Shown here: positions 1 through 64,000 of the stretch, piece by piece
Position numbering within the stretch: position 1 is the first letter of the stretch
How the letters are laid out: each line of letters starts with the position of its first letter
Source of the DNA: Thalassolituus maritimus
GTDB lineage: Bacteria > Pseudomonadota > Gammaproteobacteria > Pseudomonadales > Oceanobacteraceae
Direction: 5' to 3'
Assembly: GCF_900156675.1 (NCBI RefSeq)
Contig: NZ_FTOH01000003.1
Location: forward strand, 372,001-436,000
DNA length: 64,000 bases
Notes under the pieces: generated by a model
Told to the model about the DNA's origin: nothing
The model's database searches: none
The model's input: only the letters and a program-made list of their open reading frames with translations
Program-made: the position numbers and the translations under genes

Positions 1-576
1 TATCACCTAGGCAATTATGAAGAGGCCGCCACCGCTTACGAACAGGTTGAAACTATAGATCCGACTTTTTGCCCGGTTCATTCGTTGAGTGGTGTAGCTT
101 ATCGTGAGCTGGGGCGTTTTGATGATGCTCAAGCGAGTTATTACGCTGCTATTGATTGTGATCCCGATGACGGGCGCCACTATTACAACCTTGGGATCCT
201 TCTGGATCTGTATCGTAATGACCTTGAGAGCGCGCTTGAATTTTACCGTAAGGCGCGTCGATTGATGCCTGATAACGAGCAGTTAAATATCTGGGTGGTC
301 GATCTCGCACGGAGAGCAGGTGTCGACGAGGCTGATCCAGCAAGTATTGATGAATGGTATAGCTCGTTAAAAACGCCAGCCGACGAAACTACGGATGGCG
401 TAATACAAAGCCAGGTAACCGACATTAGTGCCCAGGAGGGTGTTGTCGATGAAGAAAACTCTCAGGAAGTAGTACCCGCTGATGAGGCGGTTATGCCTGA
501 GCAGGTAGATGAGAACTCTGCGCCCGTTGATTCAACAACTACTGAACAGGGCGCGGCCGAAGGGGAGGCAATATGA
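1..576 (+). CDS. TPR-repeat protein, 5' end outside the window
   Basis: The reading frame is open from the first base, so the true start lies upstream; 191 residues are visible. Tetratricopeptide-type helical repeats are seen (YEEAATAYEQ, FDDAQASYYAAIDCDP, LESALEFYRKARRLMP), followed by an acidic Glu/Asp/Val-rich tail of about 80 residues with no obvious fold. TPR proteins act as scaffolds. Its stop overlaps the start of the next gene (ATGA), and the ExbB/ExbD/TonB-like genes follow, so I infer it is a scaffold for that machine, comparable in kind to the TPR components of Myxococcus Agl/Glt complexes. The exact role is unknown. Confidence 0.8.
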   Translation, partial: YHLGNYEEAATAYEQVETIDPTFCPVHSLSGVAYRELGRFDDAQASYYAAIDCDPDDGRHYYNLGILLDLYRNDLESALEFYRKARRLMPDNEQLNIWVVDLARRAGVDEADPASIDEWYSSLKTPADETTDGVIQSQVTDISAQEGVVDEENSQEVVPADEAVMPEQVDENSAPVDSTTTEQGAAEGEAI

Positions 577-899
577 GATACCTGATGACTTTGCTTATAC
601 CTCTGCTTTTACCTTTGATGCTCATCAGTACAGAAGCATTGTCTGCTGATGATGATGTCGTTCGCCTGCAGGGAATGACGATTCGTGGGAATAGCGAAAA
701 TCCCAATGTCCTCTATATTAATGCCTGGCAGCCGCCTCCGGGAACGGGGCGACTGTATGAGCCTGTTACCAGCTTCAATCGTCACTGGTTCCGACCATTG
801 ACCCGTGACAGCCTGAAGCGAGAGATACGTTATGGGAAGCGTTATAACGAAAAAGAGGATCACGTCACAAGGCTAAACGAAGTCCTGGAAATAGAATGA
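573..899 (+). CDS. Small secreted protein of the ExbB/ExbD cluster, unknown function
   Basis: 108 residues. A clear signal peptide opens the protein (hydrophobic LLIPLLLPLMLI, probable cleavage after TEALSA near residue 24). The mature part is about 84 residues, basic and aromatic-rich (NAWQPPPGTGRLYEP, FNRHWFRPLTR), without a recognised domain and without a lipobox cysteine. The start overlaps the stop of the TPR gene by four bases, implying translational coupling. Position suggests a periplasmic accessory of the motor encoded downstream. I do not recognise the family. Confidence 0.7.
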   Translation: MRYLMTLLIPLLLPLMLISTEALSADDDVVRLQGMTIRGNSENPNVLYINAWQPPPGTGRLYEPVTSFNRHWFRPLTRDSLKREIRYGKRYNEKEDHVTRLNEVLEIE

Positions 900-1001
900 A
901 CTGCGGTTTTTTCTGCAGAGAAATAATGGTTAAATCAGCCCGTATGTAGCTTAATGAGCTGCCTATCAGAACAACAATAGTATCAGAACCGGAGATATCC
1001 A

Positions 1002-1658
1002 ATGGATTCCATCATTCGCTTCCTTCAGGAAGGTGGTGTATTTATGTACCCGATTGCAATCATCATGGTAATCGGTCTCGCTGTCGCAATTGAACGTTTG
1101 CTCGTCCTGGCGAAGGAAAAGTCGGGTAACCGCCGTGCCTTCGATGAAATGTACCCCATGCTGCAGAAGCGTGATCTGCGTTCAGCGCTCAACTACGCTA
1201 ACAGCTCTGATACTCATATCGCTAATATTTTTGCGTCCGGCATCCAGCGTATCCCGACTGCCCAACGTCGTGAAGAGGTTGAGTACGCGCTGGAAGAAGG
1301 CCTGATGGAAGCGATCCCTCAGCTGGAAAAACGCACGCCTTATATTGCGACCCTGGCTAATATCGCAACCCTTATGGGTCTGCTGGGTACTATTATGGGT
1401 CTTATCGCGGCATTCACCGCAGTCGCCAGTGCGCCGGCTGCTGAGAAAGCCGAACTTCTTTCGCAAAGTATTTCTGTCGCGATGAACACAACCGCATTTG
1501 GTCTGATTGCAGCCATCCCTCTGATTCTGCTGCATAGCTACCTGCAGACCAAAACATCTGAAATCGTCGACAGCATCGAGATGGCAGGCGTTAAGTTCCT
1601 AAATACCATCACGGATAAAAAGGCAGGACAAAACGGCACTCCTTCAAATAACGGTTAA
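1002..1658 (+). CDS. MotA/TolQ/ExbB proton channel family protein (AglR-like)
   Basis: 218 residues with the ExbB/TolQ layout: one N-terminal membrane helix (about residues 12-34), a cytoplasmic loop, and two helices around 115-140 and 158-182. The core LANIATLMGLLGTIMGLIAAF is the family signature for the pore helices. The family forms pentameric inner-membrane channels that use the proton gradient to drive an ExbD-type dimer. It is followed by two ExbD-like genes and a TonB-like gene, the arrangement of AglR-AglQ-AglS gliding motors rather than a plain TonB system. A purine-rich GGAGA lies just upstream of the ATG. Confidence 0.9.
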   Translation: MDSIIRFLQEGGVFMYPIAIIMVIGLAVAIERLLVLAKEKSGNRRAFDEMYPMLQKRDLRSALNYANSSDTHIANIFASGIQRIPTAQRREEVEYALEEGLMEAIPQLEKRTPYIATLANIATLMGLLGTIMGLIAAFTAVASAPAAEKAELLSQSISVAMNTTAFGLIAAIPLILLHSYLQTKTSEIVDSIEMAGVKFLNTITDKKAGQNGTPSNNG

Positions 1659-1672
1659 TCAGGAGTCGTTCG

Positions 1673-2182
1673 ATGAGACGCCATAAGAAAATCAGAGAAG
1701 AGGCGGAACTCAACGTAACATCCTTCATGAACCTGATGATCGTGCTGGTGCCAGTGCTGTTGATGAACATGGTTTTCTCGCAGCTGGCCGTACTGGATCT
1801 CAGGTTACCTTCTGGCGATGAGCCAGGCGCCGTTAACCCGGAGGATGTCACGCTTGAAGTGACGATCAGGAAGACAGGATTCACTCTCTCCCGGACTTAT
1901 CAGGAAGAGACAGTTGAACTGGCTTCTATTCCTGCTCAGTCTGGAGAACTTGACTACGAAGGCCTTTCAGAAGCCCTTCAGAAAGCCAAGAAAAATCCTG
2001 AATTTGCAGAAAAAAGAGACATTACTCTGCTTGCAGAGCCCAATACGGATTACCAGACGTTGGTAACCGTTATGGATACCGTGCGCATTTACCCTGCGGT
2101 GGTTGCTGCGTCCCTGGTAGATGCTGTGCTGTTCCCGGATATTTCTCTGGGTGAAGCAGAAGCGCAGGAGGTGGCACCATGA
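1673..2182 (+). CDS. ExbD/TolR-like protein with Asn in place of the membrane Asp
   Basis: 169 residues: a basic N-terminus (MRRHKKIREE), one membrane helix (about 18-42) and a periplasmic domain. The segment LNVTSFMNLMIVL aligns with LNLTALMDIFTIL of the next gene, but Asn20 stands where ExbD/TolR proteins carry the proton-binding Asp. This copy may therefore be structural or regulatory and not proton-carrying (inference). It lies 14 bp after the ExbB gene, and its stop overlaps the next start (ATGA). Confidence 0.85.
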   Translation: MRRHKKIREEAELNVTSFMNLMIVLVPVLLMNMVFSQLAVLDLRLPSGDEPGAVNPEDVTLEVTIRKTGFTLSRTYQEETVELASIPAQSGELDYEGLSEALQKAKKNPEFAEKRDITLLAEPNTDYQTLVTVMDTVRIYPAVVAASLVDAVLFPDISLGEAEAQEVAP

Positions 2183-2673
2183 AAATGTCACGTCGCGCTA
2201 AGCGCATGCAGCGCAATCACAAACGTAATGCCAACAAAAATGGTCTGAACCTGACAGCCCTGATGGATATTTTCACCATTCTGGTGTTCTTCCTCATGGT
2301 GAATCAGTCAGAGGTGGAAGTGCAGAATACGGACAGCGTTGAGCTCCCCGTATCTGTATCGGAGAACAAGCCTGAAGAGCAACTGACGGTTCTGGTGACA
2401 GATACCGATCTTCTTGTTCAGGGGCGTTCTGTGGCACAACTGTCTGCGGTTAAGCAGGGTGATGAGGAGGTTATTCCTTCATTGCTCTCCGAGCTTGAAT
2501 ATCAGGCCAGTCGTACACCAATTGCCGAGGGTGAAGATAGTCGTCCAGTGACGATTGTGGGTGACAAGGCAACGGAATACTCAGTCCTGAAAAGAATCAT
2601 GAGTACTTGTGCCGAGTCTGGCTTTGCCAATATCTCGCTGGCGGTCAATCAGAAGCAGCCGGGAGGTGCGTGA
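2179..2673 (+). CDS. ExbD/TolR-like protein, canonical membrane Asp
   Basis: 164 residues with a strongly basic cytoplasmic N-terminus (MKMSRRAKRMQRNHKR), one membrane helix starting near residue 28 and a periplasmic domain. Asp30 in LTALMDIFTILVFFLMV is in the position of the essential proton-translocating Asp of ExbD/TolR. It overlaps both neighbours by a few bases (ATGA junctions), so the two ExbD-like proteins are probably made in equal amounts and may form a heterodimer inside one ExbB pentamer, as proposed for AglQ/AglS. Confidence 0.88.
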   Translation: MKMSRRAKRMQRNHKRNANKNGLNLTALMDIFTILVFFLMVNQSEVEVQNTDSVELPVSVSENKPEEQLTVLVTDTDLLVQGRSVAQLSAVKQGDEEVIPSLLSELEYQASRTPIAEGEDSRPVTIVGDKATEYSVLKRIMSTCAESGFANISLAVNQKQPGGA

Positions 2674-3638
2674 TGAGCAGTATTTATCGCACCCCTGAGT
2701 TGCCTTGGACAGACGGAGAGGACGGTCGCCGCCTCTGGACGATCCTGGGCGTACTGCTGGCGCTGATGTTATTGGTTGGTGTTGTGGTTCCTTTTATCGA
2801 CCTGCCTGAAAAGGACAGATCCGAGCTGGAAGAGCTGCCGCCGCAGCTGGCAAAGGTTATTGAGCGTAAAAAGCAGGAGCTTCCGAAACCGAAGCCTGAG
2901 CCGAAGCCGCAACCAAAACCTGAGCCTAAGCCGGAACCTGAACCCGAGCCAGAGCCCAAGCCTGAACCTAAGCCAGAACCGAAACCTCAGCCAAAGCCGG
3001 AGCCTAAACCCGAGCCTAAGCCCAAGGTTGAAGCAACTGAGCAGCAGCGCCAGGCCGCCAAGCAGAAAGCACGCGATGCAGTAGGTACCGAGGCACTTCA
3101 GGCTTTGAGCGACTTGCGTTCGGCGATTCCTACTACTGCGCTAAGCACTTCAAGTTCATCGCTCAGTACTAAGGGTACTCAGGCGACTAACGTCGGCTCA
3201 GTAGTGGATCGCACAGCGGCGAGCCGGGGCTCTGGAGGTGTGGATGTAGCATCGCTGACCAATGTCACGTCAGGAGAGAACCTTGGTGATCGCGCGACAA
3301 CGACGGTTGAGGTGGCTGCAGAGGCGGTTGCCGCAGCAGAAGAGTCGAAGAAGCGTAGCCAGGAAGAGCTCAGACTTGTGTTCGAAGCATACAACGTACA
3401 CTACGACAGGTTGTATCGTCGGGCTTTACGTAAGAATCCGACGCTTGAGGGCTCTGTGACTCTTGCACTGACGATTCAGCCGGATGGCTCAGTGACCTCC
3501 TGTAAAGCTGCGAAGAGCGAAATTAAAGATGCTCGATTGATCCGCAGTGTTGAACTCAAGTGCCAGCAAATGGCGTTTGAAAGTCGACCAAACGTCGAGG
3601 TTACTAAGGTGGAATATCCAATCCGCTTTAACCCTTGA
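2673..3638 (+). CDS. TonB-like protein with AgmX/PglI C-terminal domain
   Basis: 321 residues from the ATG that overlaps the previous stop (TGATG); an upstream in-frame start is possible but would overlap the ExbD gene by about 70 bp. Layout: short cytoplasmic N-terminus, membrane helix at about 22-42, a rigid Pro-Lys-Pro-Glu repeat spacer at 71-118, a low-complexity Ser/Thr/Ala region, then a C-terminal domain (VTLALTIQPDGSVTSCKAA, Cys present) typical of AgmX/PglI C-terminal proteins related to TonB. It probably carries motor energy across the periplasm. A strong terminator follows, so it ends the operon. Confidence 0.85.
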   Translation: MSSIYRTPELPWTDGEDGRRLWTILGVLLALMLLVGVVVPFIDLPEKDRSELEELPPQLAKVIERKKQELPKPKPEPKPQPKPEPKPEPEPEPEPKPEPKPEPKPQPKPEPKPEPKPKVEATEQQRQAAKQKARDAVGTEALQALSDLRSAIPTTALSTSSSSLSTKGTQATNVGSVVDRTAASRGSGGVDVASLTNVTSGENLGDRATTTVEVAAEAVAAAEESKKRSQEELRLVFEAYNVHYDRLYRRALRKNPTLEGSVTLALTIQPDGSVTSCKAAKSEIKDARLIRSVELKCQQMAFESRPNVEVTKVEYPIRFNP

Positions 3639-3645
3639 TACCCAG

Positions 3646-3672
3646 AAGCCCGGCAGATGCCGGGCTTTTTTT
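3646..3672 (+). terminator. Rho-independent terminator after the motor operon
   Basis: Perfect 10-bp stem (aagcccggca / tgccgggctt) with a two-base nominal loop, followed by a run of T. Confidence 0.9.
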
Positions 3673-3771
3673 ATCCGTATCGGATACTGGCCCACTTGAC
3701 GCAATGTCGCTAAACTCGAGAGCGATGACGTCGGTTTGCGCCGCAGATAATTTCAGTGATTGGAGGTAGAG

Positions 3772-5451
3772 ATGAACGAACAGTTTTTCCAGGAGCGTTA
3801 CCCCGAGGGGTATCCAAAGACAGTCAACGTTAATGAGTTTTCGTGCATTACCGAAATCTTTGATGGTTTCGTTAAAAAGTACGCTGAACTTCCAGCGTTT
3901 ACATGTCTCGGGCAGACCATGACGTATGCCCAGCTGGATGAAAAAAGTGCTGCGTTCGCCTCTTTTCTTCAGAACGAAACGTCCCTTCAGGCAGGTGATC
4001 GTATTGCGGTTCAGCTGCCGAATGTACTGCAATACCCGGTCGTCGTATTTGGCGCGATGCGAGCTGGGATCATCGTTGTAAATACCAATCCTCTGTACAC
4101 CGAGCGCGAGATGGAGCACCAGTTTAACGACTCAGGTGCTAAAGCTCTGGTTGTGCTGGCTAACTTCGGTGACAAGGTGGAGCGTGTCGTTCCTAAAACA
4201 GGCATTAAGCATGTCATTGTAACAAACGTAGGTGACATGCATTGTCCGCTGAAAAGAACCCTGATCAATACAGTGCTTAAGTACGTGAAGAAGGAGGTGC
4301 CTGCAGCAAATATTCCTGGCGCGATTCCACTGCGCAAAGCACTCAGCAAAGGTAAGGGCAAGCCTTACACCAGCGCCCCCGCAACTTCTGATGATATCGC
4401 AGTACTGCAATATACGGGGGGCACTACAGGCGTCGCAAAAGGCGCAATGCTTACCCATGGCAACCTGATGGCCAACATGGCGCAAGCATACGGTGTATTC
4501 AAACAGGTTATGAATGAGGGGGAAGAGACGGTTATCTGTCCTCTGCCTCTGTATCATATTTATGCGTTCACCATGCATTGCATGGTGCTTCTGCAGACTG
4601 GTAATCACAGTATCCTGATCCCGAACCCCCGTGATATTCCTGGCTTTATTAAGACCCTGCAGAAAACAGACTTCACTGGATTTGTGGGGCTTAACACTCT
4701 TTTTGTGGCGCTCTGCGCTCAGGAAGATTTCCGTGCTCTGGACTTCAGCAAGCTCAAGCTGACTGTGTCAGGTGGTATGGCGCTGACCAAAGCTGCCTTT
4801 GATGAGTGGAAAGCGGTGACAGGGTGTGAAGTAGCCGAAGGTTACGGCATGACCGAAACCTCACCTGTTGTATCCTTTAACCCGACCACGCGCATCAAGC
4901 AGGGCACCATTGGAATGCCTGTTGCGAATACAGCCTGCATGGTGATCGACGAAGAAGGTAATGAGTTGCCCCTCGGAGAAGCTGGTGAACTGTGCGTGAA
5001 AGGACCTCAGGTCATGAAGGGCTACTGGCAGCGTCCTGAAGCGACTGAAGAAACAATGACCAAAGACGGGTGGTTGAAGACGGGTGACATGGCCGTTATC
5101 AACGACGATGGCTACCTAAAAATCGTCGACCGTAAGAAAGATATGATCATCGTCTCTGGCTTTAATGTCTATCCGAACGAAGTGGAGGACGTCATTGTTT
5201 CCCATAAAGACATTGTTGAAGCAGCTGCTATTGGTATACCAGACCCTAAAAGCTCTGAGGCCGTGAAAGTGTTTGTTGTCCGAAGCAACCCATCGCTCAC
5301 GGATAAAGATGTTATTGCCTTCTGTCGAGAGAATCTCACCGCGTACAAAGTGCCTAAGATCGTTGAGTTCCGTGACGAACTGCCGAAGACGAATGTTGGT
5401 AAGATCCTGCGTCGTGAGCTTCGTGACGAGGAGCTGGCCAAGCACAAATAA
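3772..5451 (+). CDS. fadD: Long-chain fatty acid--CoA ligase
   Basis: 559 residues, the usual FadD length. It activates imported fatty acids to acyl-CoA with ATP at the inner membrane. The AMP-binding P-loop YTGGTTGVAKGAML is near residue 212, the motif GYGMTETSP follows in the middle, and the C-terminal motifs GWLKTGDMA, DRKKDMIIVSGFNVYPNEVE and PKTNVGKILRREL (catalytic Lys) are intact. I chose the ATG at 3772 because GGAGG sits 5 bases upstream; a TTG 12 bases earlier is less likely. Single-gene unit flanked by terminators. Confidence 0.95.
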   Translation: MNEQFFQERYPEGYPKTVNVNEFSCITEIFDGFVKKYAELPAFTCLGQTMTYAQLDEKSAAFASFLQNETSLQAGDRIAVQLPNVLQYPVVVFGAMRAGIIVVNTNPLYTEREMEHQFNDSGAKALVVLANFGDKVERVVPKTGIKHVIVTNVGDMHCPLKRTLINTVLKYVKKEVPAANIPGAIPLRKALSKGKGKPYTSAPATSDDIAVLQYTGGTTGVAKGAMLTHGNLMANMAQAYGVFKQVMNEGEETVICPLPLYHIYAFTMHCMVLLQTGNHSILIPNPRDIPGFIKTLQKTDFTGFVGLNTLFVALCAQEDFRALDFSKLKLTVSGGMALTKAAFDEWKAVTGCEVAEGYGMTETSPVVSFNPTTRIKQGTIGMPVANTACMVIDEEGNELPLGEAGELCVKGPQVMKGYWQRPEATEETMTKDGWLKTGDMAVINDDGYLKIVDRKKDMIIVSGFNVYPNEVEDVIVSHKDIVEAAAIGIPDPKSSEAVKVFVVRSNPSLTDKDVIAFCRENLTAYKVPKIVEFRDELPKTNVGKILRRELRDEELAKHK

Positions 5452-5475
5452 GGCTTTGCGACGTGTTACACTGAG

Positions 5476-5503
5476 CGCCCCGGTTTCCGGGGCGTTTTTG
5501 TTT
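5476..5503 (+). terminator. Rho-independent terminator after fadD
   Basis: 8-bp GC stem (cgccccgg / ccggggcg), loop ttt, then tttttgttt. Confidence 0.88.
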
Positions 5504-5519
5504 CTGACTGGCGGGATAC

Positions 5520-8500
5520 ATGTCTAACGAAGTAACCAAGATGTTCTCTGAACTCGAAAAATCCCTGACGCATTGTCTTATCCGCGATCGGCACCCGGTC
5601 CGTAACGCACTTCGTCGCATTGAAAAAGAACCCCTTGATAAACAGCAAAAGCAGTTGGCTAAGCTGGTCTCCAGAATAGAAAAAAGTCAGCAAGCGGTTG
5701 CAGCCCGAAGTACTAATCCTGCACTTAATTACCCTGAAAACCTGCCTGTTTGTGAGAAGAGGTCAGAAATTCTGTCTCTGATTTCTGAAAATCAGGTGGT
5801 TGTCATTGCCGGTGAAACAGGTTCGGGTAAGACGACTCAGTTACCGAAAATGTGTATTGAAGCGGGGTTGGGTGTGTATGGACGGATTGGCCACACACAG
5901 CCGCGACGCCTTGCTGCGCGCTCAGTATCACAGCGAATAGCTGAGGAATTAAACAGCCCACTAGGTGAGACGGTGGGCTATCAGGTGAGGTTTACAGACC
6001 AGTCGAGCGATGACACCCGTATTAAGGTCATGACGGACGGTATTCTACTGGCTCAGACGCAGCACGACCGTTTCCTGAATGAGTACGACTGCATCATTAT
6101 CGATGAAGCACACGAGCGTAGCCTGAATATTGATTTTCTGATGGGTTACCTCAAGCAGTTACTGCCCAAGCGTCCTGACCTTAAGGTGATTATTACTTCT
6201 GCAACCATTGACGTTGAACGCTTCTCTCAGCACTTTGATGATGCACCGGTTATTCAGGTGTCGGGCCGGACGCATCCTGTTGATGTTCTTTATCGTCCGC
6301 TGGTTCGTAATGATGACGACGAGGAAGATCGCTCTTTATTTGAAGGGATAGCTGAGGCGCTCGAAGAATTGCGCTCAATCGACAAGGCTAAGGGTAGTCC
6401 GGGTGACACCCTGGTGTTTCTGCCCGGAGAGCGGGAAATCAGGGAATGTGCTGAATTCCTCAGACGTCAGCAATTGCCCGCGACTGATATTCTACCGCTG
6501 TATGCGCGGTTGAGTTCTGCTGATCAACAGAAAATATTTCGCCCTCATGGCGGGCGTCGCGTCGTGCTCAGTACCAATGTGGCTGAAACTTCGCTGACGG
6601 TTCCCGGTATTCGCTATGTTATCGACTCCGGTGTGGCGAGAATCAGTCGTTACAGCTACCGCACAAAAGTGCAGCGTCTGCCGGTTGAAGCGATTTCTCA
6701 GGCTAGTGCAAATCAAAGGGCAGGGCGTTGCGGCCGTATAGAGCCCGGAACCTGCATCCGACTTTATGAAGAGCAGGATTTTTTGTCGCGCTCAGAATTT
6801 ACCGATCCGGAAATTCGTCGAACTAATCTTGCAGCCGTGATACTGCAGATGTTGAATCTTCGCTTGGGTGACATCCGGAAATTCCCATTTGTTGATGCAC
6901 CTGACGATCGTTTTGTAAAAGACGGATATACACTGTTGTCCGAACTCGGTGCCGTCGATAACGCAAAAAAAATTACCAGCACGGGCAGGACCATGGCCCG
7001 GTTACCGGTCGATCCACGTATCGGGCGCATGTTGATTGCCGCAGGACAGAGAAATTGTGCGACTGAAATGATGGTTGTTGCCGCAGCCCTGACCGTTGCT
7101 GATCCAAGAGAAAGACCGCAGGAAAAACAACAGGCGGCTGCTGAAAAACACAGGCAATGGGCTGATGATGATTCCGACTTTGCAACGCTGATTAATCTCT
7201 GGAATGGCTTCGAAACACAGCGCCAGGAACTGAGTCAGAGCCAACTACGTAAGTGGTGTAAGAAAAATTATCTGTCTTATATGCGGATGCGCGAATGGCG
7301 GGATATTCATCGTCAGCTGCATCTGATGCTGCGTGATATGGATGTATCGACAAATTCCGAGCCTGCTTCTTATGAGGCGTTGCACAAAGCCATTCTCTCA
7401 GGGATGTTGAGTCATATCGGTTTCAGGGCAGAGCAGAAGGAATACATAGGTGCTCGTAACCGACGTTTCGTGATGGCGCCGGGGAGTGCCGGTTATAAGA
7501 AACCACCTAAGTGGTTGGTAGCAGCAGAATTAGTCGAGACCAGCAAGCTGTTTGCGCGCATGGTTGCCAGGGTGGAGCCCGAGTGGATTGAAGAATGTGG
7601 TCGGGAGTTACTTAAATATCAGTACTTCGAACCACATTGGCAACAGCAGCGAGGCCAGGTTGTGGCGACTGAGCAGTCTTCGCTGTACGGCCTGGTTGTA
7701 AACCCGAAAAAACGTGTCGATTATTCGAAAACTCACCCTGAAGAAAGTCGTCAGATTCTTATTACGGAAGCGCTGGTCGCGCAGCAGCTTAAATCTGATG
7801 TTGAATTTTATCGCAAAAACATTGAACTGATTGCAGAGGTCACTGAGTACGAAGAAAAGTCGCGCCGGCGTGATCTTGTCATTGATGATCATGCGCTGAT
7901 CGATTTTTACGAAAGATATTTTCCTGAAGGTGTTTTTTCCCGCAGAGCACTGGAAAGTTGGTTTAAACGTGCGTCAGACGCCGATAAAAGGCAATTGTAT
8001 CTTACTCGTGAATTTCTTCTGTCGGATGCCGCTCGCGGAATATCCAGTGAAGATTACCCCGCCGAGCTGGAAATTAATGGTATTAATTTTCCGTTGTCAT
8101 ACACCTTTGCGCCCGGAAGCCCCGACGATGGGGTGACCTTAACCGTTCCTGCTCAGATGCTGCCTCAGGTTAATGAAAGGCTGACAGAATGGCTGGTTCC
8201 GGGGTTTATTCACCAAAAAGTTGTAGCCATTATTAAAGCGTTGCCAAAGCCAGTGCGGAAGCAGTTTGTGCCTGTGCCAGATACGGCAACCCGCTTTCTG
8301 AATCAGGCTGCAGCTTCCAAAGGTGGACTCTATATCCAGCTGGCGGAATTTCTGAATCAGACATTAAGGCCCGAGCGCGTAACGCCAGAAGAGCTGATGA
8401 ATGATGCGATCGAGTCTCACTTGAAAATGAATTTCAGGGTTCTCAACGGCGATGATGTTATTGCCGAAAGCAGAGACCTGGCGGCACTAATTGAGATTGT

Positions 8501-9419
8501 TGGTGTAAGTGGTGAAACGTCTGAATACGTTCTTCTTGATGACCGGTTTGCCGGGCATACGGTGAATGACTGGGATTTTGGCGCATTGCCGGAGTCAACA
8601 GAGGCCGAAGTGGCCGGCTTGCCAGTGAGATCTTACCCATGCCTTAAGAGTGACGGCGATCAGGTAGTGCTGACAACCGAGAATAGTGAATCGCAGGCTG
8701 AGCTTTCGCACCGTGAAGGGGTATTAGCCTTGATTCGCCAGCGCCTTGCAGGAATGGATCGCGATCTGCGCCAAGCTATTCAGACCCAAATGAAGTCTCA
8801 CTGGCTTCTTGCTAAAGGGATGGGCTCTGAGAGTGAGATTACACGCGAGCTTGTTGATGCGGTGTATACCCATGTCATGCTGCCTCTTGATGAGGCTCTG
8901 CCGCGGACGCCTGAGGAATTTGATGTAAGAATTCAGCGGCGAAGCCGACTACATCAACATCTGGGGGAGTTGCTTACCCAGTTTGTTGAGTGGTTGAAGA
9001 TTCGACACGGTGTGCTGAAGAGTCTCAGGGGCGCCGTTACAATGGATAAAGCCATGGCATTCAGTGATACCAAAGCCCATCTGGAGCGCCTGTTGGCTCC
9101 GGGGTTTCTTGTCGAAGTTCCATGGTCAAGGTTGAAGTGTTTCACCCGCTATCTACGGGCTATGGAGTACCGGATTGATAAGTTGCAAGGGAACCTTGCC
9201 CGCGATCGTCAGTCCATGGTTGAGTTTGAGTCAGTCTATGTACCATGGAAAGAAGCGGTAGATCGCGGCAGCGCTAATAGAGAAGCACTTGAGGAGTTCC
9301 GGTGGCTGCTCGAGGAATGGCGTGTGTCCTTGTTTGCGCAACCGCTGGGTACACAAGAGCCAGTATCGCTCAAGCGGCTTAATAAGCGTTGGCAGGAAAT
9401 CGTCCAGGCGGGGCTGTGA
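5520..9419 (+). CDS. hrpA: ATP-dependent RNA helicase HrpA (DEAH box)
   Basis: 1299 residues, matching full-length HrpA. Walker A GETGSGKTT is at 98-106 and the DEAH box at 195-198, followed by SAT (motif III), the helicase C-terminal domain with NQRAGRCGR, HA2/OB-fold regions and the long HrpA-specific C-terminal region (DUF3418-type) ending in LNKRWQEIV. HrpA acts in ribosome rescue and mRNA handling. It is alone between a terminator and the hvf cassette, which starts about 140 bp downstream and seems to have its own expression signals. Confidence 0.95.
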   Translation: MSNEVTKMFSELEKSLTHCLIRDRHPVRNALRRIEKEPLDKQQKQLAKLVSRIEKSQQAVAARSTNPALNYPENLPVCEKRSEILSLISENQVVVIAGETGSGKTTQLPKMCIEAGLGVYGRIGHTQPRRLAARSVSQRIAEELNSPLGETVGYQVRFTDQSSDDTRIKVMTDGILLAQTQHDRFLNEYDCIIIDEAHERSLNIDFLMGYLKQLLPKRPDLKVIITSATIDVERFSQHFDDAPVIQVSGRTHPVDVLYRPLVRNDDDEEDRSLFEGIAEALEELRSIDKAKGSPGDTLVFLPGEREIRECAEFLRRQQLPATDILPLYARLSSADQQKIFRPHGGRRVVLSTNVAETSLTVPGIRYVIDSGVARISRYSYRTKVQRLPVEAISQASANQRAGRCGRIEPGTCIRLYEEQDFLSRSEFTDPEIRRTNLAAVILQMLNLRLGDIRKFPFVDAPDDRFVKDGYTLLSELGAVDNAKKITSTGRTMARLPVDPRIGRMLIAAGQRNCATEMMVVAAALTVADPRERPQEKQQAAAEKHRQWADDDSDFATLINLWNGFETQRQELSQSQLRKWCKKNYLSYMRMREWRDIHRQLHLMLRDMDVSTNSEPASYEALHKAILSGMLSHIGFRAEQKEYIGARNRRFVMAPGSAGYKKPPKWLVAAELVETSKLFARMVARVEPEWIEECGRELLKYQYFEPHWQQQRGQVVATEQSSLYGLVVNPKKRVDYSKTHPEESRQILITEALVAQQLKSDVEFYRKNIELIAEVTEYEEKSRRRDLVIDDHALIDFYERYFPEGVFSRRALESWFKRASDADKRQLYLTREFLLSDAARGISSEDYPAELEINGINFPLSYTFAPGSPDDGVTLTVPAQMLPQVNERLTEWLVPGFIHQKVVAIIKALPKPVRKQFVPVPDTATRFLNQAAASKGGLYIQLAEFLNQTLRPERVTPEELMNDAIESHLKMNFRVLNGDDVIAESRDLAALIEIVGVSGETSEYVLLDDRFAGHTVNDWDFGALPESTEAEVAGLPVRSYPCLKSDGDQVVLTTENSESQAELSHREGVLALIRQRLAGMDRDLRQAIQTQMKSHWLLAKGMGSESEITRELVDAVYTHVMLPLDEALPRTPEEFDVRIQRRSRLHQHLGELLTQFVEWLKIRHGVLKSLRGAVTMDKAMAFSDTKAHLERLLAPGFLVEVPWSRLKCFTRYLRAMEYRIDKLQGNLARDRQSMVEFESVYVPWKEAVDRGSANREALEEFRWLLEEWRVSLFAQPLGTQEPVSLKRLNKRWQEIVQAGL

Positions 9420-9556
9420 TCGTTTTACCGTGTGATTGGCTCAAAAAATGCGGTGTGGCAGAGAAAACGTCTGACATACTGAATCCAACCTGTGCTTTGG
9501 AACGTACAGGGAATAGATGGGCACGTTTTGCCCCTAACACTGAAAAGGAAACTGCT

Positions 9557-9892
9557 ATGAAAAACTCGACTAAAGATACTAACAAGCTCATGTCTGCTGT
9601 TCTGGGGACGGCGTTCGTAACTGCTGTGTCAGCAGTTGGTGTAAACGCAGCTGAGAACCCGTTTGCTTCTGCAGAACTGAATCAGGGTTACAAAGTGGCA
9701 GCCCACCATGAAGGTAAATGTGGCGAAGGTAAGTGCGGTGCTAAGGCCGACGAAGAAGGTAAGTGCGGCGAAGGCAAGTGCGGTGCTAAGTCTGAAAAAG
9801 AAGGCAAATGCGGCGAAGGTAAGTGCGGTGCTAAGTCTGAAAAAGAAGGCAAATGCGGCGAAGGTAAGTGCGGCGGTAAAAAAGAGAGCTGA
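9557..9892 (+). CDS. hvfA: HvfA-family RiPP precursor with eight EGKCG motifs
   Basis: 111 residues from the ATG preceded by AAAAGGAAA. An N-terminal signal peptide (cleavage likely after GVNA, residue 31) is followed by the ENPF motif common in this family, a short linker and four 15-residue repeats starting at Glu52. Each repeat holds two EGKCG motifs (eight Cys in total), spaced by AKADE or AKSEK. In characterised HvfA proteins a DUF692 (MNIO) iron enzyme converts EGKCG cysteines to oxazolone/thioamide groups that bind copper. The next two genes encode exactly those partners, so I infer a secreted, modified copper-binding peptide. Modification itself cannot be seen in DNA. Confidence 0.92.
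   Translation: MKNSTKDTNKLMSAVLGTAFVTAVSAVGVNAAENPFASAELNQGYKVAAHHEGKCGEGKCGAKADEEGKCGEGKCGAKSEKEGKCGEGKCGAKSEKEGKCGEGKCGGKKES
9710..9874 (+). repeat. 45-bp coding tandem repeats of hvfA
   Basis: Units begin at 9710, 9755, 9800 and 9845; the last is incomplete (30 bp). Each full unit encodes two EGKCG pentamers plus a five-residue spacer. Units 3 and 4 are identical over their first 29 bases, while unit 1 has diverged most in its spacer, suggesting recent duplication at the 3' end. Confidence 0.95.
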
Positions 9893-9900
9893 GCGCTGAT

Positions 9901-10767
9901 ATGAATCGCCACCAGATCACGGGCGCAGGATTAGGGCTGCGCCGAGGGTTTATCTCTGAATTGCAGTCCCGTATAGAAAACGGCGTTGAAATTCCCGTCG
10001 ATTTTTTTGAAGTCGCGCCCGAGAACTGGTTGCGGGTTGGCGGTCGTCTGGGCCGCCAGTTCCGCTATTTTACTGAGCGCTATCCGTTCGCTTGCCATGG
10101 GTTGTCGTTGTCTATTGGTAGTCCTGCTCCATTAGATGAAGCGTTCGTCCGTGATGTGAAAGGCTTTCTGGAAGAGCATAAGGTGGCGGTCTATAGCGAG
10201 CACCTGAGTTACTGCTCAGACGATGGCCATCTGTACGACCTTATGCCGCTTCCGTTTACCGAAGAAGCTGTCAAGTATGTCAGTGAGCGAATCATGAGAG
10301 TACAGGACATTCTTGGTGAGCGCCTCGTGATAGAAAATGTTTCGGCGTATGTTGAGCCTGGGCGCGAAATGGCAGAACCAGAATTCGTCAGGGCGGTGCT
10401 TGAAGCTGCCGACTGCGAGTTGCTCCTTGATGTGAATAACGTCTACGTTAATTCAACAAATCACGGGTACGACGCTGAAGAGTACATTCGCAGTATGCCG
10501 AGTGAAAAAATCCGGTATTACCATGTCGCAGGCCACTATCAGGATACATCCGACGCCAGTGATGATGATCCTTCCTCGAATTTGTTGGTAGACACCCACG
10601 GTGCAGATGTTATTGAGCCTGTCTGGGCACTACTATCAGCGGCTTATGATGCGCACGGGATGAGGCCAACGCTTCTGGAGCGGGATTTTAACTTTCCTGA
10701 TCTCGACGATATGTTTGCAGAGGTCTCACAGATTAAGGCCCTTCAGGAGGCACTGGTGCATGTCTGA
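9901..10767 (+). CDS. hvfB: HvfB-type multinuclear non-heme iron oxidase (DUF692/MNIO)
   Basis: 288 residues, TIM-barrel DUF692 family. Likely metal ligands lie in conserved motifs: HGLSLSIGS (66-74), SEHLSY (99-104), IENVSAY (144-150), LLLDVNNVYVN (174-184), YYHVAGH (206-212), DTHG (231-234) and LLERDFN (258-264). Family members such as MbnB and HvfB use an iron cluster and oxygen to rewrite cysteine side chains of peptide precursors. The ATG is 8 bp after the hvfA stop, so the genes are surely co-transcribed. The expected substrate is the EGKCG protein upstream. Confidence 0.93.
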   Translation: MNRHQITGAGLGLRRGFISELQSRIENGVEIPVDFFEVAPENWLRVGGRLGRQFRYFTERYPFACHGLSLSIGSPAPLDEAFVRDVKGFLEEHKVAVYSEHLSYCSDDGHLYDLMPLPFTEEAVKYVSERIMRVQDILGERLVIENVSAYVEPGREMAEPEFVRAVLEAADCELLLDVNNVYVNSTNHGYDAEEYIRSMPSEKIRYYHVAGHYQDTSDASDDDPSSNLLVDTHGADVIEPVWALLSAAYDAHGMRPTLLERDFNFPDLDDMFAEVSQIKALQEALVHV

Positions 10768-11482
10768 TCTGGCGAAGATGCAGCGTGCGTTCGCGAAAGA
10801 TATTCGCACTGATGGTGATGAAAGCTTCGGTGAACAGCCGGGCCTCAAAATTTATCGGGAGCTCTTTTTTAACAGTGTCTGTGGCTTTCTCGATGGTACT
10901 TTTCCTGTCTGTAAAGAGGCTGTCGGCGATGAGCGATGGAAGGAATATTCGCGGGCATTTTTTCGTGATCACCAGTCAAACTCTCCGCTTTTTCTCGAAA
11001 TAAGTGAGGAATTTCTGGCATGGTTGGTGACACAGCAAAGTATTCTTGGTGAGTTTCCATATCTGGCAGAGCTAGCTCACTATGAGTGGCTGGAGCTGGC
11101 CGTTGATGTGATGGATGTTGAAGGGTTCAGGGGGGAGCCTGATGGTCTCTTTGACCCAGACTCGCCAATTTTAATTAATCCTGCGTCGATTGCTGCGTGT
11201 TATCAGTACCCGGTTCATCAGGTGTCAGGGTTCGAACCTGAGGTCTCGGAGCAGATGTCGGGGTTTGTCGTTTATCGTGACCAGGCTGATAAAGTACGGT
11301 TTATCAGCTGCACCCCTTTGTCACTTATGATTCTCGAGACTGCACGCGCTGAACCGGCGCTAACTGCCCAGCAGGCCGTTGAGTCCGTTATGTCTCAGGC
11401 CGGCCTGGACGGAGAGGGTGCTCTTCAGGGGGCGCTGCAGGTTCTGGGTGACTGGCACCGGCAAGGTGTTATCCGTACGTGA
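10760..11482 (+). CDS. hvfC: HvfC-type partner protein (DUF2063)
   Basis: 240 residues from the ATG at 10760, which overlaps the end of hvfB by 8 bp. The N-terminal half is the DUF2063 domain (LAKMQRAFAKDI, YRELFFNSVCGFLDGTFPV, HYEWLELAVDV), called DNA-binding in databases but known from HvfC/MbnC-type systems as the subunit that binds the precursor leader and supports the MNIO enzyme. The C-terminal half resembles the RiPP-recognition fold of those partners. A longer upstream start would lie deep in hvfB and lacks support. No DoxX-like HvfD gene follows. Confidence 0.9.
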   Translation: MSDLAKMQRAFAKDIRTDGDESFGEQPGLKIYRELFFNSVCGFLDGTFPVCKEAVGDERWKEYSRAFFRDHQSNSPLFLEISEEFLAWLVTQQSILGEFPYLAELAHYEWLELAVDVMDVEGFRGEPDGLFDPDSPILINPASIAACYQYPVHQVSGFEPEVSEQMSGFVVYRDQADKVRFISCTPLSLMILETARAEPALTAQQAVESVMSQAGLDGEGALQGALQVLGDWHRQGVIRT

Positions 11483-11520
11483 AACAGTAAAAGCTGACGT
11501 TTTGGCTGGTTTCTGACATT

Positions 11521-12270
11521 ATGAGCGCAACAAAAACAGGACGTCATCTTATGTATTTTCATTCCCTTGTTGCGCTGATTGGAACGGTTGCCATTGGCCT
11601 CGCGGCGTTGCCTGCTCAGGCTGAAGAGGAGTACGATCCTTTTGAAAAAACCAATCGCAAAATTTTCGCCTTCAATGATTACCTGGATCGAAACTTCTTT
11701 GTGCCTGTAGCAAGGGGGTACAACGCGGTGACCCCTGTGGTGGTAGATACCGGCATTACGAATATGTATCAGAACGCCCTTGACCCTCTGACCAGTGCCA
11801 ATGATGTCGCGCAGCTTAAATTCTCTAGGGCAGCTACGGCCGTGGGTCGATTTCTGGTGAACAGTACGGTTGGATTTTTCGGCTTTTTCGATGTGGCGAC
11901 GCACATCGGTCTGCCAAAGCATCGTGAAGACTTCGGGCAGACTCTCGGTTACTGGGGGGTCGGCAATGGGCCTTATCTGGTATTGCCGTTCTTTGGGCCA
12001 CGTACCTTGCGTCATTCTGTAGGGCATGTCGGCGACTATTACACAGGCCTGTCGTATACCTATTTTGGCGACAATCTTGGTGAAGATGCTGCGATGTTGG
12101 GCTTAAAAGCGCTCGACCTTCGTTCGGATCTGATTGAATCTGAGCAGTTTATTACCGGCGACCGTTATCTCTTTATCCGTAGTGCGTATCTTCAGAGCCG
12201 CGAGTATCTGGTTAATGACGGTCAGGTGCAGGATGAGTTTGAAGATGAGTTTGGCATCTTCGATGAATGA
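11521..12270 (+). CDS. mlaA: MlaA/VacJ family phospholipid-transport protein, no lipobox
   Basis: 249 residues. Family motifs EEYDPFEKTNRKIFAFND, DPLTSANDVAQ, GFFGFFDVA, REDFGQTLGYWGVG, GPYLVLPFFGP and DLRSDLI are all present. MlaA sits in the outer membrane and removes misplaced phospholipids toward MlaC. The signal peptide ends in PAQA and is followed by Glu, not Cys, so this copy appears not to be lipidated. The ATG at 11521 gives Lys/Arg in the signal n-region; the ATG at 11551 has a better AGGAC ribosome site but no basic residue, so either may be used. It is 38 bp after hvfC. Confidence 0.93.
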   Translation: MSATKTGRHLMYFHSLVALIGTVAIGLAALPAQAEEEYDPFEKTNRKIFAFNDYLDRNFFVPVARGYNAVTPVVVDTGITNMYQNALDPLTSANDVAQLKFSRAATAVGRFLVNSTVGFFGFFDVATHIGLPKHREDFGQTLGYWGVGNGPYLVLPFFGPRTLRHSVGHVGDYYTGLSYTYFGDNLGEDAAMLGLKALDLRSDLIESEQFITGDRYLFIRSAYLQSREYLVNDGQVQDEFEDEFGIFDE

Positions 12271-12291
12271 CTATGGATTACGACAGATAAT

Positions 12292-12320
12292 AAAAAAGGC
12301 CTCGTGAGAGGCCTTTTTTG
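12292..12320. terminator. Bidirectional terminator between mlaA and the DAHP synthase gene
   Basis: 12-bp perfect inverted repeat (aaaaaaggcctc / gaggcctttttt) with loop gtga, serving both convergent genes. Confidence 0.92.
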
Positions 12321-12323
12321 TTT

Positions 12324-13631
12324 TTAGCCAGCCGTGCGCCCAGGGAGAACATCTTTCAGCTTCTCGCGCATTTTGCGGATTGCATCTTCAGTTTCTTCCC
12401 AGCTGATGCAGCCGTCTGTTACCGACAGGCCGTACTCCAGATCATCCAGGTTGGCTGGAATATTCTGACGCCCGTGCTTGATGTTTGATTCAACCATAAG
12501 ACCGATAATGGACTTGTTGCCTTCAAGGATTTGGTTGCTGACATTGTCCATGACCAATGGCTGCAGTGCCGGATTCTTGCTGCTGTTTTCATGGCTGCAG
12601 TCGATCATGATGTTCTGCGCAAGATCTGCTTTAGACAGTGCGTCTTCTGCAATCTGTACGTTCACTGAATCATAGTTCGGTTTACCGCCGCCGCCGCGCA
12701 GAACAACGTGAGCGTATGGGTTGCCCTTGGTGGAAACGATAGAAACCTGGCCGCTCTGGTTAATACCAAGGAAACGGTGCGGGTTGGCTACCGACATCAG
12801 TGCGTTCGTCGCGACCGTAAGGCTGCCATCGGTCCCGTTCTTGAAGCCGACGGCTGATGAGAGGCCAGAAGCCATCTCTCGGTGTGTCTGGGATTCTGTA
12901 GTGCGTGCGCCAATAGCTGACCATGCGATCAGATCCTGAAGGTACTGTGGTGAGATCGGGTCCAGCGCTTCAGTGGATAGTGGCAAGCCGAGCTCTGCAA
13001 GATCGATCAGAAGCCGGCGTGCGGTATGTAGGCCATCCTGAATCTTAAAGGTATCGTTCATGTACGGGTCGTTAATCAGCCCTTTCCAGCCAACGGTGGT
13101 GCGAGGTTTTTCGAAGTAAACGCGCATGACAAGGTAGAGGGTGTCGCTGACTTCTTCCGCCAGATCCCGTAAACGCTGAGCGTAGTCTTTAGCTGCATCC
13201 ACGTCGTGGATAGAACAGGGGCCGACCACAACAAAAATGCGGTGATCTTTACGATCCAGAATGTCGCGAATGGCCTGGCGGCCTTTGCAGACGCTTTCGA
13301 CGGCTTGCTCAGAGATAGGCATCTCTTCTTTGAGCTGAGTTGGAGTTACCAGAGTCGCGATGGACTCAATATTGAGATCTTCGATGCGATTGTCAGTCAT
13401 TTCCTGTTGGCCTTCAGACGGTTGGGCTGGTGTTGTCTCAGGTTGGGAGGGGGCTGAGCCTGCGGTCAGTTGCCCTTTGGTCAGGGCAGCAATTTGCTTC
13501 TGACGACCTGCTGGCGGCTCATCTCCCCATTGGGAGACCGCCGCAGCGGTCAGCTTCCAGCCGTCTTCAGAACAGGCTTCTGCAATGGCTTTTTTGGTTC
13601 CAAACCAGGCGACAACGTCAGTTGTTTTCAT
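12324..13631 (-). CDS. Class I DAHP synthase with N-terminal Cro-like HTH domain
   Basis: 435 residues in one frame. Residues 78-435 (from MTDNRIEDLN) are a complete AroF/G/H-type 3-deoxy-7-phosphoheptulonate synthase, the first shikimate-pathway enzyme: VVGPCSIHD, RVYFEKPRTTVGWKGLIND, MIDCSHENSSKNP, GLMVESNIKHG. Residues 1-55 look like a P22/lambda Cro-type helix-turn-helix (VVAWFGTKKAIAEAC, AAAVSQWGDEPPAGRQKQI), joined by a Pro/Gln/Glu linker (58-77). The outer ATG has no clear ribosome site; the inner ATG at 13400 has GAAGG about 10 bases before it, so a short form may also be made. Which DAHP synthase isozyme this is cannot be told. Confidence 0.9.
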   Translation of the reverse strand: MKTTDVVAWFGTKKAIAEACSEDGWKLTAAAVSQWGDEPPAGRQKQIAALTKGQLTAGSAPSQPETTPAQPSEGQQEMTDNRIEDLNIESIATLVTPTQLKEEMPISEQAVESVCKGRQAIRDILDRKDHRIFVVVGPCSIHDVDAAKDYAQRLRDLAEEVSDTLYLVMRVYFEKPRTTVGWKGLINDPYMNDTFKIQDGLHTARRLLIDLAELGLPLSTEALDPISPQYLQDLIAWSAIGARTTESQTHREMASGLSSAVGFKNGTDGSLTVATNALMSVANPHRFLGINQSGQVSIVSTKGNPYAHVVLRGGGGKPNYDSVNVQIAEDALSKADLAQNIMIDCSHENSSKNPALQPLVMDNVSNQILEGNKSIIGLMVESNIKHGRQNIPANLDDLEYGLSVTDGCISWEETEDAIRKMREKLKDVLPGRTAG

Positions 13632-13641
13632 AATTAGATAT

Positions 13642-13670
13642 TAAGTTAGCTTATTCGTGCTTAAGCTTAA
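13642..13670. promoter_or_regulatory. Possible operator upstream of the Cro-DAHP synthase gene
   Basis: A perfect 10-bp palindrome ttaagcttaa (13661-13670) and a related pair taag-ttag-ctta (13642-13653) lie 11-39 bp upstream of the start codon. Their place next to a gene with a Cro-like domain makes autoregulation possible; this is inference from symmetry only. Confidence 0.3.
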
Positions 13671-13701
13671 TAGCCTGGTTGGGGTTAAGTAAAGTTAATT
13701 T

Positions 13702-13881
13702 TTAGCGAAGACGGCTTTGAATGTCCTTGAATCGCTCTACTTTATTTTTTTCAAAAAGCATTGGTTCGCTGCCACCCGATGAATCGAGGAGTCCCTCGCG
13801 AGCATAGCGCTTAACTGTCACGGTTTTGATTTCGAGGTACTTTGCGACTTCTTCGATGGTCATAAGTTGTTGGTCAGACAT
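13702..13881 (-). CDS. Small helix-turn-helix protein (MerR/excisionase-like), 59 aa
   Basis: The frame reads MSDQQLMTIEEVAKYLEIK and continues to KDIQSRLR. The ATG is preceded by AAGGAG with good spacing. The sequence matches the single HTH module of MerR/excisionase-like (HTH_17) proteins: LMTIEEVAKYLEIKTVTVKR, then YAREGLL and FEKNKVERF. Such proteins bind DNA through one winged helix and often act as small regulators. It lies between the DAHP synthase and sulfite exporter genes on the same strand, and its target is unknown. Confidence 0.8.
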   Translation of the reverse strand: MSDQQLMTIEEVAKYLEIKTVTVKRYAREGLLDSSGGSEPMLFEKNKVERFKDIQSRLR

Positions 13882-14016
13882 GCTCGCACTCCTTTATGTA
13901 TATGCACTGGAGTAAGAGTTTAGTCAGGATTTGATGGGCCGTTGGCGGGCGGTGGTTCGTTGCGCCTGACTCAGCTGACAGAGCAGGCGCTTTGTTTGGC
14001 TAGGTCGTACGTATTG

Positions 14017-14790
14017 TTACTGGAACATGTACCGTGCACCCATGAAAAGCAGGATGCTTGCAAGTGCAGGGCGCAGTATCGCGTCGGGAACCTTGCGGCT
14101 GATCATGCTTCCGAAGTGGATGGCTGGAATGGAGCCCAGAAGTAGTGCGCCTAGTAGTTGGAAGTCGACATTGCCAAGGCCGAGGTGGATAAGGCCGGCA
14201 GCGAGTGTCAGTGGAACTGCATGAGCGATATCGGTGCCGACGATGTGAGTGCCCCGGAGTGCAGGGTAGAGAATCATCAGGATGGCTGTACCAATAGCGC
14301 CAGCGCCGACAGACGAGAGTGTAACGAATATGCCGAGCAGGATACCCATGACGATAGTTGCGGCTGGTCTGAATCGACTCAGGTTGCGGGCGTTGCGGGC
14401 CGCCGCAAAGGCTTGAATGCGTGTTCTCATGAAAATAACGACGGCGGTCATGACCAGCATGATGCCGAGGGCGTTTTTCAGCAGGTGGCCGTAGTCTTCA
14501 GCGTCATTGAAGAACATGTGAAGAAGGGCGCCGGTAATCAGTGCGGCGGGTATTGAGCCTACGGCAAGAAGTTTGACCAGCCCCCAGTTGACGTGCTTTT
14601 GTCTGTGATGGCTATACGCTCCGCCGGCCTTCGTTAATGCCGCGTAGAGCAGATCGGTTCCGACAGCGGTATGCGCCGGGAAGCCAAAGCTGAGCAGTAG
14701 TGGCGTCATTAAGGCGCCGCCACCAATGCCCGTCATGCCTACGATAAAGCCGACGGCAGCGCCGGCACCGATATATAGCAGAAAATCCAT
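14017..14790 (-). CDS. Sulfite exporter TauE/SafE family membrane protein
   Basis: 257 residues with about eight hydrophobic helices. The family motifs are present: GFIVGMTGIGGGALMTPLLL near residue 14 and a second copy-like half, FVTLSSVGAGAIGTAILM. Members move sulfite, sulfonates or related anions across the inner membrane. It is divergent from cysB with about 130 bp between, so the sulfur regulator CysB may act on the shared region (inference). Confidence 0.88.
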   Translation of the reverse strand: MDFLLYIGAGAAVGFIVGMTGIGGGALMTPLLLSFGFPAHTAVGTDLLYAALTKAGGAYSHHRQKHVNWGLVKLLAVGSIPAALITGALLHMFFNDAEDYGHLLKNALGIMLVMTAVVIFMRTRIQAFAAARNARNLSRFRPAATIVMGILLGIFVTLSSVGAGAIGTAILMILYPALRGTHIVGTDIAHAVPLTLAAGLIHLGLGNVDFQLLGALLLGSIPAIHFGSMISRKVPDAILRPALASILLFMGARYMFQ

Positions 14791-14906
14791 CTGAGTCGTC
14801 TAATCTGGGTGCATATAGTACAGAATGCGACAATGTAGAGGTTGTCATCTATTCTGGAAAGGAATATTTGTTTATATTTTTATAACTTGAATCGCGTTTT
14901 CCGTAA

Positions 14907-15893
<987 letters not shown>

Positions 15894-15927
15894 TCGCAGC
15901 AGGGAGGCTTGATAGAAAGCGCTTGTT

Positions 15928-16656
15928 TCAGCCCTTTGAAATGATGTTGCCTGCGTGGAGTCCGCACTCTTTATGGGTTGCTTCTTCCCACCACCAGCGA
16001 CCTTCACGTTCGTGTTGGTTTGGCAGTGTGGCTCTGGTGCAGGGTTCGCAGCCGATGCTTACGAAGCCTTTCTGGTGAAGTTCGTTGTAGGGAACGTCGA
16101 ACATTTTGATGTATTCCCAGACCTGAGCTGAAGTCCAGTGAGCGAGTGGGTTGTATTTGGTGAGCGTTTCGCCCCGGCCTTTGAAGGCACTATCCAGTTC
16201 TATAATCGATACGTCTGATCGTGTGCCTGGGCTCTGGTCGCGACGTTGGCCGGTTATCCATGCGTCCAGTTCAGTCAGCTTGTTGCGGAGTGGGGCGATT
16301 TTACGAACGCCGCAGCACTCCTGGTGACCATCTTCATAAAAACTGAACAGGCCTTTCTCTTTAACGAATGCCTGCAGTGCAGCTTGCTCTGGAGTGCGGA
16401 CATCAATGTTGATGCCGTAGTGTTTACGTACCTTCTCTATAAATTGGTACGTCTCTGGGTGTAGTCGCCCAGTGTCCAGTGTGAAAATGTCTACCTCTGG
16501 GTTAATTTTTACTGCCATGTCGACCAGGATGACATCTTCCGCGCCGCTGAATGAAACGGCGATGGCGTCGTGGTTTTCAATGGCGTGACGAATGATGTCC
16601 TTTGGGCGTTTGTCTTCAAACTGAGTGTTCAGTTCTGCAATCTGGTCGTCTCTCAT
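15928..16656 (-). CDS. cysH: Iron-sulfur APS/PAPS reductase
   Basis: 242 residues. It reduces adenylyl sulfate (or its phospho form) to sulfite. The P-loop-like [13 protein letters not shown] and the pairs Cys114-Cys115 and Cys203-x-x-Cys206 match the four cluster ligands of assimilatory APS reductases (as in Pseudomonas), and Cys231 in ECGLH is the catalytic cysteine. E. coli-type PAPS reductases lack the four cluster cysteines, so an APS-using enzyme is favoured. It converges on cysB with 34 bp between. Confidence 0.94.
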
Positions 16657-16824
16657 CGGTGTATCCGGTCGTTGTATTTTCGGTAAATATTATCATGGGG
16701 GTTCTTAGGTCAAATAATACTAAAAAAGAATACTGTTATTCATCTGCTTGCTAATTCGTTGTGTTTGCCCGGATGAGTGGTAGAGTAGCGACCTTTATTA
16801 CCTGAATGAATTGATGGGGACTCC

Positions 16825-17442
16825 ATGGAAATCGCATGTCTTGACCTTGAAGGTGTACTGGTACCTGAGATCTGGATTGAATTTGCAAACAAAACAGGCA
16901 TTGAAGAGTTGAAAGCAACGACTCGTGATATTCCTGATTACGACGTTCTGATGAAGCAGCGTCTGGCGCTGCTCGATCAGCACGGTTTTAAACTGCAGGA
17001 TATTCAGGAGGTGATCGCAACTCTTAAGCCGCTTGATGGAGCGCGTGAGTTTGTTGATTGGCTGCGTGAGCGTTTTCAGGTCATCATTCTGTCTGACACT
17101 TTCTATGAGTTCTCTCAGCCGCTGATGCGTCAGTTGGGCTTTCCGACTTTGTTCTGTCATCGCCTTGTGGCGGATGAGGAGGGCCGCGTGGTTGATTACA
17201 AACTCCGTCAGGCTGATCCTAAGCGCCAGTCTATCCGTGCCCTGCAGACAATCTATTATCGTACGATTGCCGCAGGCGACTCTTATAACGACACCACTAT
17301 GCTGGCAGAGGCCGATGCGGGTATTCTCTTTCACGCTCCGCAGAACGTAATCGAGGAATTTCCACAATTTCCGGCCGTTCATACCTATGAAGACCTGAAA
17401 AAGGAATTCATTAAGGCGAGCAATCGCGAATTGACCCTCTGA
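16825..17442 (+). CDS. thrH: Phosphoserine phosphatase / homoserine phosphotransferase ThrH
   Basis: 205 residues, HAD superfamily. Motif I is the variant CLDLEGVLVP (Asp7, Glu9) typical of ThrH, followed by ILSDTFYEF and AAGDSYNDTTMLAEADAGI. ThrH of Pseudomonas removes phosphate from phosphoserine and can pass it to homoserine, linking serine and threonine synthesis. It converges with pabB, 7 bp apart. Confidence 0.94.
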   Translation: MEIACLDLEGVLVPEIWIEFANKTGIEELKATTRDIPDYDVLMKQRLALLDQHGFKLQDIQEVIATLKPLDGAREFVDWLRERFQVIILSDTFYEFSQPLMRQLGFPTLFCHRLVADEEGRVVDYKLRQADPKRQSIRALQTIYYRTIAAGDSYNDTTMLAEADAGILFHAPQNVIEEFPQFPAVHTYEDLKKEFIKASNRELTL

Positions 17443-17449
17443 TCAGGCG

Positions 17450-18805
17450 CTAAAGCGGGGTGTCGAGTATCTTCGTCACCTTGTTCAGAATCTCCTGATA
17501 TTCGTCGTCGGCATCGCTGTCGATGACGAGTCCTCCTCCACCCCAGCATGTTGCTCCATCTTTCCTGGCTTCGATCGTGCGTATCAGTATGTTGAAGTCG
17601 CACTGTCCGCTGTCGTCGATGTAGCCCATAGAACCACAGTAGGCTCCGCGTTCTGCGGGTTCCAGCTCATTGATGATTTCCATGGCGCGTTTCTTCGGTG
17701 CCCCTGTTATCGATCCCCCCGGGAAGGTCGCTTTGATCGCTTCTGTGGCGGGGGTGTTCGCTCTCAGTGTGGCTGTGATGGTGGAAACAAGATGGTGCAC
17801 ATTGGAGTGCGACTCGAGCGTGAATAGCTCCGGGACCGATACGCTTCCGGGTTCTGCGTGGATGCTCAGGTCGTTTCGCAGCAAATCTACGATCATCAGG
17901 TTCTCGGCCTGATTTTTTGGACTCTCTCTTAGTGAAGAGGCGAGGCGATTGTCTTCTGTAGGGTCTGAGTGCCTGGGAGCGGTGCCCTTGATTGGGCGTG
18001 TCTCAAGTAGCAATTCATGAGTGTTGGTGTTGTCGTTGGGTGAGGGGGTGACCTTCAGGAGTCTCTCTGGAGATACGCTGATTATCGTGCGGTCGCTGTC
18101 TTTGAATATGCAGCCGTGAGGTGCATCAAAAGATTCCAGTAGCTCGGAGGGGTCGCCGTCTCTCAGGTCGTCTTTGCAGTAGAAAGGCGTGGCAAGGTTG
18201 ATCTGGTAGCAGTCACCGCTCAATAGGTAATCACGGACTTTTGCAAAGTTCTCCACATACTTCGATTTTGTCTCGCAAGGCGCCCATTTTCTTTGTTTGC
18301 GGGCAGGTACAGCTGCTGTTGAGTGGAAGTTCAAGGCCTTTAGGTAGTTTGACGCTGTATTGGCTGAGATTGGCTCGTAGGCCTGGATGACGCAGTAATC
18401 ACTGTCAGGATCGATCAGAAGTGAAGAGTTGTAGCGTCGGAATATGATTTCGCCCTGGCTGTTCGGATAGTTCAGTAAGCCGATCCAGCCTGCGACAAAG
18501 CCGCTGGTGCTGCAGTCTTTATTTGCTTCTGCTTGTGGAAACCCACTGATGGTATCTGCAATATCGATTGCGAGGACATACTTCGCTTTAAAGTGATCTG
18601 CTTCTGTCAAATTTAAGTAATGGCGTTGCCTGTGTGGAATGGTTAACAAACTGAAGCTGTCCAGTTGCGACAGGTTTTTCAGTATGTTAATGCCGGGTAG
18701 CTCTATTTTGTGGGTGAACATTACAGGCCATTTAGTTGGGTTTGTGGGTGTGTAACTAGTTGAAAAGTAGAGATTTTTCTCGAGATCTTTACCTGTATTA
18801 TACAT
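17450..18805 (-). CDS. pabB: Aminodeoxychorismate synthase component I
   Basis: 451 residues if the ATG at 18805 is used; an ATG at 18721 would give 423, and neither has a clear ribosome site. The chorismate-binding core is complete: SGDCYQINLATPFY, RPIKGTAPRH, SSLRESPKNQAENLMIVDLL, FPGGSITGAPKKRAMEII, ERGAYCGSMGYID and FNILIRTIEA. With a glutaminase partner it makes aminodeoxychorismate for folate; the lyase PabC is encoded at 49560 in this window. Anthranilate synthase component I is the main alternative but fits less well. Confidence 0.9.
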   Translation of the reverse strand: MYNTGKDLEKNLYFSTSYTPTNPTKWPVMFTHKIELPGINILKNLSQLDSFSLLTIPHRQRHYLNLTEADHFKAKYVLAIDIADTISGFPQAEANKDCSTSGFVAGWIGLLNYPNSQGEIIFRRYNSSLLIDPDSDYCVIQAYEPISANTASNYLKALNFHSTAAVPARKQRKWAPCETKSKYVENFAKVRDYLLSGDCYQINLATPFYCKDDLRDGDPSELLESFDAPHGCIFKDSDRTIISVSPERLLKVTPSPNDNTNTHELLLETRPIKGTAPRHSDPTEDNRLASSLRESPKNQAENLMIVDLLRNDLSIHAEPGSVSVPELFTLESHSNVHHLVSTITATLRANTPATEAIKATFPGGSITGAPKKRAMEIINELEPAERGAYCGSMGYIDDSGQCDFNILIRTIEARKDGATCWGGGGLVIDSDADDEYQEILNKVTKILDTPL

Positions 18806-19065
18806 CCAGGACTACTTCGTAACCATTCTCCGTAACTTTGTGTGAAAAAAAAGGGTGGACATCTGCAAATCAACATAATAGATTGGTCGCAAGTCTCGTG
18901 TAGCGGGGCTTAATTCGAAAGCTTGCTGGTAGTTTTAAAGACAGTAAGCAAATTGAAAATCGACCATTCAAGCGGGTGACACCACAAGGTGAAACAAGTA
19001 GGATGGTTAACGGGTAAACTGAAAGACCCGCTGTACTACATAAAAATAATCAGGAGTGTGCACAA

Positions 19066-19860
19066 ATGAAATTCCTCAAGAAAGCTTCTCTGGCTGCATC
19101 TATCGCCGCTGTATCTTTCGCTGCTAACGCTGAGCTGGTAGCAATGGACGAAATGGCAATGGCTGCTGCTACTGGTCAGGCTGGTATCGATCTCGACGTT
19201 ACCCTGACTGGCGCAAACGCAATCTCTATCGGTGAAATTGAGTACACTGATACCAACGAAGACGGTCAGACTTCTGACGGCGGTCGTCTTGCTATTACTG
19301 GTATCAACATTGGTACTCCAAGTGGTTCTATCACTCTGAACCATACAATCGATATCGATGCTGATGGTAACCTGAACATTGCCCAGTCTTCTTACACTGA
19401 AGATCTGCAGATTTCTGTTGCCTCTATCGATACTCGTGCCGCTGGTACTGGTACTGATTCTGCTGCTAACCTGCTGTCTAACCTGTCTCTGGTTATGGAT
19501 GTTGCTCCTTCAACCACAGTTATTGGTTCTAATGCTGCTGGTGATACCACCATCGCTATGGACGGTGCGTTCAAGATCAAATCTGGTTCTGTTGAGCTGC
19601 TGAATGGTGCTATCGGTGTAACCTCTCTGAGCTTCACTGGTTCAGATACTGTAACTGTTGATGGTGTTGATTACACTGATCTGGTTACTACTGATATCGA
19701 TATGACTGCTAACGCTTCTGGCCTTGCTGTTACTATCAACTCTCTTCAGGGTGACCTGAACTTGGGTGGTGTAACAATGGGTGGTTCTACCGTTGGTGAT
19801 ATCGCTGTTAAAAACCTGGCTCTGGCTGGTGCAAGCATTCTGATCTCTGGTCACGACTAA
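19066..19860 (+). CDS. FilA-like secreted protein (DUF6160-type)
   Basis: 264 residues. A signal peptide (MKFLKKASLAASIAAVSFAANA, cleavage near residue 22) is followed by ELVAMDEMAMAAATGQAGI, an N-terminal motif shared by FilA-like proteins of Acinetobacter and relatives, and then a Gly/Ser/Thr/Asp-rich beta-type body with no Cys. AGGAG precedes the ATG by 7-8 bases. Codon use is strongly biased (ctg, ggt, gct), which suggests high expression. It heads a cluster with a C39-like protease, two outer-membrane barrels and a FilE-like protein, and is cut off from them by a terminator. Function is not established. Confidence 0.75.
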   Translation: MKFLKKASLAASIAAVSFAANAELVAMDEMAMAAATGQAGIDLDVTLTGANAISIGEIEYTDTNEDGQTSDGGRLAITGINIGTPSGSITLNHTIDIDADGNLNIAQSSYTEDLQISVASIDTRAAGTGTDSAANLLSNLSLVMDVAPSTTVIGSNAAGDTTIAMDGAFKIKSGSVELLNGAIGVTSLSFTGSDTVTVDGVDYTDLVTTDIDMTANASGLAVTINSLQGDLNLGGVTMGGSTVGDIAVKNLALAGASILISGHD

Positions 19861-19880
19861 GATTAGAATTGCTTGATGAA

Positions 19881-19905
19881 AAGCCCGCTTCGGCGGGCTT
19901 TTTTG
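19881..19905 (+). terminator. Rho-independent terminator after the FilA-like gene
   Basis: 8-bp stem (aagcccgc / gcgggctt) with a stable ttcg tetraloop and a T run. It separates the first gene from the rest of the cluster, so partial read-through or a second promoter is needed downstream. Confidence 0.9.
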
Positions 19906-20046
19906 TGTCCGCTGGAAGTGAAAAAGATCTAAAAAACCTGATTTATCAGTGAATTATACTTGGTCGGGCTAAATTGTTTCTGTAACATAGGATAACGATA
20001 CGAATTATAATAAAAAAACAAAGGGGGAGGCCGAGGCCTTAGAATC

Positions 20047-20988
20047 GTGCTGATTATTCTCTTAGGATCTGTTATCGGATTCGCCATGGCGCATGAGCTT
20101 GCCATTGTGAATGAGCGAGAGCAGGGGGACACCGTGGTCCGCGTGGCCGTCGGTGAAGACTATCAGGAAGATATGGTAGTTAATGTTGAACCTCTCGCTG
20201 CTAAAAAATTCAAAAACGTTGTGCGCCAGGCGTACGATTACTCTTGTGGTTCCGCTGCCTTGACCACGCTTCTCGACTTCTATCTTGGCCGGAATTTCCA
20301 GGAACGTCAGGTTATGGAAGGTTTGCTGCGATTCGGTGAGACTGAACGAATCGTAGAGCGTCGGGGTTTTTCAATGTTAGACATGAAGCGCTTAGTTACG
20401 GCGCTCGGTCATCCATCAGGAGGGTTCAAGGCGGAAGCATCCGACCTTGAAACTTTAGATCACCCAGCTATCGCACCGATTCAGTATGCGGGATTTAAAC
20501 ATTTTGTTGTTATCCGCACGGTGTACGATGGCCGGGTTTACGTTGCCGACCCTGCATTGGGCAACATCTCTTTTACTCTTCATCGTTTTCTCGAAGTCTG
20601 GGATAACAACGTTCTCTTTATAGTGTTTCCGAACGGCCACAAACCTGCGAGCGGCCTTGAGCTGCACGAAGAAGATATGCGTTTTGTTTCAGACCATATT
20701 ATTGCTGAAAACGCGTTTAAAGAATTTCCAATGTTGCATGTTAAGTCTGAGCACCAGCTGCAGAACGCAATTTATGCTTCATTTAATAACGCCGAATACG
20801 AATACCGCCTGAAGGTCGATGAAAATGGCGATGCCGTCGTGGGGGATGACGGCTCATTTGTATTTGAAACTGACATTAAAACTGCTGAAGACGGCGGTGA
20901 CCCGGATAAGTTTAATATCCTTGTTACCGATGGCCTTGTCGAAGAAGGGCAAGGTATTAACAAGTCTCTCCGTTACAGAAGAAAATAA
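20047..20988 (+). CDS. C39-like cysteine peptidase, secreted (fil cluster)
   Basis: 313 residues from a GTG. The N-terminus LIILLGSVIGFAMA looks like a signal peptide, though it lacks basic residues and the nearest GGGGGAGG is 16 bases upstream, so the start is uncertain. The papain-like domain has Gln61, Cys67 (YDYSCGSAALTTLLDFYLG), His152 (GFKHFVVIRT) and Asp168 (YVADPALG), a complete C39-type triad. C39 domains cut double-glycine leaders, but this one has no ABC transporter, so a periplasmic maturation role in the cluster is inferred. Confidence 0.8.
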   Translation: MLIILLGSVIGFAMAHELAIVNEREQGDTVVRVAVGEDYQEDMVVNVEPLAAKKFKNVVRQAYDYSCGSAALTTLLDFYLGRNFQERQVMEGLLRFGETERIVERRGFSMLDMKRLVTALGHPSGGFKAEASDLETLDHPAIAPIQYAGFKHFVVIRTVYDGRVYVADPALGNISFTLHRFLEVWDNNVLFIVFPNGHKPASGLELHEEDMRFVSDHIIAENAFKEFPMLHVKSEHQLQNAIYASFNNAEYEYRLKVDENGDAVVGDDGSFVFETDIKTAEDGGDPDKFNILVTDGLVEEGQGINKSLRYRRK

Positions 20989-21006
20989 TAAAAGGTAAGC
21001 AGAATC

Positions 21007-22038
21007 ATGAAACGCTCCGGAATTTTATCGCTGACTTTGTTGCTGGCTGCTGTGAATGGCGCTTACGCAGATACCGCTGAGGATATGGACAAAGCTCGTG
21101 AAGCACTGTCTAAACAGGATAGTGATGCTGATACTGAAAAGGCGCTTGAGGAAGTGTTTGAAGCGGCAGAGAAAAACTATTCTTTGCTGAAAAAGGGCGG
21201 GATGTCTCTCAATTATAACTTCGACTACAGCTACTATGGCGACCAGCGCATAGATCTTAATGTTGAGGACTCTCGCGTTCGTAGTGTGGATGTGAGTCCC
21301 GTTGCCAGTCATTCATTTACCAATAGCTTTGCCTTTGATTACGGCCTGTTTAACAACCTGACGCTGGGCGTTCGCCTGCCTTTAGTTTCCAAGTTTGAAA
21401 CGCAGGACGAGCTTTCTGGTTATGGTGTTGGTGATATCAGTGGTACCGTGCGTTGGCAGCCGGCTGAATATATTCCGGGTAAAGCATCAAGAACGTATTT
21501 TGGTTCTCTCCGTGTTCCTACCGGTCAATCTCCATATGAGATTGACGAGAATGAAGCCTTATCTACCGGGTCCGGCACTTTTGGTTTAAGTGGCGGCTTG
21601 AGTACTTCTAAAGTTCTTGATCCGGTTGTTCTGTTTGGCTCTTTGTCGGCGGGGTATGACCTTCCAGCGACGGATCTTAATCAGGTTCGCGGTGATCAGC
21701 TGCTTCAGGAAGTAAATAATAAGGGTAATATCTCAGCCTCAATGGGTTTTGCCTACTCGCTTTCATACGATGTTTCTCTGAGTGCTTCATTCCAGGGTTC
21801 GTACTCTATGGGCAGTGAGTTTGTCCTGTACCGCCCTTCAACAGGACAGGAAACGCGTTCAGAAACCACTGGCCAGATGACTGGTATTATGAACTTTGCG
21901 CTAGGCGTACGGGTTTCTCCTAAAACGATCGCAAACGTAAACGTCGGCTTTGGTATGACGGAGCTTTCTCCTGATATCCTGCTGGGACTGTCATTGCCTA
22001 TTGATATTGAAGGTGCGAAGCCTTCAGAGGGCAACTAA
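21007..22038 (+). CDS. Outer-membrane beta-barrel protein of the fil cluster
   Basis: 343 residues. Signal peptide MKRSGILSLTLLLAAVNGAYA; a short helical, charged segment (25-65, possibly coiled); then alternating beta strands with aromatic girdles (SLNYNFDYSYYGD, LGVRLPLVSKF, GVGDISGTVRWQP, SLRVPTGQSP) typical of MetA-pathway/transporter-type barrels, ending in an amphipathic strand. It lies 18 bp after the protease gene and 6 bp before a possible start of the FadL-type gene. The substrate is unknown. Confidence 0.75.
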   Translation: MKRSGILSLTLLLAAVNGAYADTAEDMDKAREALSKQDSDADTEKALEEVFEAAEKNYSLLKKGGMSLNYNFDYSYYGDQRIDLNVEDSRVRSVDVSPVASHSFTNSFAFDYGLFNNLTLGVRLPLVSKFETQDELSGYGVGDISGTVRWQPAEYIPGKASRTYFGSLRVPTGQSPYEIDENEALSTGSGTFGLSGGLSTSKVLDPVVLFGSLSAGYDLPATDLNQVRGDQLLQEVNNKGNISASMGFAYSLSYDVSLSASFQGSYSMGSEFVLYRPSTGQETRSETTGQMTGIMNFALGVRVSPKTIANVNVGFGMTELSPDILLGLSLPIDIEGAKPSEGN

Positions 22039-22089
22039 TCAGTCATGACTGATAAAACGATAATAAATAACAGTTTGTGGCGGTTTAAT

Positions 22090-23736
22090 ATGCGGAAGTT
22101 AGCGCTGTTAGCGATGCTGGTTCCGGGGGTGGCGAATGCTGAGCTCCTGCAGAACCTCTTTATCGACAACAAAGCCATGTCCCTTGGGAATGCTGTAACA
22201 GCAGACCCTACGGGGATCATGGATATTCACTTTAATCCTGCTGGTTTAACAAAGCTTGATGGTCGTCAGTTCCAGCTGCAGTTTCATAATATCATCCTGA
22301 ATTCAGAGGCTGAGTTTAGTCTTCCGGATGATTTTGATTCTAGTGAAGCAGGTCTGTTGGACCCTTCGAAAGACCCTGTGCTTAACGAAGGTAAGAGTAA
22401 GGCGCACGTCGCTGCCTATTTCCCAGGAATAGGTAGGCAGGGCATTCCTTTGCCGATAATTGCGCTTCCGACAGCTGGTATTTCGATTAAGCCGCCGGGT
22501 TCTAAGTTTACTTTTGCGAATGCGGTGTATGCCCCTATGGCGGCGGGCTTCTCTAAGGGAGATGATGATCCCGGTCGCTATCAGGCCAAAGAAGTAGCTA
22601 TTCAGCGCTTAACTTATTTGTCACCTTCTTTTGGCTATCAGGTGAATGACCAATTTTCTGTTGGTGCTGGTTTGCTGTTCTCTCATCAGGCAGTATCGCT
22701 TGAGCAGGAGTTGAGAGCGCCAAACGTTCTCGTAGGTGTGCTGGAAGAGCTTCAGAATGCCTTCGGCTGCCTTGATCCAGATCCTGAGACGGGCGAAATT
22801 GAAAGGAATGACCCTCTCGCGCCTTTCATTACCCTGTGTGGTGGTGACGTTGGGCCATATGATGATATCGGTACACTAGATATCACTATGACTGAATCTC
22901 TTTCTCCGTCCTTTAATCTTGGTATGTTGTGGGAACCAAACGGCTGGTTTAAGTTTGGCATGTCCTATCAAAGTGAGGCAAATACCAAGCTGACGGGCGA
23001 CTACGAGCTTGAGTACACGGATGACTTCGCTGACTTCTTCCGTACATTTAACTCGTCGATTATTGGTGCGGTTACAGGTGCGATCTTCTCCTTTCCTCAG
23101 GGGCAGACATACGAATCAGGTCATGTTACTTCTGAGTTGACCTATCCTCAGCATTTTCAGGCAGGTGTGAAATTTAAGTATTTTGATATTTTTCACTTCA
23201 ACCTGGATGCGGGCTGGACTGATTTTGATGAGTGGGACAGCCTGGATATTCAGTTTGACCGTCAGGTAAGCTTCCTTTCTACTGCTAAAATTCTGTCTCC
23301 AGATCTGGTGACTGATACCACATTAGAAATGCCTCTGAATTTCCGCAGTGTCTGGACGTATAATATTGGTATGGCAATGGATCTTAACTCACGTATTCAG
23401 TTGCGTGCTGGTTTTGAACCTCGCCATAGCTCAATTCCGAAGGACTCCCGTAGCTTGCAGGCGCCTATTGGTTTCATGCGTATGTATGCGGTGGGTTTGG
23501 GTTATCAGTGGGATCTTGATACGACCATCGACCTGTCGATGAGCTTTATGAAGTCAGTTGAGCATATCAAGGCAGACCCGCAGGACGCGAGTTCTAATAA
23601 TGAGTATCCAAATTCAAGTAATTCCCTTAACCGTAACTGTCTTACATGTGTAGTTACCAACCCTTACCCGGGCCTCGATGTCGACACCAAGCTGACTATT
23701 GGCCACGCGGGTATCAGTTTCCGGACCAAGTTCTGA
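22090..23736 (+). CDS. OmpP1/FadL-type outer-membrane porin
   Basis: 548 residues from the ATG at 22090, which gives a clean signal peptide (MRKLALLAMLVPGVANA); an ATG at 22045 would add 15 residues before it. Family marks include AMSLGNAVTADPTGIMDIHFNPAGL near the mature N-terminus, the barrel strands, WEPNGWFKFGMSYQSEA and a C-terminal HAGISFRTKF with terminal Phe. FadL proteins let hydrophobic molecules such as long-chain fatty acids through the outer membrane. The Acinetobacter fil cluster has a similar set. The stop overlaps the next gene's presumed start (CTGA). Confidence 0.85.
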   Translation: MRKLALLAMLVPGVANAELLQNLFIDNKAMSLGNAVTADPTGIMDIHFNPAGLTKLDGRQFQLQFHNIILNSEAEFSLPDDFDSSEAGLLDPSKDPVLNEGKSKAHVAAYFPGIGRQGIPLPIIALPTAGISIKPPGSKFTFANAVYAPMAAGFSKGDDDPGRYQAKEVAIQRLTYLSPSFGYQVNDQFSVGAGLLFSHQAVSLEQELRAPNVLVGVLEELQNAFGCLDPDPETGEIERNDPLAPFITLCGGDVGPYDDIGTLDITMTESLSPSFNLGMLWEPNGWFKFGMSYQSEANTKLTGDYELEYTDDFADFFRTFNSSIIGAVTGAIFSFPQGQTYESGHVTSELTYPQHFQAGVKFKYFDIFHFNLDAGWTDFDEWDSLDIQFDRQVSFLSTAKILSPDLVTDTTLEMPLNFRSVWTYNIGMAMDLNSRIQLRAGFEPRHSSIPKDSRSLQAPIGFMRMYAVGLGYQWDLDTTIDLSMSFMKSVEHIKADPQDASSNNEYPNSSNSLNRNCLTCVVTNPYPGLDVDTKLTIGHAGISFRTKF

Positions 23737-24542
23737 GACTCATATTCCTCCTGATTCTGTCGTCAGTCGCTATGGCTGACGGCAGTTATTACACCTGGGT
23801 TGATGCTCAGGGGCGTATTCATAACGTTCCCCTTAAACCTGGGGAGGAGGAGCCTCCAACGCAGCCTCCAGGCGACGAAAATGACTACCAGACGGAGGAG
23901 GAAGTTCAGGAAAAGCTTCGCCAGTACGATGAGGATAATCCTGCCTTTTACGTGATCGTAGAGCCAGATGGGCGTGTCCGCACGGAAACATACGACGCTG
24001 AAGCTGAACAAGAAGCCGCTGCTGAGACCATTGTGAGCGATGACGAGGTCATTATTGGCTGGGATCCTATGCTTGCTCCACCATTTAGGGTCGAACAGCA
24101 AATGACACAGGGAGCGTGCTGCGAAGCGTTTGCCGACCAGTTTGTTGAAGCCCCTAAGCAATTTAAGTCGGTGCAGCTGTTTGACCCTGTCAGATATCGC
24201 TCGTTCCCTACCTCGCAGGGAAATCACACAGCCTGGTACTTTCACATAGGAAAGCCTCCTAAAGCGAGCTCTGGGCGTCGATTCCTCATGCTGAGGCTTC
24301 GCGGCGCTCCTGCCGAGGCCAGCTTGATCTCGCTAAACTCAGACCTCAAGCCTCTGTACTACTCGCGACGTTTGCCGCTCAATGCTGTTCCGGAGAGCTG
24401 GCACAGTGTTGGTTATCAGGAGGCAAGGGTGCTGGTTGAAGATAAGGAAGTTGAGGGTTTCATTCTTTATCTCGATATGAAGCCCGCGGAAGATATGTCG
24501 CTGGAGATTCGTTGGGCTGATGGCTACGTACCGTTTCAGTAA
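23733..24542 (+). CDS. FilE-like secreted protein, probable CTG start
   Basis: About 269 residues. No ATG, GTG or TTG lies between the end of the FadL-type gene and the signal peptide, but a CTG overlapping the porin stop (CTGA) would give MRLIFLLILSSVAMA, an ideal signal sequence. The mature part has paired motifs YYTWVDAQGRIHNVP and FYVIVEPDGRVRTE, of the DUF4124-like/FilE type, an acidic middle, Cys-Cys in QGACCEAF and a C-terminal domain with LMLRLRGAP. It probably works at the cell surface with the barrel proteins upstream. Function is not established. Confidence 0.7.
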   Translation: MRLIFLLILSSVAMADGSYYTWVDAQGRIHNVPLKPGEEEPPTQPPGDENDYQTEEEVQEKLRQYDEDNPAFYVIVEPDGRVRTETYDAEAEQEAAAETIVSDDEVIIGWDPMLAPPFRVEQQMTQGACCEAFADQFVEAPKQFKSVQLFDPVRYRSFPTSQGNHTAWYFHIGKPPKASSGRRFLMLRLRGAPAEASLISLNSDLKPLYYSRRLPLNAVPESWHSVGYQEARVLVEDKEVEGFILYLDMKPAEDMSLEIRWADGYVPFQ

Positions 24543-25365
24543 AACCCTCGACAGCTCTGTCATCACATCTACGCTCGTCACCTTTGAAGAAAGTCGGATT
24601 AGTGGAGTTGGTGTCCCGCGGCGTCTTGTTTTGCTTCATGGAGCCGGCCTCGCTAGGGACCTGACCTGGCGGCTTGTGGTGAACTATCTGACAGAATGGG
24701 ATGAAGTACTAATTCCCGACCTGCCGGGAATGGGGGATTCTCTTTGGGTTGATGCAGAGTCTGCGGGCTTTGATGAATACCTGGCTGCTGTCGCAGAATT
24801 CCTTCGGTGTCAGGGGTGGAATCAGTTTGACCTTGTCGGGTATTCCTTTGGTGGTCTTTTAGCAATGCACCTTGCGGAGCTGAGAGGTGTGCAATTTGAG
24901 GTGCAGCGACTTGGTTTGATTGAGCCTGCGGCCTTGTTGGCGAGTAATCCAGAGCTTTTGATGCATCGGGCTGAAGAGTATGGCGACCAGGCTGAATTGC
25001 TGATGTCAGGTAAGGCTGATGCTGTGCTCGGTTTTCTGGATACTGTGTCCCCTTTTCGCGATAAAACGGGTGACGACCTGGTTGTGCGACGCTTGTCGGA
25101 AAACCTGGCTGGGCTTGGCTATGGTGTCAGGGCGGTTAGCCAGGCGTTGAGTCAGTATTCGGGTCATTATGCTAACTGGACTTCACCAGTCCCAGGTATG
25201 AGCCTCATCGGAGGCCTGTCTCCTGAATCAATGCGTGTACGTCATAAAAGACTGATGGCTGAATCTCCGACGTGGGTGTTGCACGAAGTTCCGCGTGCAG
25301 ATCATGGCGTTGTTTATTCCAGGCCGAAGCAAGTGGCTTCGGCGATCAATGCACTACGTGCTTGA
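24520..25365 (+). CDS. Alpha/beta hydrolase
   Basis: 281 residues; the first 23 bp overlap the FilE-like gene, so it belongs to the same transcript. Fold marks: oxyanion LLHGAGLARDLTW, the nucleophile elbow GYSFGG, and the catalytic His in RADHGVVYS near the C-terminus. No signal peptide, so cytoplasmic. The substrate cannot be predicted. Overlap with a cluster holding a FadL-type porin makes an ester or lipid substrate plausible, but that is only inference. Confidence 0.82.
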   Translation: MATYRFSKTLDSSVITSTLVTFEESRISGVGVPRRLVLLHGAGLARDLTWRLVVNYLTEWDEVLIPDLPGMGDSLWVDAESAGFDEYLAAVAEFLRCQGWNQFDLVGYSFGGLLAMHLAELRGVQFEVQRLGLIEPAALLASNPELLMHRAEEYGDQAELLMSGKADAVLGFLDTVSPFRDKTGDDLVVRRLSENLAGLGYGVRAVSQALSQYSGHYANWTSPVPGMSLIGGLSPESMRVRHKRLMAESPTWVLHEVPRADHGVVYSRPKQVASAINALRA

Positions 25366-25368
25366 ATA

Positions 25369-26187
25369 TCAGTCGAGAGAACGCTTCAGCCCAGTTGAAT
25401 CGAGGATTCGAGTTGATATTTCCTCGATCGATTTGTCGGTTGTGCTGATGTAAGGAATGTTCTCCCGCTCGTACAGAAACTCCACTTCGTCTACTTCGTG
25501 GTAGCACTGCTTAAGTGATGCGTATCTACTGTTAGCTTTTCGTTCTGTGCGGATCGCTGAGAGACGCTCCGGGTCAATCGTTAACCCGAATATCTTATGT
25601 TTGTGTTTCTGCAGGCTGTCAGGCAAGCGCAGATCAAGCATATCTTCTTCTGTCAGCGGGTAGTTCGCCGCCTTAATGCCGAATTGCATAGCAAGATAGA
25701 GGCAGGTCGGAGTTTTGCCAGACCGGGAAACGCCAACGAGTATGACGTCAGCATCCTCGTAGTGGCGGGTGCGTGCGCCATCATCATTGTCGAGGGCAAA
25801 ATTGACTGCGTCTATGCGGTTCAGGTAGCGCGTACTGTCCGCAGGGGAGTGTGACTTGCCGACCGAGTACGAGCTTTCAGTCGCTAACTCCTGCTCCAGT
25901 GGATGCAGAAACGCCTCAAAAATGTCGACCTTAAATGCATCCGCGGTGTCGATGATGGAACGGATGTTCTTGTCGACAATCGTATCGAAGAGAATGGCGG
26001 GTGCGCCGGAGTCCTTTGCGGCCTGATTGATTTTGGCCACTGCGTTGTTAGCCTTCTCAGTCGAATCAATGTATGGCAGTGTTACACGCGTAAACTGAAG
26101 CTTGTCGAATTGGGCTAGCAAGGCATTGCCTAATGTTTCGGCCGTGATTCCTGTACCGTCAGATATAAAATAGGCAAAGCGCTTCAT
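25369..26187 (-). CDS. ppsR: Phosphoenolpyruvate synthase regulatory protein (kinase/pyrophosphorylase)
   Basis: 272 residues. Start [20 protein letters not shown] and the P-loop-like [19 protein letters not shown] are signatures of DUF299 bifunctional kinases/pyrophosphorylases. PpsR inactivates PEP synthase by ADP-dependent phosphorylation of a Thr beside the catalytic His and reverses it with phosphate. Divergent from ppsA, its target, which is the usual layout. The 3' end converges with the hydrolase gene, 3 bp apart. Confidence 0.95.
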
Positions 26188-26316
26188 ATGGTAATTTTTC
26201 CTGCGTCCACTTAGTATTACGTGCCTGACGGAGTTCCGCAGACGCAGGCAACTATAGGTGATTCATGCGAATCACCCAAGCGTAAAATTGAATCATCAGC
26301 ACGAAGGAGAGTTTCC

Positions 26317-28686
26317 TTGACCGATTATGTTCTCAGGTTTAATCAGGTAACCATCAATGACGTTGAGCGCGTTGGCGGTAAGAATGCATCACTTGGCGAA
26401 ATGATCGGAAACCTCTCGGCCGCTGGCGTTTCAGTGCCAGACGGTTTCGCAACAACGGCAGATGCCTATCGGGAGTTTCTCGCCTATGAGGGCCTGGACG
26501 GACGAATTAATGATGCGCTTCAGGGACTGGATGTTGATGATATTCAGGCGCTGACTTCGACAGGCAAGCAGATCCGCGAGTGGATTCATGAAGCGCCTCT
26601 GCCGCCAAAGCTGGAAGAGCGTGTTCGTGAAGAGTTCTCATGGCTGGAGGACGGTAATGACAATATGGCCGTTGCTGTGCGCTCATCAGCCACTGCAGAA
26701 GACCTGCCTGATGCTTCTTTCGCTGGCCAGCAGGAGACACACCTCAATATTGTTGGCATCGATAACGTGCTTTTTGCGATCCGTGATGTCTTTGCTTCTC
26801 TGTTTAACGACCGTGCGATCGCTTACCGTGAGCATCAGGGCTTTGATCATCACAAGGTTGCTCTGTCTGCAGGCATTCAACGCATGGTTCGCAGTGAGAC
26901 TGCATCAAGCGGTGTCATGTTTACTTTGGATACAGAATCTGGATTCGACGATGTCGTATTTATAACCTCCTCATATGGCCTTGGCGAAACCGTTGTGCAG
27001 GGTGCGGTAAACCCTGACGAGTTTTACGTTCACAAGCGCAACCTGACCGAAGGTCGACCATCGATTCTGCGTCGCAATCTTGGTGCTAAAGCCATCAAGA
27101 TGATTTACAACAAAGAGGCTTCGGTCGGTAAATCGGTTGAGACCCAACGCGTTGATCGTGACCTACGCAGAATATTTTCTATTACTGATGACGAAGTGCA
27201 GTCGCTTGCTCGTCAGGCAATGATCATTGAGAAACACTACGGCCGCCCAATGGATATTGAGTGGGCGAAAGATGGTGATGATGGCAAGCTTTATATTGTC
27301 CAGGCCCGCCCGGAAACCGTAAAAAGTCGCGCCAGTAAAAACGTGATGGAGCGCTACCTGCTGAAAGAAACTGGCAATATTCTTGCTGAAGGCCGGAGTA
27401 TTGGCCACCGGATTGGTAAGGGTAAAGTACGCGTTATTGAACATATCGAAGATATGGACAAGGTGCAGGAAGGCGAAGTACTCGTAGCTGATATGACGGA
27501 CCCTGACTGGGAACCGGTGATGAAGCGCTCAGCCGCAATTGTTACCAATCGAGGTGGTCGTACCTGTCACGCAGCAATCATTGCCCGTGAGCTAGGCATT
27601 CCCGCTGTTGTTGGTTGCGATGATGCAACAGACAGACTCTTCGACGGCCAGGAAGTCACCGTTTCTTGTGCAGAAGGTGATACCGGCTTTGTTTACGAAG
27701 GTGCGCTTGATTTTGATGTTCGCACCAACAGCGTGGATTCGATGCCGGATCTTGATCTTAAGATTATGATGAATGTCGGCAATCCGGATCGTGCTTTTGA
27801 TTTTCAGTCATTACCGAACGCCGGTGTTGGCCTTGCACGCCTGGAATTTATTATTAACCGCATGATCGGTGTTCACCCGAAAGCACTTCTGAATTTTGAT
27901 CAGCTGCCTGAGGATGTGAAACCTACCGTCGAGCGTCGTATCTCTGGGTACAGCGAACCTGTTGATTTCTACGTGGATAAGTTGGTTGAAGGTATATCAA
28001 CTCTGGCTGCTGCATTCTGGCCGAAGCGCGTTATCGTTCGTCTTTCTGACTTTAAATCAAACGAATACGCCAACCTGATTGGTGGGCGCTTGTTTGAGCC
28101 GGAAGAAGAAAACCCTATGCTGGGTTTCCGTGGCGCGTCGCGCTATATCTCCAAAAATTTCCGTGACTGTTTCGAACTCGAATGTCGGGCGATGAAAAAA
28201 GTCCGCAATGAAATGGGCTTCACCAATGTTGAAATTATGGTGCCATTTGTTCGCACCGTCGGTGAAGCAGAGCAGGTGGTCGAGCTGCTTGCGGAAAACG
28301 GCCTTAAGCGTGGTGAGAATGACCTGCGCCTGATCATGATGTGTGAGCTTCCTGCAAACGCGATTCTTGCAGAGCAGTTCCTTGAGCATTTTGACGGTTT
28401 CTCTGTTGGCTCGAATGACCTCACGCAACTGACGCTGGGTCTGGATCGGGATTCCGGCATTATTGCTCACCTCTTTGATGAGCGTAATGCGGCAATTCTG
28501 GCTCTGCTTGAGAACGCCATTGATGCGTGTAAGAAAGCAGGCAAGTACATCGGCATCTGCGGTCAGGGGCCGTCGGATCATCCGGACTTCGCACGCTGGT
28601 TAATGGATAAAGGTATCGACAGTATTTCTCTGAACCCAGATTCCGTATTGGATACCTGGTTCTTTCTTGCAAACAAGCAAGACTGA
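26317..28686 (+). CDS. ppsA: Phosphoenolpyruvate synthase
   Basis: 789 residues from a TTG start, chosen because AAGGAGAG lies about 6 bases upstream and MTDYVLRFNQV fits the family N-terminus; an upstream GTG would add 32 poorly conserved residues. Domains: ATP-binding (GGKNASLGEMIGNL, AVAVRSSATAEDLPDASFAG), swivelling domain with catalytic His near 418 (GGRTCHAAIIARE, with the PpsR-target Thr next to it), and the PEP-binding barrel (MCELPANAILAEQF, GSNDLTQLTLGLDRD). It makes PEP from pyruvate and ATP for gluconeogenesis. Confidence 0.96.
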   Translation: MTDYVLRFNQVTINDVERVGGKNASLGEMIGNLSAAGVSVPDGFATTADAYREFLAYEGLDGRINDALQGLDVDDIQALTSTGKQIREWIHEAPLPPKLEERVREEFSWLEDGNDNMAVAVRSSATAEDLPDASFAGQQETHLNIVGIDNVLFAIRDVFASLFNDRAIAYREHQGFDHHKVALSAGIQRMVRSETASSGVMFTLDTESGFDDVVFITSSYGLGETVVQGAVNPDEFYVHKRNLTEGRPSILRRNLGAKAIKMIYNKEASVGKSVETQRVDRDLRRIFSITDDEVQSLARQAMIIEKHYGRPMDIEWAKDGDDGKLYIVQARPETVKSRASKNVMERYLLKETGNILAEGRSIGHRIGKGKVRVIEHIEDMDKVQEGEVLVADMTDPDWEPVMKRSAAIVTNRGGRTCHAAIIARELGIPAVVGCDDATDRLFDGQEVTVSCAEGDTGFVYEGALDFDVRTNSVDSMPDLDLKIMMNVGNPDRAFDFQSLPNAGVGLARLEFIINRMIGVHPKALLNFDQLPEDVKPTVERRISGYSEPVDFYVDKLVEGISTLAAAFWPKRVIVRLSDFKSNEYANLIGGRLFEPEEENPMLGFRGASRYISKNFRDCFELECRAMKKVRNEMGFTNVEIMVPFVRTVGEAEQVVELLAENGLKRGENDLRLIMMCELPANAILAEQFLEHFDGFSVGSNDLTQLTLGLDRDSGIIAHLFDERNAAILALLENAIDACKKAGKYIGICGQGPSDHPDFARWLMDKGIDSISLNPDSVLDTWFFLANKQD

Positions 28687-28713
28687 CCAACCCAAGTAAA
28701 GGACGAACGCTAT

Positions 28714-29667
28714 ATGAAGAGCAGCAGTTCGCTGTTCCCCGTGACGTTAGCGCGGGCTGATATCCTTGGCGATCTCTCTGAGGATATCTATCTGGTGAAA
28801 CACAATCGTGATCCGGATCCGAGTGTGCAGATAGCACTTTCGCGGATTGGCCTGGCTGGTAAAGAGCAAGGTGAGGACAGAGGGTTTCCGGTTGTTCTCG
28901 TTCACGGTAGTTTCACCAATAAAGGCTTTTGGTTATCGGCGAAAGGGCGCGGAATGGCCCGTTTTCTGGTCGATAAGGGCTTCGACGTCTGGTTGTATGA
29001 GCACCGTGGACATGGTCAGTCCCCCCGTAATGATGACTATCAAAAAAATACTGTTGAGCGGTACGCGCGCTTTGATGTTCCTGCGGTTCATGAGTTTATT
29101 CACGAGCAGAGTGGTCGTTATCCCGCATGGCTCGGGCATTCACTAGGCGGAACAATCATTGCAACAGCTATATCCGGTGGCTTTCTGACTTCGTTGCCAG
29201 CATTTGCCATGTTTGGTACGCAAGTGGTGCGCCCGAATATGGCGTTGCAGGTTCCGCTCGCGGGTCCAATTGCTCGTGCGCTTGTTTCTTTCAGGAAAGA
29301 GCTGGACGGTCGCCAGATGAAAATTGGGCCTGAAAACGAACCTGCAGGTGTCATTAATGAGTACCTTGCACGGCATAGTCTGCTGGGGCGTTGGAAGTTA
29401 CCATCGACTGGCGAGGCCCTCCTGCCCAAGTGGAAAGAGGCGACAGTTCCTCTGCTGGGTGTTTCTGCAGCGGGTGATACCACGGACCCGGCGAAGTACT
29501 GTCAGCGTTTTTATCGTATGTACGGCGGCCCTAAAGAGGAGCTTCTCCTGGGGGTTGAAAGTGGCTTTAGCAAAGACTTTGCTCACATTGATATGCTTAT
29601 TGGTGAGGATGCCGAACGCGAAGTCTGGCCGAGGGTCAGTAACTGGCTGGGGGCTTATGCAAGCTGA
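28714..29667 (+). CDS. Alpha/beta hydrolase
   Basis: 317 residues. Motifs: VVLVHGSFTNKGFW (oxyanion loop), WLYEHRGHGQSP, the nucleophile elbow GHSLGG and a late His (FAHIDML). It resembles serine hydrolases close to esterases/lipases; the substrate is unknown. It starts 27 bp after ppsA and overlaps the next gene by 11 bp, so the three genes to rraA probably share a transcript. Confidence 0.82.
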   Translation: MKSSSSLFPVTLARADILGDLSEDIYLVKHNRDPDPSVQIALSRIGLAGKEQGEDRGFPVVLVHGSFTNKGFWLSAKGRGMARFLVDKGFDVWLYEHRGHGQSPRNDDYQKNTVERYARFDVPAVHEFIHEQSGRYPAWLGHSLGGTIIATAISGGFLTSLPAFAMFGTQVVRPNMALQVPLAGPIARALVSFRKELDGRQMKIGPENEPAGVINEYLARHSLLGRWKLPSTGEALLPKWKEATVPLLGVSAAGDTTDPAKYCQRFYRMYGGPKEELLLGVESGFSKDFAHIDMLIGEDAEREVWPRVSNWLGAYAS

Positions 29668-30373
29668 CCAGCATATTGAAGGACAGCCAGAGGGGCTGAC
29701 AGAAGGGCAAGATAAGGAGTCTGCTGGTCGTATTGCTGTCATCGTTGGTGTCACCGGGCTGATTGGCTCGCACTTGCTAGATCGCATATTGCAGTCGAAC
29801 CGCTATCGTAGAGTCGTCGCCATTGCCCGTAGTTCTGCGCCGGATTCTGTTAGGAAATACATCGATAGCGGTCAGCTGATCTGGCAGTCGTTTTCTGAGT
29901 CTATGCCCGATCATGTTGATCATTTCTTCTGTGCACTTGGTACGACGCAAAAAGTGGCTGGCAAGGCAGGCCTTGCGGCGGTCGATCGGGATCTGGTTGT
30001 TGAGACCGCATCTGTCGCGATCGCAAACGGTGCCAGTCTCTGTTCGGTTGTCAGTGCGACTGGAGCGGATGCCCGTTCGATATTCTTTTACAACAGGATT
30101 AAAGGTGAAATGGAGGCGGAGGTCAGCGAGTTAGGTTCCCGTTGTGTGCAATTCTGGCAACCCTCTGTATTGCTGGGCGAACGCAGTGAGGACCGGTTTG
30201 CAGAAAAAATTGCGGGTTGTATCCTGCGTTCGCCTTTACCTAAAAACATTCAGGCTCGGGATGGCGCCGCTGTTGCCTCAGCGATGGTAGTAGCCGCTGG
30301 TCAGAATCTGACCGGAATACACCGATTTAAAGTACGTGAAATAGACATGTTTAACTCAGGAGAGACGCTATGA
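29657..30373 (+). CDS. NAD(P)-binding Rossmann protein (atypical SDR, HTATIP2-like)
   Basis: 238 residues from the ATG at 29657 overlapping the hydrolase stop. After a short polar N-terminus comes the nucleotide loop [18 protein letters not shown], then ALGTT, SATGAD and the [13 protein letters not shown] segment (Tyr-x-x-x-Lys) and QPSVLLGER, as in atypical short-chain dehydrogenases of the HTATIP2/YbjT type. Substrate unknown. The stop overlaps the rraA start by four bases. Confidence 0.8.
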
Positions 30374-30864
30374 CTCAATATGTAACCCCGGATCTTTGTG
30401 ATGAATACCCGGATCTCATCACTGTTGTAGAGCCGATGTTCAATAACTACGGTGCTCGCGAATCTTTTGGTGGCGAAATCGTAACTGTTAAATGCCACGA
30501 AGATAACTCGAAAGTTAAAGAGCTGGTCGACACCGACGGCAAGGGCAAAGTCATGGTTGTTGATGGTGGCGGCTCCATGCGCCACGCGCTGCTGGGCGAT
30601 ATGCTGGCTGAAAAGGCAGCTAAAAACGGTTGGGAAGGTATTATTATCTACGGCTGTATCCGCGATGTTGATGTCATCATGGAAACTGAACTGGGCGTTC
30701 AGGCGCTGGCGACTAACCCGCTGAAAACTGATAAGCGCGGGCTGGGCGACGTAAACGTTAAGGTCAAGTTCGGTGGTGTTGATTTTGTGCCCGGCCAGTT
30801 CGTTTATGCCGATAACAACGGCATTATCGTTTCTCCGCAGAAGCTGGAAATGCCAGAAGCCTGA
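30370..30864 (+). CDS. rraA: RNase E activity regulator RraA
   Basis: 164 residues, full length. Motifs [38 protein letters not shown] and IYGCIRDVD are those of RraA, a trimeric ring protein that binds RNase E and slows mRNA decay. Its partner gene rne is at 38319-41102. It ends a three-gene overlapped unit and is followed by a terminator. Confidence 0.95.
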
Positions 30865-30920
30865 GTTAACGCTGTTAAATCAACCGCTTGGTTGTTGGGT
30901 TGATGACCTGCATGAAAAGG

Positions 30921-30945
30921 AGCCCGGAACGTCCGGGCTTTTTTG
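30921..30945 (+). terminator. Rho-independent terminator after rraA
   Basis: 8-bp stem (agcccgga / tccgggct), three-base loop, T run. Confidence 0.9.
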
Positions 30946-30972
30946 TGCCTTGCTCTCGATAGGGTATGTCTG

Positions 30973-30986
30973 GGTTGTATACAATC
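30973..30986. promoter_or_regulatory. Probable GntR/FCD operator 1 of the prp operon
   Basis: Sequence ggttgtatacaatc contains a 10-bp perfect palindrome (ttgtatacaa) of the type bound by FCD-class GntR repressors. It shares the core ttgt-NN-acaatc with a second site 75 bp downstream. Confidence 0.6.
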
Positions 30987-31047
30987 TTGGTCGTAGATCT
31001 ATTGAAACTCGCATTTTTAGGCGTAGAATGTCGGTCGACTCATTGAG

Positions 31048-31061
31048 GATTGTCGACAATC
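31048..31061. promoter_or_regulatory. Probable GntR/FCD operator 2 of the prp operon
   Basis: gattgtcgacaatc is a perfect 14-bp palindrome ending one base before the start codon of the GntR gene. It matches site 1 outside the two central bases and one flank base. Binding here would block the operon's leader, so autoregulation is likely. Confidence 0.65.
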
Positions 31062-31062
31062 T

Positions 31063-31728
31063 ATGTCTGAAGCCCAAACGCTTGCTGAAAAAGTGTTCTC
31101 TGAATTAGCCACGGCTATTGTGCGCGGAGAGCTTGCTCCCGGCGAAAGGCTGTCGGAGCAGGCATTGGTCACCCGATATGGCGGTAGCCGCGCGCCAATA
31201 AGAGAAGCCATTCAGAAGCTCGAAGCACGCAATCTCGTGGTTCGTGTCCCGCATGCTGGGGCTCGCGTGGTGTCTTTGTCGCTCGAGGAGCTGCGTGATA
31301 TCTATGAAGTCCGCCTTGAACTCGAGAGTATGGCGTGCCGCCTGGCTGCAGAGCGTATGTCTGATGATGAGATCTCCGCACTCGAAAAACTCCTTGAAGA
31401 GCATGCGCGTTCCATTGAAGCGGATCAGGGGCTCAGCTACTACCAGAAGTCGGGCAATCTGGATTTTCATTACCGCATTATCGAAGGCAGCAAAAACAGC
31501 CGTTTGCATCAAATGCTCTGTGGTGACCTCTACCACATAATCCGTATGTATCGTTATCGCACCAGTACCAGCTCAGAGCGCCCCTTGCAGGCATTGAAAG
31601 AACACCAGCGTATTGTGGAGGCGATAAAAAGTCGTGACCCACAACTCGCCGAACTACTGATGAGACGCCATATCCAGGTGTCTTTGACTAACCTTGAAAC
31701 TCGTCTGGCTCACGAGGCCCGGCATTAA
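31063..31728 (+). CDS. GntR-family (FCD) regulator of the methylcitrate operon
   Basis: 221 residues. N-terminal winged HTH (AIVRGELAPGERLSEQALVTRYGGSRAPIREA) and C-terminal FCD ligand domain with metal-binding His/Asp positions (NLDFHYRII, LMRRHI). In Pseudomonas-type genomes a GntR gene in this place controls prpBC-acnD-prpF in response to methylcitrate-cycle metabolites. GAGGA lies 13 bases before the ATG, a long spacing forced by the operator palindrome between them. Confidence 0.9.
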   Translation: MSEAQTLAEKVFSELATAIVRGELAPGERLSEQALVTRYGGSRAPIREAIQKLEARNLVVRVPHAGARVVSLSLEELRDIYEVRLELESMACRLAAERMSDDEISALEKLLEEHARSIEADQGLSYYQKSGNLDFHYRIIEGSKNSRLHQMLCGDLYHIIRMYRYRTSTSSERPLQALKEHQRIVEAIKSRDPQLAELLMRRHIQVSLTNLETRLAHEARH

Positions 31729-31752
31729 CTTATACGGCACAGGAGACCTGAT

Positions 31753-32631
31753 ATGACCCCAGGCCAGAAATTCCGTAAGGCGCTTGAAGACAACAAGCCG
31801 CTGCAAATTGTTGGTACCATCAATGCGTACGCCGCAATGATGGCTGAAAAAATTGGCCATCAGGCGATCTACCTCTCTGGTGGCGGCGTGGCGAACGCCT
31901 CTTACGGCCTGCCAGACCTTGGTATGACGTCGCTGAATGACGTTGTTGAAGATGTTCGCCGTATCACCTCTGCAAGCTCATTGCCTCTGCTGGTTGATAT
32001 TGATACGGGCTGGGGCGGCGCATTCAACATTGCTCGCACCATTAAAGAGATGGAAAAGGCCGGTGCTGCTGCAGTGCATATCGAAGATCAGGTCGCTCAG
32101 AAGCGTTGTGGTCACCGCCCGAACAAAGAAATCGTGTCTAAAGAAGAAATGGTCGACCGTATTAAAGCGGCTGTCGATGCTCGAACTGATCCGGATTTCT
32201 TCATTATGGCGCGTACCGATGCGTTCGCTCAGGAAGGTCTGGAAGCGGCGATTGAACGTGCGAAGGCATGTGTTGAAGCTGGCGCCGACGGCATCTTCGC
32301 TGAGGCTGTGAAGACCGAAGAGCACTATCGTGCTTTTGCTGAAGCTCTGGATGTGCCAATTCTGGCGAACATCACCGAATTCGGTCAGACCGAACTGTGG
32401 AGCCGCGAACAGTTGGGTGAGTGGGGCGCCGCGATGGTTCTGTACCCGCTGAGCGCTTTCCGTGCGATGAATAAAGCAGCTGAGACGGTTTATAAGAGCC
32501 TGCTTGAAGAAGGTCATCAGCGTAAGGTTGTCGACATTATGCAGACCCGTATGGAGCTGTACGATTACCTGAACTACCACGATTTTGAACAGAAGCTAGA
32601 TGCTCTGTTCGAAGAAGGTAAGAATAAATAA
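31753..32631 (+). CDS. prpB: Methylisocitrate lyase
   Basis: 292 residues. It cleaves 2-methylisocitrate to pyruvate and succinate. Motifs: [38 protein letters not shown] (catalytic Cys, isocitrate lyase family), [10 protein letters not shown]. It follows the regulator by 24 bp with AGGAG before the ATG. Downstream spacing to prpC is 86 bp and includes a weak hairpin. Confidence 0.96.
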
Positions 32632-32637
32632 AAGACT

Positions 32638-32661
32638 GGTGAGAGAGTTCTCTCGCCTTTT
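32638..32661 (+). terminator. Weak hairpin between prpB and prpC
   Basis: A 9-bp stem with one G-T pair (ggtgagaga / tctctcgcc) followed by tttt. It may attenuate, or protect the 3' end of prpB mRNA, and does not look like a full stop. Confidence 0.45.
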
Positions 32662-32717
32662 AAATATCAATAATTTCAGATAGTTACATAAAGTATCTAA
32701 AGTTATAGGAGAAGCAC

Positions 32718-33845
32718 ATGGCTGCTGGAAAAGAACTCTCTGGGGCAGGCCTGCGCGGCCAGGTTGCCGGTAAAACTGCGCTTTCGACTGTGGGTAAATC
32801 AGGTTCCGGTCTGACTTACCGTGGTTACGACGTCAAAGACCTCGCTGCAAACTGTGAGTTTGAAGAAGTTGCGTACCTGATCCTGAAAGGTGAGCTGCCT
32901 ACTCGGGCTGAGCTGGATGCCTACAAAACTAAGCTGAAGGGCATGCGTGGTCTGCCACAGGCGCTGAAAGAAGTACTTGAGCGTATTCCTGCGTCTGCGC
33001 ACCCAATGGACGTTATGCGTACCGGTTGCTCAATGCTGGGCAACCTGGAAACCGAAGAAAGCTTCGACGAGCAGCAGGATGCCACCGATCGCATGCTGGC
33101 TATTTTTCCGGGCATGATTAACTACTGGTACAACTTCTCACACAATGACAAGCGCATTGATGAGAATACTGATGCCGACTCTATTGCTGAGCAATTCCTG
33201 TGGACGCTGCATGGCGAGAAGCCTTCTGAGCTGCACGTTCAGGTTATGCAGGCTTCTCTGATTCTGTATGCAGAGCACGAATTCAACGCGTCTACCTTTA
33301 CTGCGCGCGTTTGTGCTTCAACGTTGAGTGACATGCACTCCTGTATTACGGGGGCAATCGGCTCGCTGCGTGGCCCACTGCACGGTGGCGCGAACGAAGC
33401 TGCGATGGAACTGATTGAAGGCATGAACAACCCTGAGCACGCTGAAGAAACCATCATGGGGATGCTGGCTCGCAAAGATAAGATCATGGGCTTCGGTCAC
33501 GCGATCTACAGCGAATCCGATCCACGCAATGCTGTGATCAAAGAGTGGTCTGAGAAGCTGGCGAACGAGAATGGCGATACCAACCTGTACGACATTTCTG
33601 TGCGTTGTGAAGCGGTAATGTGGCGCGAGAAGAAGCTGTTCTGTAACGCTGACTTCTTCCACGCCTCTGCGTACAACTACATGGGCATTCCAACCAAGCT
33701 TTTCACTCCGATCTTCGTATGCTCCCGTCTGACTGGCTGGGCTGCACACGTGATGGAGCAGCGCGCTGACAACCGCATTATCCGTCCAAGCGCTGAATAC
33801 ACTGGTGAAGAGAACCGTGCGGTTCCGGCGATTGCTGACCGCTGA
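32718..33845 (+). CDS. prpC: 2-Methylcitrate synthase
   Basis: 375 residues, type of short citrate synthases. It joins propionyl-CoA and oxaloacetate. Motifs: SGLTYRGYDVKDLA, GSLRGPLHGGANEAAM, MGFGHAIYSESDPR with catalytic His, and the C-terminal RPSAEYTG. TAGGAGA lies before the ATG. Plain citrate synthase is the alternative, but operon context decides. Confidence 0.96.
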   Translation: MAAGKELSGAGLRGQVAGKTALSTVGKSGSGLTYRGYDVKDLAANCEFEEVAYLILKGELPTRAELDAYKTKLKGMRGLPQALKEVLERIPASAHPMDVMRTGCSMLGNLETEESFDEQQDATDRMLAIFPGMINYWYNFSHNDKRIDENTDADSIAEQFLWTLHGEKPSELHVQVMQASLILYAEHEFNASTFTARVCASTLSDMHSCITGAIGSLRGPLHGGANEAAMELIEGMNNPEHAEETIMGMLARKDKIMGFGHAIYSESDPRNAVIKEWSEKLANENGDTNLYDISVRCEAVMWREKKLFCNADFFHASAYNYMGIPTKLFTPIFVCSRLTGWAAHVMEQRADNRIIRPSAEYTGEENRAVPAIADR

Positions 33846-33870
33846 GTCGTTGCTTCGCTAAAAGTTAAAT

Positions 33871-34109
33871 GTGAGAGGCGGCTATTCCTCTCTGGCGCGC
33901 CGTGAACCCATCCCTGGGGACTTGGGCACCACATTCATGTGGTGCACAGCCAGATCGCAACAGCCGCTCTCACTTGAGTACTACGAAGTCCCCGCCATAT
34001 CGAGCGGTGATTTCAGCGGCCCACCCGGTGTAAGGGGTGTGGTTGAAACCCGGTTTTCAACCCTGCATGCCATGGATGGCATGCGGGAGTCTCCAAGGAT
34101 GGATTTACG
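33871..34109. repeat. Symmetric structured intergenic element upstream of acnD
   Basis: The 333-bp gap between prpC and acnD holds no gene. Two 22-bp arms (33901-33922 and 34088-34109) are inverted copies with 18 of 22 matches. Inside each arm, after exactly 3 bp, sits a 20-bp hairpin (33926-33945 and 34065-34084). The hairpins share the centre CAT(T/C)CATG while their stem bases differ but stay paired, which is covariation. A further stem, gtgagaggcggct (33871) with agccgctctcac (33962), and an 8-bp hairpin at 34041-34062 are also present. It resembles palindromic extragenic repeats of gammaproteobacteria. Confidence 0.8.
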
Positions 34110-34178
34110 ACGAGTTGAAAATTGGGTTTCATCCGCGCACCGAATCGAGTGCGCCAAAACCGTGATGAGAAATTGAGT

Positions 34179-36776
34179 ATGAATACTGAATTCCGTAAGA
34201 ATCTTCCGGGCAGCAGCCTGGACTACTTTGACACCCGCGCGGCATGTGAAGCCATCAAGCCGGGTTCATACGACACACTGCCATACACCTCGCGTATTCT
34301 GGCAGAGCAGCTGGTACGCCGTTGTGCGCCTGCTGACCTGAATGCCAGCTTGGAGCAGCTGATCGACCGCAAGCGCGATCTCGACTTCCCTTGGTACCCA
34401 GCGCGCGTTGTGTGTCACGACATCCTCGGTCAGACCGCTCTGGTGGATCTGGCGGGTCTGCGTGATGCAATTGCTGAGCAGGGCGGTGACCCTTCTAAAG
34501 TGAACCCTGTGGTTCAGACGCAGCTGATTGTTGACCACTCTCTGGCTGTTGAATGTGGTGGTTTTGATCCGGATGCATTCCAGAAAAACCGCGACATCGA
34601 AGAACGTCGTAACGAAGACCGCTTCCACTTTATCAACTGGACCAAAACCGCGTTCGACAACGTCGACGTGATTCCAGCGGGTAACGGCATCATGCACCAG
34701 ATCAACCTGGAGAAAATGTCTCCTGTTGTTCAGGCGCGCGAAGGCGTTGCCTACCCGGACACCTGTGTCGGTACCGACTCTCACACGCCACATGTTGACG
34801 CACTCGGCGTAATCTCTGTGGGCGTGGGCGGTCTGGAAGCGGAAACTGTGATGCTGGGCCACCCGTCCATGATGCGTCTCCCAGACATTGTTGGTGTTGA
34901 GCTGACTGGTAAGCGCCAGCCAGGCATTACCGCAACGGACATCGTTCTGGCTCTGACTCAGTTTCTGCGTAAAGAGCGTGTTGTTGGTGCGTATCTCGAG
35001 TTCTTCGGTGAAGGCGCGTCAAGCCTGACGATCGGTGACCGGGCGACGATTTCCAACATGACACCTGAATACGGTGCAACCGCCGCTATGTTCTACATCG
35101 ATGAGCAAACCATCGATTATCTGAACCTGACAGGTCGTGACTCCGATCAGGTGGCTCTGGTAGAACAGTATGCTAAAGAAACTGGTCTGTGGGCAGACGC
35201 ACTGGAAAGTGCACAGTACGAGCGTGTTCTGAAATTCGACCTCTCTTCTGTTGGTCGTAATATGGCAGGCCCTTCAAACCCTCATGCGCTTCTTGCAACG
35301 GCAGATCTGGCAGCTAAGGGCATTGCGGGTAACCTGGAAGAGGCCAAAGCTCAGGAAGCTGAAGGTCTGATCCCTGACGGTGCCGTCATCATTGCAGCGA
35401 TCACCTCCTGTACCAATACCTCTAACCCTCGTAACGTGGTTGCGGCTGGTCTGTTGGCGAAGAAAGCCAATGAACTGGGTCTGATCCGTAAACCTTGGGT
35501 TAAGTCGTCGTTCGCACCAGGCTCAAAAGTGGCGCGTACCTATCTTGAGGAAGCTGGGCTGCTTCCAGAGCTTGAGAAGCTGGGCTTCGGTATTGTGGCG
35601 TTCGCATGTACTACCTGTAACGGTATGTCCGGTGCGCTCGATCCAGCGATCCAGCAGGAAATCATCGACCGTGACCTGTACGCAACGGCAGTACTGTCTG
35701 GTAACCGTAACTTCGATGGTCGTATTCACCCGTACGCTAAGCAGGCATTCCTGGCTTCGCCGCCACTTGTTGTCGCTTATGCGATTGCGGGTACGGTTCG
35801 TTTCGATATCGAAAAGGACATTCTGGGTAACGATGCTGATGGCAATCCGATCAGCCTCAAGGATATCTGGCCGTCTGATGAAGAGATCGACGCCATCGTT
35901 GGTGAGTTCGTTAAGCCGCAGCAGTTCCGTGACGTGTATATCCCGATGTTCGATCTCGGCGAAGCTGAAAAAGCACCGAGCCCACTGTACGACTGGCGTC
36001 CAATGTCGACCTATATCCGTCGTCCTCCGTACTGGGAAGGTGCTCTGGCAGCAGAACGCACCATGAAGGGGATGCGTCCGCTGGCGATTCTGCCGGACAA
36101 CATCACTACGGATCACCTGTCGCCATCGAATGCGATTCTGATGAACAGTGCTGCGGGTGAATATCTGCACAAGATGGGTCTGCCAGAAGAAGACTTTAAC
36201 TCGTACGCCACGCACCGTGGTGACCACCTGACGGCGCAGCGTGCCACTCTGGCTAACCCGAAACTCATGAACGAAATGGTTCAGGAGAACGGCGAAGTGA
36301 AGCAGGGGTCTCTGGCGCGCATTGAACCAGAAGGTAAAGTCGTCCGTATGTGGGATGCGATTGAAACCTATATGGAGCGCAAACAACCGCTGATTATCGT
36401 TGCCGGTGCAGACTACGGTCAGGGTTCGTCACGTGACTGGGCTGCCAAAGGCGTTCGTCTGGCGGGTGTTGAAGTGATCGTTGCTGAAGGCTTTGAGCGT
36501 ATTCACCGTACTAACCTGATCGGTATGGGCGTACTGCCGGTGCAGTTCAAAGAAGGCACTACCCGTAAGACGCTGAAACTGGACGGTACCGAGACATACG
36601 ACGTCGTGGGTGAACGTACTCCGCGTGGCGATCTGACGCTGATCATCAACCGTCAGAATGGCGAAACCGTTGAAGTGCCAGTGACCTGTCGTCTGGATAC
36701 TGCTGAAGAAGTTGTGACCTACAATGCCGGTGGGGTGCTACAAAAATTCGCCAAAGACTTCCTCAAGGGAGCCTGA
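34179..36776 (+). CDS. acnD: Fe-S dependent 2-methylcitrate dehydratase
   Basis: 865 residues from the ATG at 34179 (MNTEFRKNLPG), the family length; an upstream in-frame start would run through the structured intergenic element. Aconitase-type: cluster cysteines in ITSCTNTSN and FACTTCNGM, substrate motifs DSHTPHVDALG, YGQGSSRDWAAKG, ERIHRTNLIGMG. AcnD dehydrates 2-methylcitrate and works with PrpF, encoded next, in place of PrpD. Confidence 0.96.
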   Translation: MNTEFRKNLPGSSLDYFDTRAACEAIKPGSYDTLPYTSRILAEQLVRRCAPADLNASLEQLIDRKRDLDFPWYPARVVCHDILGQTALVDLAGLRDAIAEQGGDPSKVNPVVQTQLIVDHSLAVECGGFDPDAFQKNRDIEERRNEDRFHFINWTKTAFDNVDVIPAGNGIMHQINLEKMSPVVQAREGVAYPDTCVGTDSHTPHVDALGVISVGVGGLEAETVMLGHPSMMRLPDIVGVELTGKRQPGITATDIVLALTQFLRKERVVGAYLEFFGEGASSLTIGDRATISNMTPEYGATAAMFYIDEQTIDYLNLTGRDSDQVALVEQYAKETGLWADALESAQYERVLKFDLSSVGRNMAGPSNPHALLATADLAAKGIAGNLEEAKAQEAEGLIPDGAVIIAAITSCTNTSNPRNVVAAGLLAKKANELGLIRKPWVKSSFAPGSKVARTYLEEAGLLPELEKLGFGIVAFACTTCNGMSGALDPAIQQEIIDRDLYATAVLSGNRNFDGRIHPYAKQAFLASPPLVVAYAIAGTVRFDIEKDILGNDADGNPISLKDIWPSDEEIDAIVGEFVKPQQFRDVYIPMFDLGEAEKAPSPLYDWRPMSTYIRRPPYWEGALAAERTMKGMRPLAILPDNITTDHLSPSNAILMNSAAGEYLHKMGLPEEDFNSYATHRGDHLTAQRATLANPKLMNEMVQENGEVKQGSLARIEPEGKVVRMWDAIETYMERKQPLIIVAGADYGQGSSRDWAAKGVRLAGVEVIVAEGFERIHRTNLIGMGVLPVQFKEGTTRKTLKLDGTETYDVVGERTPRGDLTLIINRQNGETVEVPVTCRLDTAEEVVTYNAGGVLQKFAKDFLKGA

Positions 36777-36790
36777 AGCTGGCTGCATTG

Positions 36791-36873
36791 CTGAGGCAGT
36801 GTTGCAGATCAACTCGGAATGCTCACGTACTTCAGTACGCTCCGCTTCCTCGCTGATCTGCGCCTCGCCTCAG
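36791..36873. repeat. Long imperfect hairpin downstream of acnD
   Basis: Three nested complementary blocks: ctgaggc (36791) with gcctcag (36867); cagatca (36805) with tgatctg (36854); cgtact (36826) with agtacg (36834). The middle reads gctcacgtacttcagtacgc, a form often seen as dispersed 3'-end repeats in marine gammaproteobacteria (recollection, not searched). It is not coding. Confidence 0.7.
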
Positions 36874-36991
36874 CGTCTTCGCCGACGCTTCAATGCGTTG
36901 GGAATAGATTTCCGTCTCACTGACGCCTCCCGAACGGACTTGTTTCCGTCGATAGGTAGTTGAGGTGTTAGCGAGAAAGCTGAATCGGTAG

Positions 36992-37017
36992 GGTGGGCAT
37001 TGCCCACCTTATTTTTA
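36992..37017 (+). terminator. Terminator-like hairpin between acnD and prpF
   Basis: 7-bp stem (ggtgggc / gcccacc), loop att, followed by ttattttta. It ends about 20 bp before the prpF start, so prpF is either expressed by read-through or from its own promoter. Confidence 0.65.
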
Positions 37018-37036
37018 TTATTTAATGGGGCACCTT

Positions 37037-38215
37037 ATGACTCATAAACCACAAGTTAAAATCCCAGCGACGTACATGCGTGGCGGTACGTCGAAGGGTG
37101 TTTTCTTCAGTCTGACGGATCTGCCGGAGGCAGCTCAGGTGCCAGGTGAAGCGCGCGATAAGATTCTGCTGCGCACCATTGGCAGTCCTGATCCTTATGG
37201 TCAGCAGATCGACGGCATGGGTGGCGCGACTTCAAGTACTTCGAAGACTGTCATTCTGGCGAAAAGCGAGCAGCCAGATCATGATGTGGATTATCTGTTC
37301 GGTCAGGTATCGATCAATAAGCCATTTGTTGACTGGTCTGGTAACTGCGGCAATCTGACTGCGGCTGTTGGCGCATTTGCAATCTCGAAGGGTTTGGTCG
37401 ATGCAGATCGTATTCCTGAAAACGGTATCTGCACGGTCCGTATCTGGCAGAAGAACATCAGCAAAACCATTATTGCTCATGTGCCGATCACTAACGGCGA
37501 AGTGCAGGAAACGGGCGATTTTGAACTGGATGGTGTGACCTTTCCGGCGGCTGAAGTTGTCATCGAATTTATGGACCCAGCCGACGGTGAAGGCTCCATG
37601 TTCCCGACCGGCAATCTGGTAGATGATCTTGAAGTTCCGGGTATCGGTACTTTTAAGGCGACCATGATCAACGCCGGTATCCCGACCATCTTCGTAAACG
37701 CAAGGGATATTGGCTACAAAGGTACGGAGCTGCAGAAAGATCTGAATTCAGATGCAGACGCTCTGGCTCGATTCGAAACCATGCGCGCCTACGGTGCGGT
37801 TAAAATGGGCCTGATCAAGGATGTCGCCGAAGCGGCTGACCGTCAGCATACCCCTAAGATCGCGTTTGTTGCTCCGGCTACCGCCTATGAATCATCAAGC
37901 GGTAAGCAGATCGGTGAAGGCGACATTGATCTTTGTGTCCGCGCTCTGTCGATGGGTAAGCTGCACCATGCCATGATGGGTACCGCGTCGGTAGCTATTG
38001 CGACAGCAGCTGCGATTCCGGGCACTCTGGTTAACGAAGCAGCCGGCGGTGGTGATCGCGATGCGGTTACTTTTGGCCATCCTTCTGGAACGCTGCGTGT
38101 TGGCGCTGCTGCTGAGGAAGTAAGTGGTGAATGGACCGCTAAGAAAGCTGTAATGAGTCGCAGTGCGCGCATCATTATGGAAGGGAATGTTCATGTTCCT
38201 GGTGATACTTTCTAA
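37037..38215 (+). CDS. prpF: 2-Methylaconitate isomerase PrpF
   Basis: 392 residues from the ATG at 37037 (MTHKPQVKIPATYMRGGTSK), with GGGG 6 bases upstream; an ATG 12 bases earlier is possible. Diaminopimelate-epimerase-like fold: IPATYMRGGTSKGVFF, GMGGATSSTSK, WSGNCGNLTAAVG, AAGGGDRDAVTFGHPSGTL. PrpF isomerises the 2-methylaconitate made by AcnD, allowing the cycle to proceed. Confidence 0.95.
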   Translation: MTHKPQVKIPATYMRGGTSKGVFFSLTDLPEAAQVPGEARDKILLRTIGSPDPYGQQIDGMGGATSSTSKTVILAKSEQPDHDVDYLFGQVSINKPFVDWSGNCGNLTAAVGAFAISKGLVDADRIPENGICTVRIWQKNISKTIIAHVPITNGEVQETGDFELDGVTFPAAEVVIEFMDPADGEGSMFPTGNLVDDLEVPGIGTFKATMINAGIPTIFVNARDIGYKGTELQKDLNSDADALARFETMRAYGAVKMGLIKDVAEAADRQHTPKIAFVAPATAYESSSGKQIGEGDIDLCVRALSMGKLHHAMMGTASVAIATAAAIPGTLVNEAAGGGDRDAVTFGHPSGTLRVGAAAEEVSGEWTAKKAVMSRSARIIMEGNVHVPGDTF

Positions 38216-38233
38216 TCAGAAGTATCTGGACAT

Positions 38234-38263
38234 AAAAAAGCCCGCATCAGCGGGCTTTTTTAT
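38234..38263. terminator. Bidirectional terminator between prpF and rne
   Basis: 12-bp perfect inverted repeat (aaaaaagcccgc / gcgggctttttt) with loop atca; T runs on both strands serve both convergent genes. Confidence 0.92.
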
Positions 38264-38318
38264 GTCTGCTCCCCTCTGAGTAACTCAGAGGGGAGCGGCC
38301 TGTAAGGAGGGGCGAAGA

Positions 38319-41102
38319 TTACTCTCCGCTCTGGCTCTCTTCGGCAACTTCCTGCTTTTTCGGCTTTTCAGAGGTTGCTTCGTCGCCTTCCTTGCTGGCA
38401 GTGCCGGCATTACGAGGGTCGTTCGGAGCGCGACCTGACGGCGCGCGACGACGACGGCGAGTCGGCTTCTTCTCAGCTTCTGCAGATTGCTCTTCTGCTG
38501 CAGGTTTAGCTTCTGCTGCAGGCTTGGCTTCTGCTGCAGGTTTAGCTTCTGCTGCAGGTTTAGCTTCTGCTGCAGGTTTAGCTTCTGCTGCAGGTTTAGC
38601 TTCTGCTGCAGGTTTAGCTTCTGCCGCAGGTTTAGCTTCTGCCGCAGGTTTGGCTTCTGCTGCAGGCTTGGCTTCTGCTACAGGTTTAGCTTCCGCTTCA
38701 GGCTTGCTATCAGTCTGAGTCGCTGTGTTCTCGCCAGCTTGAGCAGCAGGTTTGCGCGAACGGCGACGACCACGACGACGACCGTTGCCGTCTGCTCGAT
38801 TATCAGTCAGATTGCCTGTTTCTTCTGCTTTTGCGTCAGTTGTCTTAACTTCTGCGGTAGCTGGCTGTTCAGCTTTGGCTTCGTTGGTGATGCTCGCTGG
38901 CTGAGTATCCGCTACCAGTTCTTCAGAATTCTCTTTTGCCGCAGGTTTCTGTGGCTTAGGAATATCTTCACGACGACTGCGATCGCGGCGAGGCGCGCGC
39001 TTAGCATTCGGATTCTCGCTGGTATCTGAAGAGTCCTGGTTGCCCTTGTTCTGGCGTGCAGGCTTTTCATTGCGAGTGTTTTCAGACTTGTCGTTACCGT
39101 TGCGGCGGTTATTGCGACCTTTACGGTTATCGCCTTTTGCCTGGGTATCGCCATTCTGGCCATCGCGCTGGCTGTCACGCTGATTATTGCGGCCATTCTT
39201 GCCGCCACGATCGTTGGCTGGCTTGTCAGAGGCTTTGCCATTACGGGCTTTGTCCTGCTGGCGACCATTGCGACGCTTGTCGTCTCCGTCGTCCGCTTTG
39301 CGGCGGTTGTCACGGCGACCGTTCTTAGCGTTTTTCGCTTTTGGTTCGGATTTGGTGTTCTTGTTAACACGGACTTCCGGGCGTGGTGCTGCTTCAGGCT
39401 CTTTCTCTGTAGTAAGCAGGGCGGAGATGGCCTGGCCAATACGTCCCCACAGACCAGCTGACTGAGGTGCGGCTTCTTGTGGCTGGGTAGTAGAAACTGG
39501 AGCAGGTGCGCGCGGTACAGTGCTTACCGCAGCTTCCTGTTGGCGAACAGGTTCTGCGTTGAGGGCCTCGCTCAGATGCTCTGGTTCGTCCATGTCGAGA
39601 CGGTGCTCGTAGGAAACTTCACCAACCATGGTGTCGTCCGGGCGAAGGCGCTGCACCTCATAGTGTGGTGTTTCCATATTTGGATTTGGAAGTACCATCA
39701 CCAGGCAGTTATGACGCTGTTCAATGCCAGCGATCAGTGCGCGCTTTTCATTCAGAAGGAAGGATGCAACCGAAACAGGAACGATTGCCCGAACCTGAGC
39801 TGTATTGTCTTTCGCTGCTTCTTCTTCAATGAGGCGAAGAATCGACAAGCTTGATGATTTGGTGTCACGTACGACGCCTGTGCCGCTACAGCGTGGGCAG
39901 ACGTGTGCTGCAGTTTCGTCGAGAGATGGACGCAGACGCTGACGTGACATTTCCATCAGGCCGAAGCGGGAAATTCTGCCAACCTGAACACGAGCACGGT
40001 CGACTTCCAGTGCTTTCTTCAGGCGGTTTTCAACTTCGCGCTGATTCTTGTTAGCCATCATGTCGATGAAGTCGATAACAACCAAACCACCCATGTCGCG
40101 CAGGCGCAGTTGGCGTGAAATCTCATCAGCGGCTTCAAGGTTGGTATTGAGGGCTGTTTCCTCAATGTCGGACCCTTTGGTGGCGCGTGCGGAGTTGATA
40201 TCAATGGAGACCAGAGCTTCGGTCGGGTCGATAACAATAGAACCACCGGATGGCAGTTTTACTTCGCGTTGGAACGCACTCTCGATCTGACTTTCAATCT
40301 GGTAGCGATTGAAGAGTGGTACTGGATCTTCGTAGCGTTTGAACTTGTTCTGATACTGAGGCATGACCTGCTGAACGAAGGCAAGGGCTTCGTTGTAGGC
40401 CGCGTCGGTATCAATGAGCACTTCGCCGATGTCGTGGCGCAGGTAATCGCGGATTGCGCGAATGATAACATTGCTTTCCTGCAGCAGGAGTGCAGGTGCT
40501 TCACGCTCCTCAGCGGCGCGGGAAATCGCGTCCCAAAGGTGGACCAGGTAATCCAGATCAGCCTGAAGTTCTTCGCTTGAGCGACCGATGCCGGCCGTGC
40601 GCACAATAACGCCCATTTTGTCAGGCACGTTGACGCCTTTCATGGCTTCGCGCAGCTGAGTACGTTCATCACCTTCAATGCGGCGTGAAATACCGCCAGC
40701 GCGGGCGTTGTTAGGCATCAGGACAAGGTAGCGGCCAGCGAGGCTTACCTGAGTGGTCAGCGCAGCGCCTTTGTTGCCACGCTCTTCTTTATCTACCTGA
40801 ACGATAACTTCCTGACCTTCTTTCAACACTTCTTTGATGTTGATGCGGCCTGGGCCTGGGTCTTTACAGAAGTATTCGCGAGATATTTCCTTTAGCGGAA
40901 GGAAGCCATGACGCTCAGCGCCGAAATCGACGAAGGCTGCCTCAAGGCTTGGCTCGATACGGGTGATTTTGCCTTTGTAGATATTAGACTTCTTCTGCTC
41001 GCGACCACCGGACTCAATATCCAGGTCGTACAGCTTCTGGCCGTCTACAAGGGCAACACGCAACTCTTCTGTCTGAGTTGCGTTGATCAGCATTCTTTTC
41101 AT
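38319..41102 (-). CDS. rne: Ribonuclease E
   Basis: 927 residues from [15 protein letters not shown], the conserved start; 38 extra upstream codons are open but unlike the family. S1 domain (about 35-125), DNase-I-like catalytic region with the Asp residues in [11 protein letters not shown] and VVIDFIDMM, and the zinc-link [11 protein letters not shown] (CxxC). The C-terminal 450 residues are disordered, basic ([16 protein letters not shown]) and carry a tandem AEAKPA tract, then RRRRAPSGR. RNase E starts mRNA decay and forms the degradosome. Its regulator RraA is at 30370. Confidence 0.96.
38497..38694 (-). repeat. 18-bp tandem repeats in rne (11 copies)
   Basis: Eleven 18-bp units encode (AEAKPA/V) in the disordered tail of RNase E. 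Five or six units are identical at base level, suggesting recent expansion. Likely a flexible spacer between RNA-binding segments; copy number is probably variable between strains. Confidence 0.95.
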
Positions 41103-41685
41103 GCGGTACGTATTACTCTGTTGGGCAACGTACCTGACTGGCAACGCAGGGCCTGTCTGCTGTGTTTGTTCAGCAGCGAAGGATAGTGGCGGTAGTGCCG
41201 CCTTGTAACCTGTCACGCACGAATGCGGGGCAGGGGAATCTATTTATCACTTTCGCAGTGTTCATCACGGCCTACAGGGCCGGTTATTACCAAAATATTT
41301 ATGGGTGCTCTGCCGAGGAATCCGTCTTACAGATCGCGTTTCCCGGGGCAATGGTGTTTGCGGGCTGGTTGTTGCTCCGCTCAGCAGACACCGACACTGT
41401 CCATAATTTGATAATGCGAGATTGCCTGCAGGTAGCTGCGCGGTTTATCTCACCGGGCGGAGTCATTCCGCCGAATCAATTCTAGGGAAGAGTGTTTACC
41501 GTATTCATCTTCCTTTATACTTGGCCGCCTCGCGGCCTGACCGGGGAGCGTTGTCCATTCGGCAGTTTTACTGACGTGGAGTGCGCTACTTATGTTCGGT
41601 TTACACCCGATCACGCCGGAATATAGCAACAATGTTCAGGGGCAGCAATTGCCTTAACAAAATAAATCGCTGGTGACTTCTTCGC
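41103..41685. other. Divergent rne/rluC intergenic region with the rne leader
   Basis: 583 bp with no believable gene; short open frames here look random. In E. coli the same divergent pair is separated by a similar distance, and the long rne 5' leader folds into hairpins through which RNase E controls its own mRNA. Seen here: ggccgc-ctc-gcggcc (41523-41537), a ggcgga/tccgcc hairpin near 41457-41475, and cggcc/gggccg near 41270. A weak sigma-70-like TATACT (41516-41521) could serve rluC. I cannot identify the regulatory hairpin by sequence alone. Confidence 0.55.
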
Positions 41686-42660
41686 ATGCCCAAACCACAG
41701 TTAGACCCGGCCAAGGTTAACTTTATCGATGTTGATGAAGGTAATGATGGTCAGCGCCTGGATAATTTTCTGTTAAGTCTGCTTAAAGGGGCGCCAAAAA
41801 CGCTTGTATACCGGATCATCAGGAAGGGTGAAGTTCGTATAAACAAAGGGCGCGCCAAAGCCGACTCAAGGTTAAAAAAAGGTGATCGCGTCCGGGTTCC
41901 TCCGGTCAGGCTGCCCGAGGCGAATGAGGTACCGGATGTCTCTCCCGCGCTGCACAAGATACTGAAAGATTCGGTATTGTATGAAGATGATGCCTTGCTA
42001 GCGGTTAATAAACCTCATGGTCTGGCTGTACATGGCGGGAGTGGCGTGTCGCTCGGGTTGATCGAGGCACTTCGCAAGGTTCGCCCGGATCACAATTTTC
42101 TTGAGTTGGTTCACCGGCTGGATCGCGATACCTCAGGGGTCATTCTGATTGCCAAGAAGCGCAAAGCGTTGACAGCTCTTCAGCAAATGCTGGTTGATAA
42201 ACGCGGAATCAGCAAAAAGTATCTGGCGCTCGTGCATGGGTATTGGGATTCTGCGGTGTCTGATATCCGTCTGCCTCTGCTGCGCACGGAGCGTCAGTCT
42301 GGTGAGCGGATTGTGGTGGTGAGCGAGGAGGGCAAGTCCTGCCATACACGCACTCGGCTGCTGTCTGAAGGTAAGCGATACTCTCTTGTTGAGGCTGAGC
42401 CTGTTACCGGTAGGACCCACCAGATCCGTGTTCATTGTCTTGCTCAGGGTGCAGCGATAGCGGGAGATGAAAAGTACAGCGATCGCACCGAAAAGCAACA
42501 GGATAAAGATGAAGGAATTCGCCGGCTGTGCCTGCATGCCTGGCGGTTGAGCTTCCGACACCCGATTTCTGGTGAGCGTCTGAGTATCGAGGCTAAGCCG
42601 GATGGTGAGCTTAAGGCGATTTTCAGAAAAGTAGGGTGCAATCTGGAGATGCTCTCATGA
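41686..42660 (+). CDS. rluC: 23S rRNA pseudouridine synthase RluC
   Basis: 324 residues. S4 RNA-binding domain (GQRLDNFLLSLLKGAPKT, RKGEVRINKGRAK), then the RluA-family catalytic domain with HRLDRDTSGVIL (nucleophilic Asp) and GRTHQIRVH. It modifies U955, U2504 and U2580 in E. coli numbering. Position opposite rne is the conserved location of rluC. The stop overlaps the start of the next gene (ATGA). Confidence 0.95.
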   Translation: MPKPQLDPAKVNFIDVDEGNDGQRLDNFLLSLLKGAPKTLVYRIIRKGEVRINKGRAKADSRLKKGDRVRVPPVRLPEANEVPDVSPALHKILKDSVLYEDDALLAVNKPHGLAVHGGSGVSLGLIEALRKVRPDHNFLELVHRLDRDTSGVILIAKKRKALTALQQMLVDKRGISKKYLALVHGYWDSAVSDIRLPLLRTERQSGERIVVVSEEGKSCHTRTRLLSEGKRYSLVEAEPVTGRTHQIRVHCLAQGAAIAGDEKYSDRTEKQQDKDEGIRRLCLHAWRLSFRHPISGERLSIEAKPDGELKAIFRKVGCNLEMLS

Positions 42661-43310
42661 AATATCAGTTAATTATCTTCGACTGGGATGGCACGCTTGC
42701 AGACTCTACAGGTCGGATCGTCGATAGCATGCGTCGTGCGGGGCAGGAGCTTGGCTTGCCGGATGTCCCGGATGCCGATATTCAGAATATTATCGGGTTG
42801 GGCTTGCCCGAGGCGATTAAGACCGTTTGGCCTGATGTGCTTCCGGATCAAATGGAGCCGATGAGAGAGGCCTATGCCCGCTACTTTGTCTACGACAGTC
42901 AGATAGCGATGAATCTATTTAATGGTGCTGAGTCGCTGCTTGATGAGCTGTCTGCAAGTGGCCGGAAGATTGCCGTTGCCACTGGTAAAAGTCGCAAGGG
43001 GTTGGATCGCATACTTAAAGATCTGTCTCTCTCTGGGGTCTTTGACACAACCCGGTGCGCAGATGAGACTCGCTCAAAGCCACACCCTCTTATGCTGAGT
43101 GAGATTCTTGAGGAGCTTGGTGTTTCAGCTGACTCTGCGCTTATGGTGGGTGATACAACGTATGATCTTGAAATGGCAGCTGCCATCGGAATGGACTCTG
43201 TTGGCATGAGCCGCGGCGCTCATGATGAACAAAGACTCAGAGCTTGTGGGCCTCGAGTTATCTGTCATAGCATTAACGAACTTTCAGACTGGATTGGTAT
43301 TAATGGATAA
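42657..43310 (+). CDS. HAD-family hydrolase (phosphoglycolate phosphatase-like)
   Basis: 217 residues from the ATG overlapping rluC's stop. HAD motifs: IFDWDGTLADS (I), VATGKSR (II), Lys in TRSKPHP (III) and MVGDTTYDLEMAAAIGM (IV), with the helical cap of subclass Gph. The substrate is not known; close relatives are always found between rluC and sppA in Pseudomonas-like genomes. Overlaps the following gene by 8 bp. Confidence 0.88.
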   Translation: MKYQLIIFDWDGTLADSTGRIVDSMRRAGQELGLPDVPDADIQNIIGLGLPEAIKTVWPDVLPDQMEPMREAYARYFVYDSQIAMNLFNGAESLLDELSASGRKIAVATGKSRKGLDRILKDLSLSGVFDTTRCADETRSKPHPLMLSEILEELGVSADSALMVGDTTYDLEMAAAIGMDSVGMSRGAHDEQRLRACGPRVICHSINELSDWIGING

Positions 43311-44280
43311 CAACGAATTTCGTCGCCCTGAAGACAACAGCAAAGAGTGGAAGCTTATAGAAAAGGCGCTGATGGCGTCACAGCAGGAGCAGCGAACTGC
43401 TCGACGCTGGGGGATATTTTTTAAACTCCTGACTTTTAGTTACCTCTTTGTGATTGCTGCGATTATATATGGTGGAGCATCTAAAGGCGGAGATGGTGGT
43501 GCTGGCTTTGCTGTCGGTCCGCATGCTGCTGTAGTTGAAGTGCGCGGTGCTATCTCTGCAGAAGAGGATGCAAGTGCTGATCGCATTATTGGTGCCATGC
43601 GGGACGCCTTTGATAATGACGAGGCGTTGGGTTTGATACTCAGAATCAATAGTCCGGGCGGTAGCCCTGTTCAGTCGGGCTATGTGTTCGATGAAATCGT
43701 AAGGTTGAAATCAACGCGGCCGGACTTCCCTGTGTATGCAGTGGTTATGGATATCGGTGCTTCAGGGGCATATTACATCGCTGCCGCCGCGGATGAGATC
43801 TATGCAGACAAAGCAAGCCTTGTTGGTTCTATTGGTGTTGTAGGGTCAGGCTTTGGTTTTGTCGAAGCTATGGATAAGCTTGGCGTTGAGCGTCGCCTGT
43901 ATACCTCTGGTGAGCATAAGGCATTTCTCGATCCTTTTTCTCCGCAGCGTCAGGAGGAGAAAGAATTCTGGGAAGGTGTGCTGGATACTACGCACAAGCA
44001 ATTTATATCTCAGGTAAAGCTTGGACGTGGTGATCGCCTGTCTGATCATCCTGATCTTTTCAGTGGTCTGGTGTGGACAGGAGAGCAGGCGGTAGAGCTT
44101 GGTCTTGTAGATGGTCTTGCATCATCGAGCCAGGTTGCGCGCGATCTTTTGGGTACTGATGAACTGGTTAACTATACCGTCAGGAAAGACCCATTTGTTG
44201 AGTTTATGGAGCAGTTCGGTACCAGCTTCGGCAAAGGTGTCGCTTCTTTCTTTAGTACTCAGGTAATGACCATGCGCTAG
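43303..44280 (+). CDS. sppA: Signal peptide peptidase, S49 family
   Basis: 325 residues from ATG 43303 (MDNNEFRRPEDNSKEW), which overlaps the HAD stop; an earlier ATG would overlap by 90 bp. One membrane helix (about 46-64) then the S49 domain: INSPGGSP, nucleophile Ser154 in MDIGASGAYY and general base Lys206 in SGEHKAFLDP, the 52-residue spacing known for the short bacterial SppA. It degrades left-over signal peptides in the inner membrane. Confidence 0.92.
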   Translation: MDNNEFRRPEDNSKEWKLIEKALMASQQEQRTARRWGIFFKLLTFSYLFVIAAIIYGGASKGGDGGAGFAVGPHAAVVEVRGAISAEEDASADRIIGAMRDAFDNDEALGLILRINSPGGSPVQSGYVFDEIVRLKSTRPDFPVYAVVMDIGASGAYYIAAAADEIYADKASLVGSIGVVGSGFGFVEAMDKLGVERRLYTSGEHKAFLDPFSPQRQEEKEFWEGVLDTTHKQFISQVKLGRGDRLSDHPDLFSGLVWTGEQAVELGLVDGLASSSQVARDLLGTDELVNYTVRKDPFVEFMEQFGTSFGKGVASFFSTQVMTMR

Positions 44281-44329
44281 AGTGCGCGTGGTTTGCTAAA
44301 TAATTTTGACATGAGAGGGCGACATACCT

Positions 44330-44866
44330 ATGATGTCGCGCACTATGACAGAGGCTCCGCTTCCCAAGCGCATCGATGCTTTTAAGTTAGTTGAAGTAAA
44401 TCAACAGCTTAAAGGAAAAATCGAAAGTAACAAGCTAACCCGGCTGGTAGATTCTACCCGCTCACTCGATGACTATGTCGAGTGCGAAGTTGAATTTGGT
44501 CGGGATGAAGAGCGCTTACGGGTATTGACCGGTAAGTGCAGCGCGGGGGTGGTAATGGAGTGTCAGCGCTGTCTGGGGGATGTACGGTTCGAAATTTCTG
44601 CCGAGTTTCGATTGGGTCTGGTCTTCAATGATGATCAGGCGAAGGCGCTGCCAAAGCGGCTGGAACCCGTCGAGCTGGATGAAGAAGGCCGTCTTGATCT
44701 TTGGGATGTTATCGAGGATGAGCTTCTGCTCAACCTGCCGGACTTCCCGATGCACCCTCAGGATGAGTGTCAGGCACTCAAAATAGAGCCACAAGAAGAC
44801 ATTGCCGCAGAGGAAACAGAGCGACCTAACCCGTTCGACGTCCTTGCGCAGCTTAAACAGAAATAG
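44330..44866 (+). CDS. yceD: YceD family 23S rRNA accumulation protein (DUF177)
   Basis: 178 residues; ATGs at 44330, 44333 and 44345 are all possible, with GAGGG about 11 bases before the first. Motifs: CQRCLGDVRFEISAEF (CxxC), LDLWDVIEDELLLNLPDFPMH, C-terminal PNPFDVLAQLKQK. YceD is needed for normal 23S rRNA levels and almost always precedes rpmF, as here (21 bp). Confidence 0.93.
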   Translation: MMSRTMTEAPLPKRIDAFKLVEVNQQLKGKIESNKLTRLVDSTRSLDDYVECEVEFGRDEERLRVLTGKCSAGVVMECQRCLGDVRFEISAEFRLGLVFNDDQAKALPKRLEPVELDEEGRLDLWDVIEDELLLNLPDFPMHPQDECQALKIEPQEDIAAEETERPNPFDVLAQLKQK

Positions 44867-44887
44867 CGATTAACCAGGAGCCCTACC

Positions 44888-45073
44888 ATGGCGGTTCAGA
44901 AAAACAAAGTAACCCGTTCTAAGCGCGGTATGCGTCGTTCACACGATGCTGTTGATACCAACACCATCGCTCTGTCTACCGATGCTACTACTGGCGAAAC
45001 TCATCGTCGCCACCACGTAAGTGCTGACGGTTTCTACCGTGGCAAGAAAGTCGTGGAGACTGGCAGCAACTGA
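44888..45073 (+). CDS. rpmF: 50S ribosomal protein L32
   Basis: 61 residues: [20 protein letters not shown] and [15 protein letters not shown] are diagnostic. It lacks the zinc-binding cysteines of some L32 paralogues. AGGAG precedes the ATG. Between yceD and plsX, its usual site. Confidence 0.98.
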
Positions 45074-45077
45074 TTCT

Positions 45078-46079
45078 ATGGTTACCATAGCGGTTGATGC
45101 GATGGGCGGGGACTTAGGTCCCCGCGTTGCGTTCAGGGCGTGTCGGGCCCTGATGAAAAACGACCCCGACGTCGAAGTTATCCTGCCTCTCGAAGAGTCT
45201 CTTCACGCTGCTGCGCGTAAAATTCTCGGAAAATACCAGCCACGTACACGCCTTGTCTCTTGTGGTGAGCACGTCCGTATGGACGACACTCCGCGTAAGG
45301 CCCTGAAAGAACGCTCTGATTCCAGCATGTCTGTCTGTCTGGCACTTCATGCTTCAGGCGAAGCTGATGGTGTTCTGTCGATCGGAAATACTGGTGCTTT
45401 GCTGGTTTTGGCGCGAAAACACCTGGGTGCACTTCATGGTGTTGACCGGCCAGCCCTTGCAACTCAACTGCCTACGAAAGGGCGTCCTCTCCTGATGATG
45501 GATCTTGGGGCGAATATCTGCATGACGTCTGAGCAGTTACTGCAGCTTGGTTTTCTTGCGGCTGCCTGGTATCGGGCCGGGGGCAATGAGCAACCAAGGG
45601 TTGCTCTGTTGAATATTGGCACGGAGCCCGGAAAGGGCACGGATACCATCAAGGCCGCTGGTGCGCTTTTCGATGATCAGCTTGGTTCTTTGTATGCTGG
45701 GTTTCGCGAGGGTGATCGCCTGTTTGATGGCGATCTCGATGCTGTCATCTGTGATGGTTACTCTGGAAATATCACCCTTAAGACAACAGAAGGTCTGATC
45801 GAGTGGCTCCTGGATATGATGGGCTCAGAGTTACGTAGCTCACTGGCGTTGCGGTGGTTCTACCCCTTATGGAAAGCCACAATGCGTCGGATTGATCGTC
45901 AGGTCTCTCCAGCGCGTCATGGTGGGGCCATGCTTCTGGGGATCGCTGGGAATGTGGCGAAAACGCACGGTAAATCCGATGAGCGCTCATTCCGGTATGC
46001 GCTTGAATATATGGTTCGTCAGTTGCGGACCCGGGATTATCAGTCCATGGAAGCAGAGTTTCTTAAAATTACCGGCTAA
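45078..46079 (+). CDS. plsX: Phosphate acyltransferase PlsX
   Basis: 333 residues from ATG 45078 (MVTIAVDAMGGDLGPR), 4 bp after rpmF. PlsX turns acyl-ACP into acyl-phosphate, the donor for glycerol-3-phosphate acylation. Motifs: AVDAMGGDLGP, LSIGNTGALL, DLGANI, LNIGTEPGKGTD, CDGYSGNITLKTTEG. The first gene of the acyl-chain block; a 145-bp gap follows before fabD. Confidence 0.96.
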   Translation: MVTIAVDAMGGDLGPRVAFRACRALMKNDPDVEVILPLEESLHAAARKILGKYQPRTRLVSCGEHVRMDDTPRKALKERSDSSMSVCLALHASGEADGVLSIGNTGALLVLARKHLGALHGVDRPALATQLPTKGRPLLMMDLGANICMTSEQLLQLGFLAAAWYRAGGNEQPRVALLNIGTEPGKGTDTIKAAGALFDDQLGSLYAGFREGDRLFDGDLDAVICDGYSGNITLKTTEGLIEWLLDMMGSELRSSLALRWFYPLWKATMRRIDRQVSPARHGGAMLLGIAGNVAKTHGKSDERSFRYALEYMVRQLRTRDYQSMEAEFLKITG

Positions 46080-46224
46080 GCGGTGTCTGTCCAGGATGTG
46101 TGGCGGGCCAACTGGTGAGTTTCAGGCAATAATCCTGTGCATTTGATGCGGTTTATTGTCACAATGCGCAGCTATATTCTGGTGTGACCAGAACGATCGA
46201 AGAAAATAACGATAAGGTTTTGCA

Positions 46225-47166
46225 ATGACCGACGTGATTGCGTTTTTTCCGGGACAGGGTGCTCAACAAGTGGGCATGCTATCTGATATCTCGGAACAGT
46301 ATTCTGAAATCAGTGAGACATTCACTGAAGCCTCCGATGCTCTTGGCATCGATCTCTGGAAGATGGTCACTGAAGGACCGGACTCCACACTCAACCAGAC
46401 ATTCAATACTCAGCCAGCACTGCTTGCTGCAAGCACGGCTGTGTGGCGGGTTGTCAGCAAACACAGCCCGGCACTCAATGTCACTGCAGGTGCGGGCCAT
46501 TCACTTGGTGAGTATTCGGCGTTAGTCGCTGCGGATGCAATTGATTTCGCTGATGCAGTACGCCTTGTGCGCCGTCGCGGTGAACTGATGGAAGCTGCTG
46601 TTCCTGCCGGGCAGGGGGGCATGGCGGCCGTGCTGGGTCTGAACGACGAGCAGATCGTCGAAGTTTGTGAAGCAGCGTCCCAGGCTGGCATTGTTGAGCC
46701 GGCAAACTTCAATGCGCCGGGGCAGATTGTTATCGCCGGCGAGCAGGCAGGCATTGAAAAAGCCATCGAGCTTGCGAAGGAAGCCGGTGCCAAGAGAGCC
46801 CTTCCTCTTGCGGTCAGCGGTCCGTTTCATTCAAGCCTGATGAAAGCTGCAGCGGATACTTTTGCAGCCGACCTTGAGGGAATTCAGTGGCGAGCGCCTA
46901 AATTCCCCGTCTACCACAATGTTGGCAATGCGCCAGCAACGCTGGAAGAGATTCCTCAACGCCTTCTTCAACAACTCTACAGCCCGGTTAACTGGACCGG
47001 AGCCGTACCTGCGGTTCGACACCATGCAGAGCTCTCTGTTGAGTTTGGGCCAGGTAAGGTTATTGCCGGTCTCAATAAGCGTATTGATAAAAGCCTGCCT
47101 GTTGCGGGTACCGGCGATCTCGCAGGGCTGGAAGCAAGCATGGCCAAAATTCAGGGAGCAGAATAA
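46225..47166 (+). CDS. fabD: Malonyl-CoA:ACP transacylase
   Basis: 313 residues. FFPGQGAQQVGM at the N-terminus, nucleophile Ser93 in GHSLGEYSAL, the conserved Arg in RLVRRRGELM and the catalytic His in SGPFHSSLM near residue 201. It loads malonate onto ACP for chain elongation. The stop overlaps the fabG start (ATAATG). Confidence 0.97.
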   Translation: MTDVIAFFPGQGAQQVGMLSDISEQYSEISETFTEASDALGIDLWKMVTEGPDSTLNQTFNTQPALLAASTAVWRVVSKHSPALNVTAGAGHSLGEYSALVAADAIDFADAVRLVRRRGELMEAAVPAGQGGMAAVLGLNDEQIVEVCEAASQAGIVEPANFNAPGQIVIAGEQAGIEKAIELAKEAGAKRALPLAVSGPFHSSLMKAAADTFAADLEGIQWRAPKFPVYHNVGNAPATLEEIPQRLLQQLYSPVNWTGAVPAVRHHAELSVEFGPGKVIAGLNKRIDKSLPVAGTGDLAGLEASMAKIQGAE

Positions 47167-47906
47167 TGTCAGACAAAAAATTGGCTCTTGTGACTGGTGC
47201 ATCCCGTGGTATCGGATTTGCTATTGCTGAGCGCCTGATCGCAGATGGCTACCGGGTTGTAGGGACCGCAACCAGTGAAGCTGGTGCTGAGAGTCTTCAG
47301 ACAAAGCTGCGCGAACATGGTGACGAGCACTCGGCTCTGGTTCTGAATATTTCCGATAGCGAACAGACTGAGGCGGCATTGAAAGCCTTACTCTCTGAGT
47401 ACGGTACGCCTTTCGTTGTAGTGAATAATGCCGGCATAACGCGCGATAATCTCTTCCTGCGCCTCAATGAGGATGACTGGAATGCGGTGGTTAATACCAA
47501 TCTCACCGGAGTCTTTCGTGTGTGTAAGGCTTTGGCTAAGGCAATGCTTAAGCAAAAAGCCGGAAGTATTGTGAATATCAGTTCAATTATTGGCACGACG
47601 GGCAATGGTGGTCAGGCAAATTACGCCGCCGCGAAGGCCGGCCTGGAAGGCTTCAGTCGCTCGCTTGCTCAGGAAATCGCCAGTCGCAATATCACCGTGA
47701 ATTGTGTTGCGCCTGGATTTATTCAAACTGACATGACAGATGTCTTGCCTGAAACGCAAAAAGAGGCCATCCTAGCCTCCATTCCGGGTAAGCGCTTCGG
47801 TCATGTCGATGATATCGCAGGCGCGGTTGCCTTTTTGGCAAGCGAAGACGCGAGATATATTACCGGCCAGACCATTCATGTGAATGGCGGTATGAACATG
47901 GGCTAA
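47166..47906 (+). CDS. fabG: 3-Oxoacyl-ACP reductase FabG
   Basis: 246 residues, classical short-chain dehydrogenase. Nucleotide loop TGASRGIGFAIAE, NNAGITRDNL, the Ser-Tyr-Lys set (NISSIIGTTG, NYAAAKAG), VAPGFIQTDMT and GQTIHVNGGMNMG at the end. It reduces 3-oxoacyl-ACP with NADPH. Followed by acpP after 46 bp. Confidence 0.97.
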   Translation: MSDKKLALVTGASRGIGFAIAERLIADGYRVVGTATSEAGAESLQTKLREHGDEHSALVLNISDSEQTEAALKALLSEYGTPFVVVNNAGITRDNLFLRLNEDDWNAVVNTNLTGVFRVCKALAKAMLKQKAGSIVNISSIIGTTGNGGQANYAAAKAGLEGFSRSLAQEIASRNITVNCVAPGFIQTDMTDVLPETQKEAILASIPGKRFGHVDDIAGAVAFLASEDARYITGQTIHVNGGMNMG

Positions 47907-47952
47907 GGTCTCGCTGACCTTCTGGAAAATTTAACAAGTCAGGAATATAGCA

Positions 47953-48186
47953 ATGAGCAACATTGAAGAACGCGTAAAGAAAATCGTCTGTGAACAGCTG
48001 GGTGTTAAGGAAGAAGAAGTAAAAGCTTCATCTTCTTTTGTTGATGACCTGGGTGCAGACTCTCTCGACACTGTAGAGCTGGTTATGGCTCTGGAAGAAG
48101 AATTCGAGACTGAGATTCCAGACGAGCAGGCTGAGAAGCTGACTACCGTTCAGGAAGCTATCGACTACATCGTTGCTAACCTGTAA
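47953..48186 (+). CDS. acpP: Acyl carrier protein
   Basis: 77 residues, acidic. The phosphopantetheine site is Ser37 in [15 protein letters not shown]. It carries the growing acyl chain. CAGGA precedes the ATG. A strong terminator follows, matching the high acpP message level typical of bacteria. Confidence 0.98.
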
Positions 48187-48203
48187 GGGTTAGTAGCGAT
48201 AGG

Positions 48204-48234
48204 AAAAAGCCGCGCAGCCGTCGCGGCTTTTTTG
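48204..48234 (+). terminator. Rho-independent terminator after acpP
   Basis: Stem aaaagccgcg / cgcggctttt with a seven-base loop and T run. It separates acpP from fabF. Confidence 0.85.
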
Positions 48235-48321
48235 TGCCCTGCGGCAACCTCCGTATGAGCGGTGTTCTGTCCCGACACTGAAATGCTGCAGGGTATATTC
48301 ATTCTGGGCGGGTGACTGAAT

Positions 48322-49563
48322 ATGAAAACCAAACGCGTAGTGATTACAGGGCTGGGCACGGTGAATCCGTGCGGTTTGAATGCTCCGGATACCTGGAAAG
48401 CGATTCTTGCAGGTGAAAGTGGGATAGGCCCTATAACGGGATTTGATACCACAGGCTATCCCGTTGATTTCGGTGGTGAAGTTAAAGGTTTTTGTGCGGA
48501 TGGTGTGCTTTCTGCAAAAGAATCGCGCAAGCTTGACCCGTTTATTCAATACGCGCTGGTCGCCGCAGATGAGGCGCTCAATGATGCAGGGCTCGGAGAG
48601 ACGTACGACCCGGTTCGCTGCGGTGTTGCGGTGGGTTCTGGTATTGGCGGCATATCGACGATAGAAACAAACGTCGATACGCTCAATAAAAGTGGGCCGC
48701 GGCGGGTATCTCCTTTCCTCGTGCCTGGTTCGGTTGTCAATATGGCCGCTGGTAACATCGCAATCCGGCACGGCTTCAAAGGCCCTAACTTCTCAATTGC
48801 CACCGCATGTACCACCGGTACACACAATATTGGTTTCGCTGCACGAACCATTGCCTTCGGTGATGCAGATCTGATGGTCGCTGGCGGAGCTGAGATGGCG
48901 TGTTCGCCATTGGGGATTTCTGGCTTTGCCGCTGCTCGTGCATTGAGCACACGTACAGATAATCCACAGGGGGCAAGTCGCCCTTGGGACGTTGACCGTG
49001 ATGGGTTTGTTCTTAGTAGTGGTGCTGCCGTTCTTATTCTCGAGTCTCTTGAGCATGCTCAGGCGAGGGGTGCAAAGATCTACGCAGAGCTCTCCGGGTT
49101 TGGCATGAGTGATGATGCTTATCACGTGACTTCACCACCTGAGAACGGCGAGGGAGCGGCGCTTTCGATGGCCAATGCCCTTCACAATGCTGACTTAACG
49201 CCCGACAATATCGGTTACATAAATGCTCACGGCACGTCGACCCTTGCGGGCGATCTCGCTGAAATCAATGCGATAAAATGCGCCTTCGGTAAGGCGGCCA
49301 ACAGTGTCGCGATCTCCTCGACTAAGTCGATGACTGGCCATCTGATTGGTGCTGCTGGTTCGCTCGAAGCTCTCATCTCAGTCCTTGCTCTGTGTGACCA
49401 GAAGGCTCCGGGGACATTAAACCTGGCGACGGCGTCCCCTGGTTGTGATCTCGACTTAATCGGCCCAGGTTCAAGGGATATGCCGCTGGAGCATGTAATG
49501 AGCAACTCCTTTGGCTTTGGCGGGACTAATGCCACGCTGATTTTTAGCCGGATATCTCAATGA
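48322..49563 (+). CDS. fabF: 3-Oxoacyl-ACP synthase II
   Basis: 413 residues with the Cys-His-His triad of KAS II: Cys163 in TACTTGTHNIG, His in NAHGTSTLAGD and His in STKSMTGHLIGAAG. C-terminal NSFGFGGTNATLIF. It condenses malonyl-ACP with medium-chain acyl-ACP and is the temperature-responsive elongation enzyme. Its stop overlaps the start of pabC (ATGA). Confidence 0.96.
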   Translation: MKTKRVVITGLGTVNPCGLNAPDTWKAILAGESGIGPITGFDTTGYPVDFGGEVKGFCADGVLSAKESRKLDPFIQYALVAADEALNDAGLGETYDPVRCGVAVGSGIGGISTIETNVDTLNKSGPRRVSPFLVPGSVVNMAAGNIAIRHGFKGPNFSIATACTTGTHNIGFAARTIAFGDADLMVAGGAEMACSPLGISGFAAARALSTRTDNPQGASRPWDVDRDGFVLSSGAAVLILESLEHAQARGAKIYAELSGFGMSDDAYHVTSPPENGEGAALSMANALHNADLTPDNIGYINAHGTSTLAGDLAEINAIKCAFGKAANSVAISSTKSMTGHLIGAAGSLEALISVLALCDQKAPGTLNLATASPGCDLDLIGPGSRDMPLEHVMSNSFGFGGTNATLIFSRISQ

Positions 49564-50360
49564 AGTTTAACTATCAGGCCGGAAATGGCTGGCAGTCTGA
49601 TTCGCAGGAGTTTGATGACAGAGGGCAGCAGTTCGGTGATGGACTCTTTGAAACGGTCCGTCTTGATGGTCACGGTGTTGCGCCTCTCTGGCAAATGCAT
49701 ATTGAGCGTCTGGCACTGGGGCTGAAAGCGCTTCGTTTCAGTGATGCTGCGGTTGAATTAGTTTTACACGCAGTTGATTCGATTGCGCACCCGCCCGGTA
49801 TGACGGCGTGTAAGCTACTGGTAACGAGAGGCGTTGGTCTACGAGGGTACGGATTCAGTCCAGATCTCATGCCGTTAGTAACGGTGCGCTATTTTAATGC
49901 GCCGGAATTTTCAACATCCCCTTACGTTGCTGGTACGAGCGATGTTGTGTTGTCGACTCAGCCATTGCTCGCCGGACATAAACACCTGAACCGGCTTGAG
50001 CAGGTACTTGCGCGCGACAGCTTCGATGCCGAGTGGAATGAATGCATCATGCTCGATAGTAGCGGGATCGTGATTGAGGGGTGCATGAGCAATGTTTTTG
50101 TTAAACTGGACGGCCGTTGGCTAACCCCGGAAATCACCTCGTCGGGGATTAATGGAGTCGTACGGCGCTGGTTGCTGGATACTAACCCCGAAATTAACGT
50201 ACAAAACTTTGGCCTGCCCGAGCTTAACAGTGCTCAAGGGCTGATTTTTACAAATAGTCTTGTTGGAATTCGCTCCTGTCATATCTTTGATAGCCAGACT
50301 CTGGATGTGGCACCAGAAGCAAAGCGATGGCAGCTTGCCTATCAGGAAATGTTTGAATGA
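49560..50360 (+). CDS. pabC: Aminodeoxychorismate lyase
   Basis: 266 residues, PLP fold type IV. GQQFGDGLFETVR, LLVTRGVGLRGYG, Lys141 in GHKHLNRLEQVLAR (PLP Schiff base) and IEGCMSNVFV. It releases pyruvate from aminodeoxychorismate to give p-aminobenzoate for folate, completing the step begun by PabB (17450-18805). Overlaps both neighbours by four bases. Confidence 0.93.
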   Translation: MKFNYQAGNGWQSDSQEFDDRGQQFGDGLFETVRLDGHGVAPLWQMHIERLALGLKALRFSDAAVELVLHAVDSIAHPPGMTACKLLVTRGVGLRGYGFSPDLMPLVTVRYFNAPEFSTSPYVAGTSDVVLSTQPLLAGHKHLNRLEQVLARDSFDAEWNECIMLDSSGIVIEGCMSNVFVKLDGRWLTPEITSSGINGVVRRWLLDTNPEINVQNFGLPELNSAQGLIFTNSLVGIRSCHIFDSQTLDVAPEAKRWQLAYQEMFE

Positions 50361-51409
50361 TGCTTAAGCGACTCATGCTCGCAATGATAGCCCTGCTTGT
50401 ATTAGCAGGGCTTATTCTCGGCTCCGTAGGGTACTTGTGGCTGAGTCAGAAAAACCTTAATCAAACGTCTGTCGTTGTCGTGATCGAGAAGGGACAGTCG
50501 CTGAACAGCATGGCGCAGCAGTGGGAAGATCAGGGATGGCTTCGCTCGGCCCTTCGTCTGAAAGTTGCTGCGAGACTGACTGGCGGAGCTCGTGATGTTC
50601 GTGCCGGTGAATTTATTATCCCCCCGGGGCTGAGCAGTCTGACGATATTGCCGTACCTGGCGGAAGCTCAGACCAGAACGTACCGGGTCTCCTTAATTGA
50701 AGGACGCAGACTGTCCGCCGCTCTCGAAGCGTTGAGTCAGGCAGAGTATCTTCAACAGGACCTCGGAGCCCTTACCGCCGAGCGCGTATCCGACTATCTT
50801 GGTCTTACGGTTCATGCTGAAGCACAGCTTTACCCGGACACCTATGTTTATCACCGCAACCAGCCCGTCTCTGAAATCATCACTCAGGCGCACGAAAGAC
50901 TGAACAGGGTGCTTAAAGAGGAGTGGCAGGCGCGTGATGCTAACCTGCCTTATACCTCACCGTATGAAGCGCTGGTCATGGCGTCTATTATCGAGAAAGA
51001 AACGGGTGTCGCCAGTGAGCGCCGGGTCATTGCCGGTGTTTTTGTGCGCCGCTTACAGAAGAATATGAGGTTAGAAACAGACCCAACCGTCATCTACGGC
51101 CTGGGTGAGTCTTTCGATGGTAATCTCACGCGAGCGCACCTGCGTGATCGCAGTAATCCATACAATACCTATCGCAACAAAGGACTGCCTCCGGGGCCTA
51201 TCGCGCTCGCTGGCCGAGAAGCTATTCGAGCGGCATTAAACCCTGCCGAAGGAACCGAACTTTTCTTCGTCGCACGGGGGGATGGTAGCCATTATTTTTC
51301 TTCCACTCTGGAAGAGCATAATAAGGCAGTGCGACGCTACCAGCTATCGCGTCGGAGCGACTACCGCTCAGCGCCAACGGCAGAGCAAAGCAGCGGGGAG
51401 ACTGACTGA
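50357..51409 (+). CDS. mltG: Endolytic murein transglycosylase MltG
   Basis: 350 residues with one N-terminal membrane helix (about 8-28) and the YceG domain: LEGRR-like LIEGRRLSAALEAL, LYPDTYVY, MASIIEKETGVASERRVIAGVF (catalytic Glu) and RLETDPTVIYGLG, NTYRNKGLPPGPIALAG. MltG cuts nascent glycan strands and sets their length. Start may be ATG 50357 or 50360. Overlaps pabC and tmk. Confidence 0.95.
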   Translation: MMLKRLMLAMIALLVLAGLILGSVGYLWLSQKNLNQTSVVVVIEKGQSLNSMAQQWEDQGWLRSALRLKVAARLTGGARDVRAGEFIIPPGLSSLTILPYLAEAQTRTYRVSLIEGRRLSAALEALSQAEYLQQDLGALTAERVSDYLGLTVHAEAQLYPDTYVYHRNQPVSEIITQAHERLNRVLKEEWQARDANLPYTSPYEALVMASIIEKETGVASERRVIAGVFVRRLQKNMRLETDPTVIYGLGESFDGNLTRAHLRDRSNPYNTYRNKGLPPGPIALAGREAIRAALNPAEGTELFFVARGDGSHYFSSTLEEHNKAVRRYQLSRRSDYRSAPTAEQSSGETD

Positions 51410-52077
51410 TGCTAACTACTCCCGGTCGCTTTATTACGTTTGAAGGTGGTGAAGGTGTTGGTAAGTCGACCAATATTCAGGCGGTTGCAAGGCACCTCGA
51501 ATCGCAGGGGATCTCTGTGGTCGTGACTCGCGAACCGGGCGGAACCCCGATCGCTGAAAGAATCCGTAATGATCTCCTGAAAGCGCATCATGAAGAACCT
51601 ATGTCTGACATGACAGAGTTACTCCTGATGTTTGCAGCACGTGCTCAGCACGTCGATGCCGTTATCCGGCCTGCACTGGAGCGCGGTGACTGGGTCCTGT
51701 GTGACCGCTTCACCGATTCTACTATCGCCTACCAAGGCTATGGGCGAGGTCTTTCTCTCGATAATATCGAGCAGCTTAAAGCGCTTGCGCAGGGTGGTAT
51801 CGAACCACACCTGACGTTGCTACTTGATGCGCCAGTGGCGATTGGTATGGGGCGAGCCCGAGCCCGGGCTCAGGATCTGGCAGAAGAGACTGATCGTATT
51901 GAGGCCGAAGCTATCTCGTTTTTCGAAAAGGTCCGGCAGGGATTCCTGGCACTGGCCGAGCGTTATCCGAGATTTCGGGTCATTGATGCGACAGCTCCGC
52001 TTGAACAGGTGACTGAGCAAGTCCTGAAAGTGGTTGCAGACGAGTTAGAACACAAAAAACAACAGGCGGAATCCTGA
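51409..52077 (+). CDS. tmk: Thymidylate kinase
   Basis: 222 residues. P-loop FEGGEGVGKST, DR(Y/F) motif LCDRFTDSTIAYQGYGRG and the lid LLDAPVAIGMGRARAR with basic residues. It phosphorylates dTMP for DNA synthesis. One-base overlaps with mltG and holB indicate strict co-translation. Confidence 0.96.
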   Translation: MLTTPGRFITFEGGEGVGKSTNIQAVARHLESQGISVVVTREPGGTPIAERIRNDLLKAHHEEPMSDMTELLLMFAARAQHVDAVIRPALERGDWVLCDRFTDSTIAYQGYGRGLSLDNIEQLKALAQGGIEPHLTLLLDAPVAIGMGRARARAQDLAEETDRIEAEAISFFEKVRQGFLALAERYPRFRVIDATAPLEQVTEQVLKVVADELEHKKQQAES

Positions 52078-53075
52078 TGGCTCTTTATCCCTGGCAGGTG
52101 GATGCCTGGAGTTCTCTTGTTCGTCGCCACCGCACTGCTGGCCTGCCACACGCGCTGCTGATAACAGGCAGTGCAGGCATCGGTAAGCATGAGTTATCTC
52201 TGAATGTCGCGCGTTGGTTACTGTGTCAGAATCCTGCGGAAGAGTCGTGCGGACAGTGCCACAGTTGTCAGCTTTGGGCAGCGGGTAGTCATCCCGATTT
52301 TATGCTTTGTCAGCCGGAAGAAAACTCAAAGCAGATTCGTATCGACAATGTCCGCAAAGTGAATGAGCTGATTTTTCAGACGCCTCAGATCAGTCAGTGT
52401 CAGGTCGTTATTCTCCGCCCTGCGGAGGTCATGAACGTAAACGCGGCCAACGCATTGCTCAAGACTCTGGAAGAGCCGCCGGGTGAGAGCTTTATCCTAC
52501 TTGAGACAGAGCGCTTTGGTTCTGTTCTTCCTACCATTCGCAGCCGCTGCCAGCGTATTAATCTGGCTCTGCCATCCTATGATGCATCAAGAAACTGGCT
52601 GCAGGCTCAGGGTGTAGGCCCAGCTGATGCCGACATTGCACTTGCTAGAAATGGCGGTGCTCCTGTCGCTGCCATGAATTGGCTGAGCAGCGGTGTCGCG
52701 ACGGTTCAGGAAAAATGGGTGTCGGAATTACAACAATGGACTACGTCGTCTTTACCTCTCGATAAAATTGCCTCGTCCTGGAGTAAGCTGGAGTTCCAGA
52801 CAGTTATACAATGGTTTTATCAGTGGTCTTGCGATGTCCTGAAGGCAGCGTGTGGTGCGGACGCAAAACATCTTCAGTTTGCAGGGCCAGTCACAGAACT
52901 TATGGACGCTTATGTTGTGAAGCGGGAAATGCTGGTAACCTTTCAGAAAAAATTACAACAAATACTCGGTCAGCTGATGTCGGGTGCTTCCCACCATAAC
53001 AAAACGCTGACCCTGGAAACCTTGTTGCTCGAGTGGCAGGCGTTGACTGAAGCAAAAGCGGGAGTAACTGCATGA
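52077..53075 (+). CDS. holB: DNA polymerase III subunit delta'
   Basis: 332 residues. Clamp-loader AAA+ fold without an active Walker A (GSAGIGKHELSLNVA), zinc ligands in CGQCHSCQLWAAGSHPDF, DNVRKVNELI, NALLKTLEEPP and TIRSRCQR (SRC motif). It is part of the clamp loader that places the beta clamp on DNA. Overlaps the pilZ gene by four bases. Confidence 0.95.
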   Translation: MALYPWQVDAWSSLVRRHRTAGLPHALLITGSAGIGKHELSLNVARWLLCQNPAEESCGQCHSCQLWAAGSHPDFMLCQPEENSKQIRIDNVRKVNELIFQTPQISQCQVVILRPAEVMNVNAANALLKTLEEPPGESFILLETERFGSVLPTIRSRCQRINLALPSYDASRNWLQAQGVGPADADIALARNGGAPVAAMNWLSSGVATVQEKWVSELQQWTTSSLPLDKIASSWSKLEFQTVIQWFYQWSCDVLKAACGADAKHLQFAGPVTELMDAYVVKREMLVTFQKKLQQILGQLMSGASHHNKTLTLETLLLEWQALTEAKAGVTA

Positions 53076-53416
53076 ACCCAGGCGGTCGGAATGGCATCCT
53101 GTCATTAACCATTAAAGATAAATCAGTTCTGTATGCTGCCTACATGCCGTTTATTAAAAACGGTGGACTCTTCATCCCGACAAGCAAACAATATCAGCTG
53201 GGAGACGAAGTTTTCATGCTGCTGAAGTTGATGGATGAGCCTGAGAAGATCCCTGTTGCCGGCAAAGTCGTTTGGGTAACCCCAAAGGGGGCACAAGGCA
53301 ATAAAGTTGCAGGCGTCGGTGTTCAGTTCAATGATGAAGATGATATTGCGCGCAACAAGATAGAAACCTACCTCGCTGGCGCAATTAAATCAGACCGTAT
53401 GACGCATACTATGTAG
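53072..53416 (+). CDS. pilZ: PilZ-domain protein (type IV pilus PilZ)
   Basis: 114 residues: GILSLTIKDKSVLYAAYMPF, NGGLFIPTSKQYQLGDEVFM, VAGKVVWVTPKGAQG, GVGVQFNDEDD. It lacks the RxxxR c-di-GMP motif, as the founding PilZ does; that protein acts with FimX and PilB in pilus assembly. Location directly after holB is the same as in Pseudomonas. Confidence 0.92.
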   Translation: MNPGGRNGILSLTIKDKSVLYAAYMPFIKNGGLFIPTSKQYQLGDEVFMLLKLMDEPEKIPVAGKVVWVTPKGAQGNKVAGVGVQFNDEDDIARNKIETYLAGAIKSDRMTHTM

Positions 53417-53431
53417 TGTCTGGGTGTTTAA

Positions 53432-54571
53432 TTACCAAAAACACTCTTCTGCAGCAATGCTGACCGCTTGCTGCAGACGATCGAGAGGCGTGTGGAAATG
53501 TGGAGAAAAGCGGATGCCTCCACCGCGGTGCATGCAGATAACCCCCTTACTCATTAATGCTTGCCACACTTCTTTAGGTGATCGTCCGTTCGTCCCGAAT
53601 GTCACAATTCCAGAGCGCCCTCTGCTGTGAGCTGGTGTGATGATTTCAGCTCCAGCATCAGATAACAGACCACATAACGAATTCGCCTTGCTCAGAATGG
53701 CTGCCTCAACGTTTTCTATGCCTGTGTTCAGAAGAAGATTGGTGCTCGCATGGAGTGCATGTGCAGCCAGAAGGTTGGGACTCCCGCACTCAAAGCGCAT
53801 TGCTGTATCCGCGACCTCCCAGCTGCTCTGGCTGTAATCACCGGCTTGTTTGATCATGTGCCAGCCATACTCATTGAGGGACAGATCGTTCATTCGCTCT
53901 TCCCGGACATAGAAAAAGCCTAGCCCTTCAGGGCCCAGCAGCCATTTGTGACCATCTGCCATGGCAAAGTCGCACTGTATTTCTTCGACATCAAACATGA
54001 GGGCGCCGACGGCCTGGATCGCATCGACACAGAACAGAACTCCTGCTGCTTTGCAGGCCTCGCCAATTTTCGCGAGATTTACCCGGGTTCCTGTGGCGTA
54101 CTGCACGGCTGAGATCGACACCAGACGGGGTGTTTCGGATATGGCCTGAAGCAGTTCTGCTTCGGGGTTCTCACCTGCGAGGGAGACCTTGCGGACAGTC
54201 ACCCCCTGATTCTTGAGGGACTCCCAGACAATGGAGTTCGATGGGAACTCTTCATCGGAAATAACAACCGTATCGCCCGGACGCCAGTCGATGCCGTAAG
54301 CGACAAACGACAGGGCCTCGGAAGTATTCTTCACCAGGGCTACAGAGTCGACAGGCGCATTAATAAGCCTGGCCAGATTTGAACGGAGTTGTTTTTCTAT
54401 CTCCAGCCAGTGTGGATAGTCGGCGGCTCCCTTGGCGACGTTTTCTTCAGCAAACCGGGCAACGGCTTTACTTGCTGATGTTGGCCACGGAGCGACAGCA
54501 GCATGATTCAGGTACATGCATTGTTCATTGACCGGAAACTCCTGTTCCAGAGCTGAATTCAACTGATCCAT
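53432..54571 (-). CDS. Class V aminotransferase-fold PLP enzyme (cysteine desulfurase-like)
   Basis: 379 residues. PLP fold type I, class V family: MYLNHAAVAPWP, LVKNTSEALSFVAYGIDW, ISAVQYATGTRVNLAKIG, DAIQAVGALMFDV and FAMADGHKWLLGPEG with the PLP Lys. Such proteins include cysteine desulfurases, isopenicillin-N epimerase-like and kynureninase-like enzymes; no substrate can be assigned. It is transcribed away from the M16 protease, 27 bp apart. Confidence 0.85.
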   Translation of the reverse strand: MDQLNSALEQEFPVNEQCMYLNHAAVAPWPTSASKAVARFAEENVAKGAADYPHWLEIEKQLRSNLARLINAPVDSVALVKNTSEALSFVAYGIDWRPGDTVVISDEEFPSNSIVWESLKNQGVTVRKVSLAGENPEAELLQAISETPRLVSISAVQYATGTRVNLAKIGEACKAAGVLFCVDAIQAVGALMFDVEEIQCDFAMADGHKWLLGPEGLGFFYVREERMNDLSLNEYGWHMIKQAGDYSQSSWEVADTAMRFECGSPNLLAAHALHASTNLLLNTGIENVEAAILSKANSLCGLLSDAGAEIITPAHSRGRSGIVTFGTNGRSPKEVWQALMSKGVICMHRGGGIRFSPHFHTPLDRLQQAVSIAAEECFW

Positions 54572-54598
54572 TTTAGTGGGTCCTTATCTGCTGTTAAG

Positions 54599-57541
54599 AT
54601 GATGGCTGTTCTCAGGGATCATGCTATCGACATGTCAGACACTATGCAGCACTCTTCGTTTAAAAAAGTATCATCTACGCCAGTCGACTCTCTAAATATC
54701 GTTATTGAGCACTATGAACACATAAAGACGGGCGCCCCGCATTACCATATCCGTAGCGAGCATGAAGAAAAAGCCTTCCTGCTGGCCGTCAGAACCATGC
54801 CTCACGACTCGACCGGTGTGGCGCATATTCTTGAACATACCGCGCTTTGCGGTAGTGAGAAGTTCCCGGTCCGTGATCCGTTCTTTATGATGACCCGCCG
54901 GTCGCTGAATACTTTTATGAATGCGATGACCAGTAGTGACTGGACCGCATATCCCTTCGCTTCGCAGAATGATAAAGACTTTCTGAATCTGCTGGACGTT
55001 TATCTCGACGCTGTCTTCTTTGCCAATCTTGATGAATTGGATTTTGCGCAGGAAGGTCACCGGATTGAACTTGCCGATAAAGATGACCCTGGCTCAGCAC
55101 TTGAATACAAAGGTGTTGTTTTCAATGAAATGAAAGGCGCCATGTCATCGCCCGTATCCCAGCTTTGGCAGGGGATCAGTGGCGAACTATTCCCGACAAC
55201 GACCTACCATTACAACAGCGGCGGTGAGCCGGAGAATATTCTCGACCTGTCGTACCAGGAATTGCTTGATTTCTATCGCAGTCATTACCACCCAACGAAC
55301 GCCATCATCATGACATTCGGGGATATGGATGTGGCAGATATTCAGTCCCGGATGGATCAGCAGGCATTGAGCCGCTTTGATAAACAGGACAGGCAATTGC
55401 GGGTTGATCCTGAACAGCGTTTTTCAGAGCCTCAACATAAAGAAGCGTTCTACGGCGTTGACTCGGATGACCTGAGTGCAAAAACCCACCACGTCATTGG
55501 TTGGCTGTTGGGTGATTCTATTGATCTCGATGCCCAGCTTGAGGCTAACCTGCTGAGTCAGGTGCTGCTTGATAACAGTGCCTCTCCGTTGCGTCGGGCT
55601 CTTGAGGAGAGTGATCTTGGTACGACACCTTCACCTCTCTGCGGTCTGGAAGATTCTAACCGCGAAATGTCGTTCATGTGTGGACTTGAGGGTAGTGAGC
55701 CGGAGCACGCTGAGGCGGTTGAAGCCTTGATCCTGAATACCCTCGAGAAAGTTGCCGAAGAGGGCGTCCCTGTCGAAATGGTTGAAGCAGCTCTGCATCA
55801 GCTCGAGCTTCATCAACGCGAGATAGGAGGGGACCATTACCCTTATGGGTTGCAATTGATCCTGACCGCACTGCCTGCCGCAACGCACTATGGTGATCCT
55901 GTTGCATTACTCAACCTTGATCCGGCACTCGAACGTTTACGTGCGAAGGCATCGTCGCCAGACTTCATATCAGACGCCGTCAGACAGCTGCTGCTTACCA
56001 ATACCCACCGTGTCCGCTATACCCTTAAGCCTTCCAGTACCTTGAATGCCGAAAAGGCGGACAAAGAAAAAGCTCGCCTGGAGAGTGCACGTGCGAACAT
56101 GTCAGATGCCGATATCCAGGCATTGAAGGATAAGGCAGAGGCACTGGAAACCAGGCAGGCGCAGGAAGATGACCCCGACATTCTGCCGAAAGTCGGCCTT
56201 GAGGATATCCGCCCTGAGCTGACATACGTTGCGCCTACCGCTGAGCGATCTGGTCACATCGAGACTACAGAGTATGTCACCGGCACAAATGGAATTATCT
56301 ATCAGCAGGCAATGCTTAATCTGCCTCCAATGACCGGTGAGCAAATGACCTGGTTACCTTTCTATACTCAGGCATGGACAGAGGTCGGAGCAGGCGGGAA
56401 TTCGTACCTGACTCAGCAGCAACGCCAGACAGAGGTGTTGGGTTCTCTGACGTCATACGCGTCAGTAAAAGGCGATGTCGAAGACTGCAATCATCTCTCG
56501 GGTTACCTGGTGATGACAGGTAAGGCATTGGGAAATCGCGCGGAGCCTTTCTCCGACATGCTCCGTGAGACCTGGAAAAGTGCAGACTTCAGCGAAGAGG
56601 GTCGCCTGAAAGATCTGTTAAATCAGGCTCGTGCTCGTAAAGAGCAAGGCATAACGGGCAGTGGTCATGCTCTTGCTATGTCTGCTGCTGCCGCGCCGAT
56701 TAATCGCACGGCTGACCTGATGAATATGCTCGGAGGGCTTCCGCAGGCTAAGCGTCTGAAAGAAAGGACGGAACGCCTGTCTGGGGATGGCGCAGGCTTC
56801 GTTTCTGAGGCCCTCAAAGATATCAATTCGCTGATCAGTAAAGGTCCAGATTCACTTCTTCTGGTGCATGATGAACAAAATGCTGCAGCGCATATTGCAG
56901 CAGCCTGCAAAGACTGGGATAATGCGAATCATTATCGAAAAGATTGCATTGATTGGGATCTGTTTACAGTGGCCAGCTACTGGATGGTCGACTCGCAGGT
57001 TAACTTCTGCGCCTGGGCTATTCCAACCGTAACGCTCGACCACCCTGATGCAGCAGCACTCGCCGTTCTTGGAGGTGTACTTCGTAACGGTTACCTTCAT
57101 ACCGCGATACGGGAGAAGGGGGGAGCTTATGGCGCAGGCGCGTCGCAGGATTCTTCATTAGGGTGCTTCAAATTCTTCACCTATCGCGATCCTCGTACCG
57201 AAGGTAGTTTTGATGACTTCGCGAAATCACTGACCTGGGTATCAGGGCGTACCAATGGCGACGATCTTATTGAACAGTCAGTGTTGGGGATCATTGGCAG
57301 CCTTGATCGACCGGGTTCGCCAGCGGGCGAAGCCAAGCAAGCTTTTCATATGGACAAATCTGGACGTACACAAGCTGTCAGGCAGCTGTTCCGGGATCGC
57401 CTGTTAAAGGTTGCCTGGACAGATATTCTGCAAGTGACAGAAAAGTATCTGGTCGGTCAGGATGGTTATAAAGCTGTCGTTGCACCGCGAGGAACTGCAG
57501 ACATAGCAAGCAAACTCGGACTGACAATAGGAGAGTACTGA
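54599..57541 (+). CDS. M16C family zinc metalloprotease (presequence protease-like)
   Basis: 980 residues, the size of M16C single-chain proteases such as PreP. The inverted zinc motif HILEH (His76, Glu79, His80 from this start) lies in GVAHILEHTALCGSEKFP; the distal Glu is in YKGVVFNEMKGAM. Two halves form a closed chamber that digests unfolded peptides. An ATG at 54632 could be the true start. No signal peptide. It is directly followed by the DUF3450/TonB2 genes, with one base between its stop and the GTG. Confidence 0.92.
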   Translation: MMAVLRDHAIDMSDTMQHSSFKKVSSTPVDSLNIVIEHYEHIKTGAPHYHIRSEHEEKAFLLAVRTMPHDSTGVAHILEHTALCGSEKFPVRDPFFMMTRRSLNTFMNAMTSSDWTAYPFASQNDKDFLNLLDVYLDAVFFANLDELDFAQEGHRIELADKDDPGSALEYKGVVFNEMKGAMSSPVSQLWQGISGELFPTTTYHYNSGGEPENILDLSYQELLDFYRSHYHPTNAIIMTFGDMDVADIQSRMDQQALSRFDKQDRQLRVDPEQRFSEPQHKEAFYGVDSDDLSAKTHHVIGWLLGDSIDLDAQLEANLLSQVLLDNSASPLRRALEESDLGTTPSPLCGLEDSNREMSFMCGLEGSEPEHAEAVEALILNTLEKVAEEGVPVEMVEAALHQLELHQREIGGDHYPYGLQLILTALPAATHYGDPVALLNLDPALERLRAKASSPDFISDAVRQLLLTNTHRVRYTLKPSSTLNAEKADKEKARLESARANMSDADIQALKDKAEALETRQAQEDDPDILPKVGLEDIRPELTYVAPTAERSGHIETTEYVTGTNGIIYQQAMLNLPPMTGEQMTWLPFYTQAWTEVGAGGNSYLTQQQRQTEVLGSLTSYASVKGDVEDCNHLSGYLVMTGKALGNRAEPFSDMLRETWKSADFSEEGRLKDLLNQARARKEQGITGSGHALAMSAAAAPINRTADLMNMLGGLPQAKRLKERTERLSGDGAGFVSEALKDINSLISKGPDSLLLVHDEQNAAAHIAAACKDWDNANHYRKDCIDWDLFTVASYWMVDSQVNFCAWAIPTVTLDHPDAAALAVLGGVLRNGYLHTAIREKGGAYGAGASQDSSLGCFKFFTYRDPRTEGSFDDFAKSLTWVSGRTNGDDLIEQSVLGIIGSLDRPGSPAGEAKQAFHMDKSGRTQAVRQLFRDRLLKVAWTDILQVTEKYLVGQDGYKAVVAPRGTADIASKLGLTIGEY

Positions 57542-58312
57542 GTGAACCGATTTACGTTACCACTGGCGGCGAGCATATTGATGTTCCCGCTGGCGGTAGG
57601 CGCCGATACAGACTCGGCGTCTAAAATGGTGCTGAAAACAGACGAAAACAGTGCAGCGGTACAGCGAAAGATTAACGCACTGGATGATTCGACCCGGGAT
57701 AAGCTCGAAGAGACCCGGCAGCTTCTCGCCCGAGCAGAACAGCTGGCGCTCTACAATAGTCAGATGGAAGCTATCATCGCTAATCAGGAAGAAGAGAAAT
57801 TAAGCCTTGATCAGCAGATTGAGGATATCAACGATACCGAGCAGGGTATTCTGCCGCTAATGCAGCTGATGCTGTCACAACTCGAAGCCGACATTAATAC
57901 AGGCCTTCCATTTCTCAAAGAAGAACGAGCGGTACGTTTAGCCAAGCTGAAAGCGTCTCTTGGTCGGGCTGATGTCACTGTTTCTGAGAAATTCAGACGA
58001 GTGCTCGAAGCGCTCCAGATTGAAGTTGATTATGGCCGCACATTAGAGCGTTATCGCGAGAATGAAGACGGCAGAGCTTTCGACTACCTGAGAATAGGCA
58101 ACGTTGCTCTCTATCGTCGTTCGCTTGATGCAGGCGAGTCCTGGATGTGGGTAGACGGCGCGTGGCGGTCGCTTTCTGATGACCTGGCCCAGCCTCTTGA
58201 ACGCGCTTCCCGTGTTGCGGAACAAAGTGTCGCTCCTCAGTTGATCGTAGTGCCTATGTCCACACCAGAAAATTCAAGTTCAGATATAACCAGTTTAAAA
58301 GGGGGTGAGTAA
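57542..58312 (+). CDS. DUF3450 periplasmic coiled-coil protein
   Basis: 256 residues from a GTG directly after the protease stop. Signal peptide (LPLAASILMFPLAVGA) then a long helical stretch (about 40-115) and the DUF3450 C-terminal part (YRRSLDAGESWMWVDGAW). In Vibrio TonB2-type clusters the same gene precedes the TtpC-like ExbB. Role: likely a periplasmic partner of the extended ExbB that follows. Confidence 0.88.
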   Translation: MNRFTLPLAASILMFPLAVGADTDSASKMVLKTDENSAAVQRKINALDDSTRDKLEETRQLLARAEQLALYNSQMEAIIANQEEEKLSLDQQIEDINDTEQGILPLMQLMLSQLEADINTGLPFLKEERAVRLAKLKASLGRADVTVSEKFRRVLEALQIEVDYGRTLERYRENEDGRAFDYLRIGNVALYRRSLDAGESWMWVDGAWRSLSDDLAQPLERASRVAEQSVAPQLIVVPMSTPENSSSDITSLKGGE

Positions 58313-59631
58313 TGAGATTTATTACGACCCTCATCTTTGCTTGCATGGCCCAGATTGCGTTTGCCAATACACTTATCGAAAGTGCAGAGCAGTTCAGTAA
58401 ATACGAGCGTAATTTCGACTCAGCTCGCCTGGCAGCCTTCAAGCAGGATCTTAGTGCTCAGGAACAGGCCCTTGAGCAAGCCCGTGCCTCGCTGGCTGCT
58501 GAAGAGAAGCGAGCAGAAGAGCTGCGTGAACAATTCTCTGATAATGAAGAAATTCTGACGGAGAAAACCGAAGCTCTGCGTATTCGCACCGGTAGTCTTG
58601 GTGAAATGTTTGGTGTGGTGCGCCAGGTTGCCGGTGACTTGAGAACGGTCACCTCAAGCAGTATTACCCGCATTGACGGAACCGACACGCCCGCAGACCT
58701 TGATGCGCTGGCGGAGTCAAAAGCCTTGCCTGATCTTGGCAAAATTAAGGCACTCTGGCAGACCTTGCGTCAGGAAGCTTCTCTGAGCAGCGAAGTTGCT
58801 CAAATCTCAGCACCCGTCGTTCAGGCGGATGGATCTACAGCAGACGAGCAATCGGTACGCATAGGTGCGTTTACAGTCGTTGGAACCAGTAATGGCGGCC
58901 AATACCTGATTGCAGATGAGCAACTGGGCGCCTTGCGACCACCATATCGCCAACCCGGTGAGGCATCACTGTTAAATGGCTGGTTGGGCAGCAGTGGCGT
59001 CGCGCTTGTCGGTATTGACCCTTCCCGTGGTGCTCTCCTGAATATCGAGGCAGCCACTCCCTCTATCGTTGAACGAATCCAACAGGGAGGCACGATTGGC
59101 TACATCATTATTGCTCTCGGTGTTATTGGTCTGCTGATTGCCCTATGGCGCCTGTTTGCACTCCTGCAGATCAGCGCGGGTATGCGCCGTCAGCTCAGCG
59201 ACAAGCTGGCCGCGAAAGATGATAACGCCCTGGGGCGCGTAATGATTGCATCTCTCGGTGACCGCACTGATGCTGAACTGCTCGAAGCAAGGCTTGATGA
59301 GGCTGTTTTGCGTGAGCTACCCGCAATTGAACGCGGTCAGTCGATCATTAAGTTGCTTGCTGGTATTGCGCCTCTTATGGGGCTGCTTGGTACCGTTACT
59401 GGCATGATTGCGACTTTCCAGGCGATCACAGCGTTTGGTTCAGGTGATGCAAAATTGATGGCTGCAGGTATCTCGCAAGCGCTGATTACGACGGTGCTGG
59501 GTCTGGTTGTTGCTGTTCCGCTGCTGCTGCTTCATAGCTGGGTAGCCTCACGTAGTCGCGAACTGGTGCATATCCTTGATGAGCAGTCAGCAGGCATTAT
59601 TGCTGAAGCGCAGGAGTCGTCGCGCAAATGA
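58312..59631 (+). CDS. TtpC-like ExbB/TolQ protein with periplasmic coiled-coil domain
   Basis: 439 residues. Signal peptide, a coiled-coil (about 40-90), a periplasmic domain with VGTSNGGQYLIADE, then the ExbB part: IGYIIIALGVIGLLIALWRL, APLMGLLGTVTGMIATFQAIT, ALITTVLGLVVAVPLLLLHSW. The length and layout fit TtpC of Vibrio, needed for TonB2-driven iron uptake. Overlaps the upstream stop (1 bp) and the next start (4 bp). Confidence 0.9.
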   Translation: MRFITTLIFACMAQIAFANTLIESAEQFSKYERNFDSARLAAFKQDLSAQEQALEQARASLAAEEKRAEELREQFSDNEEILTEKTEALRIRTGSLGEMFGVVRQVAGDLRTVTSSSITRIDGTDTPADLDALAESKALPDLGKIKALWQTLRQEASLSSEVAQISAPVVQADGSTADEQSVRIGAFTVVGTSNGGQYLIADEQLGALRPPYRQPGEASLLNGWLGSSGVALVGIDPSRGALLNIEAATPSIVERIQQGGTIGYIIIALGVIGLLIALWRLFALLQISAGMRRQLSDKLAAKDDNALGRVMIASLGDRTDAELLEARLDEAVLRELPAIERGQSIIKLLAGIAPLMGLLGTVTGMIATFQAITAFGSGDAKLMAAGISQALITTVLGLVVAVPLLLLHSWVASRSRELVHILDEQSAGIIAEAQESSRK

Positions 59632-60143
59632 TCTGGCTAACGGATTTTTTTGAGCGTGGCGGCCCCGTCCTTTATGCCGTGCTACTGACCGCGGTGTTTC
59701 TCTGGGCGTTGATCTGTCTGCGACTCTGGTTCTTCTACATAGAACGCAAGCGATTCTTCGAGAAAATCTCAGGGGACTGGCGCACACGTTCGGATCGGAC
59801 GAGCCGGAATGCGCGTTATATCCGCAAGGCCTGGATTGGGCGTTTTTATCTTGAAGCCACCCGCACCATGCCATTGCTCGGCACCCTGATCGCGATCTGC
59901 CCGCTGCTTGGTCTGTTGGGAACTGTTACCGGCATGATTCAGGTGTTTGATGTCCTTTCCGCTACGGGCACGGGTAACGCGCGGGCGATGGCCTCAGGGA
60001 TAGCTCAGGCGACGCTGCCAACCATGGCTGGACTGGTCGTTGCGTTATCTGGTTTGTATTTCCGTAGTCGTTTCCAGCGATTAGCTGAGCGTAGCCAGCA
60101 AGAACTGGCAGATCGACTGCCGTTGAGTGAGGAGTTGGCCTGA
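59628..60143 (+). CDS. exbB: ExbB-family proton channel protein (TonB2 type)
   Basis: 171 residues, short ExbB2 form: helix at about 12-34, then LLGTLIAICPLLGLLGTVTGM and ATLPTMAGLVVALSGLYF. It forms the pentameric inner-membrane channel of the TonB complex. It overlaps the TtpC-like gene by four bases and exbD by one. The two ExbB-like proteins of this cluster probably act together. Confidence 0.9.
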   Translation: MIWLTDFFERGGPVLYAVLLTAVFLWALICLRLWFFYIERKRFFEKISGDWRTRSDRTSRNARYIRKAWIGRFYLEATRTMPLLGTLIAICPLLGLLGTVTGMIQVFDVLSATGTGNARAMASGIAQATLPTMAGLVVALSGLYFRSRFQRLAERSQQELADRLPLSEELA

Positions 60144-60544
60144 TGGCTCGCAGACACGTTGCCTCAGAAGGGCAGGAAGGTGATATCGACATTACTCCGA
60201 TGTTGGATATCGTATTTATCATGCTGATCTTTTTCATCGTGACCACCTCTTTCGTGAAAGAAAGCGGCGTTACGGTGAGCCGTCCGACTGCCAGTACCGC
60301 TGAAAGCAAACAGGGCAGTAACATCCTTATTGCGATTCGTGCGAACGGTGAAATCTGGATCGATAAACGCTCTGTCGATCTCCGCGCTGTGCGCGCCAAC
60401 ACAGAGCGCCTCAAAGCAGAGAGCCCTGAAGGCGCAGTTGTTATACAGGCAGATGAGTTCGCGCCGACAGGCATACTCGTAAAAGTGATGGATCAGGTGC
60501 GTCTCGCTGGCGTTACGGATATCTCGGTAGCAGCAACAGAATGA
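60143..60544 (+). CDS. exbD: ExbD-family protein (TonB2 type)
   Basis: 133 residues. Membrane helix DITPMLDIVFIMLIFFIVTT with the proton-binding Asp22, then the periplasmic domain ending ADEFAPTGILVKVMDQVRLAGV. Works inside the ExbB pentamer and powers TonB. It differs from the Asn-bearing copy at 1673-2182. Overlaps tonB by four bases. Confidence 0.93.
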   Translation: MARRHVASEGQEGDIDITPMLDIVFIMLIFFIVTTSFVKESGVTVSRPTASTAESKQGSNILIAIRANGEIWIDKRSVDLRAVRANTERLKAESPEGAVVIQADEFAPTGILVKVMDQVRLAGVTDISVAATE

Positions 60545-61161
60545 TGTCGATTAAACCTCTGATCGCTGCTTTCGGCGGCGTATCTGTCGCGGTACTCCTG
60601 TTTCTGGGTATGGCCGCCATGGTCGCGCCGCCAGATGATTTTTCGCTGAATCGTGAAGAGCCTGTTCTGGTCGACTTCTCAAGTCGGCGTCAGGATTCGG
60701 CCTCCGAAACGCGCTCGCGTAAAAAGCCGCCACCACCGCCTGAAGCGCCGGTGACTCCGCAGTCGAATACTCAGGATCAGACACCTGCGCCTGTGACCGC
60801 ACCGGCATTGAGCCTGAGTCCGCTCAGTACTGATCTGAGTGTCGGCGATCTTGTGTCGTCATCAGGCTTGCTGGATGGTGTATCGGTTGCCGACGCAGAG
60901 GTCGCGCCTCTTGTTCGACCGCCCGCGGTTTATCCGGCCAGAGCTAAAATGAGGAACATTGAAGGCAGCGTGACAGCGAGACTGACGATCAGGCCGGACG
61001 GTACTGTGAGTGATGTAGAAATTATTCAGGCTGAACCTCAGGGTGTTTTTGAAAGAGAAGCTATGAGAGCCATGTATCGTTATCGTTTCTCGCCCAAAAT
61101 GGTTAACGGAGAAGCGGTGACACAAACTGCGACCCAGATGCTGGAGTTTTCACTGCAATGA
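60541..61161 (+). CDS. tonB: TonB-family energy transducer (TonB2 type)
   Basis: 206 residues. N-terminal membrane helix (about 8-28), a Pro-rich part shorter than usual (KKPPPPPEAPVTPQ) and a TonB C-terminal domain: VYPARAKMRNIEGSVTARLTI, RPDGTVSDVEI, YRYRFSPKMVNGEAV. It transfers energy to outer-membrane receptors. None of the receptors is in the window. Confidence 0.92.
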   Translation: MMSIKPLIAAFGGVSVAVLLFLGMAAMVAPPDDFSLNREEPVLVDFSSRRQDSASETRSRKKPPPPPEAPVTPQSNTQDQTPAPVTAPALSLSPLSTDLSVGDLVSSSGLLDGVSVADAEVAPLVRPPAVYPARAKMRNIEGSVTARLTIRPDGTVSDVEIIQAEPQGVFEREAMRAMYRYRFSPKMVNGEAVTQTATQMLEFSLQ

Positions 61162-62366
61162 GCCGCTTTATTTATATTCTGTTTGCCGTGTGCCTGTTCT
61201 GTTCGGGGCTGACTGTTCAGGCCTCGACTTTGTCTGAAAGGCAGTACCGTTTGCTTGAAAAAGCCCAGGAGTTGGTTGCAGAAGAGTCGTATCAGGAGGC
61301 GCTGACAGAAACTCAGGATGCTGTCGATGATTGGGATCCGGGTCTGGGGCTAGTCCTGATTCTTCAGCTTCGTGGCCAGGTTTATCAGCTCCTTGATCAG
61401 ACTGAAGATACACTTAAATCTTATGAGCGAGCGTTATCCTTAGAGGTGCTGGAGGGCACCAGGCGGTCTGCACTCGCAGCTGCAATTGCCCAACTGTACC
61501 TGATCGACAGTCAGCCAGAGAAAGCGCGTGAAGTACTGGTGCCTGCGCTTGAAGCTCCAGCCGGTGAAGGTCTGAAGCACGCAGCGCAGGCCTATGTCAT
61601 CGTCGCCATCTCCTATCAGACACAGGAACGCTGGAAGGATTCTCTGCCTTGGCTGGTTCAGGCCGAAGCGTACGCGACATCCATTCCCGAGAACTGGCTG
61701 GCAATGCGAGCTGCGGCTGAATTCCAGATCAGTGATTTCGCGGCAGCAGAAGTTACCATGAAGCGGCTCGTCGAGCGTGCACCTGATAAAAGGAATTACT
61801 GGGTTCAGCTGGCAGCAGCACAGCAGTTTCAGGAAAAACAGGCTCAGCAGTTGGCTACTCTGGAGATCGCCCATCAGCGAGGTCTGATTGCAGGGAGTAG
61901 TGAAGAGCTGCTGATGATTCAGCTGCAGGCTGCGCAGGATATGCCGGCTAGGGCTGCGCGCAACCTCGAACAACGGATTTCAGAATTGAGTTCAGTCGAG
62001 GGCAATTCTGAAGAAGAAAACCTGGACGATGAGCGCCGTCTGTTGAGTGCTTACCAGAGGCAAGCCCGGGATCTTGCTCTAGCAGCTGAAACTATGGTTT
62101 CAAACGATTCGTCATCTGTTAATGAGGCCATTCAATTGGCAATGATGGATGGCAATTGCGATCTGGTTCAGGAATTGTCCAGGTCGCATGTCCGGAAGCT
62201 TGAAGGCTTAACGATGATCTCTGTAGCTCAGTGCTCTCTGAATGATCGTGACACAGCGAGTGCAAGGGAGTGGTTTCAGAGAGCTAGTGAAAAGTCCGAC
62301 AGTGCGGTGATTGCCTCTCAATGGCTGACATATTTATCGGATCTGCAAAAGGCGGGATTAAGGTAG
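61158..62366 (+). CDS. TPR-repeat periplasmic protein of the TonB2 cluster
   Basis: 402 residues. Signal peptide (LFAVCLFCSGLTVQA), then helical TPR-like repeats along the whole protein (QEALTETQDAVDDWDP, DTLKSYERALSLEVLEG, KDSLPWLVQAEAYA, ASAREWFQRASEKSDS). In Vibrio and Marinobacter a similar TPR gene closes the TonB2 operon. No clear terminator follows before the convergent xthA. Confidence 0.85.
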   Translation: MSRFIYILFAVCLFCSGLTVQASTLSERQYRLLEKAQELVAEESYQEALTETQDAVDDWDPGLGLVLILQLRGQVYQLLDQTEDTLKSYERALSLEVLEGTRRSALAAAIAQLYLIDSQPEKAREVLVPALEAPAGEGLKHAAQAYVIVAISYQTQERWKDSLPWLVQAEAYATSIPENWLAMRAAAEFQISDFAAAEVTMKRLVERAPDKRNYWVQLAAAQQFQEKQAQQLATLEIAHQRGLIAGSSEELLMIQLQAAQDMPARAARNLEQRISELSSVEGNSEEENLDDERRLLSAYQRQARDLALAAETMVSNDSSSVNEAIQLAMMDGNCDLVQELSRSHVRKLEGLTMISVAQCSLNDRDTASAREWFQRASEKSDSAVIASQWLTYLSDLQKAGLR

Positions 62367-62402
62367 GTTACTACCTTAATCTCAGCACCTATTCGCAGAA
62401 AA

Positions 62403-63215
62403 CTATGCGAACGTAGCCCAGATAGGGGCGTGATCCGATGGCTTTTCTGTGCCCCGTATGTCGTAAGACACACCCGCATCGATGCAGCGTTCATAGAGAG
62501 ATGGTGTTACCAGGATATGATCAATTCTCAGGCCGCGCTTTGGCTCGTCATCGAATCCCTTTGAGCGATAATCGAACCAGCTGAAAGTGTTGTGATCAGT
62601 CGGGTGGATCTTGCGATGCGCGTCCCGAACGCCCCAGCTAAGCAACGTCTCGTACCACTCCCGCTCTTCAGGCTGAAAGCTGCACTTGCCGGACTTCAGC
62701 CAGCGCTTACGGTTAGGCTCGCCAATACCGATATCAGTGTCTTCAGGTGAGATATTCATGTCACCCATAATCAGGACATTATCGCTGGTCGTGAAATTTT
62801 CATTCAGGTAGCGCATCAGATCTGCATAGAACTTACGTTTTGCCGGAAACTTTGTTTCGTGATGGATGCTTTCGCCCTGTGGGAAGTAGCCATTAATCAC
62901 GTGCCAGAGTTCGCCGTCGATGCGGTATGCCGCATGAATCAATCGTTTCTGAGCTTCGTCGTCGTCCCATGGCCAGCCTTTCTGAACGGACTCCGGAGCA
63001 TTGAGGCTGAGGAGGGCAACGCCGTAATGACTCTTCTGACCAAAGAATTCAACGTGATAACCGATTTCCTGAACAACATCGATTGGAAACTGCTCGTCGT
63101 GTACTTTCGTTTCCTGTAAGCCAATGATGTCGGGCGCTAGCTGATCGCGGATGGCTTCGAGTTGATGTGGGCGTGCGCGAACCGCGTTGATGTTAAAACT
63201 CACGACCTTAGGCAT
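62403..63215 (-). CDS. xthA: Exodeoxyribonuclease III
   Basis: 270 residues from ATG 63215 ([19 protein letters not shown]), preceded by AAGGAG; an upstream start would enter thiI further. Motifs: [40 protein letters not shown] and [10 protein letters not shown], the EEP nuclease core. It cuts apurinic sites and trims 3' ends in base-excision repair. Overlaps the 3' end of thiI by 8 bp. Confidence 0.95.
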
Positions 63216-64000
63216 TGGTAGGCTCCTTCTGTTGTGCATCAGCGAGTGGGCGTCGGATGTCGGGCTCGTTGAAAATTCCGAACGCGATCTTGCTGTCGAT
63301 ATTAAGGTGATGGGCGTGAATGCGACTCATGGTGCCCTTCTGGCAATAGAGCAGGTATCGGTGTGCTTCATCGAACTCTGCGCGCCGCGATTCCAGTTCG
63401 TAAAAAGGTATTTCAAGTACGCGGTTATTCGTCAGCTCAAGTGGGTTGTCTGCTGACTCGGCCGGGTGACGGATATCAATAATGACGTCGTTCAGCTTAG
63501 GTGTTTCAACAATAGGTACATCTTCCAGGCCACTTTCCGCCTCTGTGATTACCTCGTCGATGCGCTGCGTGACAGAGCGGCTCAGGGCATCTTCCAGTAC
63601 GGCCATGTCGAAATCCAGTTCTGTTTCTTCGACACGCTTGCGGTCGCCCATCGTTGTCGGGTTGACCGAGATTACACCGCAGTATTCTGGCATATTGGCT
63701 GCGAATGCCTCTGTACCGATACGCCGGGCGGTATTGATAATCTCCTGCTTATCCATGGCCGCCAGAGGGCGCAGTACCATGTGATCAGTTACCCGGTCGA
63801 TGACCGCGAGGTTGGTGATCGTCTGCGACGCCACCTGGGCTACTGCTTCACCCGTGACGAGGGCAGGGAGACGAAGGTCATCAGCAACGCGCGAAGCTGC
63901 ACGGAACATCATTCGTTTCAATACGACGCCCATCTGACTCGTCTCCACTTTAGTCAGAATCTCGGTCACGACTTCTTCGAAAGGCACTGTCACAAATTTA
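63208..64000 (-). CDS. thiI: tRNA 4-thiouridine synthase ThiI, 5' part outside the window
   Basis: The frame stays open to the window edge, so only about 264 C-terminal residues are present; the N-terminal ferredoxin-like and THUMP domains are outside. Seen: the end of the pyrophosphatase domain ([13 protein letters not shown], the Cys in MPEYCGVIS) and a full rhodanese domain with the sulfur-carrying Cys in [14 protein letters not shown]. ThiI moves sulfur to U8 of tRNA and serves thiamine synthesis. Confidence 0.93.

Follow-up and report, generated by a model that had tools for sequence, protein, structure and literature searches.

The hvfABC cassette of this Thalassolituus-like marine gammaproteobacterium most probably makes an EGKCG-type captophorin of the oxazolin type, and its HvfB and HvfC would also serve a second precursor, HvfA2, encoded elsewhere in the same genome; as the best explanation of the cassette as a whole, we hold this reading with good confidence. 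Considered alone, the cassette in the window (the whole stretch of 64,000 nucleotides analysed) is nothing unusual within a large class that has been characterised recently. What is new is the split, stress-linked and partly co-regulated two-locus arrangement, which was not found in print in the literature searched, while the cassette type itself is already known. To the more specific reading of a two-locus system, in which HvfBC handles both precursors, an ECF motif is common to the two loci of relatives, the window operon lies off that regulon and the behaviour of the Microbulbifer mmr operon is explained, we give somewhat better than even chances. By HvfB identity, the closest named loci are those of an Oceanospirillaceae MAG (88%) and a Thalassolituus MAG (73%), and the genus of the window organism (its own genome is G000) also includes G001 and G005.

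The features of the cassette and its flanks are as follows.
5520..9419, plus strand: flanking open reading frame for an hrpA-like helicase, which we take to be hrpA; a recurrent neighbour in relatives.
9454..9480, plus strand: putative ECF-like site that may have decayed, TGTGGCAG-N14-ATACT, aligned by eye.
9557..9892, plus strand: hvfA, the precursor gene, 111 aa; the ATG at 9557 is preceded by AAGGA, which resembles a ribosome site.
9656..9691, plus strand: conserved leader motif NPFASAELNQGY of HvfA, NPF..GY in relatives.
9710..9873, plus strand: tandem array of a 45-bp unit that encodes pairs of EGKCG, 3.6 copies with 91% matches.
9901..10767, plus strand: hvfB, gene of the MNIO (DUF692) maturase, 288 aa.
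10760..11482, plus strand: hvfC, gene of the DUF2063/RRE partner protein, 240 aa.
11521..12270, plus strand: flanking lipoprotein gene mlaA (PF04333, 232 bits); a recurrent neighbour in relatives.

The compact three-gene layout, with its 8-bp spacing and 8-bp overlap, had been proposed in a sequence-only reading of the same letters and is borne out by the coordinates of the open reading frames: 8 bp (9893-9900) separate the hvfA stop from the hvfB ATG, and 8 bp (10760-10767) are common to the ends of hvfB and hvfC. The mechanical list of open reading frames starts both hvfA and hvfC farther 5', at TTG. Since a pattern scan lists no terminator in the interval between hvfC and mlaA, the latter is possibly co-transcribed with hvfABC. 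A scan for sigma-70 promoters over window positions 9350-12400 gave one site, on the minus strand, against 2.1 expected. The gene hvfX (DoxX) is absent from the hvf slot of the window, which is thus not an H. influenzae-type operon. Farther downstream, positions 14017-16656 hold sulfur-metabolism-like frames, presumably related to a TauE/SafE permease, a CysB regulator and a CysH reductase; their nearness to an operon for a Cys peptide is probably a coincidence.

HvfA contains exactly eight EGKCG motifs, as counted in the sequence-only reading, starting at residues 52, 57, 67, 72, 82, 87, 97 and 102, and every one of its eight Cys residues falls within such a motif; 10,000 residue shuffles of the protein gave a mean of 0.006 motifs and a maximum of two. 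The protein passes the NF050137 domain model (83 bits, cut-off 19.5) and stays below the strict HvfA equivalog NF050188 (66 bits versus a cut-off of 95), while a Pfam scan of HvfA returned no match and therefore no DUF2282. By eye, its N-terminus has a basic start, a hydrophobic stretch and VNA-A, a putative Sec-type signal covering about residues 1-31. The leader motif NPFASAELNQGY is the probable recognition segment for HvfC and its RRE. Its core, NPF..GY, was found in 48 of the 63 precursor-bearing loci and was missing in the other 15 (80 loci from genome contigs were examined, 17 of them without a precursor by the rule used); it is also present in all eight orphan precursors inspected.

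HvfB belongs to the HvfB subfamily, with 417 bits on NF003818 (cut-off 360) and 337 bits on PF05114 (cut-off 25), and it matches the solved structure 3BWW (E=6.1e-66). HvfC scores 208 bits on NF050145 (cut-off 142), lies above the cut-offs of PF09836 and PF22106, matches the solved structure 3DEE (E=7e-10) and is a partner of PME type 1 (DUF2063/RRE). The profile search suggested earlier for the two enzyme families thus places PF05114, NF003818, PF09836 and NF050145 all above cut-off. The relation of HvfB to MbnB is real and weak (60 bits against a model cut-off of 325, with matches to the structures 7DZ9 and 7TCR), and HvfC is of the DUF2063 family, not that of the methanobactin partner. On the BufB model, HvfB reaches 262 bits and remains below the cut-off of 310.

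The metal ligands of HvfB, whose absence the sequence-only reading had named as telling against it, are conserved in the alignment. All 13 residues considered are present (H66, E100, H101, E145, N146, D177, N179, N180, H208, H212, D231, H233 and E260) and are near-invariant across 108 aligned rows, in which some loci are repeated. In the alignment with 3BWW, N179, D231 and H233 are the counterparts of the site-3 residues N175, D242 and H244, a mapping that takes the 3BWW numbering to run one below that of HvfB, from the D-x-H pair; the identical residue occurs in 108, 106 (with two gaps) and 108 of the 108 rows, respectively. Replacement of N175, D242 or H244 by Ala or Ser was reported to kill HvfB activity (PMC13419390). 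The ten remaining residues were chosen by recall and conservation.

As for the product, the sequence-only reading had expected oxazolone/thioamide groups on Cys, which were the first assignment for oxazolin, persist in the names of NCBIfam models and are repeated in Table 1 of PMC12452194. That expectation has been overtaken for three related EGKCG products. Indeed, fontiphorin, oxazolin and gonophorin, all made by MNIO-DUF2063 pairs, were reported to carry 5-thiooxazole on the basis of alkylation-assisted NMR/HMBC, which revised the oxazolin structure (PMC13097082), and the group behind the original oxazolone/thioamide proposal now reports thiooxazole too (PMC13419390). A methanobactin-like product with oxazolone/thioamide pairs would draw on the relation of HvfB to MbnB, which is real though weak; given this reassignment and the 417 bits of the window HvfB on the HvfB model versus 262 on BufB and 60 on MbnB, such a product is highly improbable here. 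The loss of 4 Da per Cys, put forward as a check in the sequence-only reading, fits both structures, which mass cannot separate. Because the EGKCG products of relatives carry 5-thiooxazole, the expected product of the window cassette would be a peptide with up to eight 5-thiooxazoles.

By analogy with the characterised relatives, from which the chemistry, the export and the copper binding are drawn, maturation of the captophorin could proceed as follows. HvfC (RRE/DUF2063) would grip the leader of HvfA and hand the precursor to HvfB, an iron-dependent MNIO that, with O2, would turn all eight Lys-Cys units into 5-thiooxazoles able to bind Cu(I), with 4 H removed per Cys and about 32 Da in total for HvfA. 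The signal peptide would take the modified HvfA to the periplasm, where it would hold copper, and the same HvfBC pair would most likely mature HvfA2, from another contig, as well.

The closest studied cassette is mmrABC of Microbulbifer, the source of bulbicupramide, whose HvfB is 59% identical to that of the window. The EGKCG core, for which a range of five to eight Cys has been described in Microbulbifer (PMC12538549), is common to the two, and so is, in M. variabilis (L142), the order hrpA-hvfABC-mlaA. The mmrABC product was reported to lose 4 H per Cys and to bind Cu(I) (PMC12538549). The fonABC cluster of Fontimonas thermophila is likewise a minimal A-B-C cluster with an EGKCG core, having seven sites rather than eight and no other gene; its product, fontiphorin, is described as a copper-binding 5-thiooxazole peptide, and the available part of the report describes no second locus (PMC13097082). 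In H. influenzae, hvfABCX encodes homologues of A, B and C and is also linked to an ECF sigma factor; the nontypeable strain described has six Cys in three AEGKCGEGKCG and HvfX within the operon (PMC13419390, PMC7907618), whereas the window genome has eight motifs, HvfX at another locus and a second precursor. Bufferin systems (BufABC with DoxX and DUF2282) resemble the window cassette in the MNIO with its DUF2063 partner, the Sec signal peptide (putative for the window HvfA) and the relation to copper, and differ in that the window precursor is of another family and HvfB is under the BufB cut-off. Methanobactin synthesis by MbnABC similarly involves an MNIO that acts on Cys together with a partner protein, but the sequences are distant, the partner belongs to another family, the heterocycle is a different one and the role is copper acquisition.

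The second precursor of the same genome lies on contig C13 (L033); it and the window HvfA are the two EGKCG precursors of this genome. HvfA2 has nine EGKCG motifs and the leader NPFASQSLESGY, and scores 78.5 bits on NF050188 (cut-off 95). Upstream of its gene are genes for an ECF sigma factor (226 bits on TIGR02943, cut-off 162) and for a zf-HC2 protein of 64 aa (32 bits against a cut-off of 22), which follows the ZAS pattern C-X25-H-X3-C-X2-C, with the spacing counted by hand; downstream is a genuine hvfX, at 229 bits (cut-off 80). In the 8.2 kb examined around hvfA2, no hvfBC was found. The idea of a stand-alone cassette without HvfX was therefore rejected, as the same genome carries HvfX on another contig, and the sequence-only description of an HvfABC-type copper RiPP cassette remains right as to type and falls short as to completeness, with HvfX and a second precursor at another locus. 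Efflux genes with a CusB-like domain adjoin the second locus in G000, G001 and G008, that is, in three of the 15 sigma/hvfX loci scanned. A third captophorin-type locus of the genome was noted on contig C18 (L034, G000:C18:404000-415000, about 3720-6211), with a DUF2282 bufferin precursor, BufB (312 bits, cut-off 310), a DoxX gene and a DUF2063-type partner that is weak on the HvfC model (26 vs 142 bits). The two MNIO genes and two DUF2063 genes found in the genome are the window pair and the bufferin pair.

The same split recurs among relatives, as examined in a family set of 44 genomes and an order sample of 116 genomes. In the family, HvfB is above cut-off in 35 genomes and an EGKCG match is found in 35; among the latter, G058 gave no match to HvfB and, being only 72% complete, was not counted as an orphan case. 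HvfX is above cut-off in 33 family genomes and exceeds 220 bits in 29, where it adjoins HvfB in 14, is unlinked with HvfB elsewhere in 14 and occurs without HvfB in one (G028). Orphan precursors were found in 13 genomes, with HvfX and a sigma match nearby in all 13. Within the family, orphans with HvfX and an ECF sigma gene occur in G000, G001, G002, G006, G008, G009, G010, G014 and G059, and the order sample added four further orphans in two other families (G065, G100 and G150; G112), again with HvfX and a sigma match, the latter being weak (61-72 bits); in three of these four, the precursor is divergent from hvfX. An unlinked hvfX with a sigma gene, and with no precursor found, is present in G003, G007, G024, G028 and G032, and neither a sigma gene nor a precursor was found beside the unlinked hvfX of G016. 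Across the order sample, all 43 genomes with an EGKCG match at E 1e-5 or better (of 116) have HvfB above cut-off, compared with 56 of 116 overall. Two apparent orphans, G036:C15 and G144:C57, were discarded as contig-edge artefacts, the helicase side ending one contig and hvfBC-mlaA beginning another. On contig C23 of G028 (L171), a genome that is 93% complete, an ECF sigma gene and a zf-HC2-like frame accompany HvfX, and no HvfB or EGKCG match was found in that genome; HvfX may have a role of its own.

Because orphan precursors sit with hvfX and a sigma gene while hvfBC is elsewhere, this gene content suggests that HvfBC probably matures precursors in trans. In G009, G010 and G100, the orphan is the sole EGKCG precursor found, and hvfBC lies near mlaA with no adjacent precursor found, the helicase directly adjoining hvfBC only in G100; modification in these genomes, if any, is therefore in trans. 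The G009 orphan (L151, 4047-4424) has core motifs that are mostly EGSCG or DGSCG, with two EGKCG left. The alternative that the two loci are independent, HvfA2 being left unmodified or modified by the bufferin pair of C18, is rather unlikely. It accords with the lack of linkage between HvfA2 and the window HvfBC, with the presence of a bufferin pair in the genome and with the proposal that unlinked precursors may go unmodified (PMC12452194), a source that has also raised the idea that an MNIO from another locus may modify an unlinked precursor. However, HvfA2 retains the leader motif and its nine EGKCG, hvfBC persists in G009, G010 and G100 where no adjacent precursor was found, and a single MNIO is above the PF05114 cut-off in seven of eight orphan-bearing genomes (G001, G002, G006, G008, G009, G010 and G014), G000 being the exception.

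In relatives, a promoter-like motif is seen at loci of both kinds. TGTAAGAA-N14/15-CGAC lies upstream in nine of the 15 family loci viewed that carry an orphan precursor or an unlinked hvfX, with a variant in five and none seen in G028, and it resembles the Caulobacter sigma-F element GTAACC-N16-CGAA reported for DUF2282-DUF692-DUF2063 operons (PMC3511200). Twelve sites from sigma or hvfX loci went into a model, the 15 loci viewed less the near-duplicates G008 and G032 and less G028, and the scan was compared with 200 mononucleotide shuffles per sequence. Of the 31 hvf(A)BC operons for which DNA was available, 13 are preceded by the motif at no more than 2% of the 200 shuffles (G007, G009, G010, G014, G016, G019, G023, G024, G032, G059, G065, G100 and M. 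variabilis), a scan that was not blind because the motif had been spotted by eye with the upstream sequences of both locus types visible; the start at which the G009 stretch was cut is approximate, and the M. variabilis stretch was cut at the start of the open reading frame rather than at the likelier Met. In M. variabilis, the ECF-like site is 98 bp before the mmrA start used, or about 194 bp before the likelier Met, and a lone hvfX on another contig has TGTAAGAG-N14-CGAC starting 52 bp before its frame; in the 9.5 kb examined there, neither a precursor nor a sigma gene was found. The window genome differs in that its hvfX is accompanied by a second precursor and a sigma gene and in lacking the motif before hvfA.

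Searched genome-wide, 13 genomes yield 35 matches to the exact pattern and 15 to a reversed control; 12 of the 35 lie at hvf promoters, the majority of which had served to define it. In four genomes from outside the family, a looser pattern matched eight times across 11 loci; four of these matches are at promoters of hvfX or hvf(A)BC, and the two loci of G112 gave none. A related form, TGTAACA-N-CGTC, precedes hvfX in G065 and G150, and it precedes hvf(A)BC in G065 and G100. G059 has nine exact matches versus none in the reversed control and may have a larger regulon. An exact TGTAAGAA-N14-CGAC at window positions 8924-8949 was rejected as a promoter, since it falls inside the coding region of the helicase gene, some 600 bp ahead of hvfA; it has counterparts in G001 and G008 and is read as chance or codon conservation.

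In the 220 bp scanned before the window operon, no significant motif is found (25% of shuffles are as good), the G001 hvf operon has it at 4% of shuffles, and of the eight hvfABC operons tested in the genus, that of G007 alone reaches the 2% level; in this species, joint control of the two loci is therefore unsupported. The possible decayed site at 9454..9480 was lined up with TGTAAGAG-N14-ATACT of G001 and TGTAACAG-N14-ATACT of G008. The lack of a significant ECF-like site before hvfA and of hvfX in the slot could mean that the window cassette is a relic losing its function, which we consider very unlikely: the three frames are open, the conserved residues and the repeat array are intact, and the near relatives G001 and G008 retain the same operon with eight and ten EGKCG, respectively, while the loss of one promoter motif may just mean a different promoter. 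We infer that the second locus would be under an RpoE2-type switch and that the window operon has left that regulon.

A regulon of this kind bears on the role of the product. In H. influenzae, HOCl induction of the operon of doxX, precursor, COG3220 and DUF2063 genes was reported to require RpoE2, which has a 67-aa ZAS anti-sigma (PMC7907618), and the second locus of the window genome likewise has an ECF sigma gene together with the 64-aa zf-HC2 protein. In Microbulbifer, copper addition did not raise the Mmr proteins, mmrABC being undetected with or without added copper, and the cassette gave no more than slight copper protection in E. coli (PMC12538549). The role might thus be in envelope oxidative (hypochlorite-like) stress, with copper binding as a consequence of thiooxazole chemistry; this is possible, if doubtful, as EGKCG products bind Cu(I) and CusB-like efflux genes adjoin the second locus in the three genomes mentioned, though in only that small part of the loci scanned. 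The oxidative-stress and copper roles may also coexist.

For the two-locus system, gene content suggests the following picture. HvfBC, whose genes lie with that of their own precursor in the interval from hrpA to mlaA, would also modify the distant HvfA2, whose locus would comprise the RpoE2-type ECF sigma factor, the ZAS anti-sigma and HvfX. Among relatives, and across more than one family, one ECF motif would be common to both loci and seems to drift in step, while in the window lineage the second substrate, induced by stress, would encounter a maturase made at a basal level. Points that weigh against the overall explanation are the score of HvfA below the strict equivalog, the lack of the ECF-like motif before hvfA, G028 and G058 with no HvfB match, and the behaviour of mmrABC in Microbulbifer and E. 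coli.

MNIO-DUF2063 clusters are reported for about half of Pseudomonadota reference genomes (PMC13097082), and their trigger and role are unsettled. The split layout indicates that precursor, maturase, HvfX and regulator need not adjoin, and cluster-based mining therefore misses some of these parts. G009, G010 and G100 are natural cases in point, since maturation there is in trans if it takes place at all. If true, an ECF regulon would provide a testable reason for the silence of the Microbulbifer mmr operon under copper.
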